DNA of 64,000 nt from NCBI GenBank assembly GCA_040219085.1, contig JAVJTC010000029.1:186001-250000 (forward strand). The letters are read 5' to 3'. The stretch is from Acidimicrobiales bacterium (GTDB lineage: Bacteria > Actinomycetota > Acidimicrobiia > Acidimicrobiales > JAVJTC01). Below, one piece after another: positions 1 to 64,000 of the stretch (the stretch's first letter is position 1; every line of letters starts with the position of its first letter). A model generated the notes under the pieces. It ran no database searches. It was not told the DNA's origin and saw nothing but the letters and a program-made list of their open reading frames with translations. The position numbers and the translations under genes were made by a program.

Positions 1-266
1 TTGATATGGCCGTCTCGGTTCCGCACGACGATGAGAGGCTCCTCGTCCACCGTCGTGACGGTGAAGTAGTCACCGGGCTCGGGGATCATGTCCACCCGAC
101 CCACACAGATCCACTCGTGGTCGAAGATGACGTCCCGCTCGTAGCCGTACCAGGCGTCGTCGGTGTAGCACCCGGGTGGCAGCCCGACGGCGCGACTGAC
201 GTCTCCGGTGGATGCCCGTAGCAGATCGAGGGGGATCGGGGATCGGTGCGGGGACTCGCCGGTCAC
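1..266 (-). CDS. Rieske ring-hydroxylating oxygenase alpha subunit, N-terminal part (cut by window edge)
   Basis: Only about 88 N-terminal residues are in the window; the gene continues past base 1. The start is a GTG at 266 preceded by GAGGAG at good spacing. The visible part (FDHEWICVGRVDMIPEPGDYF, then EEPLIVVRNRDG) is the segment that normally precedes the Rieske CxH...CxxH cluster. It aligns closely with the alpha subunit at 19827-21053, which has FDHEWMCVGLASTIPDPGDWF at the same place, so the two look like paralogues. Family proteins use a [2Fe-2S] Rieske centre and a mononuclear iron to oxygenate aromatic or other substrates; neither site is visible here. It diverges from the hydrolase gene at 347, and a GntR-type palindrome lies between them. 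Confidence 0.85.
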   Translation of the reverse strand, partial: MTGESPHRSPIPLDLLRASTGDVSRAVGLPPGCYTDDAWYGYERDVIFDHEWICVGRVDMIPEPGDYFTVTTVDEEPLIVVRNRDGHI

Positions 267-310
267 TTCGAACTCCTCACTGTGACACTGCCGTGGGCGA
301 ACTGTAGTGT

Positions 311-321
311 TGGTCTGACCA
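311..321. promoter_or_regulatory. Putative GntR/FadR-type operator, site 1
   Basis: TGGTCTGACCA is a perfect odd-centred palindrome in the 80-bp gap between the divergent genes at 266 and 347. It is followed directly by TCAGTCC. The core matches the TGGT-N3-ACCA form known for FadR-subfamily GntR regulators. The same core and CATCAG extension recur at 5944-5954 and 27650-27660. It sits about 25 bp before the rightward start, where binding could block transcription. Confidence 0.7.
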
Positions 322-346
322 TCAGTCCAAGACCTGTGCCGAGGCC

Positions 347-1579
347 GTGACGACACCCATCGAAGCCCCTGACCCGGACCGCCTCGGCGACCGCATCGAG
401 CAGCTCTCGACGTTCGCGACACCCGATGCCCCCGGCTGGACACGCCGCGTCTTCACCGAGGAGTACCGCGCCGGCCGCGAGTGGATCGCCGAGGAGATGC
501 GCGCGACGGGCCTCGAGGTGCACACCGACCCCGCCGGGAACCTGATCGGAATCCTGCGGGGCACCGGCGGCGGACGGGCACTCGTGACCGGCTCGCACAC
601 CGACACCGTCCACGGTGGCGGACGATTCGACGGCGTTCTGGGTGTGCTCGGCGGACTCGAGGCGATCGAGTGCATCCGTGCCGGCGGAATCAGCCTGGAC
701 CACGACCTGTGGCTGGTCGACTTCCTCGGTGAGGAACCCAACGACTTCGGACTGAGCTGTCTGGGCAGTCGCGCCGTCACGGGCGCGCTGAGCCCCGCCG
801 ACCTGCGACTCGTCGACCCCTCCGGGCGCAGCCTCGGCGATGCCCTGCGGGAGTCCGGCCACGACCCGGGAGCGACCGACCACGGGTGGCCCGAGGTGCG
901 CGCCTTCGTCGAGCTCCACGTGGAGCAGGGTCCCCACCTCGAAGATGCCGCCACGACGATCGGCGTCGTCTCGGAGATCGTCGGCGTCCACCGGTTCAAG
1001 ACGCGCTTCACCGGCCGACGCGACCATGCGGGGACGACGCCGATGGATCGGCGCCACGACGCGTTCGCCGCCGCCGCCGACGCCGTGCTCGCGATCGAGG
1101 CGGCCGCGTCCGACGGCGGCGGAGTCGCGACCTGCGGACACGTCGAGGTTCACCCCGGCGCGATGAACGTCGTGCCCGAGCTGGCGGATCTCTGGACCGA
1201 GATCCGTAGCGCGGACGCCGACTGGCTCGCCGACAGACACGACCGGTTCGCCACCGCGGTGCGGGCGGCGGGGGAAAGGCGCGGGGTCGTCGCCGATCTC
1301 GAGGTGATCAGCCGGGACGGCCCGGTACCGGCGGCTGGAGGAATCGGCTCCGCGATCGTGCGGGGGGCCGAACGGGTCGGTCAGCCCACCATGGCGCTGC
1401 CCAGCGGGGCCGAACACGACTCCGCGCTCATGGCCCGGATGGCGCCGATGGGCATGATCTTCGTCCCGTCGAGGGACGGCCGTAGTCACTGCCCCGAGGA
1501 GTGGACCGACATCGCCGATGCCTGCACCGGGGTCCACGTGCTCGCCGAGACCCTCGTCGACCTCGACCGGGACGGGTGA
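347..1579 (+). CDS. M20-family amidase, N-carbamoyl-L-amino-acid hydrolase / allantoate amidohydrolase type
   Basis: The 410-residue protein starts at a GTG and has the ordered motifs of the Zn-dependent HyuC/AllC/beta-ureidopropionase branch of peptidase family M20. These are GSHTDTVHGGGRFDG (metal ligands about H84 and D95), DFLGEEPNDFG (E129-E130), ELHVEQGPHLE, a dimerisation-domain segment RRDHAGTTPMDRRHDA, and PSGAEHDSALMARMAP near the C-terminus. Members remove a carbamoyl or ureido group from N-carbamoyl amino acids, allantoate or beta-ureidopropionate, releasing ammonia and CO2. With HyuA and HyuB in the same proposed regulon, it could act on an N-carbamoyl product of imide-ring opening; that link is inference. 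The exact substrate cannot be read from sequence. The ribosome site (GAGG) is weak and close to the start. Confidence 0.88.
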   Translation: MTTPIEAPDPDRLGDRIEQLSTFATPDAPGWTRRVFTEEYRAGREWIAEEMRATGLEVHTDPAGNLIGILRGTGGGRALVTGSHTDTVHGGGRFDGVLGVLGGLEAIECIRAGGISLDHDLWLVDFLGEEPNDFGLSCLGSRAVTGALSPADLRLVDPSGRSLGDALRESGHDPGATDHGWPEVRAFVELHVEQGPHLEDAATTIGVVSEIVGVHRFKTRFTGRRDHAGTTPMDRRHDAFAAAADAVLAIEAAASDGGGVATCGHVEVHPGAMNVVPELADLWTEIRSADADWLADRHDRFATAVRAAGERRGVVADLEVISRDGPVPAAGGIGSAIVRGAERVGQPTMALPSGAEHDSALMARMAPMGMIFVPSRDGRSHCPEEWTDIADACTGVHVLAETLVDLDRDG

Positions 1580-1586
1580 TCGACGG

Positions 1587-2009
1587 TCAACCGCCGAGCA
1601 CCGCGACGGCCTCGATCTCGATGAGAAGGTCCTCGTAGGCGAGTCCCACTACCCGCACCGCTGTCGCCGCGGGACCCGGCTCGGGGAGGTACTCCATGCG
1701 GACCTTCGTCATCTCCTCCCAGAATCTCGTCACCTCCTCACCGGTCCCTTCGAAGCAGTAGTAGGTGTTGAGCTTCACGATGTGGGTGAGGTCCGCACCG
1801 ACCTCGGCGAGCACGGAGCGGATGTTCTCGAAGCAGTTGCGCGTCTGCACGGCGATGTCGCCGACCCCGATGGTGCGACCGTGCTCGTCGGCGGAGATCT
1901 GCCCGCCGACGAAGACGAGGTCGCCCACCTTCCAACCCTGCGAGAACGAGACCGGCATCGACCAGTCCCAGTGCCCCTCGGGCATGATGCGGATCTTCTC
2001 AGGTGTCAT
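1587..2009 (-). CDS. Rid-family (RidA/YjgF) protein lacking the usual active-site arginine
   Basis: The 140-residue protein fits the Rid/YjgF/YER057c family: VGDLVFVGGQIS, then CFENIRSVLAEVGADLTHIVKL, and a C-terminal segment ending IEIEAVAVL. Classical RidA hydrolyses reactive enamine/imine intermediates from PLP enzymes and carries an arginine in a PxRTxV motif. Here that place reads PAATAV, with Ala at about residue 115, so it is probably not a classical RidA imine deaminase. It more likely belongs to one of the Rid subgroups found inside catabolic operons. Its ATG overlaps the end of the fused molybdenum hydroxylase gene by 11 nt, making it the last gene of that operon. Confidence 0.85.
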   Translation of the reverse strand: MTPEKIRIMPEGHWDWSMPVSFSQGWKVGDLVFVGGQISADEHGRTIGVGDIAVQTRNCFENIRSVLAEVGADLTHIVKLNTYYCFEGTGEEVTRFWEEMTKVRMEYLPEPGPAATAVRVVGLAYEDLLIEIEAVAVLGG

Positions 2010-5000
2010 CGGGGTCTCCCGTCATCGTTTGCGATCTCATGGTCCCGGCCCCACGCAGGATGCGACGCAGGAGCCCGACGGTCGCATCGACCTTCCACCG
2101 GTTGTCCCGCAACGGATGGGCATCGACGGCCCAGGCCGTCGCCGCGCGCTCCAGTGTTGTCACGTCGTCGATCGACGTCCCCAGCAGTGCCGTCTCGCTG
2201 CGTCGGGCCCGTAGCGGCGTCGGCGCCACGCCGCCGAGGCCGATCCGGGCCTCGGTGATCACCCCTTCGTCGAATCCGAGCGAGACCGCGACCGATGCCA
2301 CCGCGAACCCGCCGGTGAAGAGGTCGAGTTTCTCGAAGGCACCCCACCGCCGGCGGGCGGTGACCGGGATGCGCACGGACGTCAGGACCTCGGCCCCCTC
2401 GAGGCTGGTCTCACCGGGCCCGGTGTAGAGCGCTTCGACGTCCAACTCCCTCCGTCGTCCCCCCGAACCCGCCACCTCGACACACGCGTCGAGCACGAGA
2501 AACGCCGTGGCCAGGTCCGAAGGCGTCACGGCCTGGCAACGGTGCGCACCCATCACGGCATGGTGAAAACGGTGCTCGCCCTCGAGCGCGTAGCACGGGC
2601 ACGTCGGACCACTTCGCTTGTAGCAGTCGAACCCGTTGCGCAGATAGGGGCAGCGGTTCCCCTGGAGCAGATTCCCGCCGACCGTCGCCATCTCTCTGAT
2701 CTGGGGGGTGGCCAGACGGGCCAGGGCCTCGACCAGAACCTGGTCGCCGGGCAACGGGTCGGGGCCCCGGGCCGCGGACCCGAGCGCGTCTCCGAGCCGC
2801 GCGAGCCGGACCATCGCGCCCATCACCATGTCGCCGTCGTCGCCTGTGTCGAGCTTCTTCAACTCGGCAACTGACTGGAGATCGACGAGGGTGACCGGCG
2901 CTACCAGGCCCTGGCGTCGGGCGGCGAGGAGGTCCGTGCCACCGGCGATGTAACCGGTGTCGGTCCCGGCCGATCCCGGCGCGTTGTGTGCCGCGATCGC
3001 ATCGTCGACCGTGCCCACTTCGACGATCCCTTCGATGTCGCGTGCAGGGACGCGACGCGACCAACGGGTACCCCAGCGGTGCAGGAACCTGTGCAGACCA
3101 CGGGGGTAGGCCCTGCGGACCCCTTCCACCCACCAGCGGCGGGGTCGTCGCCACAGTGCGCCGACGGGTGTCGCCGGACCGAGGTGCGGCAGGATCTTGT
3201 CGGGCGTCAACGGCAGGTCCCGCACGCGGACCCCACACGCATGGGCGACCGCGTTCGCGACGGCGGGTGGCGTGGGAATGACGACGATCTCACCGATCCC
3301 CTTGGCCCCGTGGGGACCGACCGGATCGGGGTCCTCGATGAGGATCGGGATGATCGGCGGGAGATCCGAGGCGCGCGGCGTGGCGTAGTCGAGGTAGCTG
3401 GCCGTGACGAGGCGACCCCCGGTGTGGACCATCTCCTCGCTCAGCGCCGCACCGAGTCCCATCGCGACGCCACCGGTGATCTGCCCCTCGGCCCCGGCCC
3501 GGTTGATGACGGTGCCCGAATCGTGGGCGGCCACGACCTTCGACACGCGCACCTCACCGGTGTCGCGATCCACCTCGACCTCGACGGCGTGCGCAGCGAA
3601 CGAGTAGCTGGGCGAGAAGTGCCCCGTGCCCGTCTCGCGGTTCATGGTCTCGATGTCGGCGAGGTAGCCACCTTCGAAGCTGAGCTCACCTCCCACGGAG
3701 GTCTCGTCGGCTCGGACGAGGTCCCCGATGTCGACGGCTGCTCCACCGCCCGATGCCCGGCCATCGGTGAGGACGACCGCATCGGGATCCACACCGAGCT
3801 TGAGGGAGGCGAGCCCACGCAGGTGCGCGGCCGCCTTCCCTGCGGCGTCGGCCACGGCGTTTCCGCCCCACACCGTTCCCCGCGACGACCACCCGCCCTG
3901 GTCCGGCGGGGTCCCGTCGCTCTCCATCATCACGACCTCGACGGCGTCCACGTCGACGCCGAGCCCGGCCGCCGCGACCTGCGCGAGCAGCGTCGACTGG
4001 CCGGTACCGGGGTCCGCTCCCGCGAAGCGGACGCGGACGCCGCCTTCCTCGTCGACGTCGATCGCAGCGCCGGAGTACTCCGAGCCGGGATAGGCCCGCG
4101 CGCCCGAGACATGGACCGCCGCGGCCACGCCGACCCCGCGACCGGATCCACCGAGGGCACGCCCGGCGTCCCAGCCGATGCCGTCGCGCACCGCCTCGAG
4201 GCAATCGACGAGCCTGGTCGAGGCGATCCGCCAACCGGTGAGGGTCTCGTCTCCCGGGCGGTGGGCGCTGGCGATCCGCATCTCGAGGGGGTCGAGACCC
4301 ATGGCGTCGGCCAGTTCGTCGAGCTGGGACTCCATGGCGAAGGTCACCTGCGCATTGCCATAGCCGCGGAACGAGCCACCGGGTTGGGTGTTCGTGTGCA
4401 CGAGACGGGTGCCGGCTTCGGCTCCGACGATGTCGTAGAGACTCCCGGCCACGATGCAGCCGTAGCCGGCGACCGAGGGCCCGTTGTGGTTGAACGAGCC
4501 GTTGTCCACCGTCGTGTGGCAGCGCCGGTACACAACTCTTCCCTCGGCATTCGCCCCCGTCGTGAGATCGATGTCGAACGCGTGGCGACGGTGCGTCGTC
4601 GCGAACTCCTCGCCACGGTCGAGGACCATCCGCACGGCGCGACCCGTCCGCATCGACAACGCCGCCGCGAGGACCTCGTGTTCGCCCACCTTCGCCTTCG
4701 CCCCGAAACTCCCCCCGACCGCGACCTGGTGGGTGTGGACCTGTTCCATTTCCAGGCCGAGCGCAGCGGCCACCTCCTTGCGGACGAAGTACGGCGAATG
4801 CGTCGACGCCCAGAGGTCCAGGACCCCGCGTGAGCTGTCCCAGCGGGCCACCACCCCGTGGGGCTCCATGCACAGGTGCGTGGTCGACGGATAGCGGTAC
4901 GTCGCCGACACGGTCGTCGCGCTGGCCCGCAGGGCAGCGTCCGGGTCGCCGTAGCGGCGCGTCAGCGCCATCGCCACGTTGCCCACGACGCCGCCATGGA

Positions 5001-5430
5001 CGAGCGGCGCTCCGTCGGCGAGGGCCTGCGCGGGGGTGGTGACCGCGGGCAGCACCTCGTAGGACACCTTGATCAGTTCCGCCGCACGTACGGCGACATC
5101 GCGCGAAGTGGCCGCGACAGCGGCGACCTCCTGGCCGATGTGGCGGACGACGTCGCCGGCGAGGACCGGCCGGTCGCTGAACGGGGCCCCGAGATGACCG
5201 TAGAGGACTCCCTCGAAGTCGGCTGCAGTAACGATCGCCTCCACCCCGGCCACGGCGCGCGCCGCACTCGCGTCGACAGCCACGATGCGCGCGTGCGGGT
5301 GGGGACTGCGCACGATCGCACCGTGCAGCATCGGCCCGACGTCTCTCTCGTCGAGATCGGTGACATAGCGGGCCGTCCCGGTGGCGACGCCCTCCCAGCC
5401 GAGAGGGCGCAACCACTCACCGATGATCAC
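1999..5430 (-). CDS. Molybdenum hydroxylase, fused Mo-binding and FAD-binding subunits (xanthine dehydrogenase family)
   Basis: A single reading frame of 1143 codons carries two normally separate subunits. Residues 1 to about 790 are the molybdopterin subunit: GGSFGAK, GGSFRGYGNAQ and GAKGIGEIVV, whose Glu is the expected base. A basic linker (RRPRRWWVEGVRR) follows, then an FAD subunit of about 330 residues with AGGTDLLAARRQG and TVGGNLLQGNRCPYLR. The FAD part has an insert rich in Cys (RCPYLR, DCYKRSGPTCPCY, HRCQAVTPSD), as in HcrB of 4-hydroxybenzoyl-CoA reductase and PaoB/YagS, which bind an extra [4Fe-4S] cluster. The AYxCSFR motif of true CO dehydrogenase is absent. The GTG start at 5430 overlaps the small-subunit stop by 4 nt (GTGA). 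Such enzymes typically hydroxylate N-heterocycles or oxidise aldehydes; the substrate here is unknown. Confidence 0.88.
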   Translation of the reverse strand: MIIGEWLRPLGWEGVATGTARYVTDLDERDVGPMLHGAIVRSPHPHARIVAVDASAARAVAGVEAIVTAADFEGVLYGHLGAPFSDRPVLAGDVVRHIGQEVAAVAATSRDVAVRAAELIKVSYEVLPAVTTPAQALADGAPLVHGGVVGNVAMALTRRYGDPDAALRASATTVSATYRYPSTTHLCMEPHGVVARWDSSRGVLDLWASTHSPYFVRKEVAAALGLEMEQVHTHQVAVGGSFGAKAKVGEHEVLAAALSMRTGRAVRMVLDRGEEFATTHRRHAFDIDLTTGANAEGRVVYRRCHTTVDNGSFNHNGPSVAGYGCIVAGSLYDIVGAEAGTRLVHTNTQPGGSFRGYGNAQVTFAMESQLDELADAMGLDPLEMRIASAHRPGDETLTGWRIASTRLVDCLEAVRDGIGWDAGRALGGSGRGVGVAAAVHVSGARAYPGSEYSGAAIDVDEEGGVRVRFAGADPGTGQSTLLAQVAAAGLGVDVDAVEVVMMESDGTPPDQGGWSSRGTVWGGNAVADAAGKAAAHLRGLASLKLGVDPDAVVLTDGRASGGGAAVDIGDLVRADETSVGGELSFEGGYLADIETMNRETGTGHFSPSYSFAAHAVEVEVDRDTGEVRVSKVVAAHDSGTVINRAGAEGQITGGVAMGLGAALSEEMVHTGGRLVTASYLDYATPRASDLPPIIPILIEDPDPVGPHGAKGIGEIVVIPTPPAVANAVAHACGVRVRDLPLTPDKILPHLGPATPVGALWRRPRRWWVEGVRRAYPRGLHRFLHRWGTRWSRRVPARDIEGIVEVGTVDDAIAAHNAPGSAGTDTGYIAGGTDLLAARRQGLVAPVTLVDLQSVAELKKLDTGDDGDMVMGAMVRLARLGDALGSAARGPDPLPGDQVLVEALARLATPQIREMATVGGNLLQGNRCPYLRNGFDCYKRSGPTCPCYALEGEHRFHHAVMGAHRCQAVTPSDLATAFLVLDACVEVAGSGGRRRELDVEALYTGPGETSLEGAEVLTSVRIPVTARRRWGAFEKLDLFTGGFAVASVAVSLGFDEGVITEARIGLGGVAPTPLRARRSETALLGTSIDDVTTLERAATAWAVDAHPLRDNRWKVDATVGLLRRILRGAGTMRSQTMTGDPDDT

Positions 5431-5882
5431 CGCCCGGTCCCCGACTCGTCGCCCGCAGTCTCGGCGGAAAGCGCGGCGGCGAGACCGACCGAGCCGGTGC
5501 AGCGACAGAGATTGCCGGCCAGCCCGTTTCGTGCGTCGGCAGGCCGGGCGGTCAGACCTGACCCGGCCACCGTCACGATCTGACCCGGAACGCAGTAGCC
5601 GCACTGCACCGCGCCGGCATCGGCGACCATGGCGCACAACTCGGGATCGGCAGGTCCGACCGTCTCGACGGTCCTCACGGGTCCCCGCACCCGGGCCGCG
5701 AGGGTGAGACATGCCAGCACTGCGCGGTCGTCCACCAGCACGGTGCAGGCACCGCAGTCACCCACCCCGCATGCGTCCTTCGCGCCGGTCAGCCCCGCCG
5801 AGCGGAGGACCTCGAGAAGGGTCCGCGCGGGCTCGACCACGACTGCGATGCGTTCGTCGTTCACGGTCAGTTCGATCCGCAT
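5427..5882 (-). CDS. Molybdenum hydroxylase small subunit, two [2Fe-2S] clusters
   Basis: This 151-residue protein is a standard XdhC/CoxS-type small subunit. The plant-type ferredoxin cluster is seen in CGVGDCGACTVLVDD and VLACL; the second cluster has the paired motifs QCGYCVPGQ and GNLCRCTG. It passes electrons from the molybdenum site to FAD in the partner encoded by the next gene, with which it overlaps by 4 nt. The ATG at 5882 has no strong ribosome site. The gene heads a three-gene operon (small subunit, fused Mo/FAD subunit, Rid protein), with a GntR-type operator about 65 bp upstream. Confidence 0.93.
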   Translation of the reverse strand: MRIELTVNDERIAVVVEPARTLLEVLRSAGLTGAKDACGVGDCGACTVLVDDRAVLACLTLAARVRGPVRTVETVGPADPELCAMVADAGAVQCGYCVPGQIVTVAGSGLTARPADARNGLAGNLCRCTGSVGLAAALSAETAGDESGTGR

Positions 5883-6146
5883 CGTCGACCACCCGTGTCA
5901 CCGGCTCGTCAGGTTTCTGGCGGTCACGCTACAACAGCGACTACGGTCAGACCATCAGTCCATCAGGCCAGGAGGAGGGCCGAGACGTACTGTGGCGCCG
6001 CGACGGCAATGACCGTCGGGCACGCGAGAGTGGTAATTCGACAAAGCAGATCACAGGCGACCGCCACGCGGGCGCCGTGGACCACCGGTCCCGGCAGCAG
6101 TGGCACCGCAAGAACCGTGATCACGCACGACATTCCGGAGGGAAAA
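5883..6146. other. Divergent control region between the Mo-hydroxylase operon and the ABC importer operon
   Basis: This 264-bp gap holds the operator at 5944-5954 and, to its right, a long untranslated leader of about 190 bp before the importer start. The frame upstream of 6147 stays open to 5895, but that translation has no recognisable domain and would bury the lipoprotein signal, so it is treated as noncoding. No clear riboswitch fold was recognised. Confidence 0.5.
5944..5954. promoter_or_regulatory. Putative GntR/FadR-type operator, site 2
   Basis: CGGTCAGACCA matches 10 of 11 positions of the TGGTCTGACCA palindrome read on the other strand. It is followed by TCAGTCC exactly as at site 1, then by a second CATCAGGCC. 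It lies between the divergent molybdenum hydroxylase and ABC importer operons and could control both. Confidence 0.65.
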
Positions 6147-7343
6147 TTGAAACGACATCCGCTGATGCTCCTACTGGCCATCCTGGCCGCATTCTCACTG
6201 ATCGCCGCCGCGTGCGGCGACGACGACGACGACACCTCGGCGGGTGGTGACGACGGCACCTCGGAGCCTTCCGACGACGGCACCGAAGAACCCAGCGACG
6301 ACGGCACCTCGGAGCCTTCCGACGACGGCGAAGAGCCCATGACCGACGACGGCGAAGAGCCCATGCACATGGAGTTCGACGCCAACGGCGACGGCGAGGT
6401 CGTGATCGGTATCGGCACGGCCGGACCCCGTGACGACGGCGCGTACTACGAGGCGGCCGTGAACGGCGCCCGAGAGTTCGCCGAGAGCCAGGGTTGGTCC
6501 GACATCATCGTCATCGACAACATCGACCCGAACGAGTCCGGCACCGACCTCTCGAACCTCGCCGAACAGGGCGTGGACATCATCATCATCGCATCGGGCG
6601 AATCCGCGGACGCCGCACCCGACCTCGTGCAGGAGTACCCGGACATCTTCTGGTACTGCCGTTGTGGTGCGGGCTATCCGGAAACCCCGGGTCTTGCGAC
6701 CTCCCGTGACGACAGCGGTGCCATCGAGTACGCCGCCGGTGTGGCCACCGGCATCCTGCTCGAGGACAGCGGCGGCGACTCCGTGTACATGCTCGGCGGC
6801 AGCGCCGCCGACTTCGAGGTCGAGACGGAACTCGCGTTCCGCCTGGGACTCGAGGCCGTGAACCCCGAGTTCACCCTGACCTACGTGCCGACGGGGGCGT
6901 TCCCGTTCGACTTCGACAACGTGGCCGGGGCCACGGAGGCCTTCAACGTGGCCGTCGATGCGGGCGCCGACGCCATCTACCCCTACCTCGGGGGCGCGCA
7001 CGAGCCCATCATCCAGCTGGCCAACGAGGAGGGCCTCATCACGATGAGCGCCGGAGCCTCCGACGTCTGCACCCGGGACAGCGACCTCGACTGGGATCTC
7101 GCCATCAAGTTCGACGGCGGTGACTACATCCGGGCCGTCTTCCCGCTCATCGTGGCGGGCGAGCTCGACGAGGGCGACCAGTACGTCTTCCAGGTCGACG
7201 GCCCCGACTCGGTCGCCGGCGTGGAGATCTGCGACGCCACTCCCGAGCAGCAGGAACGGCTCGAAGAGCTCCTGGCGCCGCTGTACGCCGGCGAACTCGC
7301 CGACCAGCTATTCGAGATCGCAGCCGAAGCGTACGGTTTCTGA
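6147..7343 (+). CDS. BMP-family ABC importer substrate-binding lipoprotein
   Basis: The start is a TTG at 6147 just after GGAGGG. It gives a short basic n-region, a hydrophobic core and the lipobox IAAAC (C23), so the protein should be exported and lipid-anchored. An acidic Ser/Asp/Glu linker follows (about residues 24-75), containing a 33-nt exact in-frame repeat (6249-6281 and 6297-6329). The rest is a PF02608 Bmp/Med-type binding domain: IGIGTAGPRDDGAYYEA, GVDIIIIASGESAD, and DAGADAIYPYLGGAHEP. BMP proteins with NupOPQ-like partners mostly import purine nucleosides or related heterocycles. It is the first gene of a four-gene importer operon; the actual ligand is unknown. Confidence 0.92.
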   Translation: MKRHPLMLLLAILAAFSLIAAACGDDDDDTSAGGDDGTSEPSDDGTEEPSDDGTSEPSDDGEEPMTDDGEEPMHMEFDANGDGEVVIGIGTAGPRDDGAYYEAAVNGAREFAESQGWSDIIVIDNIDPNESGTDLSNLAEQGVDIIIIASGESADAAPDLVQEYPDIFWYCRCGAGYPETPGLATSRDDSGAIEYAAGVATGILLEDSGGDSVYMLGGSAADFEVETELAFRLGLEAVNPEFTLTYVPTGAFPFDFDNVAGATEAFNVAVDAGADAIYPYLGGAHEPIIQLANEEGLITMSAGASDVCTRDSDLDWDLAIKFDGGDYIRAVFPLIVAGELDEGDQYVFQVDGPDSVAGVEICDATPEQQERLEELLAPLYAGELADQLFEIAAEAYGF

Positions 7344-7353
7344 TCAACACTCG

Positions 7354-8961
7354 ATGACCGCAGTCACATCGGACGCGGGGGCCGGCGCCACGCCGGCCCC
7401 CGCCGTCCACCTCGACGACATCACGAAGCGCTACGGAGCTGTGGTCGCCTGCGATCACGTGGATCTCGAACTCCACCGGGGCGAGATCCACGGGATCCTC
7501 GGCGAGAACGGCGCGGGCAAGTCCACGCTCATGAAGATCCTGATCGGGCTCGTGCCACGCGACGACGGACGGATCTTCCTCGACGGTCACCGGGCCGAGA
7601 TCGAGGATCCACTCGACGCGGCCGAGGCGGGGATCGGCATGGTCCACCAGCACTTCAGCCTCGTCGAGGCCCTCACGGTCTGGGAGAACGTCACCCTCGG
7701 AGAGGCCGGGCGCTTCGACCCCGTCGGGTCACGCAGACGCGTGAGAGAGATCAGCGAGCACTACGGCCTGGGCGTCGACCCCGACGCCCGCGTGGCCGAC
7801 CTTCCGGCGGGCCTACGACAGCGGGTCGAGATCATCAAGTGTCTGCGCCGGAATCCGGACATCATCATCTTCGACGAACCCACGTCGGTCCTGACCCCCG
7901 CCGAGTCGGAGCGTCTGTTCGAAGTACTACGGCGCGCGGTCAGCGAGGAGAACAAGGCCGTCGCCCTCGTCAGCCACAAGCTCGACGAGATCCTGCGGGC
8001 CACCGACCGCGTCACCATCATGCGCACCGGCAAGGTGGTGGAGCGCATGGCCACCGCCGACGCCGACGCTCCGACCCTCGCCCGGGCGATGGTCGGCCGC
8101 GAGGTGTCGCTGCGCTCAGAGGGGGGAGCCCTCGGGGTCGTCACGACAACCACACAGGATGATGACGTTCACGACACCGCCGAGTCCGTGGAGATGGGCA
8201 GGCCCGTACTCGAGATCAGCGGCGTGGTGACCGTGGACCGTGAGGGTGTGCGCAAGCTCGACGGCCTCGACATCGTGGTCCATCCCGGAGAGATCGTCGG
8301 CGTCGCCGGGGTCGAGGGAAACGGGCAGGAGTCCCTCACGAACCTGCTCTCGAGCCTCGAGACCGTCGAGGCCGGTTCTGTCAGCGTCGACGGACGACCC
8401 GTCGAGATCGGTCGCGCCGGGGCGATGGCCCGGGCCGGCATCGCCGTGATCCCCGCGGACCGCCATGACTCCGGCTGCGTCCTCGAGATGTCCGTGGCGG
8501 AGAACCTCGTCGTCGTCGACCCCCACCGTTTGGCCAGGAAAGGCTTCTTCGACCCTTCGACGATCAGGCAACGGGCACGTGACCTGATCGAGGAGTTCCA
8601 GATCCAGACGAGTGGACCCGACGCACCGTTCTGGTCGCTGTCGGGCGGCAACCAGCAGCGCGTGATCCTCGCCCGGGAGCTGAGCAACGATCCGAAGGTG
8701 CTCCTCGCGGCGCAGCCCAGCCGTGGCCTCGACGTCGGCGCCATCGAGTACATGGGTGAACAACTGCGACAGGCGGCCGAGGACGGGGTCGGTGTGCTCC
8801 TCATCTCGAGTGAACTGGAGGAGATCATGGATCTCGCGGACCGGATCGTCGTCTTGTCCCGCGGCCGCATCGTGGGCGAGATGAGACGGGACCAGGTTGA
8901 TCTCGAACGCCTCGGGATGTTGATGGGCGGCGTGACCGAGGCAGAGGAGGCCGTGACGTGA
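7354..8961 (+). CDS. ABC importer ATPase with two nucleotide-binding domains (NupO/RbsA-like)
   Basis: The ATG at 7354, ten bases after the binding-protein stop, is preferred because the frame further upstream overlaps that gene. The 535-residue protein has two ATPase domains. The first has an intact Walker A (GENGAGKST), the signature-like LPAGLRQRVEI and Walker B IIIFDEPTSVL. The second has a changed Walker A (GVEGNGQES) but a clear signature, LSGGNQQRVILARELS. One intact and one degenerate site is usual for the RbsA/NupO class serving BMP-type importers. It powers uptake through the two permeases that follow and overlaps the first by 4 nt (GTGA). Confidence 0.93.
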   Translation: MTAVTSDAGAGATPAPAVHLDDITKRYGAVVACDHVDLELHRGEIHGILGENGAGKSTLMKILIGLVPRDDGRIFLDGHRAEIEDPLDAAEAGIGMVHQHFSLVEALTVWENVTLGEAGRFDPVGSRRRVREISEHYGLGVDPDARVADLPAGLRQRVEIIKCLRRNPDIIIFDEPTSVLTPAESERLFEVLRRAVSEENKAVALVSHKLDEILRATDRVTIMRTGKVVERMATADADAPTLARAMVGREVSLRSEGGALGVVTTTTQDDDVHDTAESVEMGRPVLEISGVVTVDREGVRKLDGLDIVVHPGEIVGVAGVEGNGQESLTNLLSSLETVEAGSVSVDGRPVEIGRAGAMARAGIAVIPADRHDSGCVLEMSVAENLVVVDPHRLARKGFFDPSTIRQRARDLIEEFQIQTSGPDAPFWSLSGGNQQRVILARELSNDPKVLLAAQPSRGLDVGAIEYMGEQLRQAAEDGVGVLLISSELEEIMDLADRIVVLSRGRIVGEMRRDQVDLERLGMLMGGVTEAEEAVT

Positions 8962-10130
8962 CGGCCACTCAGTCGGACGAGACGACTCCCGAAGCCTCCG
9001 GAGAAGATCCCACCGGACACACGGAATCGTCGCCGGCCGCCCCGTCGCGCCTCAAGGGTGCGGGTGAGGTACTCGTCATCTACGGCGTCTCGATCCTGGC
9101 GGCACTTGCGATCTCCGTGGTCCTGGTCGCAACCACCGGCGGCTCGGCCACCGAGGTCCTCAACGCGCTCCTCGACGGCTCCCTCCGTGCCCCCGGGCGC
9201 TGGGGTTCGACCCTGGGCGTGGCCGCTCCGCTGCTTCTGGTCGCTCTCGGCACCACCATCAACGCCCGGGCCGGCCTGATCAACATCGGCCAGGAGGGTC
9301 AGCTGATCATCGGGGCAGCGATGGCCGCCTTCCTGGCGAGCCGCATCGGGGGGCCCGGCGTGCTGGGCCTCATCGCGATCCTTCTCGCCGGCGTAGCCGC
9401 CGGCGCGATCTGGGCCGGCATCGCCGGCGCCCTGAAGTACTGGCGGTCGGTGCCGGAGGTCCTGACGTCACTTCTACTCGTCACCGTCGCGGCCCAGCTG
9501 ACCGGCTGGGGCCTCAACTACACGTGGATCCTGCTCGCCCGCTTCGACGAGGGACGATCCAACCGGGCGGTCTACAGCGATCAGCTGGCGACCGACATGC
9601 GGCTCCCCCATGTCACGCTGTTCGGAAACGACTTCCCGATCTCGGTCATCGTCGGCCTCGTGCTCGCGCTCATCGTCACGATCGTCCTCACCCGCACGGT
9701 GTGGGGATTCCAGATCCGCGTGCTCGGCCAGAATCCCCGCACGGCGCAGCGCTCCGGTGTCTCCGCGACGAAGTTCGGAATGACCGCCATGCTGCTGTCC
9801 GGTGGCTTCGCCGGCCTGGCGGGAGCGATGATGCTCGCCGGTGGAGACTTCGGGAACTACCGCTTCGCCCCCGGATTCGCAGTCAACATCGGCTTCGACG
9901 GCCTCCTCGTCGCCCTCATCGCCCGACGCAACCCGATCGCCGTCATTCCCATCGCGCTCCTGTTCGCCATGTTGCGGACCGGGTCCGGCTTCCTCGCCGC
10001 CACGGGCGTCGAACGCGAGATCACCGACATCGTGCAGGGTCTGCTCGTCTTCGCCTTCCTCATACCCCCTGCGATCCTCTTCATCCGCCAACGACGCCGG
10101 GCGCTCGCGGCGACGAGGGCACGAACATGA
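8958..10130 (+). CDS. ABC importer permease, first subunit (NupP-like)
   Basis: The 390-residue membrane protein starts at a GTG overlapping the ATPase stop. An extended polar N-terminus (about 35 residues) precedes about nine hydrophobic segments. The central motif NARAGLINIGQEGQLIIGAAMAA is typical of branched-chain-permease-fold subunits (PF02653) of BMP-type nucleoside importers, as is VLGQNPRTAQRSGVSATKFG in the loop that contacts the ATPase. It forms the transmembrane channel with the next gene product. Confidence 0.92.
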   Translation: MTATQSDETTPEASGEDPTGHTESSPAAPSRLKGAGEVLVIYGVSILAALAISVVLVATTGGSATEVLNALLDGSLRAPGRWGSTLGVAAPLLLVALGTTINARAGLINIGQEGQLIIGAAMAAFLASRIGGPGVLGLIAILLAGVAAGAIWAGIAGALKYWRSVPEVLTSLLLVTVAAQLTGWGLNYTWILLARFDEGRSNRAVYSDQLATDMRLPHVTLFGNDFPISVIVGLVLALIVTIVLTRTVWGFQIRVLGQNPRTAQRSGVSATKFGMTAMLLSGGFAGLAGAMMLAGGDFGNYRFAPGFAVNIGFDGLLVALIARRNPIAVIPIALLFAMLRTGSGFLAATGVEREITDIVQGLLVFAFLIPPAILFIRQRRRALAATRART

Positions 10131-10151
10131 CCCCGGGAGGTCTGCCACGAC

Positions 10152-11087
10152 ATGGGTGATTTCTTCGGAGCAGCCGGCGACGTCCTCTCCAACGAGGTCG
10201 CCTACGAGGCGACCGTGCGTTTCGCCGCGCTCCTCGTGTTCGCGGCCGTCGGTGAGCTCATCGCGGAACGCGCCGGAACGCTCAACATCTCCGTCGAGGG
10301 GATGGTCCTCGGTGGGGCCTTCGCCAGCGCCGTGGGCTACGACCTCACGGGTTCGGTCTCTGTGGGCCTGTGCATGGCGGCCAGCGCTGGCCTGACGGTC
10401 GCGATCGTCCACGGCAACCTGTCGCACCGCCTGACGGCCAACACCTTCGTGGTGGGCCTGACGCTCAACATCCTCCTGTTGGGTCTGACGAGCTTCCTGG
10501 ACTCCAACATCGAGCCCGTCTCCCGGGCCGCCCACAGGTTCGCGGTGCCCGGCCTCGCCGACATCCCGCTGATCGGTGGCGCCCTCTTCGAACAACCGTG
10601 GCCCCTCTACCTGATCTACCCACTCGTGCCGCTGTGCTGGTTCGTGCTGTACAGGACCCGCTGGGGTCTCGATGTGCGCGCCGTCGGCGAGAACCCGCAG
10701 TCCGCCGACGTGTCGGGACTCGACGTCAACAAGTTGCGGCGTCAGGCGGTGTACGTCTCGGGCCTGACCAGTGGCCTCGGCGGCGGCTACCTCGTCCTCG
10801 GCCAGATCGGCCGGTTCGAGTCGACCATCGTCGGCGGGCAGGGCATCATCGCCATCGTGGCGGTGATCTTCGGAGGGTGGACGTTCCGGGGCGCGATCAT
10901 CGGCTGCCTCCTGTTCGGTGCCGTCAACTCGTTCCGCCTCACACTGCCGACCCTCGGCCACGAAGCGAGCCCGGAGCTGCTGTCCGCACTGCCGTTCATC
11001 GTGACCATCGCCACGGTCGCGATCTTCGCCCACAGGACGCGCCAGCCCGCAGCGCTCGCCCAACCGTTCATCCGGGGACTGAAGTGA
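10152..11087 (+). CDS. ABC importer permease, second subunit (NupQ-like)
   Basis: The 311-residue membrane protein starts 21 bp after the first permease. It has the same PF02653 fold: LIAERAGTLNISVEGMVLGG near the N-terminus, and AVGENPQSADVSGLDVNKLRR as the ATPase-contact loop. The order binding protein, double ATPase, permease, permease is the standard layout for purine-nucleoside-type BMP importers. A good ribosome site for the following gene begins right after its stop. Confidence 0.92.
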   Translation: MGDFFGAAGDVLSNEVAYEATVRFAALLVFAAVGELIAERAGTLNISVEGMVLGGAFASAVGYDLTGSVSVGLCMAASAGLTVAIVHGNLSHRLTANTFVVGLTLNILLLGLTSFLDSNIEPVSRAAHRFAVPGLADIPLIGGALFEQPWPLYLIYPLVPLCWFVLYRTRWGLDVRAVGENPQSADVSGLDVNKLRRQAVYVSGLTSGLGGGYLVLGQIGRFESTIVGGQGIIAIVAVIFGGWTFRGAIIGCLLFGAVNSFRLTLPTLGHEASPELLSALPFIVTIATVAIFAHRTRQPAALAQPFIRGLK

Positions 11088-11115
11088 AAACGGTAGCGAC
11101 GAGGAGGGTGGGCCC

Positions 11116-11586
11116 ATGACCGTTCCGAGCCGTCTCGACGCCCTCTCGGGCTACCTCGAGGGCCATCTCCGTACCGAGTCCAAGGCGATCGACTCCCTCG
11201 CGGCTCTCGTCGAGGACCGACCGGAAGATGTCGCTACCTACCTGATCGGGCTGATCCTCGACGACGAGCGGCGCCATCACGACATCTTCGGGCGTATCCG
11301 CAACTCGCTCGAGTCGACGATCCAGTGGCGCGACATCGAGCCGAATGTGCCGACGGCGCGCCCGACGGCCTCCGATGCCGCCCATCTCCTCGAGGCGACC
11401 GAACGACTCCTGGAGATGGAGAAGGCCGACGAGACCGAACTCGCGGAACTGCGGAAGCGCTGGGAACACGACGGCGCTGAACACGAGCTGTGGGCCGTCC
11501 TGGTCGAGGTGGCCGAGCTCGACACCCGAAAGCACATCCGCCTGCTGAGCCACCTGCGCGACATCCTGCGCGAGAACGACTCCTGA
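11116..11586 (+). CDS. Predicted helical ferritin-like protein, function unknown
   Basis: The 156-residue all-helical protein follows the permease by 28 bp with a strong GAGGAGGG ribosome site. Glu/His pairs in helices (HLRTESK, DDERRHHDIFGRI, HDGAEHELW, DTRKHIRLLSHL) resemble ferritin-like or rubrerythrin-like metal-binding four-helix bundles. I do not recognise a named family, so metal binding is only a suggestion. Its last 13 codons (coding for LSHLRDILRENDS) lie in the first copy of a 38-bp tandem repeat. Each later copy would shift frame, so the gene ends at the TGA at the boundary of copies 1 and 2. Confidence 0.6.
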   Translation: MTVPSRLDALSGYLEGHLRTESKAIDSLAALVEDRPEDVATYLIGLILDDERRHHDIFGRIRNSLESTIQWRDIEPNVPTARPTASDAAHLLEATERLLEMEKADETELAELRKRWEHDGAEHELWAVLVEVAELDTRKHIRLLSHLRDILRENDS

Positions 11587-11660
11587 GCCACCGGCGCGAC
11601 ATCCTGCGCGAGAACGACTCCTGAGCCACCGGCGCGACATCCTGCGCGAGAACGACTCCT
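11547..11660. repeat. 38-bp tandem repeat, three copies, across the 3' end of a gene
   Basis: Three head-to-tail copies lie at 11547-11584, 11585-11622 and 11623-11660. Copies 2 and 3 are identical; copy 1 differs at one base (T for G at its tenth position region). Copy 1 encodes the C-terminus of the helical protein at 11116; copies 2 and 3 are downstream of its stop. The array ends 4 bp before the stop of the convergent MFS gene. It looks like a recent slippage duplication. Confidence 0.9.
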
Positions 11661-11663
11661 GAG

Positions 11664-13181
11664 CTAGATCGAGACCCGTTCGTCGTCGGCGTCCGAGGGG
11701 CTATGTCGTAGGAGCGTGATGGCCGCCGCCAGCGCCGCCACCGCGACCACGGCGCCCGCTACATGGGCCCACGCCAGACCGGACGCGACCGCGTCACGGG
11801 TCGCACCCGCGACATCGGCCGCCTCGTCGCCGGCCAGGAGCGAGCGGACGACCTCCACATCGCCGGTACGCCGGGCGACGACGAACAACAGGACCGAACC
11901 ACCGAGCGCCACCCCGTAGGTGATGCCGAGGGTGCGCACGAACTGGTGGGCGGCGTTCACGCGTCCGATCTCGGTCGCCACCGACCCTTTCTGGAGCAAC
12001 GTGAGCCCCGAGGTCGACACCAGCCCGATCGACAGCCCGGTGATGACGTAGGTCCCGAAGAGCCACCACATCGGCACCGAGGCGAACACGAAGGCCGCGC
12101 CGCCGACGAGGGCGGGAATCATGATGGACGAGCCGGCCATGATCACCTGGGCCTCGCTGTAGTGATCGAGCAGGCGGCTCGACGCCACCGACCCCGAGCT
12201 CCATCCGATCGTCAGGAACACGACCGTCGCCGCGGCGAAGCCGATGGAACGGCCCTCGACGAGGTTGATGTAGAGAGGCAGGTAGCTGTCGATACAGAGA
12301 CCGGCTGTCAGCACGAGCGCCGCGGTGAGATGCGCGAACCGGATGGGCGTGGCCGCCAGGTGCCGCCGCAGGAGCACCGGCTCCGCGCTGCGCCCCGCAT
12401 GCGCCCAGTACGCGGCGACGAGGAGGACCGAGCTGGCGGCTGCGACGCCGACCGCCCACCACCGCACCCCCACCTGGGCGAACCCGATCAGCGTGATGAG
12501 GGTCAGCGCCACGAGGAGGACGATCCCGACCACGTCCACGTGGGGACGGGTGGGTCGTAGGCGCGTGCGGGGGTGCTTCGTCCACCCGGCGACGAGCGCG
12601 GCCGCCGTGAGCGGGACCTGCAACAGGAACACGATCCGCCAGCTGGTGACCTCGAGGACCACGCCCGCCAGCGCAGGCCCACCGAGGCCGAGGGTGCCCC
12701 ACACGAGCGAGTTCGCGGCGAAAGCCCGCGCCCGCAACCTCGTGGGGTACGCGAGACCGACCGACGCGAAGGCGACGGTGATCACGAGACCGCCGCCGAG
12801 CCCCTGGGCCGTCCGGGCGGCCACGAGCAGCGGCAGGTTCGGCGCGAAGGCGCACATCAGCGACGTCACGAGGAACCAGACGACGGTGAGCCGGAACGTG
12901 CGCCGCACGCCGAATCCGTCGATGAGTGGACCCGCGACGATGACCGCGATCGCCGAGGCCCCGTAGTAGGCCGTGATGACCCACGGCAAGAGCCCGACGT
13001 CGCCCAGGTCCTCCGCGATGGAGGGCAGCGCCGCCGTCACCGCCAGCCCGTCGAACGCGGCGAGTGCCACGATCGTGAGGTTGGCCAGCGTGACGGGGAG
13101 CAGGCCGCCACTCCAGATTGTGGGGGCCTCGATGACCGCTGCGTCCTCGGCCGACGGCGCTTCGGGGGTCAGCTCGTCCAT
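11664..13181 (-). CDS. MFS transporter, DHA2 (EmrB/QacA-like) type
   Basis: The 505-residue protein has about 14 hydrophobic segments. Motifs of the major facilitator drug:H+ antiporter-2 group are present: DGLAVTAALPSIAEDLG in helix 1, PLIDGFGVRRTFR as motif A in the first loop, and GPALAGVVLEVTSWRIVFLLQ as the motif C-like segment. Such proteins usually export drugs or metabolites. As the last gene of the GntR-headed run it may export or import a substrate or intermediate of the pathway; this is inferred from position only. Confidence 0.88.
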   Translation of the reverse strand: MDELTPEAPSAEDAAVIEAPTIWSGGLLPVTLANLTIVALAAFDGLAVTAALPSIAEDLGDVGLLPWVITAYYGASAIAVIVAGPLIDGFGVRRTFRLTVVWFLVTSLMCAFAPNLPLLVAARTAQGLGGGLVITVAFASVGLAYPTRLRARAFAANSLVWGTLGLGGPALAGVVLEVTSWRIVFLLQVPLTAAALVAGWTKHPRTRLRPTRPHVDVVGIVLLVALTLITLIGFAQVGVRWWAVGVAAASSVLLVAAYWAHAGRSAEPVLLRRHLAATPIRFAHLTAALVLTAGLCIDSYLPLYINLVEGRSIGFAAATVVFLTIGWSSGSVASSRLLDHYSEAQVIMAGSSIMIPALVGGAAFVFASVPMWWLFGTYVITGLSIGLVSTSGLTLLQKGSVATEIGRVNAAHQFVRTLGITYGVALGGSVLLFVVARRTGDVEVVRSLLAGDEAADVAGATRDAVASGLAWAHVAGAVVAVAALAAAITLLRHSPSDADDERVSI

Positions 13182-13237
13182 GACCGTCGTCTCCCGGTCA
13201 CACCGGCCGCCGGAACCCGCCCCGGGTGTCGCGTCGC

Positions 13238-13549
13238 CTAGCCGATCTTCTTGAGCAGGGTGTCCGAGGTCATGCCCGAGACGAACAGGTCACTACCCTT
13301 CTTGAGGATCTCCAGGTAGTCGGACTGCTCGGTCAGCGAATCCAGGAACGCGTCGAGCTCACCTAGCGAGGGTGCGTCGACCGTCCAGTAGGCGACGCCG
13401 TACGCGCCGTAGGCCTCCATGTACGCGTCGATCCCGACGCCGTCGGAGGCATGGGACCGCTGGCACGCCGTGTACTCCGCGATCCAACCCTGCACCCGTG
13501 CGCGGTCACTCGACGCGACCTGCGCCTTCCTGATCATGCGAACCGTCAT
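13238..13549 (-). CDS. Small protein of unknown function, possible dimeric alpha/beta-barrel fold
   Basis: The ATG at 13549 with AGGAGA upstream is the preferred start, giving 103 residues. An earlier in-frame ATG at 13588 would overlap the DUF1989 gene and lacks such a site. The sequence has a repeated GxYGVAYW-like core (YMEAYGAYGVAYWTVDAPS) and a helix-rich second half ending in SDTLLKKIG. This length and pattern resemble small dimeric alpha-beta barrel proteins found next to oxygenases, but I cannot name a family. It lies 23 bp after the DUF1989 gene in the same run. Confidence 0.6.
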   Translation of the reverse strand: MTVRMIRKAQVASSDRARVQGWIAEYTACQRSHASDGVGIDAYMEAYGAYGVAYWTVDAPSLGELDAFLDSLTEQSDYLEILKKGSDLFVSGMTSDTLLKKIG

Positions 13550-13571
13550 TGCCGTCTCCTGTGGTGGTGGG

Positions 13572-14207
13572 TCATTGGTCGTCGACATCCCAGACCTCGA
13601 TGACGAGGCGCTTGGGGTCGTGGTCGTTCGATGCCGAGGTCTCGCTCGGGCACGCCGAGACGACGACGAGGACGTCGATCTCGGCCTTCATCTCGATGTG
13701 GTCGCCCGGGCCCGCGAGCGAGGGCTTGAAGACGATCTCGCGCTCGTCGATGACGTCGGTGTTCATGAAGATGTTGAAGACGTCGGGCACCAGGTCGGGT
13801 TCGATCCCCCAGGGGGCCACGGCCTCCTCGAGGTTCTCCTGACACGTTCTGTGTCCCGATGCGATGCCGTCGCGCACGTCGTAGACCCCCCGGGAGCACC
13901 GGCCACCGTTCCAGGCGAAGTGCACGCCGACAGGGTCGTCGACGACGGTGAGCATGAGGCGCTCGTAGGGAGGGCGTGACCACAGCGTCGTCAGGCGACG
14001 CATCGTCCCCGTGCCGGCCAACATGTTGAGAGCCACGGTCTGGCCTGCGTGGTATCCCTCGCGTGGATTGTCGAGGGCCACGAACGACGTGTCGGCGACC
14101 TGCGGCCCGTCGGGAGTGATGATGCGAACGTGCTGCCCGAGGCGCGCCTCGACCGCACGACCGTAGCACCGGGGCACTTCGACCCGTTCGACGAGACGGC
14201 GGCTCAT
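13572..14207 (-). CDS. DUF1989 (urea carboxylase-associated family) protein
   Basis: The 211-residue protein shows nearly all hallmarks of DUF1989: GPQVADTSFVALDN, GVHFAWNGGRCS, a CQENL stretch, LVPDVFNIFMNTDV, and SLAGPGDHIEMKAEIDVLVV ending in SACPSETSASN. Family members accompany urea amidolyase genes, and two (CgdA/CgdB) form a carboxyguanidine deiminase. No urea carboxylase or guanidine gene is in view. Here it follows a Rieske alpha subunit by a 4-nt overlap, so a role in handling a nitrogenous intermediate is plausible but unproven. Confidence 0.85.
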   Translation of the reverse strand: MSRRLVERVEVPRCYGRAVEARLGQHVRIITPDGPQVADTSFVALDNPREGYHAGQTVALNMLAGTGTMRRLTTLWSRPPYERLMLTVVDDPVGVHFAWNGGRCSRGVYDVRDGIASGHRTCQENLEEAVAPWGIEPDLVPDVFNIFMNTDVIDEREIVFKPSLAGPGDHIEMKAEIDVLVVVSACPSETSASNDHDPKRLVIEVWDVDDQ

Positions 14208-15577
14208 GACGCCGCTTCCGATCCCGCAAAGGCGACGCCGCCGTCCGCGGGTCCATCCACGATCTCACGGTCGACGTCCCCGTCGAGCACCGTGGTCAGC
14301 TCGACGTCGGATTCGACGAGACGTCGCCACTGGTCGATGTAGCCGCGCATGGGCGTCTCGTAGGTCACGGGCGCACGCGTCGTGCCGGCGTCGGTGGCGG
14401 CCTCCAGGGGGTCCCCGAGACCCTTGGACATGTCGACCCACTCCACCTCCCCGACGGCGAGGCCCCTCTGGCACCGCTCGAAGAGCTCGAGGTCGTCGGG
14501 GTTGCCCAGCGAGACGAAGTCCTCGGCGATCCGCATCCGCAGGATGTTGACCTCCCGGGGGACGTCGCGACCGGCGACCACCCAGGTGTTGAGCCGCGTC
14601 CGGTCCGGTGCGAGCGGCTGGACCACCTCGAAGTGGTTCCCCTTCACGAGGAGGTTCGGGAAGATCGACAGGTTGATCATGCTGCCGGGCACCATTTCGA
14701 GCACCTCGGCCGCGTCCCCTGGGCTCGAATCCCGGATCATCTCGCCGAAGATCTCCTTGCCCGGCACCGGGCGCTGCGTCTCCCAGAACGACCGGGACAT
14801 CCCGGGACGCTGATCGACGATGATGTGGCCGTTGCCCAGGTCCTCGCCGTACATCCCGGTGGTGTCGGGACTGTTCTTGAACTGCCCGAGCGATTTCCCC
14901 TCGCCGAACCGGCGCTCGTTCATCAGCACCCATGAGCGGTGGGCGAACGTGGGGTGCAGGCCGTCGCCGGCGTTGTCCCACGCGAGCTTCCAGTTCCCCT
15001 CGAAGACGAGCCGCTGGCAGTTGCGCACCTCGAGTCCGCCGCCCGGCACGCGGTCGATGAAGTAGTCGAGTGGCCCCCGAGCAGCCCCGAGCCACTCCCC
15101 GATACCGGGGGCGTCGAGGTTGAGTGTGCCGAACACGAGGCCGCGGTAGCTGGCGAGTCGGGGGATCTGGCGGAGCCCACGGTCGTCCTTGTCGAAGCCG
15201 CTGTCGGAATAGCCGCTGGGATACGGGACCGAGGCGAGAGCACCCCGGTTGGAGAACGTCCAGCCGTGATAGCCGCACTGGAAGTGTTTCGCCGTCCCCC
15301 GTTGCTCGTGACAGACGACCGACGCACGGTGCGAGCACCGGTTGAACAGCGCGTGCAGTTCGCCGTCGGCGTCGCGGGTGAGGAGGACCTGACGCAGGCC
15401 CAGGTGTGTCGCCAGGAAGTCGTTGGGGCCGGGGACCTGGCTCTCGTGGCCGAGGTAGACCCAGGTCCCGCCGAAGACACGGTCCATCTCCAGGGCGAAG
15501 ACGTCCGGATCGGTGTAGGCGCGCCGGTGGACACGCCCGGGCTGCACGAGCCCTTCGAGGGCCACTGTCTCACTCAT
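14204..15577 (-). CDS. Rieske ring-hydroxylating oxygenase alpha subunit (with beta partner)
   Basis: The 457-residue large subunit has a Rieske centre (NRCSHRASVVCHEQ, then FQCGYHGW: CxH-x17-CxxH) and a mononuclear iron site (WKLAWDNAGDGLHPTFAHRS supplies the two His). It should hydroxylate an aromatic or heterocyclic ring using O2 and electrons from a reductase. A beta subunit is encoded just upstream, so it is probably an alpha3beta3 enzyme of the benzoate/toluate or biphenyl dioxygenase type. The ribosome site GAGGAG precedes the ATG at 15577. No ferredoxin or reductase gene is nearby, so electron delivery must come from elsewhere. Confidence 0.92.
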   Translation of the reverse strand: MSETVALEGLVQPGRVHRRAYTDPDVFALEMDRVFGGTWVYLGHESQVPGPNDFLATHLGLRQVLLTRDADGELHALFNRCSHRASVVCHEQRGTAKHFQCGYHGWTFSNRGALASVPYPSGYSDSGFDKDDRGLRQIPRLASYRGLVFGTLNLDAPGIGEWLGAARGPLDYFIDRVPGGGLEVRNCQRLVFEGNWKLAWDNAGDGLHPTFAHRSWVLMNERRFGEGKSLGQFKNSPDTTGMYGEDLGNGHIIVDQRPGMSRSFWETQRPVPGKEIFGEMIRDSSPGDAAEVLEMVPGSMINLSIFPNLLVKGNHFEVVQPLAPDRTRLNTWVVAGRDVPREVNILRMRIAEDFVSLGNPDDLELFERCQRGLAVGEVEWVDMSKGLGDPLEAATDAGTTRAPVTYETPMRGYIDQWRRLVESDVELTTVLDGDVDREIVDGPADGGVAFAGSEAAS

Positions 15578-15682
15578 GGGTCATCTCCTCGAGGATCGCC
15601 GTGTCAGTCATGATTCGTCTCGGCGTTCGGGTCTGGTCGGGACAGCCATCACGGGGCCGCGTCCGCACCGCGGCTCGCCACA

Positions 15683-16231
15683 TCACAGGATGAACGTGAA
15701 CGGGGGGACGTCCCCACCTGCGTTCACCAGAGTGACGATCTTGACCCGGATCCGCCAGTCGCCGTCGGCCTCGTCGATCACGAAACGGTTGGTCGACGCG
15801 AACGCCGTGGCACGTTCGTGACGGTACTCCCACACCGTCGAGGCACACCGCACGAACAGTCCCCCGTCGTCGAGGGGCCAGGCATCGACCGTCGCGATGC
15901 TGCGGCATGTCCGCGATGCGGGCACCTGTGCGTGGGCCCACCCCGTCTCGAGCAGCGCCACCCGGTCCTCGATACGACTGCGGTCGTCGAAGAAGTACGC
16001 GACGCCGTCGCGGGGGTCGAGCCCCGGCTCGACGGGAACCCAGTACACGGACTCGTCGGCGAAGCGCGCCAGCCACTCCCTGTAGTGGTGGTCGTCGAGG
16101 AGGCGGGCCTCCTCGAACACGATGCTCTCGACCAGGGGCCGAAGGTCGGCCCGGGGGGCACCCACCGGCGGAACCGTGGCCAGGGCGTGCAGCGTTTCGT
16201 AGAGGGCGTCGTCGACGTAGTCGGCGGTCAT
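15683..16231 (-). CDS. Rieske oxygenase beta (small) subunit
   Basis: The ATG at 16231, with GGAG upstream, gives 182 residues, the usual size for a ring-hydroxylating dioxygenase beta subunit (SnoaL/NTF2-like fold). The frame is open further upstream, but that would overlap the amidohydrolase end. Family signatures are FEEARLLDDHHYREWLARFA, VYWVPVEPG, DDRSRIEDRVALLETGWAHA and RTCRSIATVDAW. The subunit supports assembly of the alpha subunit encoded 105 bp downstream. Confidence 0.9.
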   Translation of the reverse strand: MTADYVDDALYETLHALATVPPVGAPRADLRPLVESIVFEEARLLDDHHYREWLARFADESVYWVPVEPGLDPRDGVAYFFDDRSRIEDRVALLETGWAHAQVPASRTCRSIATVDAWPLDDGGLFVRCASTVWEYRHERATAFASTNRFVIDEADGDWRIRVKIVTLVNAGGDVPPFTFIL

Positions 16232-16265
16232 GGCTCGCTCCGTTCGAGGTCGATCGGTTGCCGGC

Positions 16266-17660
16266 TCACAGGACCGGCCACTTCGCCTTGTCGGGGAGAC
16301 CTGACCGGGCGGTGATGGCCTCACCCGCCACCTGGGCCTCGGCCCACATCCGCTCCTCGTCGAGCGTCGTCAGGTGTCCGTTGTCGACGACCACCCGGCC
16401 GTCCACCAGCACCGTGTCGACGCCGCGCCCGTCCGCGGACCAGACGAGTTGATTCGCGACGTTGAGCAGCGGTCGCCACTCCGGTCGGTCGGTGTCGTGC
16501 AGCACGACGTCGGCCCGCTTGCCCACCTCGAGTGAACCGATGTCGGCCTCGGCGCCCATCGCCTTGGCCCCACCCAGGGTGGCCATCTCGTAGGCCTTCT
16601 CGGCAGGGAACATCTGCGGGTCCGTCCTGGCGTCCTTGAAGAGCCCGGCGACGAGGTACGTCGCACGCATCAGGTCCGAGTAGTTGGAGGCGTTGTTCCC
16701 GTCCGTGCCGATCGCCACGTTGACCCCTGCCTGCACCATCTCGGGCATCTTGCCGACCTGCGTGACCCCGTAGCTGACCTTGAGCGCGGTCGTGGGGCAG
16801 TGGGCGACGCTCACACCCGCCTCACCCATGATCGCCACCTCACGGTCGTCCACCCGGACGCAGTGCGTGATCGCGACATCGTCGCGCAGGACGCCGAGTT
16901 CCGCGAGATGGATCATCGGCCGGTGTCCGAACTCTGCGACGAAACCGTCGGGGTCGGACTCCGCCGGTGACATGTGGAAACTCATGCCGGTCCCGTACTC
17001 GTCGGCGAGATCCCGGGCGGCACGCCAGAGCGGATCGGAGGCGGTCGTGTGCCCGACGAGGATCGACCACGTCTGGACCAGGCCGTCGCGGTGCGATGCC
17101 AACGACGAGCGGAGGCGTTCGATCGCCTCGTCGGTGTTCTGGCGGTACACGTCGGGCTCGGGGGGAAGGTCCCAGACCCATGGACCGACGCGACCCCGGA
17201 TCCCGATCTCGGTCAGCCCGTCGATCACCTCGTCGAGGAAACGGATCGTCCCGGCCTCCAGGAACGTCGTCGTGCCCGAGCGCAGCATCTCCGCCGCGGC
17301 GAGTTGGCCGGACAGGCGCTCCTCCGGCGCGGTGTAGGCCGCATACAGCTGGCAGAGCCAGACGAACACGTTCTCCTCGAACGGTGTGTCGTCGGGGACG
17401 TAGCCCCTCGTCAGCGGCTCACCGGTGACGTGGATATGGGAGTTGACCATGCCGGGCGTGACCACATGGTGGTCGTCGCCGATGGTCTGCGCGGCGGTGT
17501 AGGCGGCCGTGATCTGCGAGCGGGGGCCGACGGCGACGATCTCACCGTCGCGGATCGCGACGGCGCCGTCACGGATCACATCGCGGTCGGGGTTCATCGT
17601 CACCACGTACCAACCGCGCACGATGGTGTCGACGGCGGTGGGGATCGTGTCCTCGGTCAT
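16266..17660 (-). CDS. Amidohydrolase of the ATZ/TRZ (SAH deaminase / guanine deaminase-like) type
   Basis: The 464-residue protein has the metal-dependent amidohydrolase pattern: PGMVNSHIH (H75, H77), a third His in GMSFHMSP, a fourth in AITHCVRV, and the catalytic Asp in IGTDGNNASNYSD. Subfamily members deaminate or dechlorinate N-heterocycles (triazines, guanine, 8-oxoguanine, adenosine derivatives, cytosine, creatinine). It sits between an O-methyltransferase gene, which overlaps its start by 4 nt, and a Rieske beta subunit. This supports a pathway on a nitrogen ring, though the substrate cannot be assigned. Confidence 0.88.
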   Translation of the reverse strand: MTEDTIPTAVDTIVRGWYVVTMNPDRDVIRDGAVAIRDGEIVAVGPRSQITAAYTAAQTIGDDHHVVTPGMVNSHIHVTGEPLTRGYVPDDTPFEENVFVWLCQLYAAYTAPEERLSGQLAAAEMLRSGTTTFLEAGTIRFLDEVIDGLTEIGIRGRVGPWVWDLPPEPDVYRQNTDEAIERLRSSLASHRDGLVQTWSILVGHTTASDPLWRAARDLADEYGTGMSFHMSPAESDPDGFVAEFGHRPMIHLAELGVLRDDVAITHCVRVDDREVAIMGEAGVSVAHCPTTALKVSYGVTQVGKMPEMVQAGVNVAIGTDGNNASNYSDLMRATYLVAGLFKDARTDPQMFPAEKAYEMATLGGAKAMGAEADIGSLEVGKRADVVLHDTDRPEWRPLLNVANQLVWSADGRGVDTVLVDGRVVVDNGHLTTLDEERMWAEAQVAGEAITARSGLPDKAKWPVL

Positions 17661-18745
17661 GAGTCAACTGCTCCCGGTCTCGTGGCGACGTAGGCGAACT
17701 GGAAGCCGATCGGCTCGATCATCCGGATGGCCTCGAACCCGGCCTCGTGGAGCCACGAATGCACACCACGGGCCGTCAGCGGCCCGCCCTCGACGGTGCT
17801 CGCCGCCATCGTCAAGCCCATGATCACCGCGTGCGGGTTCAGCTTGCGCCCGTTGTCGGCGAAGTAGTCGGCGAGAATGAGCCGTCCGCCGGGCTTCAGC
17901 GCACCGAAGGCCCGGGCGACGAGAGCAGCGGCCCGCGGGCCCTCGGTCCGGCAGACGTGGCCGAGCACGACGATGTCGTACGCGCCCGGTTCGATCTCGA
18001 TCTCGTGGTAGTCGCCCGGGCGGAACTGCACCCGTTCGCTGACGCCATGAGCGGCGGTCTTCGCCTCGGCGACCGTGAGAACGCCCGGCCAGTCGTTCAC
18101 GACGGCCGTCGCGTCGGGGCAGCCCTCGAGGATCGCGATCGACCAGGGTGCGCCACCCGCGCCGAGGTCGAGCACCTTCGGCGCCCTCAGTCGGCTGTAG
18201 CCGATGCGCAGGTCCGCCCGCGTGGCGGCACGGTGGATGGTCGTGAACGTGCCCTCCACGAGTGGAACGTAGAACTCGGCGGGGTCGACCCCGTCACCGT
18301 CGACGGGCGTGGCGGGCCGACCGTTGCGGACGGTGTCGGCCAACCGCGTCCAGTTCTCCGCCGGGCCGGGCGCGACGGGGATCAGGTCCACCATCGTGGC
18401 GGCGCCTTCGGAACACAGGTACCGGCGCGCCGTGTCATTGAGGTCGTAGACGTCACGGATCTGTTCGAGGAAGCCCTGGACCACCAGCGCGTCGAGCAGG
18501 GCCCCCAGGTTCGCCTCGTCGACATCGAGCTTCGTCGCGAGCGGCGTCACCTCGGCCGGCCCGACGTCGGCCAACACGTCGAACACGTCGAGCTCGAGTG
18601 CCGCGACGAGGCTGTGGTACCGGGCAAGGCCCTCGACGGCGGCCCACACCGGCGCGGCAGAGGGCGGCTTGTGATCGGTCCACGGACGCCCGGTGTGGGC
18701 CATCGTGTGCCGCTTCTTCAGCTCGGGGTAGGGCGAGTCAGCCAC
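17657..18745 (-). CDS. SAM-dependent O-methyltransferase (CrtF/COMT-like, class I)
   Basis: The 362-residue protein has an N-terminal winged-helix dimerisation domain (about residues 35-110) and a class I methyltransferase domain with PKVLDLGAGGAPWSIAILEG as the SAM-binding motif. Later motifs are YDIVVLGHVC and LKPGGRLILADYF. Relatives methylate phenols and hydroxylated carotenoids or polyketides, but some homologues run other SAM-dependent chemistry. The start used is GTG 18745; an ATG at 18703 is possible. It overlaps the amidohydrolase start by 4 nt. A methyltransferase is unusual in a purely degradative operon. Confidence 0.83.
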   Translation of the reverse strand: MADSPYPELKKRHTMAHTGRPWTDHKPPSAAPVWAAVEGLARYHSLVAALELDVFDVLADVGPAEVTPLATKLDVDEANLGALLDALVVQGFLEQIRDVYDLNDTARRYLCSEGAATMVDLIPVAPGPAENWTRLADTVRNGRPATPVDGDGVDPAEFYVPLVEGTFTTIHRAATRADLRIGYSRLRAPKVLDLGAGGAPWSIAILEGCPDATAVVNDWPGVLTVAEAKTAAHGVSERVQFRPGDYHEIEIEPGAYDIVVLGHVCRTEGPRAAALVARAFGALKPGGRLILADYFADNGRKLNPHAVIMGLTMAASTVEGGPLTARGVHSWLHEAGFEAIRMIEPIGFQFAYVATRPGAVDS

Positions 18746-18776
18746 CGCGGAGAATCCCCGTCACGAGTCGGATGCC

Positions 18777-19817
18777 TCAGTCACCGGGACGGAGCACGAT
18801 CTTGCCGAAGTGCTCGCTGGCGAGCAGGCGCTCCTGGGCCGCCCCGGCCTCGGCCAGTGCGTACTCGCTGTCGATCACGACCTCGAAGTCGCCGTCGAGG
18901 TACTTCTGCCAGACGGGCCCGAACTCCCCGGGCCGGTAGCCGTCGGAGCCCAGGATCCTGAGGCCCATGTGGTAGAGGTGCGACAGCGAGGGGATCGTGA
19001 CCTCCTCACCGGTCGTGTTCCCGCAGTTGACGAGCCGACCCCGGATCGCCAGGGAGTTCAGTGACGCCTCCCACAGCGCGGGGCCGATGAAGTCGAAGAC
19101 CATGTCCACACCACGCCCGTCGGTCTGGGCCCTCACCCAGGCGGCGACGTCGGTCTGACGGTTCTCGGTCCCCGCGGCCGCTCCGAGCTCGAGGGCCTTC
19201 TCACACTTCGCCGTGGTGCCCGCGGTGACGTACACGGTGGCACCCGCGTCGACGGCCAGTTGGATGGCGGCCGTCGCGACCCCGCTGCCCGCGGCGTGGA
19301 TGAGCACGGACTCACCGGCGGTCAGCTCGCCGGTGTCGAAGAGCGCATGGGCTGCGGTCATCCACGTCGTCGGGAACGCTGCGGCGTGGACGAGCGACAC
19401 CGCGTCGGGTACCGGGTGGACGTGCGTGGACGGGACGAGACACAGCTCGGCGTAGCCCCCGTCAGCGGTCGCACCGATGACCCCGAGGTTGCCGTAGAGG
19501 TCGCCGACGCCGGCCAGCTTCGAGTCCTCGGGAACGCCGGCCAGAGACGGGTCGACGACGACGCGGTCCCCCGCCGACACCGCCGTCACCGACGATCCGA
19601 CGGCCTCGACCGTGCCGGCGATGTCCATGCCCGAGATGTGGGGGAAGGTGAACCCCTCGAGGTGGAACCAGCCGTTGCGCTGGATCACGTCGAGACGGTT
19701 GACGCAGGTGGCGGCCACCCGGATCACGACGTCGGACGGGCCGGGCTCGGGATCGGCGACGTCGGTGTAGGTGAGGACCTCGGGTCCGCCACTGCGGTGA
19801 TAGAGGACAGCCTTCAC
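18777..19817 (-). CDS. MDR-family quinone oxidoreductase / NADPH-dependent reductase
   Basis: The 346-residue protein is a medium-chain dehydrogenase/reductase of the quinone reductase type. An N-terminal GroES-like domain (CVNRLDVIQRNGW, SGMDIAGTVEAVG) is followed by a Rossmann domain with GESVLIHAAGSGVATAAIQL, the NADP-binding motif. Zinc ligands of alcohol dehydrogenases are not evident. It probably reduces an enone or quinone intermediate. It starts 9 bp after the Rieske alpha gene stop and belongs to the same operon. Confidence 0.88.
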   Translation of the reverse strand: MKAVLYHRSGGPEVLTYTDVADPEPGPSDVVIRVAATCVNRLDVIQRNGWFHLEGFTFPHISGMDIAGTVEAVGSSVTAVSAGDRVVVDPSLAGVPEDSKLAGVGDLYGNLGVIGATADGGYAELCLVPSTHVHPVPDAVSLVHAAAFPTTWMTAAHALFDTGELTAGESVLIHAAGSGVATAAIQLAVDAGATVYVTAGTTAKCEKALELGAAAGTENRQTDVAAWVRAQTDGRGVDMVFDFIGPALWEASLNSLAIRGRLVNCGNTTGEEVTIPSLSHLYHMGLRILGSDGYRPGEFGPVWQKYLDGDFEVVIDSEYALAEAGAAQERLLASEHFGKIVLRPGD

Positions 19818-19826
19818 TACCCCGCC

Positions 19827-21053
19827 TCAGCCCGTCGCCTGCTCGGGCACGGCTCCGAGGTGACGGCCCGGCCAGTGGTTCCGGTACCGCGAGATGAGCC
19901 ACCGGTTGAACTGGACATGGCTCTCCTCCTGCCACGAGTAGCGCCCGCGCGCCGCGTACCGGGACCGCATTCCCTGCTGGACCTTGGTCGTCGCGTCCTG
20001 GTCCTGGCGGACGAAGACCTGCACACCGGCGTCGGAGAGCGCGAACTTCTCGTCGAACAGCGGATCGGTGAGCGCCGACGGGTGGAAGAGGTAGCCGATC
20101 TCGACGTCGATCGTCTCCGGTCCGGTGGGTCGCACGATGAAGAAGAAGGCCTGGTCGGGGGCGGTGCCCATGCACAGGGTGGGCGGGACCAGTGCGAAGG
20201 TCGAACGCATCCGCTCCTCGTCGGTGAGGTTCGGGAAGATCGGCATGATGGCCCGGTGGGTGGCGTTGAAGCCGCCGTCGATGTGGGTGTAGCCGTTCGT
20301 ACGGAACATGACGCCGCTCTCGTCGTCCCACGGCACCGGGAAGTCGGCCATCGATGACGGGCAGAAGTCCTGCACGTACTGGTGGAGCCGGTTGGCGTGG
20401 TAGCCGTCGTTGAAGTTCTCGAACATGATCTTCCAGTTCCACGGAAGACCCTCGAGGGTGAAGGTCCCGGGGCAGACGGCATTGGGAAGGTCGTAGTTCT
20501 CCAGGAACGGCGTGTACCGCTCCAGGCGCGGTGCGAGGGGCGCAGCGGCCGTGTCGTGATTGACGAACACGAACCCCTGCCAGACCTCGCAGCCGAGATT
20601 CGGCAGGCCGTAGTCACCCTTGTCGAAGCCGTCGGTGCGTTCCATTGCCGGCGCGCCGAGGAGGCGGCCGTCGAGCGCGTAGCTCCAGTGGTGGTACGGA
20701 CACGTGAACTTGGTGCAGTTGCCGGTCGAGTCGTCGTCGGTGAGGAGCATCCCGCGGTGCTGACACACCGAGGTCATCGCGACCACCGACCCGTCCTTGC
20801 CGCGGACGACGAGGATGGGCTCGTCGTTCACCGAGGTCGAGAACCAGTCGCCGGGATCGGGGATCGTGCTCGCCAGGCCGACGCACATCCACTCGTGGTC
20901 GAACAGCGCCGCCTTCTCGAACTCGAGGACCTCAGGCGACGTGTACAGCACCGGCGGCAGCGTGAACGCGGTGGCCACGTCCGTGGTCGACTCACCGAGG
21001 CTCGCGAGGAGCTCGGGTGTCAACACCGTGGCCGGGTTCGTCGTGTCGGTCAT
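19827..21053 (-). CDS. Rieske ring-hydroxylating oxygenase alpha subunit, second complete copy
   Basis: The ATG at 21053 overlaps the ligase stop by 4 nt (ATGA), giving 408 residues. The Rieske motif is SVCQHRGMLL plus FTCPYHHWSY; the mononuclear iron site is FENFNDGYHANRLHQ. No beta subunit gene adjoins it, which fits the alpha3-type group (phenylpropionate-, choline- or carnitine-oxygenase-like). It is more similar to the partial gene at 1-266 than to the alpha subunit at 14204. It probably carries out a distinct oxygenation or demethylation step in the same pathway. Confidence 0.92.
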   Translation of the reverse strand: MTDTTNPATVLTPELLASLGESTTDVATAFTLPPVLYTSPEVLEFEKAALFDHEWMCVGLASTIPDPGDWFSTSVNDEPILVVRGKDGSVVAMTSVCQHRGMLLTDDDSTGNCTKFTCPYHHWSYALDGRLLGAPAMERTDGFDKGDYGLPNLGCEVWQGFVFVNHDTAAAPLAPRLERYTPFLENYDLPNAVCPGTFTLEGLPWNWKIMFENFNDGYHANRLHQYVQDFCPSSMADFPVPWDDESGVMFRTNGYTHIDGGFNATHRAIMPIFPNLTDEERMRSTFALVPPTLCMGTAPDQAFFFIVRPTGPETIDVEIGYLFHPSALTDPLFDEKFALSDAGVQVFVRQDQDATTKVQQGMRSRYAARGRYSWQEESHVQFNRWLISRYRNHWPGRHLGAVPEQATG

Positions 21054-22621
21054 CGGCTCGTCTCCGGGGTGGGGGTGCTCTCGGCTTCGGGGTCGGCGAG
21101 CAGGAACTTCCTGATCTTGCCGACGGAGGTTCGGGGAAGCTCCTCGAGGAGCGTGAAGCTCCTGGGTCGCTTCGACTTCGCCAGTCTGGCCTCGGCCCAT
21201 CGGGCCAGTTCGTCCGAGGTCGGCGGGTTCTCGGGGTCACGGGCCACGACGAAGGCCACGGGGACCTCGTCGCGGACCTCGTCGGGCCGCCCCACGACGG
21301 CTGCCTCCAGCACGCCGGGATGCGCGGCGATCACGGACTCCACCTCGACGATGGAGACGTTCTCGCCCGCGACCTTCAAGACGTCGGAACGGCGGCCGTC
21401 GAACACGTGGCGCCCGTCGGGGCGGCGCACCGCCCGGTCGCCGGTGCGGAACCAGCCGTCGCGGTAGCTCGCGGCGGTCGTCTCCGGGTCGTCGAGATAT
21501 CCCGCGAACAGGGTGGTCCCCGGGTGTCCGCCCACGACGATCTCCCCCACTTCACCGTCGGGTACCGGGCGACCCTCGGCGTCGTGGACCTCGAGTTCGC
21601 AGCCCGGCGTCACCATCCCCATCGATTCGGGAACCGGGTCGGCGGCGGGCTCGGTGAGCACGGCCGGAACCGTCTCGGTCATTCCGTAGAGCTGGCGGGG
21701 CGCGCACCCGAACAGGTCGGCGATCGCCTCGTACTGGTCCGTCGTGACGTTCTGCGCGTACCAGCAGTTCTCGAGCACCACCCCGTCGACCGGAGCGGAC
21801 CCCCGGGCGAGGATCATCCGCAGCGGCGCGGCGAACAACGACGCGTGGGTTGCGCCGTGCCGGGCGCACTGCGTGACGAAGCCGCTCGCCGAGAAACCCG
21901 ACATGAGCGCCACTGATGCGCCGACCGTTATCGCCGGAGCGAACGAGTAGTACTGCGCGTTCGCGTGGAACAGCGGCAGCACGACGATCTGGCGGTGGTG
22001 GGAACGAAGACCACTGCGCCGGGCCATCACCGCACCCGTGAACGCATAGTTGGCCTGGGTGACCTCCACCCCCTTGGGGCGTCCGGTCGTGCCGGAGGTG
22101 AACATGACGGCGGCGCGGTCGGTGGGGGCGACCTCGGGCCAGTCGGCGAACTCTGAACCGTCGAACGCGACCAGGTCGACGTCGTCGGGGTCGACAGCCA
22201 CCACGGCCACGTCGTGACCGGACTCGGCCACGCCCCGCCCGTACTCCTCGGCTCCCGAGACCGCGCACACGCCCACCACGGGTCGGGTGCGGGCGATGTG
22301 GGCGGCGAGCTCCGGTGCGCGGCCCTGGGGGTCCGACGGGACCATCGCGGCGCCGAGGCGGGTGCACGCCAACCAGGTGGCGATGAACGACGGCGAGTTG
22401 GTCAGTGCGAGGTGGACGGTGTCGCCGGGTCCGACACCGAGGCGGTGGAGGGTCGCAGCGACCCTGGCGACCTCACCGTCGAAGGTTCCGTACGTCCACT
22501 CGGCCACGCGGCCGTCGGACCGTTCGAAACACAGGAACAGCCCATCGGGGCGCGCCGCCACCGCGTCCGTCCAGACCTGTGAGAATGCGACGGGCTCGAG
22601 CGGCGGCGCGGCGGTCCCCAT
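21050..22621 (-). CDS. AMP-dependent acyl-CoA synthetase / ligase
   Basis: The 523-residue enzyme of the ANL superfamily has the P-loop-like motif AVMFTSGTTGRPKGVEV, the A5 motif QLYGMTETV, and the A8 hinge DGWFRTGDRAVRRPDGR. The C-terminal catalytic lysine is expected in the segment RTSVGKIRKF. It should activate a carboxylic acid to its CoA thioester through an acyl-adenylate. The ATG overlaps the HyuB stop by 1 nt (TGATG). Its place among oxygenases suggests it prepares an aromatic or aliphatic acid for further breakdown. Confidence 0.92.
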   Translation of the reverse strand: MGTAAPPLEPVAFSQVWTDAVAARPDGLFLCFERSDGRVAEWTYGTFDGEVARVAATLHRLGVGPGDTVHLALTNSPSFIATWLACTRLGAAMVPSDPQGRAPELAAHIARTRPVVGVCAVSGAEEYGRGVAESGHDVAVVAVDPDDVDLVAFDGSEFADWPEVAPTDRAAVMFTSGTTGRPKGVEVTQANYAFTGAVMARRSGLRSHHRQIVVLPLFHANAQYYSFAPAITVGASVALMSGFSASGFVTQCARHGATHASLFAAPLRMILARGSAPVDGVVLENCWYAQNVTTDQYEAIADLFGCAPRQLYGMTETVPAVLTEPAADPVPESMGMVTPGCELEVHDAEGRPVPDGEVGEIVVGGHPGTTLFAGYLDDPETTAASYRDGWFRTGDRAVRRPDGRHVFDGRRSDVLKVAGENVSIVEVESVIAAHPGVLEAAVVGRPDEVRDEVPVAFVVARDPENPPTSDELARWAEARLAKSKRPRSFTLLEELPRTSVGKIRKFLLADPEAESTPTPETSR

Positions 22622-24237
22622 CAGGAGGCGGCGACCTCCGGGGCGTTCGCTGCGGCCTCCCCGTAGCCACCGCCGCCGGGCAACTCGAGACGCACGACGT
22701 CACCGGGGGCGAGTTCGATCCGGGACTGGGTGCGTACCGCCTCGCCGTTGACCTCGAAGGAACCGGCCGCGCCGGCGTCGCCACCGAAGATCCCCTCGGG
22801 CGCCTCGACGAGGCGACTGGTCACCGCGTTGAGTTGCCAGGGCCGGGTGGTGTCGACGGTGAACTCGATGGTCTGTCCGAGACCGCCGACCTGTGCTCCG
22901 GTGCCCCCGGAGTCCGGACGCAGGGCCTTGCGGCTGAAACGGATCGGCGCCGACGCCTCGACGACCTCGATGGGGACGGCGGCGACGCCCGTCGGGTACG
23001 AACACGCGGACAGACCCGACTTGGTGGCGCGGGCACCGACCCCGCCCGCGTAGGTGAACATGGCCGTGATGAACGGGCTGCCGTCGTCGTGGTTGCCCGA
23101 CACCTGCATCGTCCACACGGCGCCGGACCCCTCCGCCATCGCGGAATCGGGGGCGATCTGTGCGAGTGCCTTGAGGAGCGCGTTGGGCAGGAACATCCCG
23201 ACGACGTGGCGGGCGGTGCACGGCTGCGGTGACTTCGCGTTGACGATCGAGCCCTCCGGCGCGGTCATCCTGATGGGCTCGAGGCTCCCGTGGTTGTTGG
23301 GGATCTCGGGGTTCAGGACCGACCGCACCGTGAACGTCGTGTAGGCGTGGGTGTAGTTCTTCACGACGTTGATGCCCCACCGGCTGGCATCGGAGGAACC
23401 TGTGTAGTCGACGAGGATCTCACCGGCGTCGGTGTCGACGGTCACCGCACACACGATGTCGATGGTGGAGCCGTCGGCGAGGTCGAGGATCGCCGCGGAC
23501 CGGTAGGTGCCGGCCGGTAGGGCCCGGATCGAAGCCCGGGTGGCGGCCTCCGAGCGCGAGATGATCTCGTCGGCGAGTTCTTCGATGTCGTCGAGCCCGT
23601 AGGTGTCACACAGCGCCGCGAGGCGCTGGGAACCGACCTCGGCCGAGGCCATCTGGGCGTGGAGGTCACCCGCCATGTGGTCGGGCTGACGGACGTTTGA
23701 CAAGATGAACCGCCAGGCGTCGTCGTTGCGTTCGCCCGCCTTCATCAGCTTGCAGATGGGGATCCAGATCCCCTCCTCGAACACGTCACGCGCGCCTGCG
23801 CCGATCCCGTATCCGCCGACGTCGGTGTGATGGATGGTCGACCCGAAGAACGCGATGAGCCGCCCGGCGCGGAACACCGGCGAGAGGACGGTCACGTCCA
23901 GGAGCTGGCCGGCCGTCTTGTACGGGTCGTTCGTGATGAGGACGTCACCCGGTTCGAGCGTCTCCGCGGGGTACTCCGCGAGCATGGCCACGGCGGCACG
24001 CGCGAGCGAGTTGATGTGACCCGGCGTGCCGGTGACAGCCTGGGCGACCATGCGGCCCCGTCGGTCGAAGACGCCGTTGGCGAGGTCACCCGCCTCGCGC
24101 ACGATCGGGCTGAATGCCGAGCGCTGAAGCGCCTTGGCCTGCTCGTTGACGGTGGCGATGAGGCTCTGCCAGAGAACCTCGAGCTCCACGGCGTCGAAAC
24201 GACTGGTGCCGCCTGCAGTGATCGTGGTGTCGGTCAT
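22621..24237 (-). CDS. Hydantoinase B / oxoprolinase family subunit (HyuB)
   Basis: The 538-residue protein matches HyuB (PF02538): LEVLWQSLIATVNEQAKALQR near the N-terminus, FSPIVREAGDLANGVFD, TNDPYKTAGQLLD, GSTIHHTDVGGYG, a central GSSDASRWGINVVKN region, and the Gly-rich C-terminus LPGGGGYGEA. Together with HyuA it forms ATP-dependent hydrolases that open hydantoin, N-methylhydantoin, 5-oxoproline or related lactam/imide rings; acetone and acetophenone carboxylases are distant relatives. It overlaps hyuA by 4 nt, so the two are made together. Confidence 0.9.
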   Translation of the reverse strand: MTDTTITAGGTSRFDAVELEVLWQSLIATVNEQAKALQRSAFSPIVREAGDLANGVFDRRGRMVAQAVTGTPGHINSLARAAVAMLAEYPAETLEPGDVLITNDPYKTAGQLLDVTVLSPVFRAGRLIAFFGSTIHHTDVGGYGIGAGARDVFEEGIWIPICKLMKAGERNDDAWRFILSNVRQPDHMAGDLHAQMASAEVGSQRLAALCDTYGLDDIEELADEIISRSEAATRASIRALPAGTYRSAAILDLADGSTIDIVCAVTVDTDAGEILVDYTGSSDASRWGINVVKNYTHAYTTFTVRSVLNPEIPNNHGSLEPIRMTAPEGSIVNAKSPQPCTARHVVGMFLPNALLKALAQIAPDSAMAEGSGAVWTMQVSGNHDDGSPFITAMFTYAGGVGARATKSGLSACSYPTGVAAVPIEVVEASAPIRFSRKALRPDSGGTGAQVGGLGQTIEFTVDTTRPWQLNAVTSRLVEAPEGIFGGDAGAAGSFEVNGEAVRTQSRIELAPGDVVRLELPGGGGYGEAAANAPEVAAS

Positions 24238-26315
24238 GTCTCCCCTCCACGGGTTGCGACGAGGCTGCCGTCGCCGGCGACGGTCACGCTCCAGCCTGGT
24301 CTGATGACTGCGGTCGTCTCGCGTTCTTCGACGATGGCGGGGCCGCCGAACGTGGCGCCCGCACCGAGCGTCGCCCGGCGGTAGACGGGGACCTCCACGG
24401 GTGCCTCACCACGCCCGAACCGCACCGGCCGTGTGCGGTGCGGAGTCGGCTCGCCTGCGCCGTCGGCAACCGGCGGTTCGATGTCTGCTGACGGCTCGAA
24501 GGCGGACAGCCGCCACGTCACGACCTCGACACCGACGTCGGGGATCGCGAGCCCGAAGATCCGCCGGTATTCCTCCTCGAACGCGGTCAACAGCGTGGCG
24601 TCGTCGATCGGCCACTGGTCGCCCTCGCCCACCCAGATCGTGATCTCGTTGCCCTGACCCGCGTAGCGGGCGTCCACGCCGTAGCGGAAATGGATCCGGT
24701 CGGTGGCGACACCGGCCGCGGCGAGTACCCGGCGCCCCTCCTCACGCAGTTCCTCGAGGAGCGCGTCGCGTTCGGCGGGATCGAGGCCGCCCAGGGCGCG
24801 GACCCGGCTACGGGCGAGATCGATGCGCACCGGCGACACGAGAGTCCCGAACGCCGACAGGACACTCGCGTCGACGGGGAAGATGACCCGGTCGCTCTCG
24901 AGCAGTTCGGCGACGCCGCAGGCGTGCACCGGTCCGGCGCCTCCGAAGGCGATCAGGGGGACACCGCGCAGGTCGATGCCCTGCTCGACACCGTGCATCC
25001 GTGCCGCCGCCGCCATGTTCTGGTTGACGACCTCGTGGATGCCGGCGGCCGTGTCGGTCACAGACAGCCCGAGTCCCTCGGCGACCGGGGAGAGCGCAGA
25101 CCGGGCCAACGAGGCCTCGAGAGGCATGTCCCCACCGAGGAAGGTCTCGGGATCGATCATGCCGAGCACCACATCGGCGTCGGTCACGGCCGGCTCGGTT
25201 CCGCCGCGTGCGTAGCTCGCCGGTCCGGGGTCGGCACCGGCCGACGTGGGACCGACCTTGAGGAGCCCGAGCCCGTCGACGCGTGCGAGGCTGCCGCCCC
25301 CGGCACCGATCTCGACGAGGTCCACCGACGGCACCGAGACGGGGAAGCCCGATCCCTTCTTGAACCGGTAGATCCGGGCCACCTCGAAGGAGTTGGTGAG
25401 TTCCGGCTCGCCGTGGCGGATGAGGCACGCCTTGGCTGTCGTACCGCCCATGTCGAAACACAGCAGACGGTCGAGGTCGTGACGGCGGGCGAACCACGAC
25501 CCGGCGAGGGCACCGGCCGCAGGGCCGGACTCGACGAGTCGGATGGGCACCCGGGCCGCGTCGGCCGCAGAGACCACCCCACCGTTGGAGAGCATCATCA
25601 GCACCGAGCCCCCGAAACCCTCCGCGGAGAGCCACTTTCCGAGCTCGTCGAGATACGGACCGATCACGGGCATGGTGGCCGCATTGCACGCCGTGGTGAC
25701 CATGCGGGGGTACTCGCGGATCTGCGGGGAGACCTCCGAGGACACGCAGACGGCCACACCGAGCTCGGCGGAGAGGTGATCGGCGACGACGCGCTCGTTG
25801 GCACCGTTGACATAGGCGTTGAGGAAGCACACAGCGACGGCGTCGAGGTTGGCGTCGCCCAGCTGGCGGGTCAGTTCGGCCAGCGCGGCCGGTGTCGGCT
25901 CCCCCACGATGTCGCCCGTCGCCGACACGCGCTCGTCGATTTCGAAGGTGAGGTCCCGGGGAATCGGCGGTTCCGGGAACTCGATCTGGAGGTCGTACAT
26001 GTCGTAGCGGTGCTCGTCACGGATGAGGAGCGTGTCACCGAAGCCGGTGGTCGTGACGAGGCCCGCCCGACCCGTCTTGCCCTCGATCAGGGCGTTCGTG
26101 ATGAGAGTGGTCGCGTGCACGATGGGCGCGGTGATCTCGGCCGGCCGGACACCGGCCTTTGCCAGCAGCGCGGTGATGCCGGTGCGGACACCCTCGAGGG
26201 GCGCGGCCGGGGTCGTCAGTGTCTTGTCCACGACGACGCGCCCGGAGTCCCCGTCGACGAGCACCACGTCGGTGAATGTCCCGCCGATGTCGACGGCGAG
26301 TCGCCAGTTCGTCAT
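24234..26315 (-). CDS. Hydantoinase A / oxoprolinase family subunit (HyuA)
   Basis: The ATG at 26315, with GGGAGG upstream and a 4-nt overlap with the cupin stop, gives 693 residues. The actin-like ATPase signature VDIGGTFTDVVLVDGDSG is at the N-terminus. CFDMGGTTAKACLIRHG is central, and IAFGGAGPVHACG marks the second ATP-binding half. It supplies ATP hydrolysis for ring opening with HyuB. Sequence alone cannot separate hydantoinase, oxoprolinase and carboxylase functions. A carboxylase gamma subunit is not seen, which favours a hydrolase. Confidence 0.9.
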   Translation of the reverse strand: MTNWRLAVDIGGTFTDVVLVDGDSGRVVVDKTLTTPAAPLEGVRTGITALLAKAGVRPAEITAPIVHATTLITNALIEGKTGRAGLVTTTGFGDTLLIRDEHRYDMYDLQIEFPEPPIPRDLTFEIDERVSATGDIVGEPTPAALAELTRQLGDANLDAVAVCFLNAYVNGANERVVADHLSAELGVAVCVSSEVSPQIREYPRMVTTACNAATMPVIGPYLDELGKWLSAEGFGGSVLMMLSNGGVVSAADAARVPIRLVESGPAAGALAGSWFARRHDLDRLLCFDMGGTTAKACLIRHGEPELTNSFEVARIYRFKKGSGFPVSVPSVDLVEIGAGGGSLARVDGLGLLKVGPTSAGADPGPASYARGGTEPAVTDADVVLGMIDPETFLGGDMPLEASLARSALSPVAEGLGLSVTDTAAGIHEVVNQNMAAAARMHGVEQGIDLRGVPLIAFGGAGPVHACGVAELLESDRVIFPVDASVLSAFGTLVSPVRIDLARSRVRALGGLDPAERDALLEELREEGRRVLAAAGVATDRIHFRYGVDARYAGQGNEITIWVGEGDQWPIDDATLLTAFEEEYRRIFGLAIPDVGVEVVTWRLSAFEPSADIEPPVADGAGEPTPHRTRPVRFGRGEAPVEVPVYRRATLGAGATFGGPAIVEERETTAVIRPGWSVTVAGDGSLVATRGGET

Positions 26316-26695
26316 GCGTCCTCCCGCAGGTCGTCGCGGGGCGGGGCGAAGACGTCGAGGATCCAGCACTCGTCGTACTCCTCGTCGCCGACGAAGACGC
26401 TGTCACCGTGCCAGACGTCCTTGTAGGCCAGGTAGAAGTCACCGGGACCCAGGACCGTCCTCTCGGTGACCTCCTCACCGCCGATACGGAAGTCGAGCGC
26501 GCCGCGCATGATGATGCCGAGCTGTTCGTTGTCGGGGTGGTGGTGCAGGTACGAGCCGGGGGTACCGCCCGCGATGCGCCAGAAGCACAGTTGGAGTTCG
26601 TCGCCGGTGACGACGCGCCGCCGGAAGCCTGGGCGGTCTGTCGCGACGAACGCGTCCTCGTCCATGAAGAACGCCATCTGTCGGGTCGGGTCCAT
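26312..26695 (-). CDS. Cupin-domain protein
   Basis: The protein has a single cupin barrel: GSYLHHHPDNEQLGIIMRGA carries the His/Glu ligands of motif 1, and GPGDFYLAYKDVWHG those of motif 2. With the ATG at 26695 it has 127 residues. A TTG at 26779 would overlap the regulator stop and add 28 residues of low conservation, so it is less likely. Small cupins in catabolic operons may be metal-dependent isomerases, dioxygenases or ligand sensors; the role is open. It lies between the regulator and hyuA. Confidence 0.8.
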   Translation of the reverse strand: MDPTRQMAFFMDEDAFVATDRPGFRRRVVTGDELQLCFWRIAGGTPGSYLHHHPDNEQLGIIMRGALDFRIGGEEVTERTVLGPGDFYLAYKDVWHGDSVFVGDEEYDECWILDVFAPPRDDLREDA

Positions 26696-26771
26696 GGGGG
26701 GTGTGGGTCTCCTCGTCCTCAGGCCGGCTTCGTCGCCGGCTGCGTTCAGGTGGGTCGTCGGCACATCGGCC

Positions 26772-27479
26772 TCAGACAAGTTTCTCGATCATCCGCGACT
26801 CGACCTGGTCGAGGTGAGCCGTCACCGCCGCCGCCACGCCGGTCACCGATCCCTCGGCCATCGCCGTGGCGATGGCCTCGTGGGCCCGGGCCGACTCGTC
26901 GATGATCTCCGCGACGGCCTCCGCGTTGACGTCGTCGGTGAGCAGGGACTCGAATTCCCCGGAGTGGAAGAGCGCGTCGAGGACCTTCGAGTAGACCTCG
27001 GCGAGCACCCGGTTGCCGCAGGCATCGGCGATGGCCGCGTGGAAGGCGCGGTCGAGCCGGCGGAACTCGGCGATGTCGAGCCCGGAGCGGAAGCCACCGG
27101 CCATCTCGGCGAGCTCGCTGCGCTGGGCGTCGTCGGCACGACAACAGGCGAACTCCGCAACCGCCACCTCGATCGCCCGGCGGGTCTCGAACATGTCGCG
27201 TACCGCGGTCTTGCGGTGGTCCACGTCCACGTCGACCGAGGGGAGGTGTTCGACGACGCGCACCCGGTTGCCGGTGCGCTCGATGACGCCCAGTGCGCTG
27301 AGTCCGACGATCGCCTCGCGGACCGAGGTCCGGGCCACGCCGAACTGCTCGGCGAGTTCGCGTTCCGGGGGAAGGACCTCACCGGCACGGAGACGCCCGT
27401 TGCGGATGCCCTCGGCGATCGCGTGGCGGATCTCGTCGGCCACGGTGCGGCGTTCGATCTGGCCGAAGGGTTCACTCAC
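26772..27479 (-). CDS. GntR-family transcriptional regulator, FadR subfamily
   Basis: The 235-residue protein has an N-terminal winged helix-turn-helix (LPPERELAEQFGVARTSVREAI at about residues 36-57) and an all-helical FCD effector domain. FCD ligands appear as RRLDRAFHAAIADACGN and ARAHEAIATAMAEG, whose Asp and His would bind a metal and a carboxylate effector. FadR-subfamily regulators bind TGGT-N3-ACCA palindromes; such a palindrome lies 171 bp upstream of this gene and at two other promoters in the window. It is therefore the likely controller of the whole catabolic set, usually a repressor released by a pathway acid. Confidence 0.92.
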   Translation of the reverse strand: MSEPFGQIERRTVADEIRHAIAEGIRNGRLRAGEVLPPERELAEQFGVARTSVREAIVGLSALGVIERTGNRVRVVEHLPSVDVDVDHRKTAVRDMFETRRAIEVAVAEFACCRADDAQRSELAEMAGGFRSGLDIAEFRRLDRAFHAAIADACGNRVLAEVYSKVLDALFHSGEFESLLTDDVNAEAVAEIIDESARAHEAIATAMAEGSVTGVAAAVTAHLDQVESRMIEKLV

Positions 27480-27746
27480 CGGGAGTCGGCCTTCTCGACG
27501 TGAGACAGCCGACCGCGGACCCGACCTCGAGGTCGGCCCGGGCGGCGTGGATGTGGCGGCTCATCGGCAACGCAGGCACTCCGCGGCAGGTTCTGTGGCA
27601 TCGACGACGTCACCGCCCGCGAGGGCGCCGACGCGGCGTAACGGTCTGATGGTCTGACCAAAGCGAGACTAGAGCCGTGGTGCGCTCATCGCAAGACTCA
27701 GGAAATCCGGGCGACCAGACCGGAACGGGCCGGTAGCCTCACGGAG
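27480..27746. other. Control region between gntR and the DrrAB exporter
   Basis: The 267-bp gap separates leftward gntR from the rightward ABC exporter. It holds the operator at 27650-27660 but no convincing gene. A short leftward open frame at 27476-27661 has Arg/Pro-rich, domain-free translation and is not believed to be coding. Confidence 0.5.
27650..27660. promoter_or_regulatory. Putative GntR/FadR-type operator, site 3 (autoregulatory)
   Basis: This is a perfect TGGTCTGACCA palindrome. On the minus strand it continues as CATCAGACC, matching the CATCAGTCC extension of sites 1 and 2. It lies upstream of gntR, as expected for autoregulation and for control of the operon gntR leads. Confidence 0.7.
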
Positions 27747-28796
27747 GTGGAAACCCCCTCCCCCGCCATGACAGTCGGCTCCGTCGCGCTCGGAGCCGGC
27801 CGCGCCACGTCGGGCGCGGACGCCGTCGTCGCGCAGGGTCTCGAGAAGGCCTTCGGTGAGACGAGGGCGCTGCGGGGACTCGACCTCGTCGTTCCCCGCG
27901 GATCGCTGCTCGGCGTGCTCGGCCCCAACGGCGCCGGCAAGACGACCGCCGTTCGGATCCTCACCACTCTCCTTGTCCCCGACGCGGGGTCGGCCACCGT
28001 CGACGGCATCGACGTGATCGCCCAACCCGGCCGCGTCCGCGCCCGTATCGGGCTGACGGGACAGTACGCAGCGGTCGAGGAACGCCTGACAGGGCGAGAG
28101 AACCTCGAGCTCGTATGCCGCTACTTCCACATGCCACGCCGGGACGCGAAGAGCCGCAGCGTCGAACTGCTCGACCGCTTCGCGCTCACCGACGCCGGCG
28201 ATCGTGTCGTGAAGGGCTATTCCGGCGGCATGCGACGCCGGCTCGACATCGCGATGAGCCTCGTCGCCCGGCCGTCAGTGCTCTTTCTCGACGAGCCCAC
28301 CACCGGGCTCGATCCCCGCAGCCGGCTGGCGATGTGGGACCTGATCGAAGAACTCAAGGCCGAGGGCACGACCACGCTGCTCACCACGCAGTACCTCGAA
28401 GAGGCGGACCGGCTCGCGGACTCGATCACCGTCATAGACCGGGGACGCGTCATCGAGGAGGGCACCGCCGATCAGCTCAAGGACCGCCTCGGCGGCAACC
28501 GCGTCGCCGTCACGATCCGTCACGCCGACAACCTCGGCCGGGCCCGCGAGGCCATCGCCGGGTTGTGCACCGGCGAGATCACCGACGACGGACACCGCCA
28601 CCTCGAGGCCTCCATCGCGACCCGGCCCGGCATCGTGCCCGAGGCGATCCGCCTCCTCGATGCCGCGGGCATCGACGTGCTCGACGTGGAGGTCCACCGC
28701 CCGACCCTCGACGACGTTTTCCTCACCCTGACCGGACACTCAGCTGACGACCTCGCCCCCGACGACTCGGGCGACCCCGACGGAGACCAGCCGTGA
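27747..28796 (+). CDS. ABC exporter ATPase, DrrA type
   Basis: The 349-residue single-domain ATPase has Walker A GPNGAGKTT, signature YSGGMRRRLDIA, Walker B VLFLDEPTTGLD and the switch His region LLTTQYLEEADRLAD. The C-terminal extension (EVHRPTLDDVFLTLTG) is typical of DrrA/daunorubicin-resistance ATPases. The GTG at 27747 has GGAG very close; an ATG at 27768 is a possible start. It pairs with the permease that follows with a 4-nt overlap. Substrates range from antibiotics to lipids. Confidence 0.9.
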   Translation: METPSPAMTVGSVALGAGRATSGADAVVAQGLEKAFGETRALRGLDLVVPRGSLLGVLGPNGAGKTTAVRILTTLLVPDAGSATVDGIDVIAQPGRVRARIGLTGQYAAVEERLTGRENLELVCRYFHMPRRDAKSRSVELLDRFALTDAGDRVVKGYSGGMRRRLDIAMSLVARPSVLFLDEPTTGLDPRSRLAMWDLIEELKAEGTTTLLTTQYLEEADRLADSITVIDRGRVIEEGTADQLKDRLGGNRVAVTIRHADNLGRAREAIAGLCTGEITDDGHRHLEASIATRPGIVPEAIRLLDAAGIDVLDVEVHRPTLDDVFLTLTGHSADDLAPDDSGDPDGDQP

Positions 28797-29626
28797 ACGC
28801 CCCCGCCGCAGCAGACCCGGGCACAACCATCCCGAGGCGCCACGAGGTCCCCCAGGGCCCCGTGTGGATCGCCCGCGACGCCTGGACCGAGGCGACCCGT
28901 CACCTTCGGATCATCCCCCGCAACATCGAACTGCTGATCTTCGCCACGATCCAACCGATCATGTTCGTGCTGTTGTTCGTCTACGTCTTCGGCGGCTCGA
29001 TCGAGGTGCCGGGGTTCGCCGACTACGACCAGTACCTGTTGCCGGGCATCTTCGCCCAGACCGTCGTGTTCGGTTCGGCGTTCACCGGGATCGGGATCGC
29101 CGAGGACATGCAGAAGGGGCTCATCGACCGGCTGCGGTCACTGCCCATGTCGCGTTCCGCGGTGCTCGTCGGCCGGACCATCTCGGACCTCGTACGCAAC
29201 GTGATCACGTTCCTCGTCATGCTCGGGGTCGCGTTCGCCGTCGGTTTCCGCTTCGAAGGGTCCCTGGTCGAGGCTGTCGGAGCGACAGCGCTTCTGCTCG
29301 GCTTCAGCTATGCCTTCAGCTGGATCCAGGCGCTGTTCGGGCTTTCGGTGAAGTCCGTCGAGGCCGCCAACTCCGCGGGTTTCATCTGGATGTTCCCGCT
29401 CACGTTCGTGTCGTCGGCCTTCGTCGACGTCGACACGCTGCCGGGCTGGATGCAACCGATCGCCGAGTACAACCCCTTCACCGTGGCGACCGACGCCGCC
29501 CGGGCGCTCTACAACGGCAACGACGCCGGCAACGACGTCTGGGGCGCCCTGGCGTGGATCGTGGGCATCATCGCCGTCTTCTCGACGCTGGCCGTCCGGA
29601 AGTACGCCCGCACGACCTCGGCCTGA
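28793..29626 (+). CDS. ABC-2 type exporter permease, DrrB type
   Basis: The 277-residue membrane protein has about six transmembrane segments and the ABC-2 pattern QPIMFVLLFVYVFGGSI, then LPGIFAQTVVFGSAFTGIGI and GLIDRLRSLPMSRSAVLVGR. The near-C-terminal MQPIAEYNPFTVATDAAR is the conserved NPxT region. Its GTG start overlaps the ATPase stop by 4 nt. The pair likely exports a hydrophobic compound; nothing ties it firmly to the neighbouring catabolic genes. Confidence 0.92.
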   Translation: MNAPAAADPGTTIPRRHEVPQGPVWIARDAWTEATRHLRIIPRNIELLIFATIQPIMFVLLFVYVFGGSIEVPGFADYDQYLLPGIFAQTVVFGSAFTGIGIAEDMQKGLIDRLRSLPMSRSAVLVGRTISDLVRNVITFLVMLGVAFAVGFRFEGSLVEAVGATALLLGFSYAFSWIQALFGLSVKSVEAANSAGFIWMFPLTFVSSAFVDVDTLPGWMQPIAEYNPFTVATDAARALYNGNDAGNDVWGALAWIVGIIAVFSTLAVRKYARTTSA

Positions 29627-29695
29627 CCGGCGAGGGGCGCGCCGCGAGGGCCTGAGCTCGACGGGTCCGCCACCGCCGTGTGAGATGCTCAGGCG

Positions 29696-31963
29696 ATGAT
29701 CGAGCACCTCCTCGAACCCGACTTCACGGGCCGGGTCGGCACCACGGTCGACCGGTCGACGCCCGCGTGGCCGGAGCTTCCGACGCCCGGACCTGACGCG
29801 CCGAACGTCGTCGTCATCGTCCTCGACGACGTGGGCTTCGCCCAGCTGGGCTGCTACGGCTCCGACATCTCGACGCCTCACATCGACGGACTCGCCGCGT
29901 CAGGGCTGCGCTACACCAACTTCCACGTCACGCCGCTCTGCTCCCCCACCCGCGCCTGCATCCTCACCGGCCGCAACCACCACAGCGTCGGCATGGGGAT
30001 GATCAGCGGTTTCCCGTCCGGCTTCCCCAACGGTCGTGAGGCGGTGTCGCACCGGGCGGCGATGATCCCGGCCGCGCTGCGCGCCGAGGGCTACGGGACC
30101 TACGCCGTGGGCAAGTGGCACCTCGTCCCGATGGCCGACATGACACCCGCCGGCCGGTTCGACCATTGGCCCCTCTCGCACGGCTTCGACCGCTTCTACG
30201 GATTCCTCGGCGGCGAGACCGACCAGTACCGACCGAACCTCTACGTGGACAACCACGTGGCGACGCCGCCGCAGAACCCCGGGTACCACCTCAGCGAGGA
30301 CCTGGTGGCCCAGGCGGAGACGATGCTGAGCGGGCACCGTTCGGCGGCCCCGGACCGGCCGTTCTTCCTGTACCTGGCATTCGGGGCGTGCCACGGCCCC
30401 CACCAGGTCCCCGAGCCCTATCGCAGCCGCTACCGGGGTCGCTACGACGACGGGTGGGACGCCACCCGCGAACGCTGGCACCGACGCCAACTCGAACTCG
30501 GCGTGATTCCGCCCGGGACCGGCCTGGCGCCACGGAACCCCGACGTCGAGCCGTGGGCGTCGTTCGATCCGGCCGAACAGGCGAGATTCGCGGAGTTCCA
30601 GGAGGTGTTCGCGGGCTTCCTCGAACACACCGACGCCCAGGTGGGCCGCGTCCTCGCGACGCTGGACGCTCTCGAGTGCGCCGGGAACACCATCGTGATG
30701 GTGATGTCGGACAACGGCGCCGCCGGTGAGGCCGGGCCACGGGGCACGTGGAACGAGCTGATCCCCTTCAACGGGCTGTCCGATGCCGAAGCGGCCACCC
30801 TCGACGTCGACGAGGAACTGGGATCACCCGCCACCTACCCGCTGTACCCGTCGGGGTGGGCCCAGGTCGGCAACACCCCACTGAAGTGGTACAAGCACCA
30901 CACGTTCGGCGGCGGGGTACGCGCACCGCTGATCGTCCGCTGGCCGGGCCACACCGCCGCCGGTGGCGTCCGCAGCCGTTTCCAGCACGCGATCGACATC
31001 ACCCCGACGATCCTCGACGCCGCGGGCGTGGACTTCCCCGAGGTCGTCGACGGTGTCGCGCAACTCCCCGTCCACGGTGAGAGCTTCCTGGACCAGATGG
31101 ACGAACGACCCTCGGTGGACTCGGCGGGGACCCCCGGCACCGGCCGGGTCCAGTACTTCGAGATGCAGGGTCACCGGGGCATCTTCGACGACGGGTGGAA
31201 GGCGGTGACCATGCACACAGCGGGTGAACCGTTCGAGTCCGACCGCTGGGAGCTCTACCGGCTCGACGAGGACTTCGCCGAACTGAACGACCTCGCTGAG
31301 GCTGAACCCGACCGCCTCGCCCGCATGAAGGACCTCTGGTGGCACGAGGCCGGTCGCCATGGCGTGACTCCCCTCGACGACCGCTTCCTCGAACGGGCCC
31401 AGGACAGGCGCGGGACCGACAACGAGGGCCGAACCCGTTTCCGCTACTTCCGGGGGACCCCGCGGATCTCCGAGTCGGCAGGAGCCGAGATCCGCGCCGG
31501 CGCCTTCACGATGGTCGTGCAACTCGACGGGTACGTCCCCGGCGACGAGGGCGTCCTGGTCGCATTCGGCGGTCGGTTCTCCGGGCTGGTCCTCTTCGTC
31601 GAGAACGACCACCTCTGCTTCGACCACAACAGCTACACCAACCACACGCATCTTCGTTCACGCGCCGCGATCCCCGCCGGCACGGCCACCGTCGGCATCG
31701 GGTGGGCGCCGGTCGACGACGAGGCCACCGTCGATCTGCTCGTCGACGGCGCCCCCGACGCCTCCGTGCGCATCAGTCGGCCCGTTCCGTTCTACGCGGG
31801 CGGAAACGGCTTCGAGGTCGGCGGCAACTGGCTCTCGCGGGTCAGCGACCGCTACGAGATGCCCTTCGAGTACACGGGCCGCTTCCGTCACGTGACGATC
31901 GACGCGTCCGGGACGGACCTCGACACGGGCGGCGCACGGCGGGCGGCCGCGCGCGCGGACTGA
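29696..31963 (+). CDS. Arylsulfatase-type sulfatase
   Basis: The 755-residue protein has the formylglycine signature LCSPTRACILTGRN (C82 would be oxidised), the metal ligands VLDDVGF (D44, D45) and MSDNGAAG, and the GKWHL motif. These define an S1-family sulfatase that hydrolyses sulfate esters. Residues from about 590 on form an extra beta-rich domain seen in large arylsulfatases. No signal peptide is visible, so it may be cytoplasmic. The formylglycine-generating enzyme needed for activation is not in the window. Confidence 0.9.
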   Translation: MIEHLLEPDFTGRVGTTVDRSTPAWPELPTPGPDAPNVVVIVLDDVGFAQLGCYGSDISTPHIDGLAASGLRYTNFHVTPLCSPTRACILTGRNHHSVGMGMISGFPSGFPNGREAVSHRAAMIPAALRAEGYGTYAVGKWHLVPMADMTPAGRFDHWPLSHGFDRFYGFLGGETDQYRPNLYVDNHVATPPQNPGYHLSEDLVAQAETMLSGHRSAAPDRPFFLYLAFGACHGPHQVPEPYRSRYRGRYDDGWDATRERWHRRQLELGVIPPGTGLAPRNPDVEPWASFDPAEQARFAEFQEVFAGFLEHTDAQVGRVLATLDALECAGNTIVMVMSDNGAAGEAGPRGTWNELIPFNGLSDAEAATLDVDEELGSPATYPLYPSGWAQVGNTPLKWYKHHTFGGGVRAPLIVRWPGHTAAGGVRSRFQHAIDITPTILDAAGVDFPEVVDGVAQLPVHGESFLDQMDERPSVDSAGTPGTGRVQYFEMQGHRGIFDDGWKAVTMHTAGEPFESDRWELYRLDEDFAELNDLAEAEPDRLARMKDLWWHEAGRHGVTPLDDRFLERAQDRRGTDNEGRTRFRYFRGTPRISESAGAEIRAGAFTMVVQLDGYVPGDEGVLVAFGGRFSGLVLFVENDHLCFDHNSYTNHTHLRSRAAIPAGTATVGIGWAPVDDEATVDLLVDGAPDASVRISRPVPFYAGGNGFEVGGNWLSRVSDRYEMPFEYTGRFRHVTIDASGTDLDTGGARRAAARAD

Positions 31964-32012
31964 GCCAGGCTGAAGGCTGTTCGCTGTCCCTTCCGGCTCG
32001 GCCCGGGCAGGC

Positions 32013-32741
32013 TCAGGGCTGCTCGTTGTAGGTGAAGACCACCAGGCCGATCGGCGTCTGGCCGATGGCCGACAGCGACGCCTGGGACACGTGCAGTCTC
32101 AGGATCATCGAGGCGTCACCACCGAGCGCCCACACCACGGCGGCCTTGACCGGTGTCGCGTGGGTGGCGACGAGGACCACCTCACCGGCCGGCGACGCGA
32201 GCAGGTCGTCACAGGCAGCTCTGACCCGCTCGCTCAGAGAGGCGAGTGACTCACCACCGCCGGGTGGTTCGTAGTGGACGTCACGGGCCCAGCCCCAGGC
32301 GAGAGAGCTGATCGCCTCCTCGACCGGCCAGCCCTCGGCCATCCCGTAGTCGATCTCCGCGAAACGCTCGTCGACGGTGGTCGGAACATCCGCGAAACCT
32401 CCGTGCTCCAACGTCTGTCGGGCTCGCAGCGACGGGCTCGTGACGGCCCTGTCGACGTTCCACCGGTCCCTGATGAGTGCACCCACCGCTTCGGCCTGCT
32501 CGATGCCGACCTCGTCGAGAGGCGGGTTCAGTCGGCCCTGGAGGCGGTGCTCCGCGTTGAGCACGGTTCGCCCGTGGCGGAGCAGGACGATCGTCGTCGG
32601 CCCCTCGTAGCCGGGATCGAAGCCGTCGTCGGCCGCGCCTCTCAGCCAGGCGACCGAAGATGGCTCGCCTCGGCCCCCCGACCCGGACTCAGACGAAGAT
32701 GGCTCGCCTCGGCCCCCCGACCCGGACTCAGACGAGGTCAT
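32013..32741 (-). CDS. Histidine phosphatase family protein (phosphoglycerate mutase-like)
   Basis: The 242-residue protein has the RHG signature TIVLLRHGRTVLNAEHRLQG, the second-arginine region ALRARQTL-like segment SPSLRARQTLEHGG, the acid residue region FAEIDYGMAEGW and the late His in VLVATHATPVKA. It is probably a small-molecule phosphatase of the CobC/PhoE type. Its first about 30 residues are an odd Ser/Gly/Glu-rich extension made of a 13-residue unit duplicated exactly at DNA level (32655-32732). The catalytic domain starts only at about residue 45, so a downstream start cannot be excluded. Confidence 0.85.
   Translation of the reverse strand: MTSSESGSGGRGEPSSSESGSGGRGEPSSVAWLRGAADDGFDPGYEGPTTIVLLRHGRTVLNAEHRLQGRLNPPLDEVGIEQAEAVGALIRDRWNVDRAVTSPSLRARQTLEHGGFADVPTTVDERFAEIDYGMAEGWPVEEAISSLAWGWARDVHYEPPGGGESLASLSERVRAACDDLLASPAGEVVLVATHATPVKAAVVWALGGDASMILRLHVSQASLSAIGQTPIGLVVFTYNEQP
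32655..32732. repeat. 39-bp exact tandem duplication in the phosphatase 5' end
   Basis: Two identical 39-bp copies lie at 32655-32693 and 32694-32732. As 39 is divisible by three, the duplication is in frame and adds one 13-residue Ser/Gly-rich unit (SSESGSGGRGEP) to the N-terminus of the histidine phosphatase. Confidence 0.92.
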
Positions 32742-32762
32742 GGCCGATCTCCGACAGCGCCG

Positions 32763-33713
32763 TCACGGGTACTCGTCGAGGATCCGGCGTGCCTGTTCGG
32801 TGTCCAACTTGAGTTGCCGGGCGAGGTCGTCGATGCCGTCGAATCGGCGTTCGCTGCGGATGAACTCGGCGAACTCGACCCGAACGAAGTCGCCGTAGAG
32901 GTCCCCGTCGAAGTCGAGCACATGGGCTTCGAGCAGCGAGTGCTCGGCGTGCTGGTAGAAGGTCGGACGCTTGCCGATGTTGATCGCACACGGTCGGCGA
33001 ACGTCGTCGGACGCGGTGAGCCAACCGGCGTACACGCCGTCGGCGGGCCAGGCCCGATCCCGTGAGACCGGCACGTTGGCGGTCGGGAAGCCGATCGTGC
33101 GCCCCCGCTGGTCGCCCATGAGAACCTCGCCGGTGATGGCGAACGGCCGGCCGAGCATCGTCGTGGCCTCGCTGACCCGTCCTCCGGCGAGAGCCCGGCG
33201 GATCGCCGTGGACGACACGGGCTCGGGCATCCCGTCGAGGCGGGCCAGGTCCACGACCTCGACGTCGAATCCCGAACGGGCGCCGAACACGATGAGGTCG
33301 TCGACGTTGCCGCCGCGGTTGGCACCGAAGTGGAAGTTCGCGCCGATGACCACGCGACTCGCATTGAGCGAATGGACGAGTATCCGGTCGACGAACGTCT
33401 CGGGTTCCATCGTCGAGATGTCCGGGGTGAACGGCAACACGACCGTGCGGTCCACCCCGAGGGTCTCGAGGCGGGCGAGCTTCGACTCGAGCGTCGAGAG
33501 GAGCTTCGGTGCACTCTCGGGCCGCAGCAGAAGGGCCGGGTGGGGATCGAAGGTCACGACGGTGGCCCGGAGTTCGTTCTGGCGGGCGTGCTCGACCATG
33601 CGCCCGACGATCAACTGGTGCCCGAGATGCACGCCGTCGAAGACGCCGATGGTGACGGCGGACGGGTCACTGTTCTCGGGGAGGTCGCGCAGAACGTGCA
33701 TGGGAGTGCTCAA
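32763..33713 (-). CDS. ribF: Bifunctional riboflavin kinase / FAD synthetase
   Basis: The 316-residue protein has an N-terminal FAD synthetase (nucleotidyltransferase) domain with VTIGVFDGVHLGHQ and VVTFDPHP, and a C-terminal riboflavin kinase domain with GRTIGFPTANV and GVYAGWL. RibF converts riboflavin to FMN and then FAD in the cytoplasm. The length matches the usual 310-330 residues. The start is a TTG at 33713, with an ATG four codons later. It supplies cofactor for the flavoproteins common in this window, but no regulatory link is visible. Confidence 0.95.
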   Translation of the reverse strand: MSTPMHVLRDLPENSDPSAVTIGVFDGVHLGHQLIVGRMVEHARQNELRATVVTFDPHPALLLRPESAPKLLSTLESKLARLETLGVDRTVVLPFTPDISTMEPETFVDRILVHSLNASRVVIGANFHFGANRGGNVDDLIVFGARSGFDVEVVDLARLDGMPEPVSSTAIRRALAGGRVSEATTMLGRPFAITGEVLMGDQRGRTIGFPTANVPVSRDRAWPADGVYAGWLTASDDVRRPCAINIGKRPTFYQHAEHSLLEAHVLDFDGDLYGDFVRVEFAEFIRSERRFDGIDDLARQLKLDTEQARRILDEYP

Positions 33714-33783
33714 TCTACCAGTGCCCCCGTCTCGGCCTTCAGGGCTCAGTCGTCCGGTGGTGCCTTCCGAGCCGCCGGAGGCC

Positions 33784-34953
33784 TCACGCCGCTTCGGCGC
33801 CCAGCGCCCGGTCGAGATCGGCGAGGAGGTCGTCGAGCGACTCGATCCCCACCGAGAGCCGCACGAGCGCCTCGTCGACGGCGAGGGGCGAGTCCGCCGC
33901 CGACGCGTGGGTCATGACCGCGGGATGCTCGATGAGGGACTCCACCGCACCGAGCGACTCCGCCAGCGTGAACAGGCGGGTGGCCTCGGCGACCCGGACC
34001 GCAGCGTCGCGCCCACCACGCACCAGGAACGACACCATCCCACCGAACCCCGACATCTGCGCGGCCGCCACCTCGTGACCGGGATGTGTGGCCAGCCCCG
34101 GGTACAGGACACGCTCGACGCCGTCGTGGTCCGCCAGCATCGCAGCGACCGCCGACGCGTTCGCGCAGTGACGGTCCATCCGGACCGGCAGTGTCTTGAG
34201 GCCCCGCAGCACGAGGAAACAGTCGAGGGGACCCGGGACAGCGCCCGCGGCGTTCTGCACGAAGGCCAGGCGGTCGGCGATGGCGTCGTCGCGGGTCACC
34301 ACCAGACCGCCGACGACGTCGGAGTGCCCCCCCAGATACTTCGTGGCGGAGTGCACGACGATGTCCGCTCCCCACTCGAGGGGTCGCTGCAGGTAGGGCG
34401 TCGCGAACGTGTTGTCGACCACCACCAGGGCGCCCGCGGTCCGGGCGACCTCGACGATCGCGGCGATGTCCACGATCGACAGGTTCGGATTCGTGGGCGT
34501 CTCGATCCACACCATCGCGGTCCGGTCGTCGATCGCCTCCGCCAGTGCGCCCGGTGAGTGCAGCGGCCGCGCGTCCCACTCCAGGCCCGCGCGGGCGTGC
34601 ACCGTCGACACGAGCCGGTATGTGCCGCCGTAGGCGTCGTCACCCATCACCAGGCGCTCGCCGGGCCCCAGCAGTCTCAGCACGGCATCGACGGCGGCCA
34701 TACCGCTTGCGAAGGCGAGACCCCGGCGGCCCGACTCGAGCGAGGCGATCGCCGCCTCGAGGGCCGAACGGGTCGGGTTGGACGTCCGGGCGTACTCGTG
34801 ACCGCGGTGGCGGCCCACGCCATCCTGGGCGAACGTACTCGTCTGGTAGATCGGCACGGTGACGGCGCCGGTGGCGGGGTCGGGTTCCTGGCCGTCGTGC
34901 ACAGCCCGTGTCTCGAAGCCGCGGTCCGGCCCGGACACCGCGTCGCCGTTCAC
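33784..34953 (-). CDS. Cystathionine gamma-lyase / gamma-synthase (PLP enzyme)
   Basis: The 389-residue protein belongs to the Cys/Met metabolism PLP family. It has YARTSNPTRSALEAAIASLE, GDDAYGGTYRL, VVVDNTFATPYLQRPLEWGA and the PLP lysine in HSATKYLGGHSDVVGG. Gamma-lyase and gamma-synthase are hard to tell apart by eye. Its 4-nt overlap with a cystathionine beta-synthase gene favours gamma-lyase action, forming cysteine from cystathionine in reverse transsulfuration. Confidence 0.88.
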   Translation of the reverse strand: MNGDAVSGPDRGFETRAVHDGQEPDPATGAVTVPIYQTSTFAQDGVGRHRGHEYARTSNPTRSALEAAIASLESGRRGLAFASGMAAVDAVLRLLGPGERLVMGDDAYGGTYRLVSTVHARAGLEWDARPLHSPGALAEAIDDRTAMVWIETPTNPNLSIVDIAAIVEVARTAGALVVVDNTFATPYLQRPLEWGADIVVHSATKYLGGHSDVVGGLVVTRDDAIADRLAFVQNAAGAVPGPLDCFLVLRGLKTLPVRMDRHCANASAVAAMLADHDGVERVLYPGLATHPGHEVAAAQMSGFGGMVSFLVRGGRDAAVRVAEATRLFTLAESLGAVESLIEHPAVMTHASAADSPLAVDEALVRLSVGIESLDDLLADLDRALGAEAA

Positions 34954-36359
34954 GACGCCTCCGCAGCGTTCTGGTCTCCGACCGCGGGTCCGGGCACCTC
35001 GGCCGACAGGAACCCGAGGACGTCACTGCGGGAGATCACCGCCCGGGGCCGACCCCCGTCGAGGACCAGCAGAGCACGGCACGTGTCGAACCGGGCCACG
35101 ACCGCGGCGAGCGACTGGCCGACCCCGATGGTGTCGATGGCGGGGCCCATCACGTCGCCGACCGGCCGGTCGATGACCGCGTGGTCCTCGTACGTCGCCT
35201 GCATGAGATGCAACTCGTCGACCGAGCCGACCACCTCGGCCGCGGACAGCGGCATCTCCCCCTTGCCGACCGGCAGCTGCGAGACGCCGTGCCGCGCCAT
35301 CAGGTCGAAGGCCAGGCGGACGGGATCACCCGGTTGTACGTAGACGAGGTCCGGGGTGAGCGACGACCGAGCCTCGAGCAGGTGACGGACGGTCGGTCCG
35401 TCACCGGTCTGGAGGAAACCGCGGTTCTCCATCCAGTCGTCGTCGAAGATGCGCGACAGGTACAGGCGGCCCGAGTCGGGCACGAGGACCACCACGACGT
35501 CGTCGGGGCCACACCGACGCGCCACCTCGAGCGCGGCGTGCACGGCCGTGCCGCCCGAGCCGCCGATGAGCAGACCCTCCGAGCGGCTGACCAACCGGGC
35601 GGTGGCGAAGCTGTCGGCGTCGCTCACCGCGATCACCTCGTCGACGATCGCCGCGTCATAGGTGTCTGGCCAGAAGTCCTCGCCGACGCCCTCCACCAGG
35701 TAGGGACGTCCGTCGCCGCCGCTGTAGACCGAACCCTCGGGGTCGGCCACGACGATCTGCACATCGGGGTTCTGCGCCTTCAGGTACCGGCCGACGCCGG
35801 TGACTGTTCCGCCGGTTCCCGCCCCGGCGACGAAGTGCGTGATCCGGCCGTCGGTCTGGTCCCATATCTCGGGACCGGTCGACTGCTCGTGGGCGAGCGG
35901 ATTGACCGGGTTGTGGTACTGGTTCGGGCGGTAGGCACCGGGGATCTCCGAGACCAGTCGCTCGGCGACCGAGTAGTACGACCCGGGATCCTCAGGTGCG
36001 ACGGCCACAGGGCACACGACGACCTCGGCCCCGTAGGCCCGCAGCAACGCGACCTTCTCCGTGGCGACCTTGTCGGTCACGACGAACACGCAGTCGTAGC
36101 CACGCTGGGCCGCCACTATGGCCAGTCCGACGCCGGTGTTCCCCGAGGTCGGCTCGACGATCGTCCCGCCCGGCTTCAGGAGCCCCTCCGCCTCGGCAGC
36201 CTCGACCATCGCGAGGGCGGGACGGTCCTTGACGCTGCCGCCGGGGTTCGTCGTCTCGAGCTTCGCGGCGAACGTGCACAGGAGATCACCGGCGATGCGG
36301 GGCATCGCGACGAGAGGGGTTCCCCCGATCAGATCGAGAGCGGACGCCGCGATCTCCAT
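34950..36359 (-). CDS. cbs: Cystathionine beta-synthase with C-terminal CBS domain pair
   Basis: The 469-residue protein has the PLP fold-type II core (GGSVKDRPA with the PLP lysine, PTSGNTGVGLAIVAAQRGY, and GAGTGGTVTGVGRYLK for phosphate binding). Two CBS repeats follow at about residues 340-460. It condenses serine (or O-acetylserine) with homocysteine to cystathionine. The following gene converts cystathionine, so the pair makes cysteine from methionine sulfur. A cysteine synthase with CBS domains is an alternative but less likely given its partner. Confidence 0.9.
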   Translation of the reverse strand: MEIAASALDLIGGTPLVAMPRIAGDLLCTFAAKLETTNPGGSVKDRPALAMVEAAEAEGLLKPGGTIVEPTSGNTGVGLAIVAAQRGYDCVFVVTDKVATEKVALLRAYGAEVVVCPVAVAPEDPGSYYSVAERLVSEIPGAYRPNQYHNPVNPLAHEQSTGPEIWDQTDGRITHFVAGAGTGGTVTGVGRYLKAQNPDVQIVVADPEGSVYSGGDGRPYLVEGVGEDFWPDTYDAAIVDEVIAVSDADSFATARLVSRSEGLLIGGSGGTAVHAALEVARRCGPDDVVVVLVPDSGRLYLSRIFDDDWMENRGFLQTGDGPTVRHLLEARSSLTPDLVYVQPGDPVRLAFDLMARHGVSQLPVGKGEMPLSAAEVVGSVDELHLMQATYEDHAVIDRPVGDVMGPAIDTIGVGQSLAAVVARFDTCRALLVLDGGRPRAVISRSDVLGFLSAEVPGPAVGDQNAAEAS

Positions 36360-36396
36360 GCCGGCACCCTATCTGCGGCGCCCGCCACGGATTCCT

Positions 36397-37620
36397 TCAG
36401 GGAGCTGTGACGATCTCCGACACGACGGCCTCGTCGCCGTCGACGCGCATGACGCGCAGCGGCCGGTCGTCGAGCATGCGGTCCGACGTGCTCCACGAGG
36501 CTGTGGCGATCACGAGATCCTCGCCCGCCATGGCGGGGAACTCCGCTGCCGGATCGCGGGGGTTCCTCTCGACGGCCCGCAACAGGGCGACCATGACGTC
36601 GGCACCGGCCACCATCGTCCCGCCTTCGGCCGAGCCGCCGATCGTGGCACGGACGGCTTCGACGAGGGCGTCGACGGCGTCCACCGGGTCGTTGCGGAAC
36701 GTCGAGCCCCAACTGAGGAAGCTCACGTCACCGAGGTCCTCGGTCAGCCAGTCGGTCCCGTCCATGGCCGATCCGGCGATCACGGGCGCCGTGAACTCGC
36801 GCTCCCGCAACAGGGCGAGAACTGCCGGCCCGGTCGTGGGAAGGCTCCCGCACAACACGATCTGCTCGCCCACCCCCACCGGCGTGAGGTCGGGTTCGGG
36901 TCCGAGGATGTCCGGCTCGAAGCGGGCGATGAGTTCACGGTCGTAGGCGAACTCGCCGCCGACCGAGCCGCCGAGCGCGGCGAAGCGCGCCGTGAACGCC
37001 TCACACTGCGCCACCATCTCCGGAGCGCTCGAGTCCACCACCACAGCGACCGTGCTCACGCCGCGCCCGGCGACGACCTCCGCGATCGCGCGCCCTTCGG
37101 CCTGCGTGGAGATCCCCGCCGACCATGCGCCCGAGGTCTCCCAGCGCGGATCGGAACCACACGGGCTGACGGCCGGAATCCCGTAGTCGGCGGCCACCTG
37201 GAGAGCGGGTCCGGCGAAGTCGTAGTCACACGTGACGAGCAGGGCCACGGCTCCGTCATCGGCGAGATCGAGCGCGCCGTTGTAGGTGGCGTTGAGCTCT
37301 GTCTGAGTGTCGACCGCACGCAACTCGACGGGTCGGCCGTCGATACCCCCGGTGGCGTTGATCGCGTCGACCTGTACCTGCGCCGCGGCGAGGGCGGGCC
37401 TGTCGAGGCGCCGCGCCAGTCCGGAGTCGGCCATCACAGCGCCGATGAGAAGCGGGGCGGGGCCCGTCGGGGTGACGGTGCCGGTGGCCTGGTCGGCTTC
37501 CCCGTCGGTGCCCGACGCCGTCGGGGAGGCGGAAGTCGAGCCCGGTGCGTCTGTCGGTGGGGTGCACGCGACCGACACCACACACAGCGCGAGGATGACG
37601 CGCCACACGGTTCGGATCAT
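36397..37620 (-). CDS. Periplasmic-binding-protein-like lipoprotein (amino-acid ABC type, Peripla_BP_6)
   Basis: The 407-residue protein starts with a signal peptide and lipobox VSVAC (C19), then a Ser/Thr/Pro-rich linker. The mature domain follows the Leu/Ile/Val-binding fold: LLIGAVMADSGLARRLDRPA, INATGGIDGRPVELRAVDTQ and PAVSPCGSDPRWETSGAWS. No permease or ATPase genes are beside it, so it may act with distant transporter parts or as a sensor. It lies directly downstream of hpnH, with a hairpin in the 66-bp gap. Confidence 0.85.
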   Translation of the reverse strand: MIRTVWRVILALCVVSVACTPPTDAPGSTSASPTASGTDGEADQATGTVTPTGPAPLLIGAVMADSGLARRLDRPALAAAQVQVDAINATGGIDGRPVELRAVDTQTELNATYNGALDLADDGAVALLVTCDYDFAGPALQVAADYGIPAVSPCGSDPRWETSGAWSAGISTQAEGRAIAEVVAGRGVSTVAVVVDSSAPEMVAQCEAFTARFAALGGSVGGEFAYDRELIARFEPDILGPEPDLTPVGVGEQIVLCGSLPTTGPAVLALLREREFTAPVIAGSAMDGTDWLTEDLGDVSFLSWGSTFRNDPVDAVDALVEAVRATIGGSAEGGTMVAGADVMVALLRAVERNPRDPAAEFPAMAGEDLVIATASWSTSDRMLDDRPLRVMRVDGDEAVVSEIVTAP

Positions 37621-37637
37621 CAGTCGAGCGAGCCTAG

Positions 37638-37662
37638 GGCGCCGCGCCGCACCAGCGGCGCC
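37638..37662 (-). terminator. Hairpin after hpnH, possible terminator
   Basis: An 8-bp GC-only stem (GGCGCCGC / GCGGCGCC) with a 9-base loop begins 25 bp after the hpnH stop. No run of T follows on the minus strand, so it may slow rather than end transcription before the binding-protein gene. Confidence 0.35.
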
Positions 37663-37686
37663 GCGCCGGGACCTCGGTGGATCGGC

Positions 37687-38691
37687 TCAGGCGGAGACGG
37701 CGGCCCGGATCGACTCGCGCAGCGAGCCCATCGTGGCGATCACCGCGCTCGACTCGTAGCCGCAGTGCGCCATGCAGTTCTCGCAGCGCTCGTCGCGACC
37801 CCTGCCGTACTTCGACCAGTCCGTGGTTTCGATGAGCTCCTGGTAGGTCTCCGCGTAGCCGTCGGCCATCAGGTAACAGGGGCGCTGCCAACCGAACACC
37901 GAGTAGCTGGGGATCCCCCACGGCGTGCAGTCGAAATCCCTCTTGCCCTCGAGGAAGTCGAGGAACAGTGGCGAATGGTTCAGGCGCCACTTCTTGCGGT
38001 TGCCTCCGGCGAAGGCGTCGCGGAACATCTTGCGGGTCCGGTCCACGGGCAGGAAGTTCTCCTGGTCCGGGGCCTTCTCGTACGCGTAGCCCGGCGAGAT
38101 CATCATCGCGTCGACCTCGAGTTCGTCGTTGAGGAAATCGAGGACCGACCGCACGCTCTCGGGCGTGTCGGTGTCGAAGAAGGTGGTGTTGGTGGTGACG
38201 CGGAAGCCGCGTTCCTTGGCCATCCGGATCGCCTCGACGACCTCGTCGAAGACACCTTCGCGGGCGACGGCCTCGTCGTGACGCTCACCGACGCCGTCGA
38301 CGTGGACCACCCACGAGAAGTTCGGGTTGGGCTCGAAGCGGTCCATCTTGCGACGCAACAGGACCGCGTTCGTGCACAGATACACGTAGCGCTTGCGGGC
38401 GATCAGTGCCCGCACCATCTCGTCGATCTGGGGGTGCAGCAACGGTTCGCCCCCGGCGATCGAGACCATCGGCGCGCCGCACTCCTCGATGGCGCTCACC
38501 GCCTGGTCGACCGTGACGCGCTTGCGCAGCACCTCGGTCGGGTACTGGATCTTGCCGCATCCGGGACACTCGAGGTTGCACGCGAAGAGCGGCTCGAGTT
38601 CCACGATGAGCGGGAAGTGCTCGCGGCGCGCCAGCTTGTTGCGCGCCATGTAGGCACCGACTCGCATCGCCTGTCGGATCGGGATTCCCAT
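37687..38691 (-). CDS. hpnH: Adenosyl-hopene transferase, radical SAM
   Basis: The 334-residue protein has the radical SAM cluster motif CNLECPGC (C38, C42, C45), SIAGGEPLLHP, and the C-terminal SPASM-like Cys set RCENCMAHCGYESSAV, as in HpnH. HpnH joins a 5'-deoxyadenosyl radical to diploptene to give adenosylhopane, the first step towards C35 hopanoids. The start ATG has GGAG at good spacing. It follows the HpnG-IspH fusion gene by 54 bp, so the gene order matches the chemistry. Confidence 0.95.
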   Translation of the reverse strand: MGIPIRQAMRVGAYMARNKLARREHFPLIVELEPLFACNLECPGCGKIQYPTEVLRKRVTVDQAVSAIEECGAPMVSIAGGEPLLHPQIDEMVRALIARKRYVYLCTNAVLLRRKMDRFEPNPNFSWVVHVDGVGERHDEAVAREGVFDEVVEAIRMAKERGFRVTTNTTFFDTDTPESVRSVLDFLNDELEVDAMMISPGYAYEKAPDQENFLPVDRTRKMFRDAFAGGNRKKWRLNHSPLFLDFLEGKRDFDCTPWGIPSYSVFGWQRPCYLMADGYAETYQELIETTDWSKYGRGRDERCENCMAHCGYESSAVIATMGSLRESIRAAVSA

Positions 38692-38745
38692 CAGTTCATC
38701 TCCGTGGGGGTTCGGAAGGTGAGGTGGAGTGTGGCTCGGCTCATG

Positions 38746-40230
38746 TCAACGGACCTCGGCCGGCAGCGGGAAGCGGACCGTCTCGTCGACGACGGCACGC
38801 TCCGTGATGACGACGGTACCGAGTGATCCGAGTCTGGCGACGAGATCGGTCACGAGAGACTCGGGGGCGGAGGCACCGGCCGTCACGCCGACGACGCGGG
38901 CACCGGCCAGCCATGTGAGGTCCACGTCGTCGGGGTCGTCAACGAGATGGGCCTCGACGCCCTCTCGGCGGGCGACCTCGGCCAGTCGCATGGAGTTGGA
39001 CGAGTTCGCGGACCCGGCCACGAGAATCAGGTCACAGTCGGGCGCGATCGCGATGACCGCGGCCTGGCGGTTCTGCGTGGCGAAGCAGATGTCGTCGGCA
39101 CGCGGTCCCACGATGGCGGGAAACCTGTCACGCAGGCGTGCGACGGTCTCGTCCACCTCGGCCACGGCGAGCGTGGTCTGGGTGAGGTAGGCGACCCGGT
39201 CGGGATCGACCACGTCGATGGTGGCCACGTCCACGGACGGGTCGATCACCGTCATCGGTGTCTCCGCTGAGGTCCCCTCGACCTCCTCGTGGTCGGCGTG
39301 GCCGATCAACAGGATCTGAAGACCCTCGTCGGCGAAGCGACGGGCCTCCCGGTGGACCTTGGCGACGAGCGGACACGTCGCGTCGATGACGGGGAGGTCA
39401 CGGCGTTGCGCCTCCGCCCGGACCTGCGGCGAGACCCCGTGCGCTGCGAACACGACGGTCCCACCGTCGGGGACTTCGTCGAGTTCGTCGACGAACACGG
39501 CACCCGCGTCCGCCAACTCGGCGACCACCCGGGTGTTGTGCACGACCTGGCGTCGCACGTAGACGGGAGCACCCCGATCGGCGAGCGCCCGGTGCACGAC
39601 GTCGATGGCCCGGTCGACACCTGCGCAGAACGAGCGCGGCGAGGGAAGGATCACCTCGCGGTCACCGAGGGCGGCCGCCCACTGCTCGAGCGGGGCCACG
39701 GTCGCACCGATCGTCCGTCGGGCGCGCAGCAGGCGACCCGGAAGCGACGGTCGCCACAGCTCGTGATCGGGGGTGTCGACGATGACGCGCACGACGGCGT
39801 GGGTGGACCCGCCGTCGACGAGCCAGGCCGATTCCATGTCGACCGCGAGCGCGCCGGTGGCCATGAGAGCGGACCGACGATCTCCCGTGGCGGTCCGCTC
39901 GACGGAAACCACGGGACCGACATGCACGGTGAGACCGAGCCGCCTCAGCTGCGCGGCGATCGTGGACGCCGACGCGAGCGCGACGCCGCAGTCAGCGTCG
40001 GGGAGCGTCCCGTCGATCACCCGGTCGGCGACTACGACATCGCCGGGGGCGATCCCGTCCGCGAGCGCTCCGGCGACACCCAGGACGGCGCGGGGGCCGT
40101 CGGGGGCCGAACGCTCCCACCGGCGGGCCCGGTCCGCGCCCATCCCGCACCTCGAGACCACCGCCGTCGTGGCCGCGCGTCGAGCCGGGCCGGCCTCGGT
40201 TCGCACGGGACAGACGACGGTGAGTGTCAT
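38746..40230 (-). CDS. ispH: Fusion of HpnG-like nucleoside phosphorylase and IspH (HMBPP reductase)
   Basis: The ATG at 40230 overlaps the cyclase stop by 4 nt and gives 494 residues. Residues 1 to about 185 are a purine-nucleoside-phosphorylase-like domain (GVAGALADGI, GALAVDMESAW) as in HpnG, which removes adenine from adenosylhopane. Residues about 190-494 are a complete IspH with Cys202, Cys286 and Cys382 for the Fe-S cluster, plus His231 (VVHN), His264 (AHGV), and His314/Glu316 (HADHEEVEG). IspH makes IPP and DMAPP. One polypeptide thus carries the last step of isoprenoid precursor supply and a late step of hopanoid tailoring. Confidence 0.9.
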   Translation of the reverse strand: MTLTVVCPVRTEAGPARRAATTAVVSRCGMGADRARRWERSAPDGPRAVLGVAGALADGIAPGDVVVADRVIDGTLPDADCGVALASASTIAAQLRRLGLTVHVGPVVSVERTATGDRRSALMATGALAVDMESAWLVDGGSTHAVVRVIVDTPDHELWRPSLPGRLLRARRTIGATVAPLEQWAAALGDREVILPSPRSFCAGVDRAIDVVHRALADRGAPVYVRRQVVHNTRVVAELADAGAVFVDELDEVPDGGTVVFAAHGVSPQVRAEAQRRDLPVIDATCPLVAKVHREARRFADEGLQILLIGHADHEEVEGTSAETPMTVIDPSVDVATIDVVDPDRVAYLTQTTLAVAEVDETVARLRDRFPAIVGPRADDICFATQNRQAAVIAIAPDCDLILVAGSANSSNSMRLAEVARREGVEAHLVDDPDDVDLTWLAGARVVGVTAGASAPESLVTDLVARLGSLGTVVITERAVVDETVRFPLPAEVR

Positions 40231-42143
40231 GACGACGTCGAGGCGGGCGGAGCGGCGACCCCGACAGCGCGGAGGTAGCGACCCAGCGCCGTCAGCGGGA
40301 AGGTGAGCCGGTAGAGGTGGTAGTTGATGTAGAAGTCGCCAGGGAATCCCGTGCCCGTGAACTCCGGTTCGTCCCAGTTGCCGTCGCCACGTTGGTTGTC
40401 GACCAGCCACTCGACACCGCGACGCGTCGCCGGACCGGTGTCACCGGCAGCGAGCAGGGCGAGCAGGGCCCAGGCGGTCTGCGATGCCGTCGATGGCCCC
40501 CTCCCCCGCCACGCGTCGTCGGTGTAGGAGCGGAGGTCCTCGCCCCAGCCTCCGTCGTGGTTCTGGACCTCGTGGAGCCAGGTGACGGCCGCCGCGATGG
40601 CCGGATGGTCCGGGCCGAGGCCGGCGACGACGAGGGCGGGCACGACGGCTCCCGTCCCGTAGAGGTGGTTGGCGCCCCACCGGCCGAACCACGAGCCGTC
40701 GGCCTCCTGATGCGCCAGTAGCCAGTCGATCGCCGCGGCGAGTCTCGCAGCGTCCACGGTTCCCGCGCTCGGTCCGCCCTCGTGGCACAGCATCTCGACC
40801 ACGTGGGCGGTGACGTCGGCGCTCGGGGGGTCGACGACCTCACCGAAGTCGCAGAAGGGCAACTTCTCGGTGAGGTAGCGCGTGTTGTCGGCATCGAACG
40901 CCGCGTACCCGCCGTCGCGCGACTGCATGCCCTGCGCCCAGGCGACCCCGCGTCGTACCGCGCCGGCGGCGCGGACCGGGTCGTTGTGGCTGACCCTGTC
41001 GAGCGCGAGTACGACCTCCGCCGTGTCGTCGAGGTCCGGGTAGTTGTCGTTGTCGAACTCGAAGGCCCACCCGCCCGGTGCCAGATCGGGACGCCGCACC
41101 GCCCAGTCACCGGCGACGCCGACCTCCTCGTCGAGGAGCCAGTCGGCCGCGCGGACCATCGCGGGATGGTCCGGTGCGATGTCGGCGTCAGCGAGGGCCA
41201 CGACCGACAGGGCCGTGTCCCACACCGGCGACTGACAGCACTCGATGCGCCGCGTGTCGTTCTCGACGATCGTGTAGCGGTCGAAGCCGGCGATCGCCCG
41301 GGCCAGGACCGGGTGGTCGACCGCATACCCCCGCAGGTGCAGGGCCATGATCGAGTAGACCCACGGCGGCTGGATGCCACCCCAACAACCGTCCGCCTCC
41401 TGACGGTCGAGGATCCACTGTTCGGCGGTCGCCAGCGCCCGGCGGCGCACCACTCCCGGCGCGATGCGGTGGTAACGGTGCAACACGGCGTCGAGGCCCT
41501 TGAGCGCCCCCGCCCACGAGCGTTTCGGGGCGGGCTCGCGTTCGGGCGGGGTCGCACCCGTGCGGATCTCGTCGATCGCAAAGCCGAGGTCACGTGCCGG
41601 CCGTACCGTGCCGACGATGGTCAGCGGAACGATCGTCTGGCGCGCCCAGCAGGCGAAGTCGTAGATGTTCAGCGGCATCCAGGAGGGCAACAGGACCACC
41701 TCGGGAGCGAGCGCCGGGAGATCCTCCCACCGCCACTCACCGAAGAGCGCCAGCCACAGACGGGTGAATACCCGGGACCGTTCGAGACCGCCCGCATCGA
41801 GGATGAACTCACGCGCCTTGGCCATGTGCGACGCATCCACGGGGTCGCCGGCGAGACGCAGCGCGGTGTAGGCCTCGACGGTGACCGACAGGTCCGGGGG
41901 CCCCTCGTAGAAGGTCGCCCAGGTCCCGTCGGAGCGCTGCGAAGAACGGATCCAGTTGGCGGTCAGACGCGTGATCTCGGCGTCTTCGATGCCGAGGAAG
42001 CGTCGCAGAAGCAGGTCCTCGGCCTCGATGGCGACGTTGGTCTCGAGCTCCCCCTTCCACCATCCCTCGGGATCCTGGCGCTCGAGCAGCGCGGCGACCG
42101 CCGCGTCGCGAGCCTCGATCGCCTGCGCGGTGAGCCGCTCCAT
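40227..42143 (-). CDS. shc: Squalene-hopene cyclase
   Basis: The 638-residue protein has the class II cyclase acid motif DLDD (D370-D373) that protonates squalene. Repeated QW-type motifs include QEADGCWGGIQPPW, QSRDGGYAAFD, QEADGSWFGRWG and QNHDGGWGED. It cyclises squalene to hopene and diplopterol at the membrane. The length fits bacterial cyclases (620-680). It overlaps the prenyl synthase gene by 1 nt (TGATG) and the HpnG-IspH gene by 4 nt, so the cluster is tightly co-translated. Confidence 0.96.
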   Translation of the reverse strand: MERLTAQAIEARDAAVAALLERQDPEGWWKGELETNVAIEAEDLLLRRFLGIEDAEITRLTANWIRSSQRSDGTWATFYEGPPDLSVTVEAYTALRLAGDPVDASHMAKAREFILDAGGLERSRVFTRLWLALFGEWRWEDLPALAPEVVLLPSWMPLNIYDFACWARQTIVPLTIVGTVRPARDLGFAIDEIRTGATPPEREPAPKRSWAGALKGLDAVLHRYHRIAPGVVRRRALATAEQWILDRQEADGCWGGIQPPWVYSIMALHLRGYAVDHPVLARAIAGFDRYTIVENDTRRIECCQSPVWDTALSVVALADADIAPDHPAMVRAADWLLDEEVGVAGDWAVRRPDLAPGGWAFEFDNDNYPDLDDTAEVVLALDRVSHNDPVRAAGAVRRGVAWAQGMQSRDGGYAAFDADNTRYLTEKLPFCDFGEVVDPPSADVTAHVVEMLCHEGGPSAGTVDAARLAAAIDWLLAHQEADGSWFGRWGANHLYGTGAVVPALVVAGLGPDHPAIAAAVTWLHEVQNHDGGWGEDLRSYTDDAWRGRGPSTASQTAWALLALLAAGDTGPATRRGVEWLVDNQRGDGNWDEPEFTGTGFPGDFYINYHLYRLTFPLTALGRYLRAVGVAAPPASTSS

Positions 42144-43153
42144 CAGTGCTTCCTCTCGACGATGAAGGTCGCGAGTGCAGCGAGCTCGGCCGCCGCTCCC
42201 GCGTCGATGTCGGCACCGGCGAGTGCCGCGAGCGCGGCGTCCAGATGGTCACGTGCGGCGTCCTCCGTCGAGCGGCGACCACCCGCCTCGTCGATGAGCG
42301 CCGTCGCGCGTGCCACGGCGTCGTCGTCCATCTCGGTGCGCTCGAACAGTTGCCTCAGCTCAGCGGCGATGCTGCCCCCGGCGGCCAGCGCGTGAACGAC
42401 CGGCACGGACTTCTTGCGCTCCCGCAGGTCGTTGCCGGCGGCCTTTCCCGTGACCGAGGGGTCGCCCCAGATCCCCAGCACGTCGTCGACCGCCTGGAAG
42501 GCGAGGCCGAGCGCGAGGCCGTAGGCGGCGAGGGCGTCGACGGTGTTGTCCGGTGCCCCGGCGAGCTCTGCACCGACCGCTGCCGAGTAGGCGAGCAGGG
42601 CCCCTGTCTTGTCGGCCTCCATCGCGACGCACTCCGCGACGGTCACGTCGAGGCGGTCGTCGAAGGCCATGTCGGCCCGCTGGCCCCGGATCATCGCGGC
42701 CGTGGCGTCGGCGAGACGGCGACACGCGGCGACGCGCGCCGGCACCGGGTCGGCGAGTAGGACCTCGAAGGCGAGGGTCTGCAGCGCGTCACCGGCGATG
42801 ATCGCGTCGGCCACCCCGTGGAGGGCCCACACCGTCGGCCGGTGACGGCGCTCGGTGTCGCCGTCGATGATGTCGTCGTGCAGCAGGGAGAAGTTGTGCA
42901 CGAGTTCGACGGCCACGGCCCCGGGCAGCGCCAGAGCGGGATCGGCTCCGGCAGCCTCCGCCGACAGGACCGCGAGCGCGGGTCTCACGCCCTTGCCTCC
43001 GCCCCCTTCGACGGCGGCACCGGTCTCGTCGACCCAGCCGAAGTGGTAGCGCACCGGAAGGGCGAGGTCCGGCGAGAGCCGGTCGACCGCGGCGACGAGG
43101 GCCGGCTCGGTCAGTACCCGGGCGCGTTCGAGAATGGGCGGGGTCCCGCTCAT
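42143..43153 (-). CDS. Polyprenyl (farnesyl/geranylgeranyl) diphosphate synthase
   Basis: The 336-residue protein is an all-helical trans-prenyl synthase. The first Asp-rich motif is LLHDDIIDGDTERRHRPTVW (D93, D94, D97) and the second is FQAVDDVLGIWGD. In this operon it most likely makes farnesyl diphosphate for HpnD and HpnC. Chain length cannot be fixed by eye; the residues before the first motif (VELVHNFSL) would need modelling. It overlaps hpnE by 4 nt. Confidence 0.92.
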   Translation of the reverse strand: MSGTPPILERARVLTEPALVAAVDRLSPDLALPVRYHFGWVDETGAAVEGGGGKGVRPALAVLSAEAAGADPALALPGAVAVELVHNFSLLHDDIIDGDTERRHRPTVWALHGVADAIIAGDALQTLAFEVLLADPVPARVAACRRLADATAAMIRGQRADMAFDDRLDVTVAECVAMEADKTGALLAYSAAVGAELAGAPDNTVDALAAYGLALGLAFQAVDDVLGIWGDPSVTGKAAGNDLRERKKSVPVVHALAAGGSIAAELRQLFERTEMDDDAVARATALIDEAGGRRSTEDAARDHLDAALAALAGADIDAGAAAELAALATFIVERKH

Positions 43154-44507
43154 GCCGCCGACTCCGAATCGGCCGGCCCGTACGCCCAGGCGTGCGCGAG
43201 TGCATGTCGGGCCGCCTCGCGACCGGACGCGACCGCACTCTCCATCGTCGCCGGCCAGCCGGTGTCGGTCCAGGTTCCGGCGACCATCAGTCCAGGGACG
43301 TTCGTCTCGGCGGCCGGGCGCAGGGCATCGGTCCCCGGTCGACCACGGAAGGTCGCGGCGACCTCCCGGGTGACCATCGAGTGCAGGACCTCGGCGTCAC
43401 CGGCGGCGGGGAACAGGGCGGTTACGGCCCCCGACATCGTCGCGATGAGCTCTGCGGGGGACCGGCCGATCTCCTCGTCGGCACCCGAGATGGACACCGC
43501 GAGGCACTGGGCACCGTCACCGACGCCGGCGGCCTCGCTGCGGTCGAAGACGAACTGGGCCGGGCTGTTCAAACCCGCCGCGAACGCGAGGTCGGTGACG
43601 GGGCGGTCATAGACGAGGTGGACGTTCACGATCGGCGAGACCCCGAGCTCTACGAGTCGGTCCTGGTGTGCGACTGTGGTCGGCGGAACGATCTCGTCGA
43701 CGACGTCGTGGGGAACGGCGACCACGACCGCGTCGGCGGTGAGCTCGGCGCCGTCGACGTCCACGGTCAGCCGGCCCGCCTCGGCCGCGCTGACCCGCTG
43801 CACGTGCGCCCCCGTGCGCACGGTGGCGCCGGCGTCGCTCAGGACAGCGCTCGCCGCATCGGCGTGCAGCTCGGCCAGTGGAACCCGCGTCCATCCGATG
43901 TCGGCCCCGCCGGCTTCGGTCAGCAGGCCGGTGACGAAGACCCTGGCGGCGAGCTTGAGCGACGCCTCGCCCACCCGCACGTTCACCGTCGGCAGGACGA
44001 TGAGTTCCCACAACGCTGCGATCGCCGCCGCGCCCTGGCCCTTCGATACGAGCCACTGCTCGAACGAGCGGTCGTCGAGGGACGCGTCGTCGGGGTCGAG
44101 GCGGCTGAGTGCGACCGCTGCGCGCACCGCCGCTGCGCGCTGGCTGACCGACAGGAACGGATAAGTGGCCAGTGTGCGGGCGAGGTGCAGCGGCGCCGGA
44201 AGCCGATCACGTCGGATGCTCCCTCGGCGCCCGTCCGGTGAGACCACCGCCACGTCGAGGGCGTCCTGGAGAAAGACCTTGTCCCCCGAGCCGATCCGGT
44301 CCAGGAACGAGCGGTACTCGTGACAACACCGCATGAAGACGTGCTGGCCGTTGTCGTAGGAGATGCCGTCGCGGGCGAACGACCAGGTGGCGCCGCCCAG
44401 ACGGGGGCGACGCTCGAGGAGAGTCACACGCGCGCCACCGTCGACCGCGTCGACTGCTGCAGCGAGCCCGGCCAGTCCGCCACCGACGACCACCACGTGG
44501 GGCGACC

Positions 44508-44511
<4 letters not shown>
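43150..44511 (-). CDS. hpnE: Hydroxysqualene dehydroxylase (squalene-forming FAD oxidoreductase)
   Basis: A GTG at 44511 overlaps the hpnD stop (GTGA) and gives 453 residues starting directly at the FAD-binding motif HVVVVGGGLAGLAAAVDAV. The frame is open 48 codons further upstream, inside hpnD, but that part is not conserved. The fold is that of phytoene-desaturase-like oxidoreductases, with GLMVAGTWTDTGWPATMESA near the C-terminus. HpnE reduces hydroxysqualene to squalene, the third step after HpnD and HpnC. Confidence 0.92.
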
Positions 44512-45358
<847 letters not shown>

Positions 45359-45362
<4 letters not shown>

Positions 45363-46240
45363 CGGTCGGCCGTCCCCATCGGGGCCTTCACCAGCGACTC
45401 GACGAGACGGGCGCCGAGGCGGTGGGGACGGGGCGTCACGTCGGCTCCGAGGACGTCGTGGTCCGCTGCTTCGATGGCGTCGAGGGCCGCGTGACCTCCG
45501 GCGACGAAACCCGCGATGGCGAGGCGACGCTTACGGCGCAGCGACGCCACCAGTCTCGACCCGCGCCGCAGCAGCTCACGGGCGCGGAACGTCTCGTACG
45601 CGACGACCCGCCGCAGGGCGACACCGGCCGTGTCGGCGTCGAGATCGGACTCCACGCAGCCGAAGCGGTCCATGTCGGTGACAGGGAGGTAGATCCGTCC
45701 GGCGTCGTAGTCCTCGCCCACGTCCTGGAGGTGCTCCACGAGCTGCAGCCCGGTGCAGACCATGTCGCTCCAGGTGCGCCGGCGCAGATCGTCCACTCCG
45801 AACACGGCCAGGACGAGCCGTCCCACCGGGTCCGCCGACAACGTGCAGTAGTGACGCAGCTCGTCCCAGGTGTCGTAGCGCACCTTGACCTGGTCGAGTC
45901 GGTTCGCCTCGATGAGGTCGGCGAAGGGCTTGCGGGCGAGGCCGTGACGGGCGATGGTCGCCTCGAGAGCGACGAACACGCCGTGATCGGCCCGACCGGC
46001 GATCGCGGCGTCCAGTTGCTGCTCCGCCCAGTCGAGCGCAGCGAACCGGTCGCCGGCGACCTCGTCGCCGAGATCGTCGACGAGGCGGGCGTAACCGTAG
46101 ATGGCCAGGAGATCGTCGCGGGTACCGGCGGGGAGAAGCTTCATCGCGACCGGGAAGTTCTCCGCGCGGGCCTGCGACATCACGGCCGCTTCGTCGACGA
46201 CGTCGTCGAAGGCGCGTGCGGCCTGTTGTGTGACGCTCAC
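45359..46240 (-). CDS. hpnC: Hydroxysqualene synthase
   Basis: The 293-residue protein is the second squalene/phytoene synthase family member, with LVDDLGDEVAGDRF and LVEHLQDVGEDYDAGRIYLP as the Asp-rich motifs. HpnC converts presqualene diphosphate to hydroxysqualene. It is the first gene of the hopanoid operon; the GTG at 46240 is used as start. A large palindrome lies 46-75 bp upstream and probably carries the regulation of the whole operon. Confidence 0.92.
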
Positions 46241-46285
46241 CTCACCCCGCCCCTCGTCTCGCGGCTACTCCACTGTCAGCGGTAC

Positions 46286-46315
46286 ACAATCGCTGACCGC
46301 TCGGTCAGTCGTTGT
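46286..46315. promoter_or_regulatory. Palindrome upstream of the hopanoid operon, probable TetR-type operator
   Basis: CTGACCG-CT-CGGTCAG is a perfect 7-bp inverted repeat (46293-46308). It is flanked three bases out by ACAA on the left and TTGT on the right, extending the symmetry to 30 bp. This size and form are typical of TetR-family operators. It sits just upstream of hpnC and just downstream of the MerR-TetR regulator gene. Confidence 0.65.
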
Positions 46316-46395
46316 ATGCGCGAGGACGATGGTCTGTCAACCACCCTACGGGGTCCGACCACCCACAGTGCCGATGTGGCCGCTTCGAGCGGGGG

Positions 46396-46426
46396 CCTGG
46401 CCCAGCCAGGGGGGCCCGGTGGGCCC
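46396..46426 (-). terminator. Two adjacent hairpins after the regulator gene
   Basis: CCTGGC-cca-GCCAGG (46396-46410) and GGGCCC-ggt-GGGCCC (46412-46426) are back-to-back GC-rich stems within 40 bp after the regulator stop on the minus strand. They could end its transcript before the hpnC promoter. No T run is present, so this is tentative. Confidence 0.4.
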
Positions 46427-46434
46427 GTCCGGGC

Positions 46435-47220
46435 TCATTCGTCGTCGGTCCCGCCGACGAGGCCGTAGAACACGTGGACCACCGCGTCGAGGATGAGACT
46501 CCCACCGACGAGGTAGGCCTGGTCGTCGTCGCGCATCGTTCGGCCGAGGCGGTCGGCGAGGCCCCGAAACACCCGACGGGCCTCGTCCTCGTAGCCGGCT
46601 TCGGCCTGGACGGAGCGTTTCGCCAGCTCCAACAGCAGCGGCAGACCCGGCCGCAACATGTCCGCGAAGATCTCCGCCGACGCGCTCATGTCGGGCTCGT
46701 TGCCCGAATCCGCGACGTGGACCGCGAAGTCCTCGATGGAACGCTCGACCACCATCTCCACGGCTCTCAGGAAGACCGCCTCCTTCGAGGCGAAGTGACG
46801 GTAGAAGGTCCCCTTGCCGATGCCGGCACGCTCACACAGTTCCCCGATCGTGACCTCGCCGAAGCTGCGCGACGAGAAGGCGTCGGCCGCCACCTCGACG
46901 AGTTCGTGCGCGGTCCGCTCGTCCGCGTCGTCATGGGTGACGACGCCATCGGCCAGATCGGCCGGCAGTTGATCGGCTGCGAGAAACCTCGGGAGCACGG
47001 ACGCGATCTCCGACAGAGGCATCCGGCGCCGTTCGCGAAGCAGACGTATCAGCCTCACAGCGCGTTCGTGCCGCTCGTCGTAGAGGAATCGGTTCGAGGA
47101 CTCGCGCAGCGGCGCAGGCAACAGCCCGATCCGCCGGTAGTGGTGGATCGAGGTCGCCGGGACACCGGTGCGGTCGACCAGTTCGCCGATTCCGAAGGTC
47201 TCTTCGTCCATCGTCGTCAC
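46435..47220 (-). CDS. Transcriptional regulator with fused MerR and TetR DNA-binding domains
   Basis: The 261-residue protein has two DNA-binding modules. Residues about 8-78 are a MerR-type winged helix: FGIGELVDRTGVPATSIHHY, then RRIGLLPAPLRESSNRFLYD. Residues about 100-150 are a TetR-type helix-turn-helix (GEVTIGELCERAGIGKGTFY, RHFASKEAVFLRAVE), followed by a TetR-like helical ligand domain. The start is the GTG at 47220 or the ATG at 47211. It lies directly upstream of the hopanoid operon in the same orientation, with a TetR-like palindrome between them, so it probably controls hpnC onward. The effector is unknown. Confidence 0.88.
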   Translation of the reverse strand: MTTMDEETFGIGELVDRTGVPATSIHHYRRIGLLPAPLRESSNRFLYDERHERAVRLIRLLRERRRMPLSEIASVLPRFLAADQLPADLADGVVTHDDADERTAHELVEVAADAFSSRSFGEVTIGELCERAGIGKGTFYRHFASKEAVFLRAVEMVVERSIEDFAVHVADSGNEPDMSASAEIFADMLRPGLPLLLELAKRSVQAEAGYEDEARRVFRGLADRLGRTMRDDDQAYLVGGSLILDAVVHVFYGLVGGTDDE

Positions 47221-47273
47221 CAGAGTGCCACTACCGCCGGGCTCGTGCCCGCGTCCGGTTCCGTCGCCCGTGC

Positions 47274-48098
47274 TCAGCGCGCGACGATGCGGTTCGCCAG
47301 CACGCCGATGCCCTCGATCTCGACCTCCACCGACTGGCCCGGCCCCATCAGCACCGGCGGCGTGCGGGCGAAGCCGACGCCCTCGGGGGTACCCGTGGCC
47401 AACACGTCACCGGGGCGCAACGTCAGACAACGCGAGATGTACGCGAGGGTCTCGGGCACACGCAGGATCATCTGCCCGGTCGAACCGGACTGCATCGTCT
47501 CACCGTCGACCCGGCACGAGATGGCGAGGTCATAGGGGTCGCCGAGTTCGTCGGGGGTCACCACGACGGGACCTATCGGCCCGGAGGCATCTGCGTTCTT
47601 GCCGACGGTGAACTGGGGAACGGCCTTCTGGAAGGTCCGTGCGCTGACATCGTTGAAGCACGTGTAGCCCAGAACCGCCTGCTGCGCGTCGGCGGCATCC
47701 ACGTCGAGGAGAGGTGCGCCCACGATCGCCGCGAGCTCGGCCTCCCAGTCCAGTCCGACCTCACCGGGGGGCACCGGGATCTCCGCTCCCGGCCCCACGA
47801 GCGTCGAACGCCAACGCCCGAAGATGTTGGGCGCGGCGGGCTGGCTGGCACCGGTCTCGGCAATGTGGGCCCGGTAGTTCAACCCCAGACAGAACACCCG
47901 CGCGTCCGAGGGCACGGGCGGCACGATCGTGAGGCCGTCGAGGGCCACGTCGGGCCCCGCCCTCTCGGCGAGGACGGCCCGCCCGGTGCTCGCGAGACGT
48001 TCGTAGACGCGGTCTACGGGACCGACCGGGGTGACGGTGTCCCCGTTCACCGTGCCGAGCACCGGCCCGTCGGGGGTCGAGTAGGCGATGAGACGCAT
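47274..48098 (-). CDS. Fumarylacetoacetate hydrolase family protein
   Basis: The 274-residue protein has the FAH signature: VFCLGLNYRAHIAETGASQP, then LDWEAELAAIVG with the metal-binding Glu residues, GYTCFNDVSARTFQ and VLATGTPEGVGFARTPP. Family members cleave C-C bonds or isomerise/decarboxylate acylpyruvate-like products of aromatic degradation. It is separated from the catabolic cluster by the hopanoid operon, so a link to it is not evident. Confidence 0.9.
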   Translation of the reverse strand: MRLIAYSTPDGPVLGTVNGDTVTPVGPVDRVYERLASTGRAVLAERAGPDVALDGLTIVPPVPSDARVFCLGLNYRAHIAETGASQPAAPNIFGRWRSTLVGPGAEIPVPPGEVGLDWEAELAAIVGAPLLDVDAADAQQAVLGYTCFNDVSARTFQKAVPQFTVGKNADASGPIGPVVVTPDELGDPYDLAISCRVDGETMQSGSTGQMILRVPETLAYISRCLTLRPGDVLATGTPEGVGFARTPPVLMGPGQSVEVEIEGIGVLANRIVAR

Positions 48099-48151
48099 GA
48101 CCGATCTCTACCACGCGCCGCGCCGGATGCAACCGGCGGGTCCTGCGGCCA

Positions 48152-50446
<2,295 letters not shown>

Positions 50447-50459
50447 GGACCTGAGCGTA

Positions 50460-50476
50460 ATACCCCCTGGGGGTAT
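50460..50476. promoter_or_regulatory. CsoR operator 1 (copA side)
   Basis: ATACCCCCTGGGGGTAT is a perfect 17-bp palindrome with a central T. It matches the known CsoR operator form TACCCC-N-GGGGTA and lies 14 bp upstream of the copA start. Confidence 0.88.
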
Positions 50477-50486
50477 CTTCAACCAC

Positions 50487-50501
50487 TACCCCCCGGGGGT
50501 A
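50487..50501. promoter_or_regulatory. CsoR operator 2 (csoR side)
   Basis: TACCCCCCGGGGGTA is a perfect 15-bp palindrome about 27 bp from operator 1 (centre to centre about 26 bp) and just upstream of the csoR -10-like element. It would allow CsoR to repress its own gene. Confidence 0.88.
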
Positions 50502-50506
50502 CCAGA

Positions 50507-50512
50507 TAGAAT
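50507..50512 (+). promoter_or_regulatory. -10 element for a probably leaderless csoR transcript
   Basis: TAGAAT fits the actinobacterial TANNNT -10 element. It ends six bases before the csoR ATG at 50519, so transcription would begin at or next to the start codon. The AGGGG just before the ATG is too close to work as a ribosome site. Confidence 0.6.
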
Positions 50513-50518
50513 AGGGGA

Positions 50519-50854
50519 ATGGCTTCGAACACCCAGGGGTCCGTTTCGACGACGAAGTCCCCCACACGACCCAAACCGGGCTACTCGACGACGCGCGAGG
50601 AGCACCTCGCGAGGTTGCGCCGTATCGAGGGTCAGGTGCGGGGACTTCAACGGATGATCGACGAGGACACCTACTGCATCGACGTCATGACCCAGATCTC
50701 CTCGGTCACGAAGGCACTCCAGCGGGTCGGACTCGGCCTGCTCGACGAGCACGTCCGACACTGCGTCCTCGAGGCCGCCGCCCGTAGCCCCGAAGAGGGC
50801 GACGAGAAGGTCCACGAGGTCGTCGCCGCCGTCGAGCGCCTACTGCGCAGCTGA
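50519..50854 (+). CDS. csoR: Copper-sensing transcriptional repressor CsoR
   Basis: The 111-residue protein is a DUF156-family helical repressor: LARLRRIEGQVRGLQRMIDE, then the Cu(I) ligands Cys in DTYCIDVMTQ and the His-Cys pair in LLDEHVRHCVLEAA. CsoR binds TACCCC-type palindromes and releases them on binding Cu(I). It is divergent from copA and probably controls both genes. The N-terminal about 25 residues are a polar Ser/Thr/Lys-rich tail. Confidence 0.95.
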   Translation: MASNTQGSVSTTKSPTRPKPGYSTTREEHLARLRRIEGQVRGLQRMIDEDTYCIDVMTQISSVTKALQRVGLGLLDEHVRHCVLEAAARSPEEGDEKVHEVVAAVERLLRS

Positions 50855-50870
50855 CCGGGCGACCCCTGAC

Positions 50871-51938
50871 ATGACGACGATCGCGGTCGAGCGGGTCATC
50901 ACCCCGATGGGCGTCCGCACCGGCGCCGAAGTCGAGGTGCACGGCACCCTCATCGACTCCGTGCGGCCCGCCACCGGAGCAGTCGAGCCCTGGACCCTGA
51001 TACCGGGGCTGATCGACCTGCAGGTCAACGGGATCGGCGGGATCGACGTGTGGAGCGCCCACGGGTCCGACTGGGACCACCTCGACGCCGCGCTCGCGCG
51101 CCAGGGGGTCACCGCCTGGCTCCCGACGCTCACCTCGCGCCCCCTGGCGGACTATCCCCGGGCGCTGGAGGCGATCACCGAGGCGGCACTCCGTGACGGA
51201 CGGGGGCGCCCCGCCATCCTGGGCGCCCACCTCGAGGGTCCGTTCCTGGGGCACCGCACCGGCGCCCACGACGATGCAGCCGTCGTCGCCGTCGACCTCG
51301 GCTGGATACGCGACCTCCCCGACAACGTCCGGCTCGTCACCCTCGGCCCGGAGCGTGAAGGCGCCCTCGATGCGATCTCCGCGTTGAGCGCCACCGCTGT
51401 GATCGTCGCCCTCGGCCACACCGAGGCCGATATCGCCACCATGACGGCTGCCGTGGACGCCGGGGCTTCGATGGTCACGCACCTCTACAACGCGATGAGC
51501 CCGTTCCACCATCGCGCCCCGGGACCGGTCGGCGTCGCGCTGACCGACCCCCGCCTGACCACGTCGCTCATCGCGGACGGCATCCATGTCGAGCCGGTGG
51601 CGATCAAGCTCGCGTTCGCCGCCAAGGGGCACGGCCGGGTCGTCCTCGTCAGCGACCAGGTTGCGGGGGCGCCCGATGCAGGCGCGGTACGCCTCGCCGA
51701 TGGGACCCTCGCCGGGGCCACCGCCTCACTCGCCGACGGAGTGCGCTTCGCGGTGACCCGCTGCGGCATCCCGCTCGACATCGCCGTCCACGCCGCGTCG
51801 ACGACGCCGGCTGCGCTCATGGGCGACGGGAGCCGCGGACGGGTGGAGGCCGGCGCGCGCGCGGACCTCGTCGCGCTGGACGCGGACCTGGAGGTTGCCG
51901 CGGTGTGGATTGGCGGCGAGCGCGTCAGCCTCGACTGA
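50871..51938 (+). CDS. nagA: N-acetylglucosamine-6-phosphate deacetylase
   Basis: The 355-residue amidohydrolase has the NagA motifs PGLIDLQVNGIGGIDVW, GAHLEGPFLG (metal-binding Glu), ALGHTEADIATM, VTHLYNAMSPFHHRAPG, IADGIHVEP and the catalytic Asp in VLVSDQVAGA. NagA removes acetate from GlcNAc-6-P in amino-sugar and cell-wall recycling. It starts 16 bp after csoR but has no clear functional link to copper. No nagB is in view. Confidence 0.93.
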   Translation: MTTIAVERVITPMGVRTGAEVEVHGTLIDSVRPATGAVEPWTLIPGLIDLQVNGIGGIDVWSAHGSDWDHLDAALARQGVTAWLPTLTSRPLADYPRALEAITEAALRDGRGRPAILGAHLEGPFLGHRTGAHDDAAVVAVDLGWIRDLPDNVRLVTLGPEREGALDAISALSATAVIVALGHTEADIATMTAAVDAGASMVTHLYNAMSPFHHRAPGPVGVALTDPRLTTSLIADGIHVEPVAIKLAFAAKGHGRVVLVSDQVAGAPDAGAVRLADGTLAGATASLADGVRFAVTRCGIPLDIAVHAASTTPAALMGDGSRGRVEAGARADLVALDADLEVAAVWIGGERVSLD

Positions 51939-51947
51939 GCCGTCGAC

Positions 51948-53738
51948 TCACCACTCGATGGGGGGCCCCGGATCGAGCGGCTCGACCCTTACCTCGACGT
52001 GGAGGGACTCGGCGCCGCCACCGCGGTGGATGGTCCCCGCCGTCGGAGTCGCGTCGATGTAGTTGCGCCCGCATGCCACCCGAACGTGATCCGGGCCGAC
52101 GACACAGCCGTTGGTCGGGTCCAGTCCCCTCCACCCGAGGTGGGGCAGATAGACCTCCACCCAGGCGTGGGACGCCTCTGACTGCATCGTGTTCTCGTAG
52201 TCGGCGCCGGTGTAGATGTAGCCGGTCCGGTAGCGGGCCGGGATTCCCGTGAGCCGGGCGAGGCAGATCAGGAGGTTCGCGAAGTCCTGACAGACGCCCG
52301 CACGCTTCGTATAGACCTCCCACGGCGTCGTCGCGAGCGTCGTCGCGCCCGGGTGGTAGGTGAAGTCACGGTGGATCGTGACGTTCATGTCCTCCAGGGT
52401 CGCCCACAGGTCGTTGCGGTTCCGCTCGGCGAAGCCGGTGGCCAGTTCGGAGAGCTCGAGGAGTTGGATCTCAGGCAGCTCCGGAGGCAGCAGGTACGGC
52501 AACATCATCTGGCGCTGCCACGGCATCCAGACCAGGGGGATCGTCGGACGGTCCGCCCGCCGCGAGGGGTCCTCCAGTTCCCGGACGCGCACGATGGACC
52601 GGGCCACGATCGAGAACTCGGTGAACGGGTCCTCGATCTCGTAGCCCGCCACGTCGTTGCCGAAGACGTCTTCCCAGTCCGTGCGGACACCGTCCACGCT
52701 CATCTCCAGCGAGTGCAGTTGGATGCGCTGATCGCGGTCACGCACGGGCACCAGGCGGAAGCGGTGCGAGCTGCGCACGACCGGCTCGTCGTAGGTGTAC
52801 GTGGTGCGGTGGTTGACCTCGAGAAGCCGCTCCGGTGGGCGACGCTGAGCGGCCACCGGCGCCGCTGTGACGCCAGGCGTGTGCAGGCCGGGGTCGGGCA
52901 TCTCGTGGGCGTCGGCGAGGACCGGAACCGGATCCGTCAGCGCACCCGTGTCGTAGTGGATCGCACCGCGCCGGATCACGAGAAGTTGTCCGGGGGCCAT
53001 CGTCGTCCACTCGCCGTCGTCGAGGGGTTCGGTGGACACGACGAGCGCCGTACGGTTCTCGTCGAGAGGGCCCGAGAGGTCGAGGGTGATCCCGTTGCGC
53101 TCGAGGACGTGGGCGGCGTGGGGCGGCACACGGCGTCGCCAGCTCATCGGGTTGTGTCCGGATCGGTCCTGATAGGCGATCAGGTCCAGGCCGTCGGACA
53201 ACACCACGTTGAGGGTGCCGAGCTCGTTGGCCTCGGCGAAGAGGTCCGCGAGGCGGTCGTAGCCGAACTCCGAGAGAGTCGCTGCGCCGGCGTCACGGGC
53301 ACACGACAACAGCCAGCCGAAGAGCCGCTCGGTGTCCGTCTGACCGATCGGCTCGAACTCCGGGCCGTGGATCGGGAGCCTCGCGCCGAGATCCCCGCGC
53401 AGGTCTCCGTTGTGGGCGATGGACCAGGTCCGCCCGCCGTACGCCCGCAGGAAGGGGTGCGTGTCACGGTGCGCCGCCCGCTTCGCGGCGCCGCGCAGGT
53501 GACATACGAAAATCGTCGAGCGGAACCTGTCCCAGTCCCGAAGAACGGCCGACATCACGTCGGAGCCCGTGGAGACCGGGTCTTTCACGACGGCAGCCGC
53601 GAGCTCACCCACCGGATACCAGGCGATGCCCCAGCCGCTGCGCCAGTCGGGTCCGCTCGCGAGCGGCCACGGATCGTCCGACATCGAGATCGCCGGGGAC
53701 GCCGGGCCGTCGAAGGACAGGCCCAACAGGTCGCTCAT
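51948..53738 (-). CDS. Class II glutamine amidotransferase-like domain fused to transglutaminase
   Basis: The ATG at 53738 with GGAGG six bases upstream gives 596 residues; the longer open frame to 54008 overlaps another gene. Residues 1 to about 300 resemble YafJ-type class II amidotransferases (FVCHLRGAAKRAAHRDTHPF, WSIAHNGDLRGDLG), but residue 2 is Ser, not the catalytic Cys. Residues about 335-596 are a bacterial transglutaminase/protease domain with Cys483 (AGVCQDFANLL), His524 (ASHAWVEVY) and Asp540 (RGLDPTNG). The N-terminal half may use Ser as nucleophile or be inactive. The C-terminal half could cleave or crosslink amide bonds; the substrate is unknown. No signal peptide is visible. 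Confidence 0.88.
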   Translation of the reverse strand: MSDLLGLSFDGPASPAISMSDDPWPLASGPDWRSGWGIAWYPVGELAAAVVKDPVSTGSDVMSAVLRDWDRFRSTIFVCHLRGAAKRAAHRDTHPFLRAYGGRTWSIAHNGDLRGDLGARLPIHGPEFEPIGQTDTERLFGWLLSCARDAGAATLSEFGYDRLADLFAEANELGTLNVVLSDGLDLIAYQDRSGHNPMSWRRRVPPHAAHVLERNGITLDLSGPLDENRTALVVSTEPLDDGEWTTMAPGQLLVIRRGAIHYDTGALTDPVPVLADAHEMPDPGLHTPGVTAAPVAAQRRPPERLLEVNHRTTYTYDEPVVRSSHRFRLVPVRDRDQRIQLHSLEMSVDGVRTDWEDVFGNDVAGYEIEDPFTEFSIVARSIVRVRELEDPSRRADRPTIPLVWMPWQRQMMLPYLLPPELPEIQLLELSELATGFAERNRNDLWATLEDMNVTIHRDFTYHPGATTLATTPWEVYTKRAGVCQDFANLLICLARLTGIPARYRTGYIYTGADYENTMQSEASHAWVEVYLPHLGWRGLDPTNGCVVGPDHVRVACGRNYIDATPTAGTIHRGGGAESLHVEVRVEPLDPGPPIEW

Positions 53739-53889
53739 CGAATCCTCCAGGATGCCCTCGGGGTGCGGCACCGCTCTCGGGGCGAGATTACCTCCGCCCG
53801 GGTGAGCGACCACGCAACGGTCGAAGGACCGTTCCACGCCCTGGGGCTTCGGCAGTAGTTTGTAGCCAGCCCCCAACGAAGGAGTCCCG

Positions 53890-54309
53890 ATGAGTGAGAT
53901 CGACCGGCGGACGGGCATGGAGACCCTCTCTGAGGACGAGTGCTGGTCCCTGATGAAGAAGACGGCGGTCGGCCGCCTGGCCGTCTCGATCGGTGGCGTT
54001 CCCGACATCTTCCCCGTGAACTACGTCGTCGACGGTCGCTCGATCGTCGTGAACACGGCGCCGGGGACCAAGCTCGCCGCTGCGGTCTTCGGCGAGGGCG
54101 TCGCATTCGAGGTCGACTCCGTCGACGAGGACAGGAAGCTCGGCTGGAGCATCGTGATCCAGGGCACCGGCACCGAGATCGAGAAACTGGACGATCTCAT
54201 GGACGCCGAGAGCCTCGACGTCGAACCGTGGGCCGACGGGTACAAGGGTCGCTTCCTGCGGATCGACACGGACCGCATCAGCGGCCGACGCATCCCGGGT
54301 CACGACTGA
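53890..54309 (+). CDS. PNPOx-like flavin-binding split-barrel protein
   Basis: The 139-residue protein has a good ribosome site (AAGGAG) and the pyridoxamine-phosphate-oxidase-like fold: VGRLAVSIGGVPDIFPVNYV, then DGRSIVVNTAPGTKLAAAV and VAFEVDSVDED. Members bind FMN or F420 and reduce small molecules, or act as general flavin-binding proteins. It is divergent from the transglutaminase fusion gene and followed 4 bp later by an SDR gene. The substrate is unknown. Confidence 0.87.
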   Translation: MSEIDRRTGMETLSEDECWSLMKKTAVGRLAVSIGGVPDIFPVNYVVDGRSIVVNTAPGTKLAAAVFGEGVAFEVDSVDEDRKLGWSIVIQGTGTEIEKLDDLMDAESLDVEPWADGYKGRFLRIDTDRISGRRIPGHD

Positions 54310-54312
54310 GGC

Positions 54313-55131
54313 GTGACTCCAGCGCCGGTCCATGACCTGAACGGGCATTGCGCGGTCGTCACCGGCGGAGCGCACGGCATCGGTCGCGCCCTCGTCGAGG
54401 CGCTCGCCGAACAGGGTGCGAGGGTCGTCGTTGCCGACGTCGACCTGACGGCCGCGCAGAACCTCGCCGACGCGGTGGGAGGACTCGCCGTCCGCTGCGA
54501 CGTCGCCGAGGAGTCCGACGTGACCGGCCTCGTGACGGCCGCGACCGAGGCGTTCGGTCCCGTCGAGCTGTTCTGCTCCAATGCAGGCATCGCCGACCCC
54601 GCCGACGGACTGTGGAGCACTCCCGAGGAGTTCCGTCGCATCACCGACGTCAACCTCCTCGCCCATGTGTGGGCTGCACGAGCGGTGCTTCCCGGAATGG
54701 TCGCACGCGGACGCGGGAGTCTCCTGCAGACGCTGTCGGCCGCAGGACTCATCACCGGTCCGATGGGTCCGGGCTACACGCTCACCAAACACGGCGCACT
54801 CGGGTTCGCCGAATGGGTGGCGCTCAACTACCGCAACCGGGGCATCCACGTGACGTGCCTGTGCCCGGCCGGGGTGTGGACCGCGATGTCGGGCCATCCC
54901 GACGAGGTTCGAAACGCCGATGCTCCACCGTCCGAAGGAGGGGCACCCACGATGGCCGACTTCGTCGAGCCACGCCTGTGTGCGGAGGTGGCACTGCGCG
55001 CACTCGCCGAACGACGGTTCCTTGCACTCCCGCATCCCACCGTCGGTGATGAGTTCCATGCCAGGGCACGGGACTACGACGCATGGCTCGCGTCCTCGGC
55101 GGTTCCATGCGACGAGCACCCACAGCAGTAG
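54313..55131 (+). CDS. Short-chain dehydrogenase/reductase
   Basis: The 272-residue SDR starts at a GTG 4 bp after the previous stop. It has the cofactor motif TGGAHGIGRALVEALAEQGA, an Asp after beta-2 (VVVADVDL) that favours NAD over NADP, SNAGIADP, and the active-site YTLTKHG (YxxxK). A catalytic Ser is expected in LQTLSAAGL. The substrate cannot be predicted. It is probably co-transcribed with the PNPOx-like gene. Confidence 0.9.
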   Translation: MTPAPVHDLNGHCAVVTGGAHGIGRALVEALAEQGARVVVADVDLTAAQNLADAVGGLAVRCDVAEESDVTGLVTAATEAFGPVELFCSNAGIADPADGLWSTPEEFRRITDVNLLAHVWAARAVLPGMVARGRGSLLQTLSAAGLITGPMGPGYTLTKHGALGFAEWVALNYRNRGIHVTCLCPAGVWTAMSGHPDEVRNADAPPSEGGAPTMADFVEPRLCAEVALRALAERRFLALPHPTVGDEFHARARDYDAWLASSAVPCDEHPQQ

Positions 55132-55249
55132 GACGCGACCCTCGCGAGCCCGGACCGACCTTCGGCCCCGACATGCACCGGCATGACGTGATGTATCGTG
55201 CGCCCGCTGCGACCGCTACGCCGACCCCGGGTCGGTGACGAGGTGACCG

Positions 55250-55696
55250 ATGTACGACAAGATCGTTCTGGGAACTGACGGCTCGGAGAGGTCCCGCCGG
55301 GCCCTCGACCACGCCGTCGGCCTCTGCCAGGCCACCGGCGCGACGCTGCACCTCGTGCAGGGACTCGGCAGTCCGGTCGTGATGGCCGGCACCGAGGGCG
55401 CGATCGCCGCCGCGTCGATCGCCGACGAGGGGACCATCAGCGAGGTGGCCCACCATCTCGAGGAGTTCGTCGCTCCCATCCGCGAACTCGGGGTGTCGGT
55501 CGAGATCCACGTCCGGCCGCAGGCCGGCGCCAGGGCGATCCTCACACTCGCCGAGGAGATCGATGCCGACCTCATCGTCGTCGGCAACCGGGGAATGACC
55601 TCGGCGAGCCGGTTCATCCTCGGCTCCGTACCGAACTCGATCAGCCATCACGCCCCGTGCTCGGTACTGATCGTCGACACCCGCGACCCGGAGTGA
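55250..55696 (+). CDS. Universal stress protein (UspA family)
   Basis: The 148-residue protein has the Usp fold: KIVLGTDGSERSRRALDHAV at the N-terminus and the ATP-binding glycine loop VVGNRGMTSASRFILGSVPN with SHHAPCSVLIV at the C-terminus. ATP-binding Usp proteins aid survival under starvation or low oxygen. It has its own upstream region of about 118 bp and is not clearly in an operon. Confidence 0.93.
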   Translation: MYDKIVLGTDGSERSRRALDHAVGLCQATGATLHLVQGLGSPVVMAGTEGAIAAASIADEGTISEVAHHLEEFVAPIRELGVSVEIHVRPQAGARAILTLAEEIDADLIVVGNRGMTSASRFILGSVPNSISHHAPCSVLIVDTRDPE

Positions 55697-55719
55697 CCCG
55701 GGGGCCAGGCCCCGGAGGA

Positions 55720-56862
55720 TCAACTCACAGCTGAGCGGATCAACTCACAGATCTCGACGGTCGGGCCGGTCCCGGGTGCGGGATAAGCCATCTTGTTGAT
55801 CGTCACCGCCACCCCGAGGCCCGTCACCGGATCGGCGAAGGCCGTCGAGCCACCTGCGCCGCCATGGCCGAACGTCGTCTCGCGGGGCCCCATGGCGCCG
55901 TGGACCTCGCCGCCGCCGGCCACCGGCATGGTCCCCCCGAGTTGGAATCCGAGCCCGTAGCGCAACGGGATACCCAAGACCCGGTCGGTGGCTCTCGCCC
56001 GGACCCGGGTGGCGACAGCGAGGGCGTCGGCACCGACGAGGCGGACGCCGTCGACCTCGCCTCCCGCCGCCAGTGCGGCATAGAGGCGGGCGAGCGCCCG
56101 GGCGCTGAAGTGACCGTTGGCACCCGGCATGCACGCCCGGCGCACCTCTGTCGAGTTGTAGTGCTCCCACATCGCCCGCGGCATCGCCCTGTAGAAGTCG
56201 GAGTCGGCAGGGATGTCGAAGCCCTCACCGGCTGCGACGATCTCGAGGGTCGCGAAACGGTCCGGGTCGTCCGTGGGCCCGTCCACTCCGATGGACAACT
56301 CACCGGCGACCCCGAGCGGCTCGGCGATCTCGGTGCGAACCCAGTCGCGGATGTGGCGACCCGTCGCCCCCGCCACGATCCCGCCGACGATCCAGCCGAA
56401 GGTCACTGCGTGGTATCCCACTGCGGACCCCGGCTCCCACGCCGGGCGCGCCTGTGCCATCCGGGCCAACCCCGCGTCCCAGTCCATGAGGTGCTCGAGA
56501 GCGAAGGGCTCGGGCATCGCATGCAGCCCGGCCTGGTGGCTCACTGCCTGGGCGACGGTCACCGCCTCCTTCCCGTTGGCGGCGAACTCCGGCCAGACCG
56601 CGGCGACGGGTTCGTCGACGTCGAGTAGCCCCCGATCGACAAGTTGGGCCAGGGCGAGCGCCGCCACCCCCTTCGTGACCGAGAAGCTCGCGAACAGCGT
56701 GTCGTGACGGACCGGCCTGTCGTCATCAGGTCCCATAGACCCGGCAGCGACGTCGACGATCGCCTCGCCGTCGAGAACCGCCGCCACCTGGATCCCGATC
56801 TGGGTGCCGTCGCCCACCTGGGCCTCGACCATCTCACGAACCGCATCGTTCACGTCGCTCAT
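55720..56862 (-). CDS. Beta-lactamase-fold serine hydrolase (class C / EstB-like)
   Basis: The ATG at 56862 gives 380 residues, with an AGGATGGGGG stretch just upstream; a second ATG at 56871 is possible. The SxxK motif is SFSVTKG (Ser61, Lys64), the tyrosine motif is GYHAVTFGW, and a late His-Gly motif appears in FGHGGAGGSTAFADP. These mark a class C-like esterase or peptidase of the beta-lactamase/DD-peptidase superfamily. No signal peptide is visible, so an intracellular esterase is more likely than cell-wall work. Confidence 0.9.
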   Translation of the reverse strand: MSDVNDAVREMVEAQVGDGTQIGIQVAAVLDGEAIVDVAAGSMGPDDDRPVRHDTLFASFSVTKGVAALALAQLVDRGLLDVDEPVAAVWPEFAANGKEAVTVAQAVSHQAGLHAMPEPFALEHLMDWDAGLARMAQARPAWEPGSAVGYHAVTFGWIVGGIVAGATGRHIRDWVRTEIAEPLGVAGELSIGVDGPTDDPDRFATLEIVAAGEGFDIPADSDFYRAMPRAMWEHYNSTEVRRACMPGANGHFSARALARLYAALAAGGEVDGVRLVGADALAVATRVRARATDRVLGIPLRYGLGFQLGGTMPVAGGGEVHGAMGPRETTFGHGGAGGSTAFADPVTGLGVAVTINKMAYPAPGTGPTVEICELIRSAVS

Positions 56863-56915
56863 GGCCCCCATCCTCTCGCCTGGTGGCGATGGACCCACGC
56901 CTAGGCTCGTACGCG

Positions 56916-57737
56916 ATGGACGCACCACGCCGCACCGTCTGTATCGCATCGGGCGGCGACGGGATGCGCCGGTCCATGAATGCGATCCACCGGGCCTGCG
57001 GGATCTCGCTGTTGATCGTCGAGGAGGCACCCGTCAGGGCTTCGGCCCGACGACCACACAGCGAAGGTGCCGCGCTACACACGCGGGCACGTCGGCGACT
57101 CGGTGCTGCGGTGCACCGCGTCCGACGGGGCCCGCTCTCCCCCACCACGCCGGTGGAACTGGACCCCGGGATCGAGACCCTCCCGGTGCGCGACGCCTCG
57201 GATCCACGAGTGCGCGCCACCCTGCGCGAGATGGGACCCGACGTGCTCCTGGCGTACGGCGGGTCACTACTCGGCAAGGACGTCCTCGGCCTCGCGGGCA
57301 CCGCACTCAACGTCCACTGGGGTCTGGCGCCGTGGTACCGCGGGCTCTACACCACCGCGTGGGCCCTGCTCGGCTGGGATCCGCACGGCATCGGCATCAC
57401 GGTGCACCACATGTCACCGGTGATCGACGGCGGGCCGATCGCAGCACAGCTGGCCACACCACCCTGTCCCGGCGACGACTACGCGGCCATCCTCAGACGC
57501 CAGCGGGAGGCCGCGGTCGACCTCACCGTCGCCTGCCTTCACCGGATCACGCAGGGGCAGGCGTTGCCGGCCGTCGACCAGGACCGGGAAACGGGCCGGC
57601 TCTACACCGCTGAGCAGTGGTCGCCGTCGCTGTCGACAGCGGTCCTCGATCTCCTGGCCGACGACGGCGCGGCGAGGATGATCGCCCGACCGTCACGGCC
57701 GGGGCCGCTCGACATCGTCCGGCTCGACAAAGCCTGA
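56916..57737 (+). CDS. Formyltransferase-family protein (methionyl-tRNA formyltransferase-like)
   Basis: The ATG at 56916 follows a TAGGCT -10-like element by eight bases, suggesting a leaderless transcript; starts at 56883 or 56889 are also in frame. The 273-residue protein has a formyltransferase core: GPDVLLAYGGSLLGKDVL, the catalytic NxH in LNVHWGLAPWYRG, and the Asp in SPVIDGGPIAAQ. It lacks the C-terminal tRNA-binding domain of Fmt. It more likely formylates a sugar nucleotide or small molecule. The substrate is unknown. It ends in a strong hairpin shared with a small opposite gene. Confidence 0.8.
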   Translation: MDAPRRTVCIASGGDGMRRSMNAIHRACGISLLIVEEAPVRASARRPHSEGAALHTRARRRLGAAVHRVRRGPLSPTTPVELDPGIETLPVRDASDPRVRATLREMGPDVLLAYGGSLLGKDVLGLAGTALNVHWGLAPWYRGLYTTAWALLGWDPHGIGITVHHMSPVIDGGPIAAQLATPPCPGDDYAAILRRQREAAVDLTVACLHRITQGQALPAVDQDRETGRLYTAEQWSPSLSTAVLDLLADDGAARMIARPSRPGPLDIVRLDKA

Positions 57738-57756
57738 CGCCGCGTCGGCGTCAGGC
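57732..57756. terminator. Strong bidirectional hairpin between convergent genes
   Basis: An 11-bp perfect stem (GCCTGACGCCG / CGGCGTCAGGC) with a 3-base loop spans the stop codons of both the formyltransferase gene and the small opposite ORF. It lacks a T run, as is common in high-GC actinobacteria. It probably ends both transcripts. Confidence 0.6.
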
Positions 57757-57867
57757 GCCCTTCGACAGAACCCCACCGACCACCGCGAACTCACCATCGC
57801 CGGGATCGACGTCGCAGATCTCCGGAGCCTCGTAGGGGTGCTCCCCGTTGTCCGTGTCGGTATCCAT
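57751..57867 (-). CDS. Small 38-residue ORF, function unknown
   Basis: An ATG at 57867 is preceded by GGAGG at seven bases, an ideal ribosome site. The frame encodes 38 residues rich in Asp/Glu and Gly (MDTDTDNGEHPYEAPEICD to the end GGVLSKGA) with one Cys. The stop lies in a strong hairpin. The acidic N-terminus and small hydrophobic C-terminus recall short peptide precursors, but no modifying enzyme is nearby. It could also be a small regulatory or structural protein. It sits between the formyltransferase and a tRNA gene. Confidence 0.5.
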   Translation of the reverse strand: MDTDTDNGEHPYEAPEICDVDPGDGEFAVVGGVLSKGA

Positions 57868-57909
57868 GTTCACGCCTCCGGCAATCGACAAGCCATCAGA
57901 CTAGCGCCG

Positions 57910-57994
57910 TGCCCGGGGTGGGAGTCGAACCCACACGCCCCCTGAGGAGCCGAGGGGTTTAAGCCCTCTGCGTCTGCCGTTCCGCCACCCGGGC
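57910..57994 (-). tRNA. tRNA-Leu (anticodon UAA)
   Basis: The 85-nt gene on the minus strand has an acceptor stem GCCCGGG/CCCGGGC, discriminator A, an anticodon stem GAGGG with TAA in the loop, a long variable arm typical of leucine tRNA, and a T-loop GGTTCGACTCC. The CCA end is not encoded. It reads UUA codons, which are rare in such high-GC genomes. Confidence 0.95.
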
Positions 57995-58042
57995 CGTGGC
58001 GCAACGCTAGCCGTGGGCCCGGTAGCGGTGGCCCCGAGGCAC

Positions 58043-58519
58043 TCAGTCGAGTTGGTGGGGTGCGACGACCACGCCGTCGGCGTCGCAGTAGACCCAGGCG
58101 CCCGGCCGGAACACGACGCCGCCGAACTCGACGGGCACATCCCGCTCGCCGCCACCGCGCTTGGTCGCACGCGCCGGGTTCGTGCCGAGGGCCTTGATCC
58201 CCACGGCGATCGTGCCCAGTTCCACGACGTCACGGACGACGCCGTTGACGATCACACCCGCCCAGCCGTTGTCGCGGGCGCGCGCACCCATGCGATCGCC
58301 CACCATGGCGACCCTCAGAGAAGCGTCGTTGTCCACGACCAGGACCGCTCCCCCGCCGTCTTCGGAGAGGACCTCATGGACGTCGAGGTTGTCGTCGTCG
58401 CAGCGCACGGTCTTTACCGGACCGCCGAACGCCGTCACACCGCCCAGATCACGGAACTGGGTGACGCACGACCAGAGTCGCTCGCCGTGGTCGTCGAACA
58501 GGTCAGCGGTGGCCTTCAT
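58043..58519 (-). CDS. RraA family protein (RNase E inhibitor-like / HMG aldolase-like)
   Basis: The ATG at 58519 gives 158 residues beginning MKATADLFDDHGERLW. The family motifs are GGVTAFGGPVKTVRCDDDNL, VLVVDNDASLRVAMVGDRM, and GVIVNGVVRDVVEL with the metal-binding Asp and Arg. Members either modulate RNase E or act as 4-hydroxy-4-methyl-2-oxoglutarate/oxaloacetate aldolases. The retained metal-site residues are compatible with enzyme activity. Confidence 0.9.
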   Translation of the reverse strand: MKATADLFDDHGERLWSCVTQFRDLGGVTAFGGPVKTVRCDDDNLDVHEVLSEDGGGAVLVVDNDASLRVAMVGDRMGARARDNGWAGVIVNGVVRDVVELGTIAVGIKALGTNPARATKRGGGERDVPVEFGGVVFRPGAWVYCDADGVVVAPHQLD

Positions 58520-58718
58520 TCCGCAATCGTCGCGCGGGCCACGACGACGAACCACATGAGCCCGGGGACCCTTCGACCGGCCGCCGGCTCACGGCGGGTG
58601 GACCTTGACGAAAGCTGTCTGGTATGTGACGTTCGTCTCTGGACCGGGTCGGCAGGACTCACGACCATGGACCGGACCCGGCGAAAACGCCGAGGCGGGA
58701 AACACGGGGAGGGCTCAC

Positions 58719-59318
58719 GTGACCACGATCATCGACCAGGCTGCGCGCGCGACAGGCGAGGGCACCGGCGACTCGACGACCACCGGCGAACCACGGGGAA
58801 TGCTGTTCTGGACGATCCTGCGGATCCTCCTGGGGTGGTCGTTCCTGTGGGCTTTCCTCGACAAGATGTTCGGCCTCGGCTTCGCCACGTGCCGAGCCGG
58901 CGACTCGTCCGCCATCGACTTCGGCTGCGACGCAGCGATGATCCAGGGCGGATCGCCGACGTACGGCTATCTCGAGTTCGCCACCAGGGGCAGCCACACC
59001 GGCGATCTGTTCAGCTGGATGGCGTCGTCGGGGCCGAGCTCGATCGGCTTCGCCGACATCGGATTCATGGCGGCGCTCGGTCTCGGCGGAATCGCGCTGA
59101 TGACCGGTATCGGGACGCGTATCGCAGCTGTCGGCGGGGTACTGCTGATGGCCTTCATGTTCCTGGCGGGCGACGTCTGGCCCGAGAACAACCCGATCAA
59201 CTCCAGCCATGTCATCGAGATGGCCGCCTTCGGCGGAATCGCCTGGGTCGGTGCCGGCCGTCTCTCCCTGCAGGGATGGTTCGATCGCCGCTTCCCCGCC
59301 CTGAAGTTCATCCGCTGA
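58719..59318 (+). CDS. DoxX-family membrane protein
   Basis: The GTG at 58719 with GGGGAGG upstream gives 199 residues; the frame is open for 38 codons further upstream but without a site. A polar N-terminus of about 25 residues precedes four hydrophobic segments, with LLGWSFLWAFLDKMFGLGF in the first as in DoxX/DoxD. Related proteins include thiosulfate:quinone oxidoreductase subunits and redox-stress membrane complexes. The partner and substrate are unknown. Confidence 0.85.
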   Translation: MTTIIDQAARATGEGTGDSTTTGEPRGMLFWTILRILLGWSFLWAFLDKMFGLGFATCRAGDSSAIDFGCDAAMIQGGSPTYGYLEFATRGSHTGDLFSWMASSGPSSIGFADIGFMAALGLGGIALMTGIGTRIAAVGGVLLMAFMFLAGDVWPENNPINSSHVIEMAAFGGIAWVGAGRLSLQGWFDRRFPALKFIR

Positions 59319-59320
59319 GT

Positions 59321-59689
59321 TCAGGCCGCGGCGACACCCGCCTCGGCGAGCACCACCCACAGATCCGTCCTCAGGCGGCCGGCCTCGACTCCGTCGAGGT
59401 CGTTGGCCGCGACGACGCCCTCCACCATGTCCGCGAGCACGGCGAGCCAGGGCCGACCCTTCACCAGGACCGCCACCGAACACGAACCGTCGTCACGGCG
59501 GTGCAGCGTCCTGGTGGCGCCGACGACCTTCGGCGGGCTCCGGAACGTCGGCGCCCGCAGGCCGCGTGTACGCGCCACACCTCCGAGCCGGCGGGCGGCC
59601 TCGGCGAAACGCAGCGAGGCCGGCGCCGGACCCGGAGAGGAGGCACCGTCGGTGACGGCGCCACGACGTGTTGGCGGCCCGTACTCCAT
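59321..59689 (-). CDS. Conserved-looking hypothetical protein
   Basis: The ATG at 59689 gives 122 residues; the frame continues upstream into noncoding-like sequence. The second half looks protein-like (FRSPPKVVGATRTLHRRDDG, then VAVLVKGRPWLAVLADMVEG and a leucine-rich C-terminal helix). I do not recognise a family. It is convergent with the DoxX gene, 2 bp away, and divergent from the nuclease gene at 59766. Confidence 0.6.
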   Translation of the reverse strand: MEYGPPTRRGAVTDGASSPGPAPASLRFAEAARRLGGVARTRGLRAPTFRSPPKVVGATRTLHRRDDGSCSVAVLVKGRPWLAVLADMVEGVVAANDLDGVEAGRLRTDLWVVLAEAGVAAA

Positions 59690-59765
59690 CGACACCCATG
59701 ATGACGACCGGGTGTGACAACGCTGCGAACGGCGCCATACGGCGTCGGGGTGTGATGATGAACAG

Positions 59766-60725
59766 GTGGAGTCCGAACAACTGACCCCCGCCCAGCGCGC
59801 CGTGCTCGCCGAACTCGGCGCGACACCCGACGAGCGGCCGCGCTTCGACCCCGCACTGGGAGACCGCCTGCGCGCCCATGTCGAGGCTGACCTCGCCGCC
59901 GTCGCCCACGAGGTCGACCCGCAGGACCCGGTGGTCGTCACCAAGCACGCCCTCGCCATGGTCCACGGCTGCGAGGCGCGCTACCTCGCCGAACAGGCCG
60001 ACCCGTTCGCGTGGACCGTTCCGATGGCGCGCGGCGTGGTCGCCCACAAGGCGATCGAACTCTCGGTGCACCTCGAGGGCGAACCGGAACCACTGGACCT
60101 CGTCGACGAGTCGCTCGCACGCCTCGCCGAGGACGACTGGTCCCTCGGCCAATGGCTCCGCACGCTCGCCGAGGTCGACCTCGCGGAGTTGCGGTCCATC
60201 GCCAACGACCGGGTCTCCGCGTTCCTCGAGTGCTTTCCGCCCCTCAAGTCACGCTGGCGACCCGTCACCGAGAGCCGGGTACGCTCCGAACTGCTCGACG
60301 GGCGGGTCGTTCTCACGGGCAAGGTCGACCTCACCCTCGGACGCGCCGAGGGGAGCACCGCCGGGAAGGTCCTCCTGGACCTCAAGACCGGGCGGACGCA
60401 CCCCCAACATCGCGAGGACCTGCGGTTCTACGCGCTCCTCGAGACGATCCGGATCGGGACACCACCGCGACGGGTCGCCTCGTACTACCTCGACCGGGCG
60501 CGCTTCGAGGCCGAGGACGTCAACGAGGACCTCCTGTTCGCCGCGGCCGAACGCCTACTGGACGGCGCCAGCCGCATGATCGAGCTCGGTGAGCAACCGG
60601 GCGGCGCGGTCAAGCGCACCGGACCGGCCTGTCGTTGGTGCCCGCTTCTGGAGAGGTGCGAGGAGGGCCGACGCCACCTCGACGACGCCGACGAGGCCTC
60701 GGGCATCGACACGGACCTCTACTGA
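59766..60725 (+). CDS. PD-(D/E)XK nuclease family protein with probable Fe-S cluster
   Basis: The 319-residue protein has the RecB-like nuclease set: RGVVAHKAIELSV (His), LTGKVDLTLG (Asp) and VLLDLKTGRTH (Asp-x-Lys). A Cys after MVHGCEARYL and a C-terminal cluster GPACRWCPLLERCEEG form the four-Cys iron-staple pattern of AddB and Cas4-like nucleases. It likely acts on DNA ends or flaps in repair. No cas genes are in the window, so a CRISPR role is not supported. The start is a GTG. Confidence 0.88.
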   Translation: MESEQLTPAQRAVLAELGATPDERPRFDPALGDRLRAHVEADLAAVAHEVDPQDPVVVTKHALAMVHGCEARYLAEQADPFAWTVPMARGVVAHKAIELSVHLEGEPEPLDLVDESLARLAEDDWSLGQWLRTLAEVDLAELRSIANDRVSAFLECFPPLKSRWRPVTESRVRSELLDGRVVLTGKVDLTLGRAEGSTAGKVLLDLKTGRTHPQHREDLRFYALLETIRIGTPPRRVASYYLDRARFEAEDVNEDLLFAAAERLLDGASRMIELGEQPGGAVKRTGPACRWCPLLERCEEGRRHLDDADEASGIDTDLY

Positions 60726-60752
60726 GTCCGACCGGTCTGCCAGACTTCGGTC

Positions 60753-61508
60753 ATGAGCTTCGTCCTGAGTGAGATCACCGACCGCGTGGCGACCATCACG
60801 CTGAACGACCCGGACCGCCGCAACGCCGTCAACCTCGCCATGAACGGCGAGTTGATCGAGGAACTGGACCGGATCGAATCCGAGAACCTCGCCGGGGCCG
60901 TCGTCGTCACCGGCGCCGGCTCAGCCTTCAGCGCCGGGGCGGATCTGAACGACCTGCTCGACGCGATGGACCACGACGAGGTCCGCCGGATCTACGGCGG
61001 GTTCCTGCGCCTCGCCAACTGCGGGCTCCCCACGATCGCCGCGGTCAACGGACCCGCGGTCGGCGCCGGCATGAACCTCGCGCTGGCCTGCGACGTGATC
61101 GTGGCCGGGCGCTCCGCCCGCTTCGACTCGCGGTTCGTCCAGATCGGCCTGCACCCGGGCGGCGGCCACATCTGGCGCCTCGCGGGACGGTGCGGCACCC
61201 AGGCCGCGGCGGCCATGGTCCTGTTCGGCCAGACCCTCGACGGGGCCGAAGCCGAAAGGGTCGGACTCGCCTGGCGCTGCGTGGACGACGATGCACTGCT
61301 CACCGAGTCCACCGCCATCGCAGCGAAGTCCGCCGGCTTCCCCACCGAGCTCGTTCGCCGGGCCAAGCGCACCCTCGACGACTGCCGCGAGATCACCGAG
61401 GCGGGCCAGGCCGTGGAGATGGAGGCCGAACCCCAGGCGTGGTCGATGGGACAACCGGAGTTCAGTGCGCTCGTCGCGAAGCTCCGCTCACAGATCTCGT
61501 CGGGCTGA
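60753..61508 (+). CDS. Enoyl-CoA hydratase/isomerase family protein
   Basis: The 251-residue crotonase-fold protein has ITLNDPDRRNAVNLAM, the oxyanion-hole segments VVTGAGSAFSAGADLNDLLD and ALACDVIVAGRSARFDSRF, and GLHPGGGHIWRLAGRCGTQA. The usual catalytic Glu pair is not complete: the second position (GLHPGGG) has no Glu. It may therefore be an isomerase or other crotonase rather than a hydratase. It follows the nuclease gene by 27 bp. Confidence 0.9.
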   Translation: MSFVLSEITDRVATITLNDPDRRNAVNLAMNGELIEELDRIESENLAGAVVVTGAGSAFSAGADLNDLLDAMDHDEVRRIYGGFLRLANCGLPTIAAVNGPAVGAGMNLALACDVIVAGRSARFDSRFVQIGLHPGGGHIWRLAGRCGTQAAAAMVLFGQTLDGAEAERVGLAWRCVDDDALLTESTAIAAKSAGFPTELVRRAKRTLDDCREITEAGQAVEMEAEPQAWSMGQPEFSALVAKLRSQISSG

Positions 61509-61575
61509 GCCCGCGCAGCCGTCCCGGGCACCGACGTGAGCGGGGCAAGGCCGCCTCAGCCGGGGTCGACGAGGT

Positions 61576-62622
61576 TCAGGCCGGCGCGACGAGGTCGACG
61601 TCCGGCGCCGCGTCCGTAGGCGACGCATCCGGTCGGGTCAGACGCAGGACCAGGTATGACAACGCCCCGGCGGGGATCGGCAGCCAGTAGTGGACCAACC
61701 GGTAGGCGGCGATGCCGACGAACACCGGCGCGGATGCCGAGCCGACGCTGATGAGGGTGGCGGCGAGAGTCGTCTCGACGATGCCGAGCCCGCCCGGGCT
61801 GATCGGGACCATCGAGATGACGTTCGCCGCGGCGAACGCGACCAGGACCCACACCGGTGAGGGACTCGCGCCGAACGCGACGAGGAACACCCACAGCGAG
61901 GCGGCGTCGAAGAGCCAATTCGCGAGCCCCCACGTGATCCCGCCGAGCAGCCTCGACCGGTCCCGTGCGAGGTGGCCCCAGCGGGCGCGGGCACCGTCGA
62001 CGGCGGCACCGACACGGTCCGCCCCGGAGCCGGGGAGACATCGCGCGACCCCTGCGAGGCCGCGTGCGAACAGTGCCGGGCGGAAGAACAGGGCCCACAG
62101 GGCGACCCCCACGATGCAGAGGGCCACGAGCCCGATGGCAGCCGCGGCCACAGCACCGGGGGCGAATCCGGAGATCGGCACGAGTGGGACCATCGCGGCC
62201 CACAGCAGCGCCTGGAGCAGGATCGCCGAGCCGACTGCCTGAACGGTCATCGCGAACGCGACGTCGGACCCGTCGACCCCCTCGCGCCGCAGCAGCCGGT
62301 AGGTCACCACGCTGCCGGCGGCCATCCCGAGCGGCGCGGTGCGGTTCACCGCCAGCGACGAGATGACGATGCCAAGGATGCGACGCGGGCGAGGCCGGAC
62401 TCCGGCAGGTAGCAGCGAGGAGGTCACCTGCGCGTACGCGGCGAACGCGGCGAAGCCGAGGAGAGCGCCGACGACGAGCATCCCGGGCGGAACGTCGTCG
62501 ACGACACGGAAGACGTCAGCCGTGTCGCCGAGACGGGGCAGGACCAACAGCCAGACGACCAGACCGAGCGCAATCGCCTGGAGCACCCTCAGTGCGACTC
62601 TGGCAGGCGGACGACGGGCCAC
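61576..62622 (-). CDS. YbhN/AglD-type integral membrane protein (LPG synthase TM region)
   Basis: The 348-residue protein has about eight transmembrane segments and the UPF0104 signature: SSLAVNRTAPLGMAAGSVVT in the first part and NVISMVPISPGGLGIVETTL in the last. The family shares the flippase-like domain of lysylphosphatidylglycerol synthase and is linked to lipid or dolichol-sugar handling in membranes. The synthase domain itself is absent. The start is a GTG with a weak ribosome site. Confidence 0.88.
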   Translation of the reverse strand: MARRPPARVALRVLQAIALGLVVWLLVLPRLGDTADVFRVVDDVPPGMLVVGALLGFAAFAAYAQVTSSLLPAGVRPRPRRILGIVISSLAVNRTAPLGMAAGSVVTYRLLRREGVDGSDVAFAMTVQAVGSAILLQALLWAAMVPLVPISGFAPGAVAAAAIGLVALCIVGVALWALFFRPALFARGLAGVARCLPGSGADRVGAAVDGARARWGHLARDRSRLLGGITWGLANWLFDAASLWVFLVAFGASPSPVWVLVAFAAANVISMVPISPGGLGIVETTLAATLISVGSASAPVFVGIAAYRLVHYWLPIPAGALSYLVLRLTRPDASPTDAAPDVDLVAPA

Positions 62623-62693
62623 CTGGGCGACGATATCGGTATGACGATCTGGTTACAGGTCACCTCGTCGTAATGTTCGACCTGCCCGACGGC

Positions 62694-63320
62694 TCAGAGC
62701 CAGGTGTCGACCAGTTCGGCGCGGCGCTGTGACCACTCCTCGGCGGTCATCGCGAAGCGCATGTGGTCCTCCCAGGTCCCGTTGATCTCCAGGTAGCGGC
62801 GGGCGATCCCCTCATCGCGGATCCCGAGCTTGTCGACCACACGCCGACTCGCCGAGTTACGCGGCACGATCGCTATCTGGACACGGTGGAGGCGCAGTTC
62901 CTCGAAGGCGAAGCGCAAGATGGCGGCGAGCGCCTCGGGGGTGTAGCCGTTGCCCGCCACCTCCTCGTCGATCCAGTAGCCGACGTAGCAGCTCTGGAAC
63001 GGTCCCCGCTGGATCGCGTTGAGGTTCATCTCGCCCACGAAACGGTCACCGACGAAGATGCCGAAGCCGTAACCGGTGGCGATCTGGCGCTCCCTGTCAC
63101 GGGCGCTGCAACGGGCCACGAACGCCGAGCGGTCCTCCACGGGATCCGGCGAACCGGGCGACCGCGATGGCTCCCACTTCGTCAGCCAGTCCACGTTGCG
63201 TCGCCGGACCTCGCGCCACGCGCGGAAGTCGTTCGCACGCAACGCACGCAGAGTGACTCTGCGTCCCACCAGGACCGGGCCGGGCTCGCTGCGGGAGCCC
63301 AGAGCGATGGGACGCTTCAC
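62694..63320 (-). CDS. GNAT acetyltransferase, RimJ/RimL type
   Basis: The GTG at 63320 gives 208 residues starting MKRPIALGSRSEPG. The frame upstream runs into the aminotransferase gene and is rejected. Motifs are LVGRRVTLRALRANDFRAW at the N-terminus, YVGYWIDEEVAGNGYTPEAL (acetyl-CoA loop) and LRLHRVQIAIVPRNSASRRV. RimJ/RimL-like enzymes acetylate protein N-termini or small molecules. It follows the aminotransferase gene by 4 bp. Confidence 0.9.
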   Translation of the reverse strand: MKRPIALGSRSEPGPVLVGRRVTLRALRANDFRAWREVRRRNVDWLTKWEPSRSPGSPDPVEDRSAFVARCSARDRERQIATGYGFGIFVGDRFVGEMNLNAIQRGPFQSCYVGYWIDEEVAGNGYTPEALAAILRFAFEELRLHRVQIAIVPRNSASRRVVDKLGIRDEGIARRYLEINGTWEDHMRFAMTAEEWSQRRAELVDTWL

Positions 63321-63324
63321 CGCC

Positions 63325-64000
63325 TCAGCCTTCCAGGATCTCCGACAGCGCACCCAACAGGAGGGTGACGTTGCGTTGCCGTGCGGTGTGGCCCATGCAG
63401 CCGATGCGCCAGACCTTGCCGGCCACGGGACCGAGCCCGCCACCGATCTCGATGCCGTGCTCGTCGAGGAGACGGCGCCGCACCGCGGCCTCGTCCGTCC
63501 CTGCGGGGAGGCGGTCGAGGGGGACCTCGACGGTCGTGAGCTCGGGTAGGCGGTGCCCTTCCTGGGCCCAGAGGGTGAAGCCCAGGTCCACGAGCCCGGC
63601 CTGGAGGCGTTCGCCGCACGCCCGGTGGCGGGCGATCGACGCCTCGAGTCCCTCGTCGAGGATGGCGCCGAGCCCGGCGTGCAGGGCCATGATCATCGAG
63701 ATGGGGGCGGTGTGGTGATACGCGCGGGCGCCGTCACCGCTCACGTACCGGGCGATCATGTTGAGGTCCAGGTACCAGGAGCGGGGGCGTTCGACGATGG
63801 CGGCGCGGGCCCGCTCGGACACCGTCAGCGGCGCGAGGCCGGGCGGGACACCCAGGCACTTCTGCGTGCCGCTGTAGGCGAGGTCCACCCCCCAGTCGTC
63901 GATGGCCACCTCGATGCCGGCGAGCGACGTGACGCAGTCGATGAGGATCAGCGCGTCCGGAGCACCCTCGGACAGCCCCGCGATGTCGTTGCGGACACCC
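63325..64000 (-). CDS. Class V aminotransferase (alanine/serine-glyoxylate type), C-terminal part
   Basis: The gene enters the window from the right; about 225 C-terminal residues are visible. They include [20 protein letters not shown] (PLP-binding Asp), the PLP lysine in [13 protein letters not shown], and the C-terminal [20 protein letters not shown]. This pattern is typical of the alanine-glyoxylate / serine-glyoxylate / purine catabolism PucG group. Which amino donor is used cannot be said. It is the first visible gene of a pair with the acetyltransferase. Confidence 0.92.

Follow-up and report, generated by a model that had tools for sequence, protein, structure and literature searches.

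The window, by which we mean the whole 64,000-nucleotide stretch of the Acidimicrobiales contig that was analysed, carries a gene whose product joins a class II amidotransferase-like domain to a transglutaminase-like half (Table 1). The protein starts with MSDLLGLSF, with Ser as residue 2, and a GGAGG motif precedes the ATG (53738, minus strand) by a few bases, which bears out the original prediction that a Ser replaces the catalytic Cys2 of class II amidotransferases. Read on the plus strand, 51948-53738 yields another sequence, interrupted by a stop codon, and this reading was rejected.

The fusion gene is solitary on its contig (C29), between an Amidohydro_1 gene, whose product presumably resembles an N-acetylglucosamine-6-phosphate deacetylase, and a Pyridox_ox_2 gene. 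Farther along, a long minus-strand ORF (48152-50854) adjoins a plus-strand ORF; judged by eye, the first resembles a copper-type P-type ATPase and the second a CsoR-type metal repressor.

Table 1. Coordinates of the fusion gene, its domains and its direct neighbors in the window.
Feature	Position	Strand	Remarks
Fusion gene, 596 aa	51948..53738	minus	Stop codon at the 51948 end, ATG at 53736-53738; Shine-Dalgarno-like GGAGG upstream
GATase_4 (class II amidotransferase), residues 1-262	52953..53738	minus	Pfam E 2.6e-59; Ser2 replaces Cys; fold match 1te5
Linker, residues 268-296	52851..52937	minus	Low confidence/disordered in the model, pLDDT under 50
Bact_transglu_N, residues 306-383	52590..52823	minus	Pfam E 4e-19
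Transglut_core, residues 450-541, with Cys483, His524, Asp540	52116..52391	minus	Pfam E 4e-19; 3isr fold match
Divergent neighbor, Pyridox_ox_2 family	53890..54309	plus	Pfam; no known link to the fusion
Convergent neighbor, Amidohydro_1 family	50871..51938	plus	Pfam; no known link to the fusion

Domains and predicted structure

The Pfam match, the AlphaFold2 model built from the alignment (mean pLDDT 86.5, pTM 0.87) and the structural matches place the first half in the Ntn amidotransferase fold. It superposes on 1te5 with a Z score of 30.4 (246 aligned residues, rmsd 2.5 A), and further matches are EgtC (Z 20.7), PurF, GlmS and, at a greater distance, beta-lactam synthetase (Z about 12). Judged by the aligned ranges, the superpositions on EgtC and PurF both begin at residue 2 of the model, opposite the catalytic position or the C2A substitution there. 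The AHNGDL motif is kept at residues 108-113, as originally predicted, and the N-terminal Cys nucleophile that marks catalytic class II enzymes is replaced by Ser2 in the window protein.

The second half superposes on the transglutaminase-like structure 3isr (Z 26.7, 266 aligned residues, rmsd 3.0). Its Transglut_core domain with Cys-His-Asp places it in the transglutaminase-like superfamily. The triad had been described as intact from the window protein alone; we find Cys483, His524 and Asp540 present there and invariant in 79/79 aligned fusions.

Relatives and distribution

One protein scan of the contig collection led to 94 confirmed related loci, 80 of which were kept, at about 37-55% identity. 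Both halves are readable in 78 of these 80, and nearly all matches span both halves, which argues against a chance arrangement of the two. The record titles include Planctomycetota, Myxococcota/Deltaproteobacteria, Eremiobacterota, Nitrospina, Alpha-, Beta- and Gammaproteobacteria, Cyanobacteria/Melainabacteria, Spirochaetales, Waddliaceae and one Actinobacteria bacterium, among others.

The fusion family is widespread but sparse. Matches occur in 32 of 282 genomes of the phylum of locus L071 (titled Myxococcaceae), partial-model matches included, in 8 of 246 genomes of the phylum of L061 (Planctomycetota) and in 3 of 398 genomes of the phylum of L094 (titled Betaproteobacteria), there at full length only in the center genome. 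For the window's own phylum, no second full-length fusion is found among 59 relatives or among the matches listed, sorted by E value, from 296 drawn genomes; two proteins of this phylum (L022 and L035) consist of the amidotransferase alone, both with Cys2. A pattern search of viral contigs gave no match. The plasmid search gave matches in 305 records; coverage of the query stays below 80% in every one, and the best 20 of these 305 match the transglutaminase half.

In the tree of the amidotransferase domain, the window protein stands nearest to a Planctomycetes protein (L065, support 91), so the fusion gene may well have been acquired by gene transfer; in GC content, the gene differs little from its surroundings. 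The only other fusion from an Actinobacteria-titled record (L138:5995-7749) sits on a very long branch; its position 2 is Pro, and His109 and Asn110 are replaced by Phe and Asp. A subgroup from the phylum of L071 (L172, L173 and L175-L183) starts like M-P-N-L-L-A-M-S-F-E-G; Pro stands where the catalytic Cys would be, and Asp10, invariant elsewhere, is mostly Glu.

Gene neighborhoods

Partner families were derived by ORF clustering, followed by tblastn with representatives whose families had been checked. By tblastn of these representatives, alpha-E (PF04168) and circularly permuted ATP-grasp (PF14403/PF04174) genes each lie near the fusion in 51/80 loci. The transglutaminase-DUF2126 gene (PF09899, "putative amidoligase") is likewise found in 51/80, some of these matches perhaps being transglutaminase only, and in 45 loci by ORF clustering. 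All three partners accompany the fusion in 35 of the 80 loci, and one or more do so in 68. In 10 loci, the searched genes are all missing, and 2 more have glutaminase alone; a flank is shorter than 3.5 kb in 25 of the 80. The fusion clade is thus tied by gene neighborhood to the ATP-grasp/alpha-E/transglutaminase system, reportedly predicted by Iyer et al. in 2009, as quoted in the papers on Anbu, to be an amide-bond system. Anbu is the proteasome-like Ntn protein of the usual operon.

The partner adjacency that characterizes this system is seen in the relatives and not at the window locus: alpha-E, ATP-grasp and transglutaminase-DUF2126 are all absent from the window. The same genome encodes one alpha-E and one CP_ATPgrasp_2 protein side by side on another contig (C9), together with a separate transglutaminase, and DUF2126 was not found in this genome. 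The solitary fusion could act together with the ATP-grasp/alpha-E operon on that other contig.

A true glutaminase gene (PF04960; Pfam was run on three of the seven loci) lies near the fusion in 7/80 loci, namely, five Planctomycetota, an Oligoflexia and a Marinicaulis record. It is found just 3' of the fusion in L061, L062, L063 and L124 and nearby in L065, L110 and L111; in four Planctomycetota loci, it overlaps the end of the fusion gene or begins only a few bases from it. A supposed glutaminase in L127 was dropped, as the match covers only the C-terminal tail of the query.

One locus, L137, encodes on the minus strand a proteasome homologue, which we take to be Anbu-like, 4.1 kb downstream of the fusion (L137:11917-12669); the locus also carries ATP-grasp, alpha-E, transglutaminase and DUF2126 genes. 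The match of this gene to the Pfam Proteasome family is weak (21.3 bits), and NCBIfam gives no match. At the sensitivity of one tblastn query, no Anbu-like gene was found in the other 79 of the 80 loci. We had considered that the dead Ntn domain of the fusion might replace Anbu, an idea that is weakened by the Anbu-like gene beside the fusion in L137.

Loss of the amidotransferase nucleophile

The window protein and 78 of the 80 loci, without L121 (masked N-terminus) and L139 (cut), were aligned with MAFFT. Position 2 of this alignment is Ser in 49 rows, Thr in 15, Gly in 9 and one of six other residues once each; Cys occurs in 0/79. A larger set combined these 79 rows with 29 loci from the search of the L071 phylum, the 30th (L184) having no amidotransferase half, and rows more than 90% identical in the amidotransferase domain were removed. 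The resulting 86 non-redundant fusions have Ser in 49, Thr in 11, Pro in 11, Gly in 9, Ala in 2 and Asn, His, Arg and Ile in 1 each, again with no Cys. Nor does Cys2 appear in L211-L219, which stand outside the counts, seven of them repeating earlier loci, L217 having an internal stop and L218 being cut by the contig end. The homologue alignment that had been proposed as a check on the constancy of Ser2 thus reveals a variable position.

Stand-alone GATase_4 proteins served as controls, taken from 120 genomes of the L094 phylum, 25 of which match at an E value of 1e-20 (26 rows minus L208, which is L094's own fusion). They have Cys2 in 25/25, and the pocket equivalents are Arg in 25/25, Asn in 24/25, Gly in 25/25 and Asp in 25/25. 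Homologues with Cys, which were to count against the original prediction, hence exist among the unfused relatives, but the fusions include none (0/86).

In a tree of the amidotransferase domain (135 rows, trimmed to 111 by removing those more than 90% identical), a single branch separates the fusions from the Cys2 proteins (SH-aLRT 97, from a quick search), which would fit one loss of the nucleophile. Over all rows, at least 15 state changes at position 2 are needed on this tree. Since the fusions form one clade, the nucleophile was probably lost once and early, at or before the fusion event. Relatives with this loss are spread over many phyla, usually near predicted amide-bond genes, which suggests a retained, non-cutting part rather than a serine enzyme. 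On these grounds, we regard the first domain of the window protein as a predicted pseudo-amidotransferase.

The retained pocket and alternative explanations

The two halves of the fusion are conserved to different degrees: mean pairwise identity is 61% in the transglutaminase half and 40% in the amidotransferase half, with 54 and 9 invariant columns, respectively. In the window protein, the glutamine-binding Arg and Asp and the oxyanion Asn-Gly equivalents are all four present; we take them to correspond to Arg73, Asp127, Asn101 and Gly102 of PurF. Across the 86 fusions, Arg82 is kept in 46, Asn110 in 50, Gly111 in 86, Asp135 in 80 and Glu137 in 86, so the glutamine-anchoring Arg and the oxyanion Asn have drifted. 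Other residues are fixed in the fusions: Asp10, Pro15 and Pro205 are found in 79/79 and Arg202 in 78/79, whereas Asn, Ile, Ala and Thr prevail at these positions in the Cys2 proteins. In the larger set, 77 rows have Asp at position 10 and 9 have Glu. These residues, invariant in the fusions alone, indicate that the dead domain is not simply decaying, and we read it as having taken on another duty. Cys141 is present in 75/79 fusions and in most Cys2 proteins; the window protein has Gly instead (53316-53318).

The first domain may be a non-catalytic binding module that presents amides to the transglutaminase, one of two roles originally proposed for it, though the expected glutamine anchor, Arg82, is kept in just 46/86 fusions. 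This drift and that of the oxyanion Asn110 (50/86), together with the faster evolution of the amidotransferase half, would also suit a pure scaffold, which binds nothing in the old pocket, stabilizes or dimerizes the transglutaminase and slowly loses its active-site residues. Such a scaffold is possible, though we think it unlikely: Gly111 and Glu137 are retained in all 86 fusions and Asp135 in 80, and new residues have become invariant in the fusions, although the latter could equally be explained as structural.

The other role originally proposed, a serine-type N-terminal nucleophile hydrolase, fared worse. A Ser or Thr is found in 60/86 non-redundant fusions, including the window protein, but the constant N-terminal hydroxyl of a Ser/Thr-type Ntn hydrolase is missing, with other residues in 26/86, among them one clade of 10 rows with Pro and one of 9 rows with Gly. 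Moreover, given the N-terminal alignment register, which the conserved strand that follows fixes well, the residue has no start codon directly before it in 41/78 loci and therefore is not N-terminal there unless the protein is processed. Because position 2 varies within a single clade and often is not residue 2, we consider a Ser/Thr hydrolase very improbable. Slightly less credible still would be an amidotransferase domain kept active by a different nucleophile, such as Cys79, which lies in the strand leading to Arg82. Cys79 tends to be a trait of the fusions, occurring in 57/79 of them compared with 2/27 of the Cys2 set, but Gly, Ser, Ala or Ile takes its place in 22/79, and Ntn chemistry works through the N-terminal residue.

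A wrong start codon hiding a true Met-Cys beginning, which the original prediction had named as a risk, can be practically dismissed: the frame is open upstream as far as an ATG at 54008, but a start there would collide with the divergent Pyridox_ox_2 gene at 53890, the extension up to 54008 contains no start codon followed by Cys and therefore no alternative start yields Cys2, the start at 53738 has its Shine-Dalgarno sequence, and the homologues align at this same start.

Proposed function

We favor, with moderate confidence, a transglutaminase-fold enzyme of a bacterial amide-bond system that retains an inactive amidotransferase module. The C-terminal Cys-His-Asp half would carry out the chemistry through a thioester on Cys483, either a transamidation or the hydrolysis of an amide, gamma-glutamyl or isopeptide bond. 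The N-terminal half would be a class II amidotransferase inactivated by the single loss of its Cys nucleophile at or before the fusion, and it might be kept to hold the enzyme in shape and to bind substrate, product or a partner. The circularly permuted ATP-grasp ligase, alpha-E and/or the transglutaminase-DUF2126 protein would make the amide that the fusion edits or transfers. To our knowledge, no activity is known for any fusion member. Against the amide-bond reading count the window locus without partners, the 10/80 loci without any searched gene, the ATP-grasp/alpha-E operon of the same genome, which already has its own transglutaminase, and the absence of DUF2126 from that genome.

A more specific version of the amide-bond reading is tentative and, in our judgment, rather doubtful: the amidotransferase domain would have been converted once, early, into a gamma-glutamyl or glutamine receptor that gates or feeds the transglutaminase in a widespread pathway building or editing amide bonds. 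Such a role for glutamine or its gamma-amide, as the molecule sensed or exchanged, would agree with the glutaminase genes that adjoin the fusion in three lineages.

On this evidence, the window protein belongs to an old clade of transglutaminase enzymes that carry a dead amidotransferase domain. Profile libraries label such fusions glutamine amidotransferases, and in the alignment the nucleophile is gone across the whole fused clade. The fusion connects the amidotransferase fold with the ATP-grasp/alpha-E/transglutaminase system, and its own invariant residues, together with the adjoining glutaminase in some lineages, provide handles for finding the substrate. Among the open-access papers listed, we found none on a fused or inactive amidotransferase of this kind; Iyer et al. 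2009 may mention the architecture.

Comparison with known systems

The unfused counterpart of the fusion loci is the ATP-grasp/alpha-E/transglutaminase/Anbu operon, which two papers on Anbu describe as a predicted peptide-synthesis system of unconfirmed function (PMC5666114, PMC6376114; see also PMC3597751); in one of them, the published hypotheses on the operon are themselves termed unconfirmed (PMC6376114). The fusion loci resemble it in the flanking alpha-E and circularly permuted ATP-grasp genes (51/80 each). They differ in that the transglutaminase of the usual operon is not fused and Anbu accompanies it, while an Anbu-like gene was seen in 1/80 fusion loci; the window locus is without the partner genes.

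The closest structural counterpart of the first half is the GATase_4/YafJ-type protein 1te5 from Pseudomonas aeruginosa, which shares the fold over residues 2-263 at 27% identity, including the H-N-G and T-D-x-E motifs. In contrast to the fusion with its Ser2, 1te5 has Cys2 in the alignment and no transglutaminase half. For the second half, the transglutaminase-like protein 3isr from Cytophaga hutchinsonii shares the fold of residues 300-592 at 23% identity, but it has no amidotransferase domain.

EgtC (4zfl), the gamma-glutamyl Ntn hydrolase of ergothioneine synthesis, has the same fold as the first half, whereas the window protein scores 22.9 bits against the TIGR03442 equivalog model with its cut-off of 218.65 bits and is not an EgtC by this measure. 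The 4zfl entry title describes an EgtC C2A variant solved with its natural substrate, indicating that loss of the Cys need not abolish binding. Beta-lactam synthetase (1mc1, 1jgt) also has an N-terminal Ntn amidotransferase fold. Its second half is an ATP-using synthetase, whereas that of the fusion is transglutaminase-like, and the fusion is therefore not a beta-lactam synthetase. The class II domain of beta-lactam synthetase reportedly has no catalytic Cys either, which would be a precedent for a dead domain retained in a fused enzyme.
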